From positions 1-30,089 of IMG/VR virus record IMGVR_UViG_3300025652_000343: 30,089 nucleotides of DNA. One strand, written 5' to 3'. The stretch comes from a virus. The notes below the pieces were generated by a model. The model made no database searches, had not been told where the DNA came from, and saw only the letters and a list, made by a program, of their open reading frames with translations. This document shows positions 1-30,089 of this stretch, one piece after another (positions within the stretch are counted from its first letter, which is position 1; every line of letters starts with the position of its first letter). The translations under genes and the position numbers were made by a program.

Positions 1-3000
1 TTTTTCTATTTTTTTATCACTATCTAATAATGTTTCGTATGATTCTTTTAAAAGAGATTTTGTATTTTCAAATTGCTTTTGTTCTGAAAAATCTGAATTA
101 ACTTCAACTCTTCTTAACTCAGCAAGTGTTTGTCTTTCAACTGAATTATATGTATCTAAATATTTTCCTTTCTTTGTTTTTTTATTTTTAAATTTATCAG
201 CATATTTTTTGACAAATACTTCAACTTTTTTAGTTGCATCGCTTGATCCGTTTATTATAGCGGTTAAACCAATTTCGTCCATTACCATGCCCGCTTTCTT
301 CTCTCCCTTAAACATTAAGTTAAAAACAAGGTTTAATGTTGTTAGGTTTTTGTTTCTTCCTCTTCCAAGATAGTTAGATGATTCAACAGATTTTATACCT
401 CTTTTTACTAAAGATTCTGTATTTTGAGCTCCTTTTGCCTTGGCTATTACAGACCTTGCTCCTGATAAGGTGCCATTTACATTAAAATTAATTAATATAT
501 CTAGCAACTGCATTTTTGTTTTGGTATTAAGAGAGTCTAAGTCTAGGTTTAGTAACTTGTTTAAATCTGATTTATTAGAAGCAGTTAAATTATTCTTAGC
601 ATCAGCAAATGCTTGAGATAATGCGTTGTTTATTTCTTTTTTTCTTTTTTCTATTTCAATATTGTCAACTTCCTTTTCTTTTGTTTCAGTATAGAGTTCC
701 TGCATCTGCTCTAAAGTCATGTTCGAAGAATCTAAACCAGTTACTTTTTCAAAATACTCTCTAGCTCTATCTAAATCTCTTTGCTTTTGTAAATCGTTTT
801 CTTTAGAGGTATATGATTCTACTTCTTGTATGTTAAAAGGACTAGATTGTTTTAATGAAACTTTACCTCCTTTTTTAGATACTTTTGTAGGTTTTAAACC
901 ATTAAGAATATTGTTGGCATTAAATAAATAAGCATCAATGTCTTGCACCATTCTAGGGTTTATATTTAAGAAAGCCAACGCAGATAATCTTAAGTCGTTA
1001 TTTGTTTTTTTGTTTATAGCATTTTTTATTTTACCTTGAATATTTATTGCGTTTTTTTCTTTAACAATATGTTCAGCATCATTAAATACTTTTTCCATAT
1101 AATTTAAAAACTCATCTACAGATTTTTCTGAATAAAAATTTGTTTTTTCGCTTTTATTTAAAACAGCTTGAAGTTTTTGTGGAGATATAACTCCTTTTCT
1201 TTTATCAGAAAACAACTTTATTATACTGTTTACTGCCTTACGTTTCTTTTTTAAATCTAATTGAGCCTCTCTAGCAGCTCTAGCTTCTAATTTAATTTGA
1301 GTTTTTAAGGCAGAATATTCATCAACTGTAACTTTAGTTCTTTTCTTTCCTAATATCTTGTTTACACTTGGAGACTTTTTCACACTCATATCTTGCTCTA
1401 CAGAAGCAGGTTGAGATTCAAGATACTTAACTAGCTCACTATTCTTATTTCTTTTTTTATAATTTTGTAGAGATTTTTCATATCCTTCAACTCCACCATT
1501 TGTTTCTCTGTTTAAAATCATTTCAAGTGATGATAATGTTTTTAATTCACGAGGACTCATCCTTGAACTATGCACTATCTTGTAGTCGGAAATCTGACCT
1601 AAAGCCACCTCTTGACCTTCTGTTCTTTGGTTAAAAGGTATGTTTTCTATATCTGTTTCTATTACAACAAAAGAATCGTCTTGCCTATAAGGACTTCCTA
1701 ATTTCGCAAAAAACAATCCATCAACTGCTTTTTGTTTTTCAAAATCTATTCCATTTTCTAAAATATTATTTAAATTTTCTACACCATTAGTTGAGTGATA
1801 TAAATGAACTTTACCACTTGTAATTGAACCATTTTTATTTTTTGTTTGTTTAGGTTTGGTCGGAAGTTTTTGACCTTCTTTAATAGTCCTTAACAAATTT
1901 ACTTTTTTAGTATCTGTCTGCGTAGTCTTGTCGCTAGTTGTATCGGTTTGCGGGTCACCTTCTTCGACTTGCGTGTCGGTAGTGACTTGCTGAGTGTCTC
2001 CTTCTCCCACTTGCTGCAGTCCCATTTGGGTGTCTCCCCCCTCTTCTTGGCTTCCTGCATCATCTGGTAACACTTGCTTCTTTGTGCTTGGCTTTTGAAT
2101 GGCATCTTTTTTATTATTTAATTGGTTAAACACATATTGTTTATAGGTGTATTCATTAGGATTATAACCTTGACTCCTTAAACTTTCTAATGCATCTTGT
2201 ATGGCTTGTAAAATAGTTTTACCTGCCTTATATGATGCTCTAACAATTTTAAGACTGTTGTTCGCAGCAAACATAGGTATGCCTAACGTTGCATCAAAAG
2301 CTCTTCCATTGCTTGAGGTTGCTGATATAGCTTTGTCTAAGAAATCTAATATCTTATCTTGCTCCTGAGATTTAAATTCATTTATTAATCTTTCAGCCTC
2401 ATTTATCGCTTTTCTTTCCTCATTTGATTTTTTGGATTTAAACACACCTATTGGCCTTTTCCTAGAAGATTCATCTTTTACCGGAATTAATTTTCCATCA
2501 TCTCTCATTTGAGATACAGCAAAAGATCCATCTTTCTTTTTGGTAACTTGAAATATATTATCACCAACCTGAACAACATCTCTGTCACTAGATTTAGACG
2601 CAGCCTCTTCAATAACCATTTCTTCAAACGCAGTAACATCTTCTTCAGATTGTTTCTCCATTGCTTCAATTTCAGCTAAAGTCTTTTTATCGTATTCTTC
2701 TTGAGCTTCTTTTTTAGACTTCTTTTTAACAACAGGCTTTACAGTTTCTTTACCTTCTACGGTTAGTTTTATTTCTTGAGGTTTCTTTTCTCTTCTTAAA
2801 GCCTCGTCTTTTAGTATTCTTTCAGCCTTTTCCCCAACAAGCCTTCTATTTAACCCACTTTCAACCTCCTTTACTTTGACTACTGCTTTTCCTTTTTTGT
2901 CTCTACGTCTACCTGTTATTGTGTAATCAACACCATCAATAGTAAAGACATCTAGAGGTTTGTCTCCCTTGACAGTTCCAACAGGAGCAACGTCAACTCC

Positions 3001-6000
3001 TTCTGGTGGCATTAAAGTTATATCTACAGAAGCCAATGTGTTTTCACCAATTTCATCTTTTCTACCTAACTCTATAATCTCATCGTTAGTTTCAAATACT
3101 AGTGTGTTTTGGTTTTCTTTATCAACCCTTATCATCCCTTCTTTCCCATTGCTGTATGTCTTTTTTTCAAGGTTATCTAGTAATGTTCCTTCTTTATCAG
3201 ACTTTTTAATATCAGACTCTAAGTCACTTAAATCAAAAACCTCTTCTTCTACAACCTCTTCTTCTACAACCTCTTCTTCTACAACCTCTTCTTCTACGTC
3301 AGGTGAAGCTACAGGGCGTTTTTTTGCAACAACTTTTTTAGCTCCAGACCTAGTAATCTGAATTATTTCGTTTTTCAAAAAAGCTATATCTTCATCTATT
3401 TCTTGAACTCTATCAATAAAAACATCAGCATCTAAACCATCTCTTTCGGATTTTAGTTTGTTTATTTCTGAAATCACAGACATAACACGCAAAGATGTTT
3501 CTGTGCCTAAACCTTTAGGTATTTTGTTTATTGTTTCTCTGTAAACTTCAATGTCTGATAATATTCTTTTTACCTGCTCTTCGGTGTAAATTCTTTTAGT
3601 AACCTGGCTATTTAAAAGTTGTTCTGTTTTGTCTACGTCTTTAGATAATTGATACAAAGCATTCATTTTATCTATAGCGGCCACCCCTGGTCTAAATCTT
3701 TTATTGTAATTTGTTTTTATATTAGAAGATATATTTCCTGCAAAAGGCATAAAGAATCCTGCTGCCGCAGATAGTATTGTGGTATTAATAAATTCATCGC
3801 CACTAATAGTATTCGCCATTATTTCCTTCTTAGCAAACTCATTAACGTTTTCACCAATAACATAAGCCTGACCTACTTGCTGAACATTTTCTTGAACAAC
3901 CTCTTTTCCACTTTCTATAAAATATCTTTTAGCTTTTAATGCTGCTTTTGTCCAATAAGCTTTTGCCCCTTTTGCTCCTGCTTTTTCGTATGCTTTTAAA
4001 GCTCCTTGTATAAGTACATTATTTGCGTTCTTGCCAAATATTTTATCCATAGCATAAGTTTGCGTAGATATTGGCGCCGTTAAAACACCTAATGCAAGTC
4101 CTTGTGATCCTGCTATAGATTGTATTTCTTCTGCCTGAGCAATAGACATTCCACCATCCAATGCTTGCTTATAAGATTGCTCTGCTAGGTTTGTTGAGAA
4201 TAAAGTGCCTTGAGCAACCATTGCAGAAGCTGTTGTTGCCTTCATAGGTATTTTAGACATGAAGTTAACTGCTTTAGTGCCTCTATCAAAAGCACCTAAA
4301 AATGCTGCACCACCCTTACCTATGTTTCCAACACCACGAGTTAGAGCTATTTGAAACATCATATCTGTTACAATACCTGTGCCTTGTATAATCATACCTG
4401 CTGTGGAAAATGATGTACCATTTACTCCTTTAGTTTGTACTTCTTTTTGAATATACTTTAACTCATTTGGCGTTAATACATTGGTAACTCTTATTCCTAA
4501 TTCTTTATCATACACTTGGCCTTTATCATCAACCAAATATGTAGTTCCGTCTATATCTTTTTCCTTGCCACTTGCGTAAGTGTATCGCATAAAGTCTTCT
4601 CTCTCTAGCTCGGTTTCAGCTTGACTCATTCTTATTTCATCAGCCACGCTGTCCATTCCAATGAAATCATATGTACCAGCGCTAAAACTATTTATTCTAT
4701 CCTCTAAAGACCTATACCCTTGTTTGAAGCCCTGACCAACTCCTTTAACCTCTCCATTTTTCATGTCCTGATAAAGCTCTTCATTTGCCACATCTCTTTC
4801 CTTTAACTTGGATGTAATTATTGGAAGCTCTTCTTCTATGAATTTACTTAATTGTTTGTCATCTACGCCTGAACTAAATGAAAATTGAATACCATCAAAA
4901 GATGGATGCCTTCCTTTGTTTTTTAACTGATAATTTAATACTTGAGATTCAACGTTTCTCTCTACTTGTTTGTTTATGTAGTTTGTTAAGTATTGTAGTT
5001 TTAGTCTTTCTGCTGCAAGTGCTGGATTATACTGTCCACTATAATCAAAAGACCTTCCGTCCTCAGATATAGTCTCATCTTTTAAAAGCCTTAAATACTC
5101 TTGCTTGTATCCTTGTTCATTTAAGTATCCATCAAAGTCTTTAATATCAAAGCCTTCTACTTTCTTAAGAGCTTGTACATTATACATGTTTGACATTTCT
5201 GACCCCTCAAACCCTGTTGGTACAAAATCATCTTCAGCTAACTCATACTGCTCTTCTGTAGGAGCTCCTTCTCTATTGAATATGGCATCTAACTCCTCTT
5301 CTGTGGCGTCAGGGTTAGCATCAAGAAGTTTTTTTGTTTCGGCATCAAAAGATTGTGTGGCTTGAATAGCCTCTAATTTTTTTAGTTCATCTTCAGGATT
5401 AGAAACAAACTCAACTAAATCAGATTTATTTTTATACGCATAAGGATTATTTAAATCACCCTTATCTATTTCAGCTCGGTATTCTTCAGGAGTTTTTACG
5501 GATAATTGTTGTAGCTTTTTAATAGAACCCTTAGAGCCTTTAATAGCGTTGTCTATTTCGCTCTCTGTTATAATCTCGTTTTCAAGTGCTTTTTGAATAT
5601 TATAATCAGATAATATTTTTTCTTTTAAATCAGTATTAACTTCTCTTTGAGACCGATTCATTAACCTAACCCTAATAGAATTTGCAGATTCAAAAGTTGG
5701 AGACTCAGGTTCTATTGCGTCTAGCTCTTGGAAAGCATCTTGTAAGTACTCATAAGGCTGTTCTTCAGATTCATCTATTTCTTCTACGGAAGAATCCAAG
5801 GAGCCAGGAGTTATTTCCGTTTCTGTAGTGGATTCCGTAACATCCTCTACTACACCTGAAGGAGTAATGACTTGATTTTTTTTTTCAACTAAAGAAGATT
5901 CAAATTCTTGTAAATCTTTAAAAGCCCCTGGTTTTATTATAGAAAACAAAGTTGCATTATCAACTTGATTTGCAAAATCTTGAAACTCTTCAAAAGATGA

Positions 6001-6048
6001 AAAAGCTCCATCAACAGTTAATTCAAATAAATCTTTAATTTCAAACAT
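1..6048 (-). CDS. Giant putative ejected/polyvalent virion protein, 3' end outside window
   Basis: An uninterrupted frame of 2016 codons runs from the ATG at 6048 to the left edge, so the C-terminus is missing. The start MFEIKDLFEL lies 2 nt after the stop of the upstream gene. Residues 1-120 are acidic. Residues about 545-700 are rich in Gly, Ala and small hydrophobic residues, as in proteins that phages inject. Residues 918-937 are four VEEEV-type repeats, and long charged coiled-coil-like stretches follow. Residues 1415-1470 (HLYHST, then GLFFAK at 1444, then VVIETDI at 1461) resemble an ADP-ribosyltransferase-fold domain of the kind found in phage polyvalent proteins. Residues 1315-1384 are a Q/T/D/E-rich linker coded by a GC-rich island with a second reading frame (see 1899-2105). 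The position after connector, fibre and internal-protein genes fits a cargo protein delivered with the DNA. I see no RNA-polymerase motif in the visible part. The reading frame is certain; the role is inferred. Confidence 0.85.
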   Translation of the reverse strand, partial: MFEIKDLFELTVDGAFSSFEEFQDFANQVDNATLFSIIKPGAFKDLQEFESSLVEKKNQVITPSGVVEDVTESTTETEITPGSLDSSVEEIDESEEQPYEYLQDAFQELDAIEPESPTFESANSIRVRLMNRSQREVNTDLKEKILSDYNIQKALENEIITESEIDNAIKGSKGSIKKLQQLSVKTPEEYRAEIDKGDLNNPYAYKNKSDLVEFVSNPEDELKKLEAIQATQSFDAETKKLLDANPDATEEELDAIFNREGAPTEEQYELAEDDFVPTGFEGSEMSNMYNVQALKKVEGFDIKDFDGYLNEQGYKQEYLRLLKDETISEDGRSFDYSGQYNPALAAERLKLQYLTNYINKQVERNVESQVLNYQLKNKGRHPSFDGIQFSFSSGVDDKQLSKFIEEELPIITSKLKERDVANEELYQDMKNGEVKGVGQGFKQGYRSLEDRINSFSAGTYDFIGMDSVADEIRMSQAETELEREDFMRYTYASGKEKDIDGTTYLVDDKGQVYDKELGIRVTNVLTPNELKYIQKEVQTKGVNGTSFSTAGMIIQGTGIVTDMMFQIALTRGVGNIGKGGAAFLGAFDRGTKAVNFMSKIPMKATTASAMVAQGTLFSTNLAEQSYKQALDGGMSIAQAEEIQSIAGSQGLALGVLTAPISTQTYAMDKIFGKNANNVLIQGALKAYEKAGAKGAKAYWTKAALKAKRYFIESGKEVVQENVQQVGQAYVIGENVNEFAKKEIMANTISGDEFINTTILSAAAGFFMPFAGNISSNIKTNYNKRFRPGVAAIDKMNALYQLSKDVDKTEQLLNSQVTKRIYTEEQVKRILSDIEVYRETINKIPKGLGTETSLRVMSVISEINKLKSERDGLDADVFIDRVQEIDEDIAFLKNEIIQITRSGAKKVVAKKRPVASPDVEEEVVEEEVVEEEVVEEEVFDLSDLESDIKKSDKEGTLLDNLEKKTYSNGKEGMIRVDKENQNTLVFETNDEIIELGRKDEIGENTLASVDITLMPPEGVDVAPVGTVKGDKPLDVFTIDGVDYTITGRRRDKKGKAVVKVKEVESGLNRRLVGEKAERILKDEALRREKKPQEIKLTVEGKETVKPVVKKKSKKEAQEEYDKKTLAEIEAMEKQSEEDVTAFEEMVIEEAASKSSDRDVVQVGDNIFQVTKKKDGSFAVSQMRDDGKLIPVKDESSRKRPIGVFKSKKSNEERKAINEAERLINEFKSQEQDKILDFLDKAISATSSNGRAFDATLGIPMFAANNSLKIVRASYKAGKTILQAIQDALESLRSQGYNPNEYTYKQYVFNQLNNKKDAIQKPSTKKQVLPDDAGSQEEGGDTQMGLQQVGEGDTQQVTTDTQVEEGDPQTDTTSDKTTQTDTKKVNLLRTIKEGQKLPTKPKQTKNKNGSITSGKVHLYHSTNGVENLNNILENGIDFEKQKAVDGLFFAKLGSPYRQDDSFVVIETDIENIPFNQRTEGQEVALGQISDYKIVHSSRMSPRELKTLSSLEMILNRETNGGVEGYEKSLQNYKKRNKNSELVKYLESQPASVEQDMSVKKSPSVNKILGKKRTKVTVDEYSALKTQIKLEARAAREAQLDLKKKRKAVNSIIKLFSDKRKGVISPQKLQAVLNKSEKTNFYSEKSVDEFLNYMEKVFNDAEHIVKEKNAINIQGKIKNAINKKTNNDLRLSALAFLNINPRMVQDIDAYLFNANNILNGLKPTKVSKKGGKVSLKQSSPFNIQEVESYTSKENDLQKQRDLDRAREYFEKVTGLDSSNMTLEQMQELYTETKEKEVDNIEIEKRKKEINNALSQAFADAKNNLTASNKSDLNKLLNLDLDSLNTKTKMQLLDILINFNVNGTLSGARSVIAKAKGAQNTESLVKRGIKSVESSNYLGRGRNKNLTTLNLVFNLMFKGEKKAGMVMDEIGLTAIINGSSDATKKVEVFVKKYADKFKNKKTKKGKYLDTYNSVERQTLAELRRVEVNSDFSEQKQFENTKSLLKESYETLLDSDKKIEK
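1899..2105 (-). CDS. Nested out-of-frame ORF, MPFKS-AQR small phage protein family (68 aa)
   Basis: This 68-aa frame lies wholly inside the giant gene, shifted by +1. It begins MPFKSQAQRSKCYQMM and continues with GETPKWDCSKWEKET and a basic tail containing SLPTRKSKK. From memory, this matches a widespread family of small uncharacterised phage proteins with an MPFKS-AQR start, a W-x(n)-ET segment and an LP-x-[RK] tail. The start has an A-rich context (AATAAAAAAGATG) typical of Bacteroidota starts. The DNA is 53-57% GC in the 1921-2040 lines, in a region otherwise near 30%. The giant protein's own frame here is low-complexity Q/T/D/E/G. It may be a translated overprinted gene or a fragment acquired by recombination and now read out of frame. 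No function is known to me. Confidence 0.4.
   Translation of the reverse strand: MPFKSQAQRSKCYQMMQEAKKRGETPKWDCSKWEKETLSKSLPTRKSKKVTRKPIQLATRLRRQILKK
3238..3297 (-). repeat. 15-bp tandem repeat x4 inside the giant gene
   Basis: Four perfect head-to-tail copies of a 15-bp unit (plus-strand AACCTCTTCTTCTAC) encode a repeated VEEEV acidic linker at about residues 918-937 of the giant protein. The unit is a multiple of three, so copy-number changes keep the frame. It is probably a flexible spacer between domains. Confidence 0.9.
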
Positions 6049-6050
6049 AC

Positions 6051-8222
6051 TTATTGTTTTGCGTTAAATATTCTAGTTGCTTCTTTTCTATCTACATTAT
6101 CTTCATTCATAATCTGTTGAATAGTTCTTGTTTTAGGTTTATCTTCTGTTTTAGGTTTATCTTCTTGAGTAACTACCTGCCTTGTTGATTCTGCTCTTTC
6201 AGGAAACAAATCTTTATAAACAATATCTAGTTTTTGTTTTATATCTGAAATTAAAGCAGCTCCGCTTAAATTATCCTTTAAAGTAAGGTTTATAATTTGG
6301 CTTTTTCCATCACCATAATTAATAGTAATTTTTTCATTACCAGTATCAGGTATTATCGAATAATTAACATTTTCTCCATATTTAGTTTGTGAAGCAGTAA
6401 TACCTTTTTCTATAGCAATACTCAGGTTATTTATCTCATCGTCTGTTACGTTGAAATCTGTTGTTTCTATAGCATTTAAAGCATCTGTCATAATACTAAC
6501 AGGGCTATCGTTATCATTATTTAATGAAGTTGATATATTAATAGGAACTTTAGCCTCTATTGTTTCTTGAGCCGTAATTGTAGGAATATATTTTCTATTG
6601 GCTGTTTCGTTTAATTTTGTAATAAATTCGTTATTTTTAACATAGATAGATTTGGCTTTATCATATGAAGGCATTTCTTTTGTTTTAAACAATTCATATA
6701 CTTGTGTTCCATATTCATCAGCAGTTGCATTTACGTATTCATTTTTATCATTTTTTATCTTTAATAAAACAGGATCAGTTCTAGTGGCTCCTGTTTTGCT
6801 ATCTACAACAGTTACATTTACTCCAATAATAGTCCCATCTTTATCAACTATATCTTCTTGTTTTTGAAACTTATAATCAGAAGATTTTTGGATTGTGCTT
6901 ATAGCTAACGCAACATCTTTTTGTGTAGCTCCACCATATGATGTGTTTATTGCTCCAACTAAAGTATTAGCATCCTCTAATGTTTGAGCTCGTCCGTAAT
7001 CATATTTATTAGCTTTATACACAGGTTTTACATCTCTACCTGTTATCTTTCTTTCTAATCCTGCGTATATAGCTGATTTATATATTCTTACAGAAGCTAT
7101 TTTAGATTCTTCTGTTTCTTCACTTATAAACAAAGTACTCATAGGGTCTAGTGTAGCTATTGAATACTTATTGTAAGTACCTTTTTTTGTTTCACCAGTT
7201 TCAGGATCCAAATAACCGTACTGAATTTTTTCATTTAAATCAATACCCTGAGCTCTTAATCCCTCAACCTCGTTAGGCATAACAGGGATTTGTTCCATGC
7301 CTGGAGGCATGTTGTCCATCAAAATACTCATTCTTTGTCCTACACTAGCTGTCCCTGATTGAGATGCTGTATTAATGACCCTTCCTATATCTGGGTTAAG
7401 TCTCATATCTTGCCAAAATATACCTGTGTACCCAGGTAAATTTTTTACTACCTGATAGGCATTACTTATAGCTGTATCATCAGCCAATGCCTTGTTTATA
7501 TTGTCGTCCATATAAACCCTAGGTGCTTTTTGATTCTTACCCTTTAAAAGAGTTGAAGCACCAATACCTGACATAGTGGGATCTATAATTGGATTTCCTT
7601 CGTCATCTAAAACCAATTGTCTAGTGTTTGTAGTATTATCGATTTTTGTTTTAAAAAGATTCATATTAAGACTTCCGTTCTCACTACTTACAATTTGGTA
7701 TAAATTAGGATTACCCAAAGTGGTTTGAAACTTTTGTATAGCAGCTTGAAACGCTCCTCCTGTTGGTTTTATGTATTCTCCAGTTTTCTCATCTGTGTAT
7801 CCTTGCATTTCTTTTAATGACTGCTGAAAATTAGCGTCATAGTCTCGTAGGTACGAAGAAAGTGTGTCGTAACTTGAGCTTGCGTTTTGTCTAAATATAA
7901 GATTATCCGTAGGAGTTTGCATTCCTTTTTGAACCATCTTCATGTTATCATACAGTCTATCTTGAGTACTTTTTAAGGCTTCTAAAATAGCAGCGTCTAC
8001 AGTTTTATTACCTGTCATTCGCTCTGTTGCTAGTTTTTTAGCATCTTGATAAGCTTTGGCTGTGTCTGTTTTTAGTTTTATTTCAGCATCATCTATTCCT
8101 TTCTTCCAAGAAGCAACATCTTGCATTCCCTTGCTTATAGCAGACAAGGTAGATGTTGGGTCACTTACACCTGTATAACCTTTTTCCAATGCAATCCTAG
8201 TAGCGTTTAATTTATTACCCAT
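6051..8222 (-). CDS. Putative internal virion (cargo/ejection) protein, 723 aa
   Basis: A 723-aa soluble protein. It has a helical, coiled-coil-like N-terminal third, a mixed middle with many short polar segments, and a charged tail with two KTEDKPKT-like repeats followed by IMNEDNVDRKEATRIFNAKQ. I see no signal peptide, transmembrane segment or enzyme motif. It starts directly after the stop of the 333-aa gene and ends 2 nt before the giant gene, so the three are surely co-transcribed. In short-tailed phages, a run of large, motif-poor genes after the tail and fibre genes usually encodes proteins packed in the capsid and ejected with the DNA. That role is inferred from size, context and composition only. 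Confidence 0.6.
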   Translation of the reverse strand: MGNKLNATRIALEKGYTGVSDPTSTLSAISKGMQDVASWKKGIDDAEIKLKTDTAKAYQDAKKLATERMTGNKTVDAAILEALKSTQDRLYDNMKMVQKGMQTPTDNLIFRQNASSSYDTLSSYLRDYDANFQQSLKEMQGYTDEKTGEYIKPTGGAFQAAIQKFQTTLGNPNLYQIVSSENGSLNMNLFKTKIDNTTNTRQLVLDDEGNPIIDPTMSGIGASTLLKGKNQKAPRVYMDDNINKALADDTAISNAYQVVKNLPGYTGIFWQDMRLNPDIGRVINTASQSGTASVGQRMSILMDNMPPGMEQIPVMPNEVEGLRAQGIDLNEKIQYGYLDPETGETKKGTYNKYSIATLDPMSTLFISEETEESKIASVRIYKSAIYAGLERKITGRDVKPVYKANKYDYGRAQTLEDANTLVGAINTSYGGATQKDVALAISTIQKSSDYKFQKQEDIVDKDGTIIGVNVTVVDSKTGATRTDPVLLKIKNDKNEYVNATADEYGTQVYELFKTKEMPSYDKAKSIYVKNNEFITKLNETANRKYIPTITAQETIEAKVPINISTSLNNDNDSPVSIMTDALNAIETTDFNVTDDEINNLSIAIEKGITASQTKYGENVNYSIIPDTGNEKITINYGDGKSQIINLTLKDNLSGAALISDIKQKLDIVYKDLFPERAESTRQVVTQEDKPKTEDKPKTRTIQQIMNEDNVDRKEATRIFNAKQ

Positions 8223-9224
8223 TTATTCTGTTATTTTAAAAGGATTAACGTCAAAAATAGTACTAAATGAATTTAATACATTATTAAAATCATAAACAGA
8301 TTTATTCTCTTGCAAGTTTTTCTTATCTTGCTGAGCCTTATAAATGTCAAAGATTTCATTCATATTGACATCCATTCCGTTAAAACTAACTATATTTTCA
8401 TTATTTTGTGGAGCTACTGGAAATCCCGCAATGTTTTCTCCTATTGTTTGAGTATTATTTGTAATATTGGTTTTAGGCGTAGAAACATCACCCGTAATAT
8501 TACTTCTTCCACCAACATCAATAGCAGAAATATCTCCTCTATTAAATTGTCTTATTTCTTTTCCTGTATATTTGGATATTTGAGACCTAGCATCATCAAT
8601 GCTAATGCCTTCTGAAGCGGCTAATTTTTCAGCTGCTTCATCTCCTGCCTCACCTTGAATAGACGCTGCTAATGAAACTCCTGCTTTTAAAGCACTAACA
8701 CCTGCGTCTATAAATGCACCTGTAGACTTACCTCTTAGTTGGTCTGCTTGAGCTTCTAATGCGTCAGCTTTTAACCCTGCTGCAGCTGCTCTATCATCTT
8801 GAAACGCTGCTATTTCTGATGCAGACATTTCTCCTGCCTTAGCACGAGCCATATCTATATCTAATTTTTGTTTTGCAAATTTATCAGCAGTATCTGACAA
8901 GGTAGCGTCTTGAACTTGCTTTACTTTTCCTGCGGCTGCAGCCACTCCTCTTTGGTCTCCTTCCTGAACAGATTCTAATATTTGAGCACCCATTACATTT
9001 CCTCTTTCTAGTTGCTTGTCATACACATCTGTAGTGGCTCTAACTGCGTCATAAAAGTTTTGCTCTAATCTAGCAACAGATTCTTTCTCTAATCTTTGCT
9101 GTTCTAATTTAAACCTACCTGCCTCTCTAGCCGCTGTTTTTGCAGCGTCACCTGCTAAAGCGCCTTTAGCGACTGAACCACCTATTGATATTGTAGCTGC
9201 TGCTATTGTTGTAAATCCTGCCAT
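8223..9224 (-). CDS. Putative internal virion / DNA-transfer protein, 333 aa
   Basis: The N-terminus (MAGFTTIAAATISIGGSVAKGALAG) is a short Gly/Ala-rich hydrophobic segment. It is followed by a long Ala/Lys/Glu/Gln-rich helical region (about residues 30-185), a second small-residue patch (about 170-195), and an Asn/Thr-rich C-terminal part. This architecture of hydrophobic start plus alanine-rich coiled coil recalls T7 gp14-like and P22 gp7-like internal virion proteins, which help DNA cross the envelope. It lies between the GNAT-like gene (1-nt gap) and the 723-aa gene. I see no catalytic motif. The internal-virion assignment is by architecture and position. Confidence 0.6.
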   Translation of the reverse strand: MAGFTTIAAATISIGGSVAKGALAGDAAKTAAREAGRFKLEQQRLEKESVARLEQNFYDAVRATTDVYDKQLERGNVMGAQILESVQEGDQRGVAAAAGKVKQVQDATLSDTADKFAKQKLDIDMARAKAGEMSASEIAAFQDDRAAAAGLKADALEAQADQLRGKSTGAFIDAGVSALKAGVSLAASIQGEAGDEAAEKLAASEGISIDDARSQISKYTGKEIRQFNRGDISAIDVGGRSNITGDVSTPKTNITNNTQTIGENIAGFPVAPQNNENIVSFNGMDVNMNEIFDIYKAQQDKKNLQENKSVYDFNNVLNSFSTIFDVNPFKITE

Positions 9225-9225
9225 A

Positions 9226-9630
9226 TTATAATGCTTTAATCATTTCTTTATTGTACGTTCCAGATTCAGTATAACCATTTTCTTCATAAGACTCAGTTAG
9301 TGATTTTGATTTTAAAAGAGCATACGAATATTTACATCCAGATAATTTTAATGAATTTGTTAATACTCCTATTAAAAACACTAAAGCTTTTTTTCTTTTT
9401 TCTTTATTCTTATATTCAAAATTAGAAATAACCCAATCACACCAACCAACTTTTGAGTTTGTTACATACATGTACCCTGCGCAAACAGGAGTTCCTTTGT
9501 CATATACTATAAATCCTCCCTCTCCATTATTTGGTAAAAAATCTTTTGGTGGAGGTGTCCATCTCCAATCTTTCCACCATTTTACCAATATTGAATCATA
9601 ATCTTCTGAATTTAATTTTCTTACCTCCAT
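9226..9630 (-). CDS. GNAT-like N-acetyltransferase-like phage protein, 134 aa
   Basis: I chose the internal ATG at 9630 (MEVRKLNSEDYDSILVKWW). A longer frame from 9696 would overlap the upstream gene by 47 nt and add a hydrophobic leader, and a TATCTTTG promoter-like box lies 5 nt upstream of the ATG at 9630. The 134-aa protein has a WWKDWRWTPPPKDFLPNNG segment, a GGFIV strand, and a CAGYMY strand followed by NSKVGWCDWVISN. The C-terminal part reads SYALLKSKSLTESYEENGY, like the last strands of small GNAT-fold proteins found in aquatic phages. The acyl donor and target are unknown. The canonical acetyl-CoA loop (Q/RxxGxG/A) is not obvious, so catalysis is uncertain. Its place among virion genes suggests modification of a virion protein. 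Confidence 0.65.
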   Translation of the reverse strand: MEVRKLNSEDYDSILVKWWKDWRWTPPPKDFLPNNGEGGFIVYDKGTPVCAGYMYVTNSKVGWCDWVISNFEYKNKEKRKKALVFLIGVLTNSLKLSGCKYSYALLKSKSLTESYEENGYTESGTYNKEMIKAL

Positions 9631-9635
9631 TAAAA

Positions 9636-9643
9636 CAAAGATA
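9636..9643 (-). promoter_or_regulatory. TATCTTTG promoter -7 box candidate for the GNAT-like gene
   Basis: Minus-strand TATCTTTG, followed by T, matches the Bacteroidota TAnnTTTG element. It lies in the 19-nt gap between the stop at 9650 and the ATG at 9630. Only 5 nt separate it from the ATG, so any transcript would be leaderless or nearly so. I found no clear TTG -33 element. Confidence 0.4.
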
Positions 9644-9649
9644 CAAAAA

Positions 9650-11527
9650 CTAAGGATTACTTTTAAACACGTCTGAATCAACAGTAAAAAGCTCAACAGA
9701 CTCTGTATTGTTATTCGTTAGTTTGAATTGTAAAAAGTAACCTAATGTACCATAAGACTCTGCGACACTATTTTTTACATATAAAATATAACTTGAAGGC
9801 ACAGCCGTTAAAATTAATGGATTAGCTATTGTTATATTTGTTCTATCCGAACTTACTTCTGTTATTGTACCTATTTCCTCTATAACCCCTGCATTATTAT
9901 AATATGCAACGTCTCCAATACTTAATATTGAGTCTATAGAAAAACTAAAAGTTAAAGTAATAGGGTTGGGGCCAACACCTGTGGTTGAAGAAAAAGTACC
10001 TATTCCTTGCGCTGATCTAAGCTCTAAATTGTCAGAGCCTTCTATTCTTCTTATATACGCAAAATAAGCTCCCTCTTTTAATACAAAATAAGAGGCAGGC
10101 ATAAAACCAGTCCCTAAATCTGAAAGAACATCACAATCCCAAGAATCATCGCTTTCAAGTTCGATAGTTTTAAATACTTTAGTGGTTGTTGGCTCTTGAT
10201 TAAACACGCCTGTTATTGTTGAAGGATAATCTAATCCATAGTAATTATTTCTTCTTTCATTAGTATTGTGTCTAAATAAATTTCCGTTTTTAAAAGTATA
10301 AAGATATTGATTCATTCCTAATATAAAATCAGGCTCATAACTGTAAAAAGAAGGCCATCCATTTACTGATTCACTAAAAGTTAAGGTATAAGATTGCAAA
10401 TTAGAGCCTTCTCTTTCATCAAATATTGGCTGAAAGCACCCATCAATAGGTGCGTATATTTTTGTTCCAACAATTAATGGCTGATAATAATCATACGGAT
10501 CAATGCTTTCAGGTTCTTCGAAAGCATAAAAGACAGAACCATCTAAGTTTAAAACAATATTTTGATAAGAATCTATTCCGTTGTAAGAGGTAAAATCTCC
10601 CTGTATGTATATCTTATTTTCCCATATTATAGTAGATAAATAAGTAGCATCATTAAATCCTAATCCAAAATTAGCAGAAGTATCTATAGAACCATCTTCA
10701 TTAATCTTCACAATATAACCAACAGAAACATCATTATAAATAGTAAGATGCCCTGTTACATAAAAAGAAGTTTCATCTGCGTATCTAAAAAAATAATTAG
10801 CAAAGCATGTCTGATTATTTGGAAAGCATATATATGGAAATATTCCTGTCCCTGCATCAAATGAAGGGTCTATAGAGCCTGTAGACGTAAGTTTAGTTAT
10901 TCCAGGAGAGACAGGTGTTCCATCAAATGAATTCCAAAACCCTAAACAAAACATTGAGTTATCAGGGTTTATTAAGACATCAGTACCTGTATTGCTTCCA
11001 CCAAAAAAACCTGTTCCAATTGCAAAGCTAGGGTCTATTGTTCCATCAGACAACAATCTAGCAATACGACTAGATGGTGTGCCATTAAAATTACTAAACA
11101 ATCCTGTAATAACTATTGACCCATTAGAGTCTACTTTAGACCCTTGAGTAAAATTATTAAATCCTGTTCCAATATTTTGAGAAAAAGCCAAGTCTATAGA
11201 ACCATCAGCGTTTAATCTTGTTACTTTGTTTTGAGAGACTCCATTAAATGAAATAAAATTTCCTGTGCATATTATTTTACCATCATCTTGTATCGTAATG
11301 CTTTCTCCTGAGTACAATATTTGATTAAACCCAGTTCCAATATCAAAAGCAGTATCAACGCTTAAATCTTCATTTAATTTTATTAATCCAGAATATGGAT
11401 AATCAGTTTCTCCATTTGTGAACGTATTAAAGCTACCATAATAATATGTAGTATTGTTTTTAAAAATAATATCCACCATGTAGAAATCTACTGGTAACCA
11501 TCCGTAACATAAATTTTCTATTGCCAT
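9650..11527 (-). CDS. Delta-60-repeat beta-propeller tail/receptor-binding-type protein, 625 aa
   Basis: Residues about 25-300 hold several copies of the delta-60 repeat (DUF5122 type). Each copy has a strand such as DDGKIICTGNFISFNG, then RLNADGSIDLAF, then a GTGF turn, at a spacing of roughly 50-60 residues. Such repeats build beta-propellers and are common in Bacteroidota surface proteins. The C-terminal part (from about residue 455, VFKTIELESDDSWDCDV, then FVLKEGAYFAYIRR) looks like a separate beta-rich module that in related phages can follow the tail-stabilisation protein. The gene follows the Cys-module gene with a 3-nt gap. A propeller in the distal tail would suit binding of a host surface polymer or receptor. 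The repeats are visible; the receptor role is inferred. Confidence 0.7.
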   Translation of the reverse strand: MAIENLCYGWLPVDFYMVDIIFKNNTTYYYGSFNTFTNGETDYPYSGLIKLNEDLSVDTAFDIGTGFNQILYSGESITIQDDGKIICTGNFISFNGVSQNKVTRLNADGSIDLAFSQNIGTGFNNFTQGSKVDSNGSIVITGLFSNFNGTPSSRIARLLSDGTIDPSFAIGTGFFGGSNTGTDVLINPDNSMFCLGFWNSFDGTPVSPGITKLTSTGSIDPSFDAGTGIFPYICFPNNQTCFANYFFRYADETSFYVTGHLTIYNDVSVGYIVKINEDGSIDTSANFGLGFNDATYLSTIIWENKIYIQGDFTSYNGIDSYQNIVLNLDGSVFYAFEEPESIDPYDYYQPLIVGTKIYAPIDGCFQPIFDEREGSNLQSYTLTFSESVNGWPSFYSYEPDFILGMNQYLYTFKNGNLFRHNTNERRNNYYGLDYPSTITGVFNQEPTTTKVFKTIELESDDSWDCDVLSDLGTGFMPASYFVLKEGAYFAYIRRIEGSDNLELRSAQGIGTFSSTTGVGPNPITLTFSFSIDSILSIGDVAYYNNAGVIEEIGTITEVSSDRTNITIANPLILTAVPSSYILYVKNSVAESYGTLGYFLQFKLTNNNTESVELFTVDSDVFKSNP

Positions 11528-11530
11528 GTT

Positions 11531-12259
11531 TTAAAGATTTACACAAGGGCCCCCTGGCACATTATCACATACAAGTATATCGACAACTTCATTACTAACT
11601 AACTCCATTATTCTAAAAACCCCACTAGGAGTCGATTCTCCACTAGTGTTTGCATAAGCATAATATCCATCAACAAAAGTGAAGGTACCTGCTATAACAT
11701 CGCCAATGGTAAGACTAAAATAATCATTACCACTAACAGCGAATTGTTGACTAGTGCAAACATAACTAGGTGATGTTGCACAAAAATCAGTACATACGCT
11801 TCTCCCTTGAGACATAAAAAATCCTCCTGTTGGACATGTAGGACAACTTGTCAAAGCACCCAATGTACCTAAATTTTGTTGTCTATATTGAGTAGAGTTT
11901 TTTAACTTATACCACCCATCTGGAGCTAAGTTTAGTAAACCTGCATCAGCATACATTAATGTAGTAGCAGGATTTGTAAAGGAATCGCCTGTAGCAAAAT
12001 GAGCTGTATATAAGCTGCTAGTAACACAGCATAGATTTTGTGCGGAAACACCATTGAGTCTTAAATCTTGAGAGTTTCCTGAGCAAGAAGGGCATGTTGT
12101 TGAACCAGCAATTAAAGCTCCTCCTGATTGCTCTCTATATATTCCATTTTGTTGATAAAATCCATCTGCCGCAGGAGTTGTTAATGCTGCATCATCAAAA
12201 ACAGCTGTTGCTAACAAAAAGTCTGCGTTATCTAAATATTTATTTACTGTTGTCGCCAT
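11531..12259 (-). CDS. Cys-motif repeat protein, likely tail/fibre accessory, 242 aa
   Basis: A 242-aa protein made of about three degenerate copies of one module. Each copy has a hydrophobic start with F/A/L, then a DGFY, DGWY or DGYY turn, then a YR-Q or FRIM strand, and ends in a cysteine motif. The first two end in CPSC and CPTC; the third ends in a single C near VVDILVC. Further CC and CTDFC cysteines lie between modules. The same kind of Cys-rich ending closes the upstream tail-stabilisation protein. I recognise the module as frequent in tail and fibre proteins of aquatic and Bacteroidota phages, without a known function. Paired cysteines may bind metal or form disulfides. It starts 9 nt after the upstream stop and is co-transcribed with the beta-propeller gene. 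Confidence 0.55.
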   Translation of the reverse strand: MATTVNKYLDNADFLLATAVFDDAALTTPAADGFYQQNGIYREQSGGALIAGSTTCPSCSGNSQDLRLNGVSAQNLCCVTSSLYTAHFATGDSFTNPATTLMYADAGLLNLAPDGWYKLKNSTQYRQQNLGTLGALTSCPTCPTGGFFMSQGRSVCTDFCATSPSYVCTSQQFAVSGNDYFSLTIGDVIAGTFTFVDGYYAYANTSGESTPSGVFRIMELVSNEVVDILVCDNVPGGPCVNL

Positions 12260-12268
12260 TTGTTTTTT

Positions 12269-15200
12269 TTAAGGTAAATTTCCAGTGCAATCACAACAAG
12301 CAGCTACTGCTGTCGATGCGTCATAACAAAATTCTGATATAATCCCTGGGTCACTTGCGCAATCACAACAAGCACTTGAAAAATCTGTTGCATCGTAGCA
12401 AAATGTTTCAATAGAACTATCTCTTAAATCCCATACCAAATATAAGTATTTTTCATCACTAGGGTTTGAATATATAAATTGAGCAAAATACCCTCCACTT
12501 GTTGGAAAACTTTGTATTGGAGTTATATTATTTAATAATGGAATTAATGTATTTATATCAGTTTCTTCATAATTAACGTCAGATATTAAATACAGTAATT
12601 TATCAGAAAGAGGATTAAATCCTGCTGATGTTTTTATTTCCATTGTAATAGTTGAGTTTTCAGCTGGAATTGTTCCAAAAGACTCTTGTCCTGTTTGCTC
12701 TTGAAATAAAGACACGCCATCTGATTCTATCACTACAAAATTACTATTGTAAGGACTAATGTTTCCTAACAATTCCCAATTGTATCTTATTTTAGCTGTT
12801 TGTCCTGCGTCTGTAGGAGTATTTAAAAATATTTGTTTTACAGTTAATTCTGATGCTTCAGGACAATTAAATGTCATATCATAACTTGTCCTTTCTTGAG
12901 GAACTATAACTACTTGCGCTAATACTGGATTGCCAGTTGGTTTATTAAATGTCACTACACCTGTTCCAGAAATAAAACTATTTATAACTAAAACTTGGTT
13001 GTAAAAAATACTTACTTTTACAATTCCTACAGATATATTATAATCTATATTTACATCACCAATAACAGTACCTAAATTTAAATTAAAAGAAAAAGCATCT
13101 ATAGTTTCTAATTGATTTAAAACGTATCCACATTCTCTTTCTAAAGCAGGGACAGGGACTAAATTTGCATTTGAGCTTAATACGTATTCATTCATATACG
13201 GATCAAACCCACCAAGTTTTTCTGTAAAAAACGATTTTAAAAACAAATCCCTAAACCAGCTCCGCATACCCACTTGAGATATAACAGAAAGTTTATCTGA
13301 CTTTGCAGAACCTCCTTTTAAATTTATAACAGAACTTCTTTTTGCGTCTGTAAAATAAACATCAAATCCATATACAGCAAAACTTTCAGGATTATTACTT
13401 ATTCCGTACTCCTCTATCCTAGCTAATTGAGTTCCTAAAACTTCAGGGACAGATGTTATTGCTCCACCTGCTGCCGCATCAGATAATAAATTTTTGCCAA
13501 CCAACACATAGGATATCTTATCCTCTTGCAAAGCAAGAATATCAGTTTGTCTTGCGTGCATTTTTCTTAATGGCCCAAATTCCCTTTCAAGAGTTTTAAA
13601 ATTTGATAAAGCTAAATTAAATTGATTTAATTTATTTAATCTACTTTCTTGATTAAATACTCCACTATAAGTAATGTCTGAAAATCTATGAACTTCTTTA
13701 TATTCTTCTTCAGATACAGAAGTAACTTTACTTCCTAAAGATAAAACAGGTGTTGTTAGTGCGTCTAAAACTTTATCAGATTCTACTCCATTGCCAAAAG
13801 TATAACAATTAAAAAAAGATAAATCAATAATTGCAGGGACACTTGAAGTTTGGTCTTGGTCAGCAGCAGCGCTACCTGATAAATGGAATCCATTTACAAT
13901 ATCAAAAGTTTGTTCATTTTCATAATAAAGCTCATCATTTGCTTGTATTGGCTCAGTTTCAAAAATACTCAAAGTAGTAGCCCTATTGACAACAATTTGA
14001 ACGGTTTCATAAGAGCCTCTTTTATCTGGAGGACCACATCTAGGTGTACCTGTTTGTATAATCAACCAAAGATTACCATCTCCTTCTTCTTGAAAACTAA
14101 TAGTTGTTGTCCCTGGATTAACATAATCTGTAAAATAAGGCTGTACTCCACTTACTTGGTCTATAGTGTTTATTGTATCATCACTACCGCTTGATATTCC
14201 GTTTGTAAAATCTATATTTTGACCAAAAACAAAGGCAGCTAAATCTGCATAATCTTGACCAGCTGTGAATGTTTTATTATAATCATAGCTTCTGCTTCCG
14301 CACTTCGAACCTCTTTTGTTTCTATTGGTATTAAATCTAAATTCAACTATACTTCCTGATGGAATATCAAAAGGAATATAAGTGCCAGGGTTTGCATCAT
14401 CTTCAATAGCACAAGAAACTCTTGCATAACTGTAACTAGATCCTGTATTAGGTGATTGAGTAATGTAACTAAAACCTCCTTGGCTTGTTCTATCTATGAA
14501 TGAATTGTTAGGAGCATTTGCAGCAAAATTAGATGGTTTAAGCTGCATATAAGTTCCTGTTGGCTGACCACAAGTTCCTGATATAACGGTTCCGTCTGCA
14601 TCTTTTGTGCATAAAAAATCTTCTGGTTGACTTTGAAAGTCTAAAACTTTAGTTTCTGTACATCTAAGCACGGCACCATTACTATCTGATTTTACAATTA
14701 AATTAGAATTGTCTTTAACTTTATCTCTATTGTCTCCTTCTAGTTTGTACCATACATTTCCAGTTTCCTCTTCTCTAAAAAATATATTAGAATAAATTGT
14801 TCTGTATCCTGTCTTGGATTCTTTAATAACAAACTTATACTTTGTTGCCCAATAAGGAGGGTAATTATTTAATTGTACTCTTATATTGTTTTTTGTTATT
14901 GAGTTTTGACAAGGAATATAAATGGTGTTATCAGTATCCACTAAAGCTGTTGTGCTTCTACCATAATCATCCATGTAAACAATTCCAATTTCATAATCCC
15001 TATTACTATGAAGGCTTTCTTTTGAAGAATCTAACGAATATAACCCAGTTACTTCAATTGCTTGTAAATATTCATAAGCATAGTTCCCTGGATTAGCAAC
15101 TTCTTTAAACCTAAGTGCAGGAATAATAATTCCTACAACATCACTTCCTGCTGAGCTTTGTATAACAAACCCTTCATTTAAATTTGCAACTCCGAAACCA

Positions 15201-16690
15201 TCATATCCCCAGTTGTTTTTTGCTACAATTCCGCAATTAAAAACATCAGTAACAGATGTTCCATCTGAACAATTAGGAATAGGCTGAAAAGAAGATACAG
15301 CGTCTACAAATTCAGGACTAGTTACTAAATTATGAATACTAGAGTAATCTTGTTGAAGATTAAATAAAAAAGTAAAATTAAATTGATTTTCAGGCTGAGT
15401 GCCGTCATCATATAAAGGGTCACCACTATACTGACTACTAACATAATTGAAATCAATTCCTATTTGAGAGCCTTCAACTAAATCAAGACCTGCAAAGTTT
15501 ATTTGAACCAATGAATTTTCAACTGCTACAATATTATCTATGGTGTAATTAAAAGAATTTCTAACACCCTCAATTTCATCATTTACTAAAGATTGTGTTA
15601 TTAAAGATAAATTATAATTTAAATATATTTGCTTACCGTTTTCATTTACAACATCATAGCCATCAACATAGTTACCAAACATTAACCTATTCCCCATAAT
15701 AGTTAAAGCTTGAGCTACTCTAGGAACATTATCATAAAGTCTTAATAATTGTTCTTCAGGAAGGGCTGTGTATATTTTTTTATTTGTAAACTGAATAGTT
15801 TGAATAGTATTATCAAGCCAACCTTGGTCAATTTTATTATATCTTTCAATTACATTTATTGATTGGCTTGTGGAAAACTTAAACAAAACATCAACATCTT
15901 TTACATTCCTACCCCCTGTTTCAAAAGAAACATTGACACTATTAAAGATGTTTTTCATTCCATCATTATTATATGTATCATAGTTTATCTGAAAAGGCCC
16001 TGGAGTAAATGCTGTTCTAGTAAATGGAGATATAGCAGAATACTCACCATCTTCATATTGCCATCTATACGCAAAACTTAAAAATAAGTCATCCATATAA
16101 TTTTCTTCGCCTGCAATTTGAATTTGTTCTAATTCAGGGGCGTTTAAAGGTGGCGCTAATATTACTCCTATATCTTGCTCAGTAATTTGATCTATACCAG
16201 CTAGGGGTTGTAAATAATTTCTATTTATATTTATTTTTCTAGGAGGATTTAAATTGTCAGTAAAAAACAATAAATCTCCAATCAAATCTATTCCGTTAAT
16301 TAAAAAATCCTTGCTAAAATTTAATACAGAAGTTGAAATAACATGATAAAATAATATAGAAGTTTGAATGTTAAAAGAAACAATCATATCTACTTTTTCT
16401 GTTGGAGAAGTAACATTGGCTTGGTCATGAACAAACCAATATATTGTTTCATTTGCACCATCTTCATAAGCACCAATACATCTTGCATTAGATGTTAATG
16501 GCAGGCCTAAATAAGTAAGTTGAACTAAAAGACTATTTCCTTTTGAATTTTCTACTGCACCTATTTCAGTTCCTTCAGTAGAACCTAATCTAACATTTAA
16601 AGCGTCTATGTATTCTCCTTGAGGAACTAAGCGCTCATCAACAGATTTATTCATTCGACCTTTTATAAAGTTCTTTTGAATTTTAGCCAT
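12269..16690 (-). CDS. Tail stabilisation / muzzle-type protein (P22 gp10-like), 1473 aa
   Basis: The N-terminus (AKIQKNFIKGRMNKSVDERL, then VPQGEYIDALNVRLGSTEGTEIGAVENSKGN) is the typical opening of the large tail-stabilisation proteins of short-tailed Bacteroidota and crAss-like phages (P22 gp10 / PhiCTX gp10 family), which in crAss-like phages form the tail muzzle. The rest is beta-rich with many N/D/G turns. It shows an exceptional length of 1473 aa and no membrane segment. The C-terminal ~50 residues carry two copies of FCYDA-x(5,6)-[AS]CCDC. It follows the connector genes with a 1-nt gap, as expected for the protein that caps the tail hub. It probably forms the distal tail tube through which DNA exits. 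The family assignment rests on the conserved N-terminus and synteny. Confidence 0.8.
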   Translation of the reverse strand: MAKIQKNFIKGRMNKSVDERLVPQGEYIDALNVRLGSTEGTEIGAVENSKGNSLLVQLTYLGLPLTSNARCIGAYEDGANETIYWFVHDQANVTSPTEKVDMIVSFNIQTSILFYHVISTSVLNFSKDFLINGIDLIGDLLFFTDNLNPPRKININRNYLQPLAGIDQITEQDIGVILAPPLNAPELEQIQIAGEENYMDDLFLSFAYRWQYEDGEYSAISPFTRTAFTPGPFQINYDTYNNDGMKNIFNSVNVSFETGGRNVKDVDVLFKFSTSQSINVIERYNKIDQGWLDNTIQTIQFTNKKIYTALPEEQLLRLYDNVPRVAQALTIMGNRLMFGNYVDGYDVVNENGKQIYLNYNLSLITQSLVNDEIEGVRNSFNYTIDNIVAVENSLVQINFAGLDLVEGSQIGIDFNYVSSQYSGDPLYDDGTQPENQFNFTFLFNLQQDYSSIHNLVTSPEFVDAVSSFQPIPNCSDGTSVTDVFNCGIVAKNNWGYDGFGVANLNEGFVIQSSAGSDVVGIIIPALRFKEVANPGNYAYEYLQAIEVTGLYSLDSSKESLHSNRDYEIGIVYMDDYGRSTTALVDTDNTIYIPCQNSITKNNIRVQLNNYPPYWATKYKFVIKESKTGYRTIYSNIFFREEETGNVWYKLEGDNRDKVKDNSNLIVKSDSNGAVLRCTETKVLDFQSQPEDFLCTKDADGTVISGTCGQPTGTYMQLKPSNFAANAPNNSFIDRTSQGGFSYITQSPNTGSSYSYARVSCAIEDDANPGTYIPFDIPSGSIVEFRFNTNRNKRGSKCGSRSYDYNKTFTAGQDYADLAAFVFGQNIDFTNGISSGSDDTINTIDQVSGVQPYFTDYVNPGTTTISFQEEGDGNLWLIIQTGTPRCGPPDKRGSYETVQIVVNRATTLSIFETEPIQANDELYYENEQTFDIVNGFHLSGSAAADQDQTSSVPAIIDLSFFNCYTFGNGVESDKVLDALTTPVLSLGSKVTSVSEEEYKEVHRFSDITYSGVFNQESRLNKLNQFNLALSNFKTLEREFGPLRKMHARQTDILALQEDKISYVLVGKNLLSDAAAGGAITSVPEVLGTQLARIEEYGISNNPESFAVYGFDVYFTDAKRSSVINLKGGSAKSDKLSVISQVGMRSWFRDLFLKSFFTEKLGGFDPYMNEYVLSSNANLVPVPALERECGYVLNQLETIDAFSFNLNLGTVIGDVNIDYNISVGIVKVSIFYNQVLVINSFISGTGVVTFNKPTGNPVLAQVVIVPQERTSYDMTFNCPEASELTVKQIFLNTPTDAGQTAKIRYNWELLGNISPYNSNFVVIESDGVSLFQEQTGQESFGTIPAENSTITMEIKTSAGFNPLSDKLLYLISDVNYEETDINTLIPLLNNITPIQSFPTSGGYFAQFIYSNPSDEKYLYLVWDLRDSSIETFCYDATDFSSACCDCASDPGIISEFCYDASTAVAACCDCTGNLP

Positions 16691-16691
16691 A

Positions 16692-17615
16692 TTATTTTAT
16701 CCACTTGTTTTGCCCCCTAAGATTCATTAATAATCTCCCTGGGTGAATATTACTTAATCTTATTTTTGCATTTCTTAAAAGTGCTGATTTTTCTTTTTTA
16801 GTTCTGTTTATAATGTATTCTTGTACACCAAATTTACTTGAAAGTATTACATGCTTTATGTAGGCATAAATAAATTCTTCAAATAATTTATTTACGCTTA
16901 TATCTTGATTTACTCCATTTTCCATTCCATCAGAAACATACTCTAAAACAACTAACTCTCCTGCCATATCAGAGCTAAAATTAATTACACCTGATTTTTT
17001 ATTTATTTTAAATGTAGGATTTTGATTAGCTGTTTCAGTATTTAAACCATATCTACCACCAATAGGATATTCAAAATACCATATTCCGTTATAAAAATAC
17101 CCTTCTTGCCCATCATAGGGGCTTTCAGCATTTAAATATATTGTTCTATTGCTTCCTGTAATTCTATCAATATTGACTGTTGAGAATTCAGGCTTCAAAA
17201 CATTACCATCTTGATCAAATAATATTTTATAGTTATTGTCTTGAAGATATGCACTACTCCAATTTGTTTGAATGTTTTCAGTTAAAGGAAATAATGTTCC
17301 ATTTTTATACATTGAAATTCTAACCCAATTTACATAATCATCTGGAAGAATAAATCTTAATGCATCATCAACTGCTAATTCTAATATTTTAATTTCTTTT
17401 AAAGAATCATAATTTAATTCTTGTATTGCTCTTTTTGCGTGAAATAAAATATTATATCTTTCTACATTATTTATTAATTTATCATTTCCAACATACATTA
17501 ATTCAAAGTTATTTACTATGTTTTTTAATGTTATATATTGATATGAACCCCAATTAGCATTTTCAGGATTATTTCCGTCATTTTCGTAATATTGATATTG
17601 TGTTAAATATGCCAT
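16692..17615 (-). CDS. Head-tail connector / tail tubular (P22 gp4-like or ring) protein, 307 aa
   Basis: A 307-aa protein with a helical first 100 residues (NVERYNILFHAKRAIQELNY) and the segment LELAVDDALRFILPDDYVNWVRI. The LP-DYV-W-RI element is typical of tail tubular or adaptor proteins of podoviruses, where the helical part docks on the portal ring and the beta part forms the tube. The C-terminus (about residues 225-307) is helical and basic. It overlaps neither neighbour (3 nt after the 233-aa gene and 1 nt before the muzzle gene). Together with the 233-aa protein it would form the portal-proximal rings of the neck. The exact ring cannot be assigned without structure comparison. Confidence 0.7.
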   Translation of the reverse strand: MAYLTQYQYYENDGNNPENANWGSYQYITLKNIVNNFELMYVGNDKLINNVERYNILFHAKRAIQELNYDSLKEIKILELAVDDALRFILPDDYVNWVRISMYKNGTLFPLTENIQTNWSSAYLQDNNYKILFDQDGNVLKPEFSTVNIDRITGSNRTIYLNAESPYDGQEGYFYNGIWYFEYPIGGRYGLNTETANQNPTFKINKKSGVINFSSDMAGELVVLEYVSDGMENGVNQDISVNKLFEEFIYAYIKHVILSSKFGVQEYIINRTKKEKSALLRNAKIRLSNIHPGRLLMNLRGQNKWIK

Positions 17616-17618
17616 ATC

Positions 17619-18320
17619 TTATCCTTGTTGTGTATTTTCTATACTTTCTTCTGCTTGAGCAAATTGAACTAAAGGTATTTCTCTAATTGACATACCTGCG
17701 TACTGAAGTATTTTGTTTATTAAATTTACCTGATCTGATAAAGGAAGTTCAAAATCTTGATAATCTGCAGCAGATTGGTCAAACACTGGCTCTCCTTGGC
17801 TTAGTGAGACATAAGTCCATTTAGGGTCTTCTGGATATCTTATGTATTGTACCTCTACAGTTTGAGTTGTATCTGGGTATAAAGTAACTGTATTTGCCTG
17901 AAGCGTATATGCTGGAAACATTTTAGACGGAGCTGTTAGTTGAGAAGCATTTAATGAAAGTATCTTACTTTGACTAACTCTTTCTATCTCTGTATTGTCA
18001 GGAATAAAATAAATTTTATTAATCAAATAATAATTGTCTGGTAAATCAAATTGAGAAGATGTGGGGCCATAACCTAAAGTTTGTGAAAAACTATCTACAA
18101 CCTCTACAAGTCCTTTTACAATATCAGCATACCCACTTCCTGAAACTCTAGCATTTTGTTTTACAATCCAATTATTGTATTGATAAAAATAATCTTCAAA
18201 TATATCTAACTGAGCTTGTTTTGCGTATAAATTAAAGTCACTAGGAGTTATATATCCATAGTTGTTTTTATTTGCAATTGAAAGAACAGTCGCTCTTACT
18301 GTGTTTATAATAGATGCCAT
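17619..18320 (-). CDS. Connector / ring-type structural protein, 233 aa
   Basis: A 233-aa protein. Its N-terminal helix-rich region (VRATVLSIANKNNYGYITPS, then QAQLDIFEDYFYQYN) leads to an FDLPDNYYLINKIYF element and a beta-rich core with TVTLYPD and VQYIRYPEDPKWTY. The LP-x-x-Y-x-L-I-x-K-I pattern and the position between capsid and tail genes are those of connector or adaptor proteins of short-tailed Bacteroidota phages. It opens a sub-operon: a terminator lies upstream and a TATATTTG box sits 15 nt before its ATG. It probably assembles as a ring below the portal. Confidence 0.65.
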   Translation of the reverse strand: MASIINTVRATVLSIANKNNYGYITPSDFNLYAKQAQLDIFEDYFYQYNNWIVKQNARVSGSGYADIVKGLVEVVDSFSQTLGYGPTSSQFDLPDNYYLINKIYFIPDNTEIERVSQSKILSLNASQLTAPSKMFPAYTLQANTVTLYPDTTQTVEVQYIRYPEDPKWTYVSLSQGEPVFDQSAADYQDFELPLSDQVNLINKILQYAGMSIREIPLVQFAQAEESIENTQQG

Positions 18321-18335
18321 TGATAATCCTTTTCA

Positions 18336-18343
18336 CAAATATA
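18336..18343 (-). promoter_or_regulatory. TATATTTG promoter -7 box candidate for the connector-tail operon
   Basis: Minus-strand TATATTTG followed by TGAAAAGGATTATCAATG, 15 nt upstream of the ATG at 18320. It lies immediately after the U-tract of a terminator, so upstream transcription is stopped and restarted here. A TTTG 24 nt upstream, inside the terminator hairpin, could act as a -33 element, but the spacing is at the long end. Confidence 0.5.
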
Positions 18344-18344
18344 C

Positions 18345-18378
18345 AAAAAAAAAGAGGCTTGAATAATCAAAGCCTCTT
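18345..18378 (-). terminator. Intrinsic terminator after the 262-aa gene
   Basis: A 9-bp perfect stem AAGAGGCTT/AAGCCTCTT (18370-18378 and 18352-18360) with a 9-nt loop. On the minus strand it is followed by a run of nine Ts. It lies 25 nt past the stop of the 262-aa gene, ahead of the next promoter. Confidence 0.85.
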
Positions 18379-18403
18379 CTTGAAAATAGTTAGTAGTTTG
18401 CTA

Positions 18404-19192
18404 TTAATCTAACTTTGAGTCTAGTATCCTTAAAACCTCTAAACCTTCATCACTTTGAAGGAAAGAAGCTAATATAAATAATGGGTCTTCTCCATAAGGG
18501 ACAGTTAATAATTTATTTTTATTACCTGTTATATTATAATAAACATCTTTTTTGTTTTTAAGAACTAAAATGTTTTCGCTAAAAAATTTAGCACATTTAT
18601 TCTGAAGTCTTAATAATGGATCATTTAAAGCTTCCATAAAGTCATTAGGATATCGATTTGCAAATAATCTAACATCTCTTTTTAATTCAGAAGAAGTTAA
18701 GTTATCAACTCTTAATCCTATTACAACTCTAGCAACAGTTTCTAGCATTTCAATATCAAGTTCTTTAGCTGCTATTTGAGCATCTAATGATAAATCTAAT
18801 TGACTCACATCAGTACTTGCATCCTTTTCTTTATCAACCTCAACAAACATATTCCCCAAACCTGGGTGATGCGCTAAAAACTTTTGCAGTATTTGATTTT
18901 CTTTTGGAACAAATAATAATCCATCTTCAAACACAATCGGCTCTAAGATTACATTTTTATCTTGTTCATCTTCAAATATGCTTTTTTGATTTTTAGAATA
19001 TCTTAAAGTTCTATTTAACCCGGTTTCTTCATCAAACCATAAAAGAGATTTTCTTTTAGTGTGTCTTGATGGAATAGAATAACTTAATGGAGCTTTGTTT
19101 CTAGTTAGCTTATAAGTTTTATTTGTAAAAATATTTTTTTTCTTTGACGCAAATGTAGTTTTTTTTGCAGTCGTTTTTTTTGTAGTTGTCAT
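18404..19192 (-). CDS. Uncharacterised capsid-proximal protein, 262 aa
   Basis: A 262-aa protein I cannot assign. Residues 1-50 are very basic and Thr/Lys-rich (MTTTKKTTAKKTTFASKKK) and look disordered. A beta-rich stretch follows (LLWFDEETGLNRTLRYSKNQ, then ILEPIVFEDGLLFVPKENQIL), then a helical C-terminal half (about residues 130-262) that is acidic. It is monocistronic: terminators lie on both sides, which suggests a different dose from the capsid and tail genes. The sequence from LNRTLRY to NQILQKFL is reminiscent of capsid-proximal proteins seen in aquatic phages next to the capsid gene. Head decoration, vertex or assembly roles are possible. Confidence 0.7.
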   Translation of the reverse strand: MTTTKKTTAKKTTFASKKKNIFTNKTYKLTRNKAPLSYSIPSRHTKRKSLLWFDEETGLNRTLRYSKNQKSIFEDEQDKNVILEPIVFEDGLLFVPKENQILQKFLAHHPGLGNMFVEVDKEKDASTDVSQLDLSLDAQIAAKELDIEMLETVARVVIGLRVDNLTSSELKRDVRLFANRYPNDFMEALNDPLLRLQNKCAKFFSENILVLKNKKDVYYNITGNKNKLLTVPYGEDPLFILASFLQSDEGLEVLRILDSKLD

Positions 19193-19201
19193 TTGATTTA
19201 A

Positions 19202-19215
19202 ATTTAATTTGATTT
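19202..19215 (-). promoter_or_regulatory. Shared 5' leader motif AAATCAAATTAAAT (copy 1)
   Basis: A perfect 14-mer on the minus strand, 9 nt upstream of the ATG of the 262-aa gene. The same 14-mer precedes the genes at 21830 and 27612. It is purine-poor in G and has no Shine-Dalgarno element, so it may act as an A-rich translation enhancer. Unlike the other two, this copy has no TAnnTTTG box in front of it. Confidence 0.45.
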
Positions 19216-19221
19216 ATAATT

Positions 19222-19250
19222 AAAAGGCTCAACATTAAGCTGAGCCTTTT
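19222..19250 (-). terminator. Intrinsic terminator after the major capsid gene
   Basis: A 10-bp perfect stem AAAAGGCTCA/TGAGCCTTTT around a 9-nt loop, 14 nt past the capsid stop codon. The stem is symmetric, so on the minus strand it ends in TTTT followed by AATTATAAAT. That is a weak U-tract, so partial read-through into the 262-aa gene is likely. Confidence 0.75.
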
Positions 19251-19264
19251 AGTATTAATTACTT

Positions 19265-20692
19265 CTAGTTATTAAAAATAAAGAAGTTGTTAGCACCTAA
19301 AGTACATAGAGCTCTTTCTGATAAGAAGTTTACTTCCATCGCATCTAAATCCGATGTAGCAGCTCCTCCAGCTGAACCTGTAATCCAAGTTTTGTAACGT
19401 CTATCTTCAGTTTCTGAAGCTCTGTATCGAACATGTAAGAATGGTCTCTTAGCGTTCTTTCCTAATACTTGGTCATATACAGTAGTAGAACCTGCAGGAA
19501 CTAAAATTCCGTTGATTGCACCACCTACAATATCACCACGCATTGTTGGATCATTTAAGTATTTCCAATCAGTTTTGTAAAAGTCGTAACCTCTACGGAA
19601 ACCTGAAAAACCTAAATTAAGAGCCATTTCTTCATCATTGTCAAAAAGACCATAAGAAGTTCCACCTGCTCCGTAAGAATTTTGAGCGGCTAACATGTCA
19701 TCGATATCAAATCCAAAGTCTCTGTTCAAGAAAATTACATTCTCTTCAATAGAACCTTGCTTATCTAAACGTGAAATAATTGCATCAAAATCTGCTAAAG
19801 CATTTGGATTTCCACCTGCCCATACATTTCCTCTTTCTTCAACAACATAAAAAAGTCCTTCTGAACCTTTGTTACCTACACCTGAAGCTACACCTTCTAC
19901 AATTGCAGCTGCTCCACCACCTGCTTCCGCTGGTACTGCTTCAACCATCGCTGTTTCAAGGTAGTCTTCAAAACGTAAACGAGTTTCGTGTTCAGACTTC
20001 ATATACCATAAGAATCCAGTTGCACCGTTTTCTGTAGTTACTTCAATCCATCCAATTTGCGCCATGTCCGAACCTGATACTGCGTAACGGTCTTTAATGA
20101 TAATTGGAGAGTTTTCAAAAATTGAATCATCAGCCTCTAATTGACCTTGCATTCCGATAGAACCTTTTTGAAATTCTGAACCATAAATGAATAATGAACA
20201 TACAACTGCTGCTGCCATTGTCTGTCCTCCTGCTTCGTAATAAGCAACATCAATTGTACCTGCTGCAGTATCTACTGCTGTTACAATTGCTTTATTGCTA
20301 TTAGTTGAACCAATTGAACTATCAGATAGCATAATTGTTTGACCTACTCTAATTGCAATAGTTCCAGAACCTGGTACTAGTACGTCTGCAATTGTTAAAG
20401 TAGCTGTATCTTGACCAGCTGCTGCTGCTGAAGTTACATTTGTGTACTTTGTGTGTAATCTTCCTTGCTCTGCCCATTTGATAAGGTCTGAGTTAGAAGG
20501 CATTTCAGCGCCTACCATTCTTAAGAATGATGCTACTGATCTGTTACCATATCTTTCGAATTCTTTCTCATATGTATCTGGTAGATACTGATTTAAGAAA
20601 TCAAAATTTGTAATATAGTTTGTTTGTAATAAGACTTGCTCCGAACTTGGTTGCAAATCAAATCCTGGGGTTGCTTGAACTGATCCTGCCAT
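19265..20692 (-). CDS. Major capsid protein, 475 aa
   Basis: A 475-aa protein with the start MAGSVQATPGFDLQPSSEQV, an N-arm containing YEKEFERYGNRSVASFLRMV, then GAEMPSNSDLIKWAEQGRLH. A beta-rich insert of about 95 residues follows (residues ~85-180, Ala/Thr/Val-rich), then DRYAVSGSDMAQIGWIEV and a C-terminal part with FLHVRYRASETEDRRYKTW. This pattern and the position directly after a scaffold-like gene identify the HK97-fold capsid protein of short-tailed Bacteroidota or aquatic phages. The gene is visibly richer in G and C and in Ala/Gly codons than its neighbours, as often seen for the most highly translated phage gene. It is followed by a terminator. The start is 22 nt after the scaffold stop. 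Confidence 0.85.
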   Translation of the reverse strand: MAGSVQATPGFDLQPSSEQVLLQTNYITNFDFLNQYLPDTYEKEFERYGNRSVASFLRMVGAEMPSNSDLIKWAEQGRLHTKYTNVTSAAAAGQDTATLTIADVLVPGSGTIAIRVGQTIMLSDSSIGSTNSNKAIVTAVDTAAGTIDVAYYEAGGQTMAAAVVCSLFIYGSEFQKGSIGMQGQLEADDSIFENSPIIIKDRYAVSGSDMAQIGWIEVTTENGATGFLWYMKSEHETRLRFEDYLETAMVEAVPAEAGGGAAAIVEGVASGVGNKGSEGLFYVVEERGNVWAGGNPNALADFDAIISRLDKQGSIEENVIFLNRDFGFDIDDMLAAQNSYGAGGTSYGLFDNDEEMALNLGFSGFRRGYDFYKTDWKYLNDPTMRGDIVGGAINGILVPAGSTTVYDQVLGKNAKRPFLHVRYRASETEDRRYKTWITGSAGGAATSDLDAMEVNFLSERALCTLGANNFFIFNN

Positions 20693-20714
20693 GATTTTAT
20701 TTTTTTTAAATTAT

Positions 20715-21830
20715 TTATTTATTTTTATTGCTTCTTATTCTTAAGCCTCTACCATTATCATTGCTAACTGCTCTAGCTTTAAATCCTGTATCACCAATTT
20801 TTTGTGGTGTACTTCTGACATTCATGTTGATGTTTTTACTTTTTTTAGTAATATCACCTACACCGTCTGCCTTGCCTTGCTCGTAAAAATACTTAGCAAA
20901 ACGTTCAGGATCCATAGCAGCACTTAATGCCCTATGCCAGCCTTCTGCATCTGAAATCAAACCGTCTTCACCTATATACTTTCCTATGAAATTATTTAAG
21001 TTTATTTGTTTAGATTTCATTTCCTGAGCATCTCCATAAGAATATCCTATTTTTTTATCTCCTACTTCGAACTCAAAACCTTTGAATTCAGGATTAAAAA
21101 CTTCGTTTGTTCTTTTCTCAAAATACTCATTCTTTTTTTTATTAGCTTCTTCAATAGTTTTAGACTCTTGAATATAACTTTTATAAGCATCAAGTTCTTT
21201 TTGCATTTCATCAGAAATAGGCTTCCCACTTGACTCAAGAGGAATACTATATTTTTCTTTAAAATCATTAAGATACTTTTTTGCTTTAGAAAGTTCTCTT
21301 TTTTTAGCTATATTTTTCTTTTTAATTTCAGATTCATCATCTATATCTTCATCATATGAAAATTTAGAATCCATTAGATAATGAATATCTTCACTATCTA
21401 AATCTTCTTCTGTTAAAGAATAATATTCAGCTAACACTTGATCGTCTTCTAGTTCATTGTAATTTCTATTTGCTTTTACAAAATCACTAAACCCTCGACC
21501 AGTTTCTTTTTTAAACTCTAAATACTTAGAAACATCTTCTGGTAATTCTTGATTTACTTCTCTTTGAGTAAATAAATCATCTATTGAAGATATTTCTTTG
21601 TCTTTATATCTATTTTTAATATATGAAAGAACGTCTTCATCTTTTATTTCAACAGGCTTTTCTGTTTTTAAAGGTTCTTCTGTTTTTAAAGGCTCCTCTG
21701 TTTTTAAAGGTTCTTCTTTTACTGAAGGTTCATTATTTAAAGATTGCTCGTGTTTTTCTAAAAGATTTTTTTCTACCTCTTGAACGGATTTTTGTTCAAT
21801 TGGATTTACTTCTTTTACTGTTAATTTCAT
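20715..21830 (-). CDS. Capsid scaffolding protein, 371 aa
   Basis: A 371-aa, very acidic, coiled-coil-rich protein between portal and capsid genes, the usual place of the scaffold. Residues about 35-60 hold a Glu/Lys repeat (EPLKTE three times). The middle is Asp/Glu/Lys helical (for example EYYSLTEEDLDSEDIHYLMD). The C-terminus is short and basic (KARAVSNDNGRGLRIRSNK), like the capsid-binding tail of scaffolds. I see no protease motif in it. It begins a sub-operon with its own promoter-like box (TAACTTTG) and leader. The scaffold would template procapsid assembly and exit before packaging. Confidence 0.7.
   Translation of the reverse strand: MKLTVKEVNPIEQKSVQEVEKNLLEKHEQSLNNEPSVKEEPLKTEEPLKTEEPLKTEKPVEIKDEDVLSYIKNRYKDKEISSIDDLFTQREVNQELPEDVSKYLEFKKETGRGFSDFVKANRNYNELEDDQVLAEYYSLTEEDLDSEDIHYLMDSKFSYDEDIDDESEIKKKNIAKKRELSKAKKYLNDFKEKYSIPLESSGKPISDEMQKELDAYKSYIQESKTIEEANKKKNEYFEKRTNEVFNPEFKGFEFEVGDKKIGYSYGDAQEMKSKQINLNNFIGKYIGEDGLISDAEGWHRALSAAMDPERFAKYFYEQGKADGVGDITKKSKNINMNVRSTPQKIGDTGFKARAVSNDNGRGLRIRSNKNK
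21661..21714 (-). repeat. 18-bp tandem repeat x3 in the scaffold gene
   Basis: Three head-to-tail 18-bp units (plus-strand TCTGTTTTTAAAGGTTCT with two changes in the middle copy) encode EPLKTE repeats. A degenerate fourth unit follows. The length is a multiple of three, so the frame is kept. Confidence 0.85.
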
Positions 21831-21842
21831 TTAATTTGATTT
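21829..21842 (-). promoter_or_regulatory. Shared 5' leader motif AAATCAAATTAAAT (copy 2)
   Basis: The same 14-mer as at 19202 and 27616. Here its last two bases are the AT of the scaffold start codon ATG (21830). It lies 3 nt downstream of a TAACTTTG box. Confidence 0.45.
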
Positions 21843-21845
21843 TTA

Positions 21846-21853
21846 CAAAGTTA
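21846..21853 (-). promoter_or_regulatory. TAACTTTG promoter -7 box candidate for scaffold-capsid
   Basis: Minus-strand TAACTTTG followed by TAAAAATC, 15 nt upstream of the scaffold ATG in the 53-nt gap after the portal gene. It fits TAnnTTTG. No TTG -33 element is visible. It would boost scaffold and capsid expression over terminase and portal. Confidence 0.45.
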
Positions 21854-21883
21854 GTAATTTAATTTAATTTATTTTTAATATGC

Positions 21884-24319
21884 TTATCTAGGCTCAAATT
21901 CAGCTAAATCAAAGCCATCTAAACTATCTTCTGAAGACTCAAAACTAACAGGAGGTAAATTGTTTTTACGCTGCTCTATTAATTTTGATTGTTCTGTATT
22001 AGCTTGAGATATTCTTTTAGATTTTGCATCTTCTCTTTGTGATTCTCTATTTTTTAACCCTTCAAGCTCAACTCCTTTTAATTGCATATTAAGATTAAAC
22101 TCTAACTGCATTAACTCAGCTTTTATAGCTGCTTCTCCTTGCATTTTTTGTACTGCAAATTTAGACTTAGCCTCTTCTATTTTCATTTCAGCTTGAGTTT
22201 CCATTTCAAGTTTTTGCATTGCTGTTTGAGCTGCCATTTGTTGAGACTGCATATTTATTTGACCTTGTTGCTGAGCTGCTGCTGCCTTTTGTTGTTGTTC
22301 AGCATCTTGTTTAGCTTTTCTTTTAAGTTTTAAAACTTGATTAGCTAACTTTATATTTCTAATCTCTCTAATATCAATAGCGTCTTCTAAATTTATTGAA
22401 TCACGCTGTAAAGCCATTTGAATGTTAGCTTCTAACATTCTTTTTTGTTCTTCATCTGGTTGTATTTCAATAAATATTCCAAAATCACTTAAATATAATT
22501 CTCTTATTTCATCAAGTATTCCAACGTTAAACTTTCCAATTTGATTAACAAACTCTTCTCTAAAATCAGAGTATTCAAGCATATCTGCAATTCTGCTAGA
22601 TAAAGCAGTACAAAGTCTTTGGCTTATTTCTAACCCTGCATCTAATATGTGTCTAGTTGCGGTATTACTACTTAATGCAGCTAATTTTTGCAACCCTACC
22701 AAAGAATATGAATCTGGCGTAGAACCATCTCTAGCTTCATTTAAACCTGTAACATCTCTTAACATTTGTAAATAATGATTATAAGAGCCTATTAAACTTT
22801 GAATTTTCGCTTGACCTGAATTGCTGTTTAATTGTTGAATAGGAACCTTTGCTTGATTAAAATCACCGTCTTGGGTATAACTTCTACCAATAACAGAACC
22901 TGTTTGGAAAAACATTCTTAAAGCATCTTCAGGATTATATGCTTGCCCTGTTCCTAAATCAACTTCATTTAATCCATCTGCATCTATAAATACTCCATCA
23001 GGGACTACTCTAGATATTACTTGTTGTAATTTTAAATGAGTGATTTGAATTAAATCAGCGAATGTAATCATTCTTCTAACTAAAGACTCCAAGACTCCTT
23101 TATACATTCTTGGTGCGCAAGCTACAAATTCAGGATACACTTCTTGAGATGCTGATTGTGGTCTAGCCATATTTTCAGACATTTCCCATTTAAGAATAAT
23201 ATTTGTCCCCATTACCATAACGCCCTCATACCAAACATCAATTGTTTTAGATACTTTTTCAAATCTACCTTCTTCCATCATTTCTTGAGTAGGGTCAAAA
23301 GTATCATCTTTTTCAATTAATCTTTCAGCTCCAGAAGCATTTACTTTTTTCTTGTAAGTAAAAGTTTGCGTTGTTTTATAATTAAAAAACAAAACAGTTG
23401 CACTATCTCTACTGAACAAACTGTTGTTATAGTATTGAGCTGTATTATTATAATCATACCAACTTTGACTATATTTAGATATTTCTTCCATATCTACTCT
23501 TGTCAAACTTGGGTCTATTTTTTTAAGCTCTGTTATAGGTAATGTTTTAATTTCCCCCCAATAAAAACAATCTTGAAAATGAGGGTCTTCTGTATAGCTA
23601 TAAACAACATTAGCAGGGTCTACATAATCAATTAATATTCCTGCACCTGGTAAAAATCTATTTTTACATATAGAAATACCCAAAACAGTTTGATCATAAT
23701 AAAGTTGTTTTTGTATTTCATTATATCGATTGCTTTCTAAAACAGTATTAATAGCTTCTTCTTCAGCTATTTCAATAGATGGCTTATATTTTAATTGCAT
23801 ATGAAGAGCTAACTCTTCTGAAGTATTTGGAACTTCTTCTTCTGATGTAGCAAAAGTATCTATTCCAAATTGATTTTGAACTTGCTTCATTAAATCTTTA
23901 GAAAGCATATCTTTTTCAAGTTGTACTTGATATTTGCTTCTTTTGTCCAAAGACATTCCATCTTGAGCATATGCATTTACTTTAAAAAGCCTATCTGACA
24001 TTCCATTAACAACAATATCTACAAATTTTGGAATAATAGGAATTGGAGTCCAATCTAAATTTAAATAACTTAAATCACCATCAATAGCTAATTCATTTTT
24101 ATATTTTTGAACACTTTGCTCACCTCTTGCATATAATCTTAATCTATGGAAGTCCGCCCATTGGTTATAGAACCTACTTTGCCCACCGTCTTTTCTGAAC
24201 CATTCATATTGAATAGCTTGACCTATTTGTAATCCAAACTCATAAGATTTTTTTTCAGAGTCAGAAACAAATTGACTTGGAAAACCTGTTGGATTGATAT
24301 TTACTTTTACATCTTTCAT
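21884..24319 (-). CDS. Portal protein, 811 aa
   Basis: An 811-aa protein directly after the large terminase gene (no gap between the TerL stop and this ATG) and before the scaffold, the canonical portal position. Its size matches the long portals of crAss-like and other short-tailed Bacteroidota phages. The N-terminal half contains clip and wing-like mixed segments (YQVQLEKDMLSKDLMKQV, WYEGVMVMGTNIILKWEMS), and LVRRMITFADLIQITHLKLQ begins the stem and crown region. Residues about 655-790 are a long Gln/Ala/Glu/Lys coiled coil (AEQQQKAAAAQQQGQINMQS) that would form the barrel lining the capsid interior. The C-terminus is acidic. I see no frameshift or truncation. Confidence 0.8.
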   Translation of the reverse strand: MKDVKVNINPTGFPSQFVSDSEKKSYEFGLQIGQAIQYEWFRKDGGQSRFYNQWADFHRLRLYARGEQSVQKYKNELAIDGDLSYLNLDWTPIPIIPKFVDIVVNGMSDRLFKVNAYAQDGMSLDKRSKYQVQLEKDMLSKDLMKQVQNQFGIDTFATSEEEVPNTSEELALHMQLKYKPSIEIAEEEAINTVLESNRYNEIQKQLYYDQTVLGISICKNRFLPGAGILIDYVDPANVVYSYTEDPHFQDCFYWGEIKTLPITELKKIDPSLTRVDMEEISKYSQSWYDYNNTAQYYNNSLFSRDSATVLFFNYKTTQTFTYKKKVNASGAERLIEKDDTFDPTQEMMEEGRFEKVSKTIDVWYEGVMVMGTNIILKWEMSENMARPQSASQEVYPEFVACAPRMYKGVLESLVRRMITFADLIQITHLKLQQVISRVVPDGVFIDADGLNEVDLGTGQAYNPEDALRMFFQTGSVIGRSYTQDGDFNQAKVPIQQLNSNSGQAKIQSLIGSYNHYLQMLRDVTGLNEARDGSTPDSYSLVGLQKLAALSSNTATRHILDAGLEISQRLCTALSSRIADMLEYSDFREEFVNQIGKFNVGILDEIRELYLSDFGIFIEIQPDEEQKRMLEANIQMALQRDSINLEDAIDIREIRNIKLANQVLKLKRKAKQDAEQQQKAAAAQQQGQINMQSQQMAAQTAMQKLEMETQAEMKIEEAKSKFAVQKMQGEAAIKAELMQLEFNLNMQLKGVELEGLKNRESQREDAKSKRISQANTEQSKLIEQRKNNLPPVSFESSEDSLDGFDLAEFEPR

Positions 24320-26566
24320 TTACCTTATGATTTGACTGTAACTTCCTTTGTTGTCGTATTTAGCAAAGTTAAGTTTTATTTTTGATTTTTTTTTAACAGG
24401 TTGATATAGGCTTTTTTGACAAGCCATTATTGCTAAACCTGAACTAATAGACGCATCAAATTTAGTTCTGTTATTTATATTAAATCTAGCCCAATCTTCC
24501 AGTGTTCTTGTAAAATACATAGATCCCATCATATCTGATTCTCTAAAGGTACTTAATAAATCTAATCCTACATATTTTTCTATATAGGACTCAATTGCAG
24601 CAGCATGAGCTTGTTTAATATCTTCTGAACTATTTGGAATTCCTCCAAGTTCTTTTTCTGTTTTAGAAAGCTTATTCCATGACCTATCAGGCCTAGTCAT
24701 TGAGTATCCCCTATAACCCCTATTTTTAAAATGATAAAGCAATCTAGGTTTGTTATTTTCTATAAGTATAGGCATTCCATAAAACACACAAGCCATAAGT
24801 ATTTCTTCAAAAAATATTTCTGCCGTTTGAGGCCTAGCAACATATTGTAAGAAAAATTCATTTACCGGGCCTTCATCCATATGGTATTTAGTTAATCCAT
24901 GACAAGCTCCATTAGATGCGCCCCCTCCAACAGTTCCAGATATATCATAACTATCACAACCAAAAGCCCCCATGTGTTCGTTCCCTGGATAAAAAACTCC
25001 GTTTTTTGTATATCTTTTGTTTTGAAGCATTTTATTTGGAGTCCAAGAAATTAAAAATCTTCCTTTATTGTTTGGGCTAAATATAACTTCAGTATCTTTT
25101 ATTCCATCTCTCCAAGAAAAAGAACCTCTAGTTAAAAACTTATCTTTTATTAAAGAATCATTATAATCAATCTGCTGATATATTTTTGTAAGATTAAAAA
25201 GAGACTGTTTACTTTCATCTCTAAAAGCATGCGACTCTGTTCTAGGAAATTGTCTGTAAAATTCATTTAAAGCATCAGGATCATTTTTTAAACTATCAAC
25301 TTCCGCTTCCCAATAATCAATAGCTCCTTGTGTTATTAATTCTTCATCAATACCTATTATTGGAGTTTCAGGAGTTCTAAAAACAGGCATACCGTATCTA
25401 TCTATAAAACCCTCCATATTAAACTCCATAGGAATAAATAAACTATATAATCCACTTTTAGTTTGACCATTTCGATTCCTATTAGCAACTTTAGAATCAA
25501 AATATAATTTCTTACCGTTATCTCCACCTTTTTCTAAAGCATTAGCTGTAGAACCCATCATGCATTTACCAATAACTTTACTACCTAAACGAAGACAAGT
25601 CTTTGTAACTCTCCAGTTGTTTAATATATTATTTGGCTTTTCCCATTTTTTTGATTCGTCATGAACTAATAATTTTAGTTTTTCTCCATCATAACTATTG
25701 TCTCCAGTATTTTTCCAGTCAATAGAAGTATCCAATCCCTGTACGATATCTTCTTCCTCTATATACATATTCTTTTTTGTAATTTTAGAAGCAGGAACTC
25801 TAAATGCTAATTCTGTTTTAGGCTTATCCATACCATCTTGAACAGGTTTAAAAAAGAAAGGATAATTATTTACAATTGGAACAACTTTATCTGTAAACAT
25901 TTTTTTAGCATCAGCACCTGTTTTTGAAAGTATGCCTAATCTAGCATCTTTACTTATGGTACCAATATTTGCGGATTCTTCACTTGCCATATAAGAAAAT
26001 CCTGAACGTCTTATTTTTAAATAATCTTGACCAAAACTTCTTTTGTCAGCCTTGCACGCTTCCCAATGAAGATAAAAAATTCTATTAGCATCTCTATAAT
26101 CGGGAAGACCTACATCTATTTTAGTCCATTGAATATACATATAATGAGAACCTGTTATATAAGTTTCTACCCCATTATTCATAAACCAAAAACCTTCATC
26201 TCTTCTATCAAACTCTTGTTCAATATAATCAACCCATTCATCTTTAAATGATGATGGAGCTGAATGCCATTGAAATATAGATTTAATTTTTTGTAGTTGT
26301 TTTGGATATTCAAAAGGAACCCAATACTGTTCGGATTTTTTTTTACTATTTGAATGTATTTTTTTAGGAGGTTTAGGCAATGCTATTTTTATTCCTTCTA
26401 TTTCAACAACATCTTGAATTTCACCAGATTTTGATATAACTATAAAGTCATATTTTTCGTTATAACCATAAGCCCAAGATTTAGATTTATTTTTATTAGT
26501 TATAACTGTTTTTGGTAAAAAATCTTTTAAATTTTTTATTAAGCTATGTTGATCTTCGTTCTGCAA
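24320..26566 (-). CDS. terL: Terminase large subunit (packaging ATPase-nuclease), 748 aa
   Basis: A 748-aa protein with ATPase then nuclease domains. The Walker A region, around residue 185, is KIRRSGFSYMASEE. It keeps the R-R-x-G-x-S frame but has F189 where the P-loop lysine is expected. Walker B is LLVHDES (299-305, D303 and E304). The coupling motif is MGSTANA (337-343). Nuclease acidic residues are likely D538 (AFGCDSYD), E603 (LIENN) and D704 (FDASISSGLA). The length matches the large terminases of crAss-like and aquatic short-tailed phages. The gene starts 23 nt inside the preceding 92-aa gene and ends against the portal gene, so it is translationally coupled to both. It pumps DNA into the procapsid and cuts the concatemer. 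Confidence 0.85.
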   Translation of the reverse strand: MQNEDQHSLIKNLKDFLPKTVITNKNKSKSWAYGYNEKYDFIVISKSGEIQDVVEIEGIKIALPKPPKKIHSNSKKKSEQYWVPFEYPKQLQKIKSIFQWHSAPSSFKDEWVDYIEQEFDRRDEGFWFMNNGVETYITGSHYMYIQWTKIDVGLPDYRDANRIFYLHWEACKADKRSFGQDYLKIRRSGFSYMASEESANIGTISKDARLGILSKTGADAKKMFTDKVVPIVNNYPFFFKPVQDGMDKPKTELAFRVPASKITKKNMYIEEEDIVQGLDTSIDWKNTGDNSYDGEKLKLLVHDESKKWEKPNNILNNWRVTKTCLRLGSKVIGKCMMGSTANALEKGGDNGKKLYFDSKVANRNRNGQTKSGLYSLFIPMEFNMEGFIDRYGMPVFRTPETPIIGIDEELITQGAIDYWEAEVDSLKNDPDALNEFYRQFPRTESHAFRDESKQSLFNLTKIYQQIDYNDSLIKDKFLTRGSFSWRDGIKDTEVIFSPNNKGRFLISWTPNKMLQNKRYTKNGVFYPGNEHMGAFGCDSYDISGTVGGGASNGACHGLTKYHMDEGPVNEFFLQYVARPQTAEIFFEEILMACVFYGMPILIENNKPRLLYHFKNRGYRGYSMTRPDRSWNKLSKTEKELGGIPNSSEDIKQAHAAAIESYIEKYVGLDLLSTFRESDMMGSMYFTRTLEDWARFNINNRTKFDASISSGLAIMACQKSLYQPVKKKSKIKLNFAKYDNKGSYSQIIR

Positions 26567-26822
26567 ATCCTGATACTGGTTGTTTTTTATTTTTTGATTC
26601 CTTTCCTTCTATTAAATTTTTTTCTGCTTCTATTCTAGTTAATATTTCAAAAGCATCAAATATGGCTAATTTTTTTGTAGCAGCAGCATTTTTTAATTTA
26701 TCTGCAGCAAGTTCATCATCTTCACCATATTTTATAATTTGTTCTTCAGCAACTTTTATTAATTGCTTAACTGCTTTTTCACCAGCCTTTATAATGTCTA
26801 ACTTTATTTTATCTACATTCAT
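26544..26822 (-). CDS. Small terminase-like or packaging accessory protein, 92 aa
   Basis: A 92-aa, strongly helical, charged protein with an AADKLKNAAATKKLAIFDAF segment followed by EILTRIEAEKN, and a basic, Gly/Pro-containing tail (KKQPVSGFAERRST). It immediately precedes terL (23-nt overlap) and overlaps the upstream co-chaperonin gene by 4 nt. This is where terS usually sits, and the AADKLKNAAATKKLAIFDA core is a conserved feature of proteins in this position in aquatic phages as I recall them. No HTH is evident, so DNA binding is unproven. Calling it TerS is an inference from context, not from a motif. Confidence 0.55.
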   Translation of the reverse strand: MNVDKIKLDIIKAGEKAVKQLIKVAEEQIIKYGEDDELAADKLKNAAATKKLAIFDAFEILTRIEAEKNLIEGKESKNKKQPVSGFAERRST

Positions 26823-27382
26823 AGTGATAAAGTTATTTGGTGATCAAACATTCTATATAGTTTTTCTCCGTCAACATTAAACTCATATTCACTATCTGGT
26901 TTAAAAGAAACTTTGTCACCTTTTTTTACTCCTTTGCTAAGTAAATATTTATTTGGATATTTAACCAACCCTATTAAAGGCTCTTCGTTTTCATGACTTT
27001 TTAAATAGCTTTCTTTTTTTTTAATTGGTTTTATCATGCAGTATTTAGAATGAGCGTTCCATACGCCATTATGATTATATAAGAAAAATTGATCATTATC
27101 TATAAAAAACAAATTATCTTTAAAAAAACTTTTTCCACTTCTTTCAACTCCTTTCATGTCATTATAATATTTAAAAACATTATGATGAACTAACAAAGTA
27201 TCTCCTATTTTTATAGGTCCAGTGTAATTTATTGGAGTTTCCACAACTATTCCATATCGATTTGAGGCCACATGGTCCTCTTTAGATGTGCTAGTAATAA
27301 AATCTATATTACCTATTTTTTTAGTGCTATTGTATCTTTTATTATTCTTCGGTTTTACAATAAAATAAAAAGGTGATTTCAT
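26819..27382 (-). CDS. Phage co-chaperonin, GroES/gp31-like, 187 aa
   Basis: A 187-aa protein with two halves that both resemble the GroES beta-barrel. Residues about 43-80 read YGIVVETPIN, then IKIGDTLLVHHNVFKYY. The C-terminal half (about residues 134-187) reads PLIGLVKYPNKYLLSKGVKK, then GDKVSFKPDSEYEFNVDGEK and LYRMFDHQITL. The G-D-x-V strand followed by a VDGEKLYRM end parallels the GroES C-terminus (VGD-x-V...GE.....E.DI). T4 gp31 and other phage co-chaperonins work with the host GroEL to fold the capsid protein. The gene is in the capsid/packaging operon, 4-nt overlaps on both sides, which suits that role. A mobile-loop sequence is not clearly identifiable. Alternative: an unrelated small barrel protein. 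Confidence 0.5.
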   Translation of the reverse strand: MKSPFYFIVKPKNNKRYNSTKKIGNIDFITSTSKEDHVASNRYGIVVETPINYTGPIKIGDTLLVHHNVFKYYNDMKGVERSGKSFFKDNLFFIDNDQFFLYNHNGVWNAHSKYCMIKPIKKKESYLKSHENEEPLIGLVKYPNKYLLSKGVKKGDKVSFKPDSEYEFNVDGEKLYRMFDHQITLSL

Positions 27383-27612
27383 TGAAAATATATATTATAC
27401 TCAATAGAAATAGGCATATTAGGATTAAATTCTTTCCACAAAAAAATCTCTCCTTTTTTATTTTCTATAAAAATACCTATCGATTGATGGTTTTTATTCA
27501 TTTTTATTAAATGAATTAAATGACTACCTCCAAGTATTTCTTGACCTACAACATAATGCATAGCTCCACCTTTGTAATCAGGACCTACTGCTATCTTACG
27601 AATATCATTCAT
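27379..27612 (-). CDS. Conserved aquatic-phage protein, 77 aa, unknown function
   Basis: A 77-aa protein (MNDIRKIAVGPDYKGGAMHY, then VVGQEILGGSHLIHLI) with an amphipathic, beta-rich look and no motif I can name. I recognise similar proteins at the head of late operons in uncultured aquatic phages. It is the first gene of the packaging-head operon, with a promoter box and leader upstream and a 4-nt overlap with the co-chaperonin downstream. The C-terminus ends in ISIEYNIYFQ. The function is not known to me. Confidence 0.7.
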   Translation of the reverse strand: MNDIRKIAVGPDYKGGAMHYVVGQEILGGSHLIHLIKMNKNHQSIGIFIENKKGEIFLWKEFNPNMPISIEYNIYFQ

Positions 27613-27615
27613 TTA

Positions 27616-27629
27616 ATTTAATTTGATTT
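27616..27629 (-). promoter_or_regulatory. Shared 5' leader motif AAATCAAATTAAAT (copy 3)
   Basis: The same 14-mer as at 19202 and 21829, here 3 nt upstream of the ATG of the 77-aa gene. It lies 4 nt downstream of the TATATTTG box. Confidence 0.45.
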
Positions 27630-27633
27630 ATAA

Positions 27634-27641
27634 CAAATATA
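27634..27641 (-). promoter_or_regulatory. TATATTTG promoter -7 box candidate for the packaging-head operon
   Basis: Minus-strand TATATTTG followed by TTATAAATC, 21 nt upstream of the ATG at 27612 and just past the U-tract of the terminator at 27653-27676. No TTG at the expected -33 spacing is visible. Confidence 0.5.
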
Positions 27642-27644
27642 AGT

Positions 27645-27677
27645 AAAAAAAAATACCCCTGAATTAACAGAGGTATT
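27645..27677 (-). terminator. Intrinsic terminator ahead of the packaging-head operon
   Basis: On the minus strand, AUACCUCUG and CAGGGGUAU (27668-27676 and 27653-27661) form a 9-bp stem with one G-U pair and a 6-nt loop, followed by a run of Us (27645-27652). The plus-strand transcript would have a C-A mismatch instead, so the minus orientation is favoured. It ends the lysis and fibre unit. Confidence 0.85.
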
Positions 27678-27681
27678 CTAA

Positions 27682-27770
27682 GCGAAGAGGACTCCCTAAC
27701 TGGTGCATCCACGAAGGATACTCCCTAACTGGTGCATCCACGAAGGATGCTCACTAACTGGTGTCCTCGC
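27682..27770 (-). ncRNA. Predicted three-way-junction structured element (RNA or packaging site)
   Basis: The sense (minus) strand can fold with a closing stem GAGGAC/GUCCUC (27763-27768 and 27687-27692, extended by a GC pair after a UUC bulge). Inside are two arms, GCAUCC-UUCGU-GGAUGC (27734-27750) and GUAUCC-UUCGU-GGAUGC (27705-27721). The three stems are separated by three strands of exactly 12 nt, ACCAGUUAGGGA twice and ACCAGUUAGUGA once (27693-27704, 27722-27733, 27751-27762). The second arm keeps pairing by a U-G wobble. The element ends 5 nt before the terminator stem and starts 5 nt after the stop codon of the fibre-like gene. It could be a 3'-UTR structure, a small RNA or a pac/cos-like site. 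Confidence 0.55.
27683..27769. repeat. Three 29-bp tandem repeats between the lysis and packaging genes
   Basis: Three abutting copies, 27683-27711, 27712-27740 and 27741-27769. Each has a CGAAG start, a variable centre of about 4 bp, a CTCCCTAACTGGTG core (CTCACTAACTGGTG in copy 3) and a CATCCA end (TCCTCG in copy 3). The unit is not a multiple of three and lies outside genes, so it is not coding. Its changes in copies 1 and 3 match the closing stem of the predicted fold. Confidence 0.85.
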
Positions 27771-27775
27771 ATTTT

Positions 27776-28630
27776 TTAATTCCTTGCAACAGTAGCATTA
27801 CTTCCATGTGTAATTACCACCCTAGTAACATCAGATGTATTTGGATCTCGTTGATATACAATATTTATAGCATTTGATAAGTTACCCATAATATAAGGCA
27901 GCTCATGATTTGAATTTGTCCACGCAGGGTTTGGTATACCTATTGCAAATTTTAATATTAATTTATTATAAAGATTACTATCCCAAGGAGTTCTAGTATC
28001 ATACCTTCTGTCACCTCTTATTGCACAAAAAGTTCCTGCTCCCGTAGCAGGCAAAGAGGTGTATGGTAAATCAGTGTCGGCTTCATTATAAAGAAATTGT
28101 AATTTACTAAAAGGAATTTCAATATAAGTAGCAGGTCTTAGTGAAGCAAAATCCGTTATAATAGTACCTGTTTTTGCAATTTGTAATTCTGTATTAATAT
28201 CCCATTCTGTATCGATTGGAGGTAATAAGTCAGAATTTAAAGTATAAAGAGTTGAAGTTCCCCAATTACTTCCAGGGAAGTTTTGTCTTGTAAATAGACC
28301 GTTTTGATGAGATGGATGAATAAATCCTTTCTTTTTTAAGCCAGTTTTTGCTTTCTTGTATCTAAACATAAAAAGCCTAGGATTTTTATTTAACCAATCT
28401 GTTTCAATAGGTTTTTGAATACAAACCTTATATCTACTTATTAATGGTTCTGTAAGAAGTTTAAGAACATAAATATTTGGTGTTGGTGTAGGTTCAGTAT
28501 TAATATATTCCTTTAATCCATCTACGGTAATATTTTTAGTTACGTCTGTAGGCGTTCCATTTTCTTGACTAATAATAATCTTATCAGTTCCTTGTGGAGT
28601 TACGGTATTGTATGTGCTAATCTTTGGCAT
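27776..28630 (-). CDS. Fibre-like / minor structural protein, 284 aa
   Basis: A 284-aa protein. Its first 45 residues (MPKISTYNTVTPQGTDKIII, then SQENGTPTDVTKNITVDGLK, EYI) are the virion-anchor type domain of many phage fibres and head fibres (K-I-S-x(5-8)-G-T-D-x-x-x-x-x-Q-x-x-x-T-x-x-x-T). A Pro/Thr linker TEPTPTP follows, then a beta-rich C-terminal domain with no recognised enzyme motif. It is the last gene of the lysis unit, and a TATATTTG box lies 19 nt upstream. A fibre gene beside the lysis genes fits a variable host-interaction module. It could equally be a minor decoration protein. Confidence 0.6.
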   Translation of the reverse strand: MPKISTYNTVTPQGTDKIIISQENGTPTDVTKNITVDGLKEYINTEPTPTPNIYVLKLLTEPLISRYKVCIQKPIETDWLNKNPRLFMFRYKKAKTGLKKKGFIHPSHQNGLFTRQNFPGSNWGTSTLYTLNSDLLPPIDTEWDINTELQIAKTGTIITDFASLRPATYIEIPFSKLQFLYNEADTDLPYTSLPATGAGTFCAIRGDRRYDTRTPWDSNLYNKLILKFAIGIPNPAWTNSNHELPYIMGNLSNAINIVYQRDPNTSDVTRVVITHGSNATVARN

Positions 28631-28649
28631 AACTAATATTTTACTTTAA

Positions 28650-28657
28650 CAAATATA
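28650..28657 (-). promoter_or_regulatory. TATATTTG promoter -7 box candidate for the fibre-like gene
   Basis: Minus-strand TATATTTG followed by TTAAAGTAAAATATTAG, in the 27-nt gap directly after the holin TAG stop and 19 nt before the ATG at 28630. No -33 TTG is visible. Confidence 0.45.
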
Positions 28658-29065
28658 CTATTTTTTATTTTTAAATATTGGACCTGCTTTGTCTACAATT
28701 TTTTCAGCACTTCTTCCTATTACATATCCCCCAATACCAATCTCTAGTAGATTCCAAAACTCTGGCTCTAATTCAGGAGTTATTAAATGAGATGATAACT
28801 GAGATATAAACTTGGTATAAATAATTATAAATCCAAATGACAACATAAGTATTGGTCTCCAACTTCTTTGTAGCCAATTTCCTTTGGCTTCTGCGACTAT
28901 TATTTCAGTCTGCATTTTTTGAAGCTCAAGCTCTTTCTCTTGAAGAACTTTAAATATTTCATTTTTGGCTCTTATTCTTTCCTCATCGCTAGTAAACAAC
29001 TCATCAACAACGTCACCAATTTGCTTAAATACTTTTGTCCCAAAAAATTCTAATATCTTTTTCAT
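28658..29065 (-). CDS. Holin of the 3TM / GTA holin type, 135 aa
   Basis: A 135-aa protein. Residues 1-62 are amphipathic and charged (EIFKVLQEKELELQKMQTEI). GNWLQRSWRPILMLSFGFII (62-81) starts the first hydrophobic segment (71-90), and the second is about 103-118 (FWNLLEIGIGGYVIGRSAEK). The W-L-Q-R-S-W-R-P entry to the first segment is characteristic of the GTA-type 3TM holin family (PF11351 type). It is next to the M15 endolysin with a 1-nt gap. It should form the inner-membrane lesion that times lysis. A third segment is not obvious, so topology is open. Confidence 0.75.
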   Translation of the reverse strand: MKKILEFFGTKVFKQIGDVVDELFTSDEERIRAKNEIFKVLQEKELELQKMQTEIIVAEAKGNWLQRSWRPILMLSFGFIIIYTKFISQLSSHLITPELEPEFWNLLEIGIGGYVIGRSAEKIVDKAGPIFKNKK

Positions 29066-29066
29066 A

Positions 29067-29438
29067 CTAATAAGTCCACATTACTTGTTGAGACTTGTCA
29101 AAATCTAAATCTACATGAATAAAAGTGTCAGCAACTCCTATTCTTTGAAAACCTGTTTCTTGCAATAGAAATATTAAATGAAATCTATCTGTAGAATTGG
29201 TGCATTTTATATCTGCAGCCAATCCATACATGTGGCTTGATCCCTTTGATGTTTCTGTTTTAGGCTTCCCTCCGACTGCAGCATTATGCTCTTCTGTCCT
29301 GTAGCCACTATTTATAATGATGGGTTTACCAAACTTATCTCTTACCTCGTCAAGCATATCAAGAAAATCTTCGTGCATTAACGAACCACTTCCAGGCATG
29401 TCAGGAGAATCAAATTCATTATAAGTAAAGTAATTCAT
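29067..29438 (-). CDS. M15-family peptidase endolysin, 123 aa
   Basis: A 123-aa enzyme of the M15 (VanY/D-Ala-D-Ala carboxypeptidase-like) family. SGYRT (44-48) precedes the zinc motif SSHMYGLAADI (H69 and D76). The third ligand region is HVD (H108, with D110). All three zinc ligands H, D and H are present, so it should be active. It cuts peptide crosslinks of the peptidoglycan. There is no signal peptide or wall-binding domain, so export must be by the holin. It overlaps the 59-aa membrane gene by 3 nt (ATGA overlap). Confidence 0.85.
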   Translation of the reverse strand: MNYFTYNEFDSPDMPGSGSLMHEDFLDMLDEVRDKFGKPIIINSGYRTEEHNAAVGGKPKTETSKGSSHMYGLAADIKCTNSTDRFHLIFLLQETGFQRIGVADTFIHVDLDFDKSQQVMWTY

Positions 29439-29614
29439 TTGTTTTCTTTGTAGTTAGCGTATATTCTTTGTGCAGTATAAACTATTGATCCGAGCAATAG
29501 TATTATTTTAAGTACTGCTTCTATTTCACTAAATGAAACGACTAATGCAATACTATTTAGTAGGTATATTTTCAAATCCGATAAGGTCATTTTATTAAAC
29601 ATTGTTATATTCAT
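29435..29614 (-). CDS. Small membrane protein, likely lysis accessory (second holin or antiholin), 59 aa
   Basis: A 59-aa frame from the ATG at 29614 to the TGA at 29435-29437, overlapping the endolysin start. The sequence begins MNITMFNKMTLSDLKIYLLN, continues SIALVVSFSEIEAVLKIILL, and ends LLGSIVYTAQRIYANYKENK. Two hydrophobic stretches (17-26 and 33-48) are joined by an acidic turn, with a basic C-terminus. I recall very similar 55-65-aa proteins beside endolysins in aquatic Bacteroidota phages. The ATGA overlap indicates translational coupling with the endolysin. It may be a small class II-type holin, antiholin or lysis regulator. Confidence 0.65.
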   Translation of the reverse strand: MNITMFNKMTLSDLKIYLLNSIALVVSFSEIEAVLKIILLLGSIVYTAQRIYANYKENK

Positions 29615-29698
29615 AATTAATTAAAACTGCTGAAAAACAAGAATTATCTTGAATATAATGATATGTAATGCTTGAGGGACTGCAGTATTCCATATAAA

Positions 29699-29706
29699 CA
29701 AAGTTA
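29699..29706 (-). promoter_or_regulatory. TAACTTTG promoter -7 box candidate for the lysis cassette
   Basis: Minus-strand TAACTTTG followed by TTTATATG, 84 nt upstream of the ATG at 29614, in the 155-nt gap before the small membrane gene. It is the only TAnnTTTG in that gap. No -33 TTG at suitable spacing is seen. Confidence 0.4.
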
Positions 29707-29769
29707 ACAAAATTTATTTAGATGTTTTAAACTAAGAACCAGGTGGAGTCGGAGGTGGAAATATCATAA

Positions 29770-30089
29770 TTAAGGCATTTTATTTTCTTGGTAAGGTACA
29801 CCGAAAAATGAATGCGCACCCTCACCAGTAACATTTATTTGATAAGTTGCCCAACCGTAAGGATTTTTTATTTTATCGTACCAAAGTACATCAACCGAAT
29901 ATTTATCAGAATAAACTGGTGGTGTTATTTCTTTTCCAGTAACTGGATCGTATGTTCCAGGTGTAATAACTAAAAAACCAAGTTCAACAATACTATCAAT
30001 ATTATCTGGTGTATATTCACCCTCTATTTCAGTACCTAAATCACGAATCTTGTCTTTGGCTTGTTCTTCTGAATTAAACTCGTATTTGC
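29770..30089 (-). CDS. C-terminal part of a conserved unknown phage protein (105 residues seen)
   Basis: The frame enters from the right edge and stops with TAA at 29770-29772, so the N-terminus is missing. The visible 105 residues begin KYEFNSEEQAKDKIRDLGTE and contain NIDSIVELGFLVITPGTYDP, SDKYSVDVLWYDKIKNPYGW, and the end GEGAHSFFGVPYQENKMP. I recall near-identical endings (SVDVLW...YGW..Y.I...G..H.F.G..Y..NK) in proteins next to lysis genes of aquatic phages, with no known function. A mixed alpha-beta, compact domain is likely. No catalytic motif is seen. Confidence 0.7.
   Translation of the reverse strand, partial: KYEFNSEEQAKDKIRDLGTEIEGEYTPDNIDSIVELGFLVITPGTYDPVTGKEITPPVYSDKYSVDVLWYDKIKNPYGWATYQINVTGEGAHSFFGVPYQENKMP

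Follow-up and report, generated by a model that had tools for sequence, protein, structure and literature searches.

The window analysed here is the whole of a 30,089-base stretch of viral DNA (IMG/VR record IMGVR_UViG_3300025652_000343, positions 1-30,089). The portal protein shares 44-68% identity with those of MW202828, Maribacter phage Panino and Flavobacterium elemoviruses. A minus-strand protein encoded at 9650-11527 combines DUF5122 beta-propeller repeats with a crAss-type muzzle C-terminal domain (PF25729, E 2e-15), suggesting that the phage is a distant relative of the crAss-like phages. Inside a minus-strand 2016-aa ORF, on the same strand but in another frame, lies a 68-aa ORF (MPFKSQAQRSKCYQMMQEAKK..., 1899-2105) that looks like a small phage gene and has no Pfam match.

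The RNA element studied here lies on the minus strand between two genes, p284 and p77, the latter without a family match above the cut-off. After p77 come a GroES-like gene, a 92-aa gene, the terminase and the portal, and the element is 1.1 kb upstream of the terminase gene. The GroES-like co-chaperonin gene sits within the packaging operon and is kept in relatives. As a first-pass annotation of the window had proposed, the element occupies a 3'-UTR position, between a stop codon and a terminator and upstream of the packaging operon. Across loci its distance to the p284 stop codon varies from 3 to about 20 nt, and the distance from its P1 helix to the terminator is nearly fixed among relatives. 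The box TATATTTG behind the terminator, which we take to resemble the -7 box (TAnnTTTG) of Bacteroidota promoters, follows the element at a near-fixed spacing of 33-38 nt in all 30 element loci. Table 1 lists the features and their coordinates.

Table 1. Features of the element and its surroundings in the window, with the genes that replace p284 in relatives.
Feature	Position	Strand	Remarks
p284, probable virion appendage/fibre gene	27776-28630	-	element in its 3' UTR
p284 stop codon	27776-27778	-	
Entire element, class 1 three-way-junction RNA	27677-27772	-	models R1/R2, 82.8-83.6 bits
P1 5' strand (GCGAGGACACC)	27760-27770	-	from alignment of relatives
Junction strand J1, AGUUA	27755-27759	-	A[AG]UUA here in relatives
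Arm P2	27731-27754	-	outer 3-bp stem, bulge/internal loop, inner stem GCAUCC/GGAUGC
P2 loop UUCGU	27740-27744	-	
Junction strand J2, AGUUA	27726-27730	-	
Arm P3	27702-27725	-	inner stem GUAUCC/GGAUGC
P3 loop UUCGU	27711-27715	-	
Junction strand J3, AGUUA	27697-27701	-	
P1 3' strand	27682-27696	-	end is UUCGC (27682-27686)
Intrinsic terminator (AAUACCUCUG..CAGGGGUAUU + U9)	about 27645-27678	-	kept also in some element-less relatives
Promoter-like box TATATTTG	27634-27641	-	directly behind terminator; in 30/30 element loci
p77, small conserved gene	27379-27612	-	first in downstream operon
p187, GroES-like co-chaperonin	26819-27382	-	phrog_13932, E 4e-23
Terminase large subunit	24320-26566	-	phrog_6681, E 1e-170
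Swapped-in genes at p284 place	L014:4746-6872, L050:5991-6839, L026:1533-2015, L029:1319-1801		

The element is built from three 29-nt units (27683-27769) with 100, 90 and 66% identity to the first copy. On the minus strand these supply the stems GAGGAC/GUCCUC, GCAUCC/GGAUGC and GUAUCC/GGAUGC (the last with one U-G pair), two UUCGU loops and three 12-nt linkers of the form ACCAGUUAG[UGG]GA, which together fill 27687-27768 exactly as first described. The three separating strands are therefore present, but alignment of relatives shows that they are not single-stranded there: each resolves into a 3-nt outer stem, a 5-nt junction strand A[AG][UC]UA and the 3-nt next outer stem, the remainder being a portion of an asymmetric internal loop or bulge. 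The window's own outer stems are weak, with 3 of 6 pairs formed in the two hairpins. All three junction strands read AGUUA in the window and its nearest relatives, and AAUUA in most others. The loops of P2 and P3 fit the motif YUNGN (UUCGU, CUUGA, ...), which is repeated by UUCGC at the open end of P1. Judged from the aligned sequences, the RNA is thus made of three near-equivalent arms, P1, P2 and P3, each carrying a YUNGN-type tip motif. Arms within one element are more alike than arms between elements, the P1 outer stem included (0/2000), a likeness that may reflect either selected symmetry or repeat homogenisation.

Relatives were gathered from viral contigs by terminase-based, pattern-based and p284-based scans. 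A first covariation set comprised 18 sequences; the full set comprises 25 distinct sequences of the element in 94 almost gap-free alignment columns with a fixed 29-nt period. The phages that carry it are an uncultured marine group. Across these 25 sequences the three-way junction is paired in 96.7% of 671 base-pair cells. Two-sided compensatory changes occur in 20 of 27 pairs (130 such cells), none of 500 shuffles attains any of five covariation measures, and sliding one side by 1-3 columns lowers pairing to 34-50%. P1, which joins the two ends of the array, is paired in 97.3% of cells and has 5 pairs with two-sided changes. In L006, L128 and L140, for example, three different self-complementary outer stems occur within a single element (UAC/GUA, CUC/GAG and CUU/AAG in L006), whereas in L143 all three outer stems are identical. 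The check set beforehand, a search for covarying pairs in related aquatic phages, was thus strongly positive. A class 1 covariance model with all three helices, built from sequences that include the window itself, matches the window once, at 83.6 bits (E about 1e-17). Moreover, the relatives hold 37 G-U pairs against 2 A-C mismatches on the sense strand, indicating that this is the strand that folds, as had been suggested from the window; such a bias would not be expected of a DNA cruciform or an antisense RNA. On this covariation we conclude that the three-way junction is a genuine RNA whose shape is under selection while its letters drift.

Folding energy alone gives another picture. The region is more stably folded than 200 dinucleotide shuffles (z = -3.8), yet the window's minimum-energy fold is a rod (-35.1 kcal/mol) and not the junction (-32.6 kcal/mol), the rod being formed by pairing between hairpin 1 (its 5' side) and hairpin 2 (its 3' side). 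Repetition among the arms makes this possible, P2 offering its 5' side and P3 its 3' side, and the rod is the energy minimum in 17 of the 25 members. It is nonetheless poorer on covariation, with 89.4% of cells paired compared to 96.0% for the junction, and we rejected it as the selected fold. Among members with P2 and P3 of different sequence, 11 pair better as the junction, 6 equally well as either fold and none better as the rod, suggesting that the junction is what selection has acted on; the rod could be a second state of the RNA or simply follow from the repeats. The near-threefold junction put forward by the first-pass annotation is accordingly borne out by covariation in relatives and not by energy. 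Local mini-hairpins inside the linkers (NNC-AAUUA-GNN) were also rejected, since they pair in 74.7% of cells and the junction outer stems in 93.2%. So were a short ORF from the AUG of AUGCGA and stop-codon read-through, the place of the stop and the frame varying among relatives when inspected by eye.

Six sequences (L021, L025, L029, L034, L082 and L162) carry a second class of the RNA at the same place, before the same terminator. Class 2 has the architecture of class 1 in other letters: UGGUU[UC]G-like junction strands, [AC]UAGU loops and a 28-nt period, with 97% of cells paired and two-sided changes in 6 pairs. The class 1 sequences L247-L249 (loops UUAGC or UUAGU) are intermediate between the classes in loop sequence, and the two are likely to be of common origin.

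Of 126 related regions upstream of the packaging operon, 27 contain the element. It is present in all 25 distinct upstream regions with p284 and in 2 of the 101 without it. Whole-record searches gave at most one strong copy per genome, with a single one in every genome that matched fully, a 60.9-kb contig among them; in 22 whole records no further copies were detected except for a weak 16-bit match in an elemovirus; L259, L264 and L275 gave weak 14-bit matches only, which look like coding-region repeats. Scanning the viral collection with a pattern independent of the flanks returned 27 matches, 24 at this locus and 3 in unrelated tandem repeats. No Rfam 15 family scored above its gathering score for this type of RNA (the best chance matches lay far below the cut-off), no match was found in cultured phages, and we found no description of such an element in the open-access literature.

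The first-pass annotation had counted retention of the genes without the repeat as evidence against a functional structure. Most relatives do keep the downstream genes without the element, but these also lack p284, which suggests that the element belongs to the upstream gene rather than to packaging. Where a gene of 708, 282 or 160 aa takes the p284 place in relatives, the terminator is kept and the element absent. The exception is L029, L030 and L034, where a class 2 element stands behind an unrelated 160-aa gene, so that p284 is not strictly needed. The same 160-aa gene occurs without the element in L026; the sequences diverge at its stop codon, a sign of recombination at that point. A tree of p187 gives 5 changes for p284 and 4 for the element. 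Of 4 independent contrasts, too few for significance, 3-4 show the element moving with p284 and none shows the opposite. Being 3 to about 20 nt apart, the two could move together from physical linkage alone.

For p284 itself we obtained no Pfam or PHROG family match, no relatives in cultured phages or in GTDB genomes, and no relative by sequence in the PDB (best E 0.27). Structure predictions reached a mean pLDDT of 53 with 6 sequences and 56 with 23, and a Foldseek search with the predicted structure gave nothing below E 0.001. Genes at this spot that are otherwise unrelated share the first ~50 residues of p284, and two of the genes replacing it weakly match tail or baseplate families. Modules are thus swapped at this place, between the lysis genes and the terminator, among genes that share a type of N-terminal segment. 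Swappable fibres usually show this arrangement, a shared N-terminal segment on otherwise different genes at one spot. From gene order, the shared segment and module swapping, we infer that p284 is probably a fibre.

We propose that the element is a structured, cis-acting 3'-UTR RNA of the p284 message that presents three equal protein sites, a reading to which we give about an even chance of being right. Comparison shows the sense-strand transcript to fold directly after the p284 stop codon into the three-arm junction, which would act in cis on that message. A conserved sense-strand structure was found between stop codon and terminator, as in 3'-UTR cis-regulators, and the location shortly after the stop and before the terminator, with no conserved promoter box of its own, argues for a 3'-UTR element. 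The threefold junction with tip motifs at fixed spacing would offer three equal binding sites, and this repetition suggests a partner that is a protein in three copies or a trimer. Because the element follows p284 and phage fibres are usually trimers, the leading candidate is the p284 product, which might feed back on fibre synthesis or couple it to assembly; a second candidate would be a protein involved in protecting or processing the message's 3' end. A more specific version, with the pseudo-threefold symmetry of the RNA matched to a trimeric virion fibre, is distinctly improbable on present evidence; in it, three fibre chains, nascent or finished, would be bound by the 3' UTR, which would set the timing of their trimerisation or serve as its template, or else stop synthesis when trimers accumulate. 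If the partner is the fibre, the symmetry of an RNA would be linked to the assembly of a trimeric protein. To our knowledge, no natural single-chain RNA is described in which covariation preserves three near-identical arms with a fixed spacing. The 25 natural variants, the second class and the gene swaps with and without the RNA provide a ready mutant series.

Other roles would fit parts of these data. By analogy with HK022 put, the nascent junction might contact RNA polymerase and alter read-through of the terminator, setting late transcription into the packaging operon. The nearly fixed spacing between P1 and the terminator is consistent with this, and a switchable terminator would be sensible ahead of an operon with its own promoter-like box; put RNA, moreover, acts alone on the elongation complex, although it works in early-gene transcription (PMC9378689) and the neighbours of the element are late genes. 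The same terminator, however, exists without the element in 7 distinct loci with other fibre genes, suggesting that it does not need the element, and the element tracks p284 rather than the terminator. We consider such transcription control unlikely. Simple stabilisation of the message, where a 3' structure shields the p284/lysis transcript from 3' exonucleases and the threefold look is a by-product of tandem duplication, is rather unlikely. The element does adjoin the terminator and repeat homogenisation is visible, but the terminator hairpin should already protect the message and stands alone in relatives, and for stabilisation alone there would be no need of threefold junction strands and loop motifs with a fixed spacing.

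A small RNA had been among the first suggestions, and a separate one is still compatible with the locus. It would be cut from, or end at, the p284 3' UTR and act in trans, for example on a host protein or an immune sensor that it would decoy or trigger. The compact stable fold closed by the terminator would suit such an RNA, as would its gain and loss between close relatives and a sequence that drifts fast while the shape stays fixed. We nevertheless regard it as improbable: the end of p284 contains no conserved promoter box (scattered matches in 14 of 30 loci), the conserved one lying after the terminator, and near-complete linkage to one upstream gene is unexpected for a trans-acting RNA. 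For RNase III, moreover, such arms are short. In favour of this reading, phage late-gene RNAs can be immune ligands, as described for cabRNA (PMC10686824). A pRNA-like packaging RNA, also suggested at the outset, or a terminase DNA site is very improbable indeed. Its location ahead of the terminase gene in one copy per genome would be in keeping with either, but the element is missing from 99 of the 126 regions upstream of the same operon; strand-specific pairing speaks against a DNA site, and the loops are alike rather than complementary, unlike those of phi29 pRNA, which interlock.

Several known RNAs resemble the element in part. The phi29 pRNA is likewise a phage RNA with a three-way junction, but its loops are complementary and ring-forming whereas those of P2 and P3 share one motif; since neither such loops nor conservation with the packaging machinery was found, we disfavour a phi29-type pRNA. 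Type III antitoxins (ToxI, CptI) also consist of tandem RNA repeats followed by a terminator. Their units, however, fold singly, as a pseudoknot, whereas here P1 joins the distal ends of the array, and the gene that follows them is a toxin gene, in contrast to p77 and the GroES-like gene, both of which are also present without the element; this identity was rejected on both counts. Their known complexes are cyclic assemblies of single repeats with toxin (PMC8860590). The STAXI motif usually has three repeats and frequent UUCG loops, yet these are repeated pseudoknots near DNA-handling genes rather than one three-way junction behind a fibre-like gene (PMC2864571). GOLLD and ROOL are structured phage-encoded RNAs in which symmetry matters, but they span several hundred nucleotides and become symmetric through homo-oligomerisation (PMC12286853), compared to about 95 nt and pseudo-threefold symmetry within one chain here. 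HK022 put is a short phage-encoded RNA and, as could be the case here, acts in cis on transcription near a terminator; it belongs to the early transcripts of a lambdoid phage (PMC9378689), whereas the element is one three-way junction at a late-gene end. Among structured 3'-UTR regulators, the L17 downstream element is a conserved RNA structure right after a stop codon that is thought to act on the upstream gene, a form of regulation its authors call highly unusual in bacteria (PMC2864571). Both the L17 element and a second such regulator differ from the present RNA, which has three near-equivalent arms with repeated junction strands and no Rfam match. That second regulator is the lambda int-sib retroregulator, similar in kind to the element. 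Nearest in kind, then, are 3'-UTR regulators such as the L17 element and cis-acting phage RNAs such as put.
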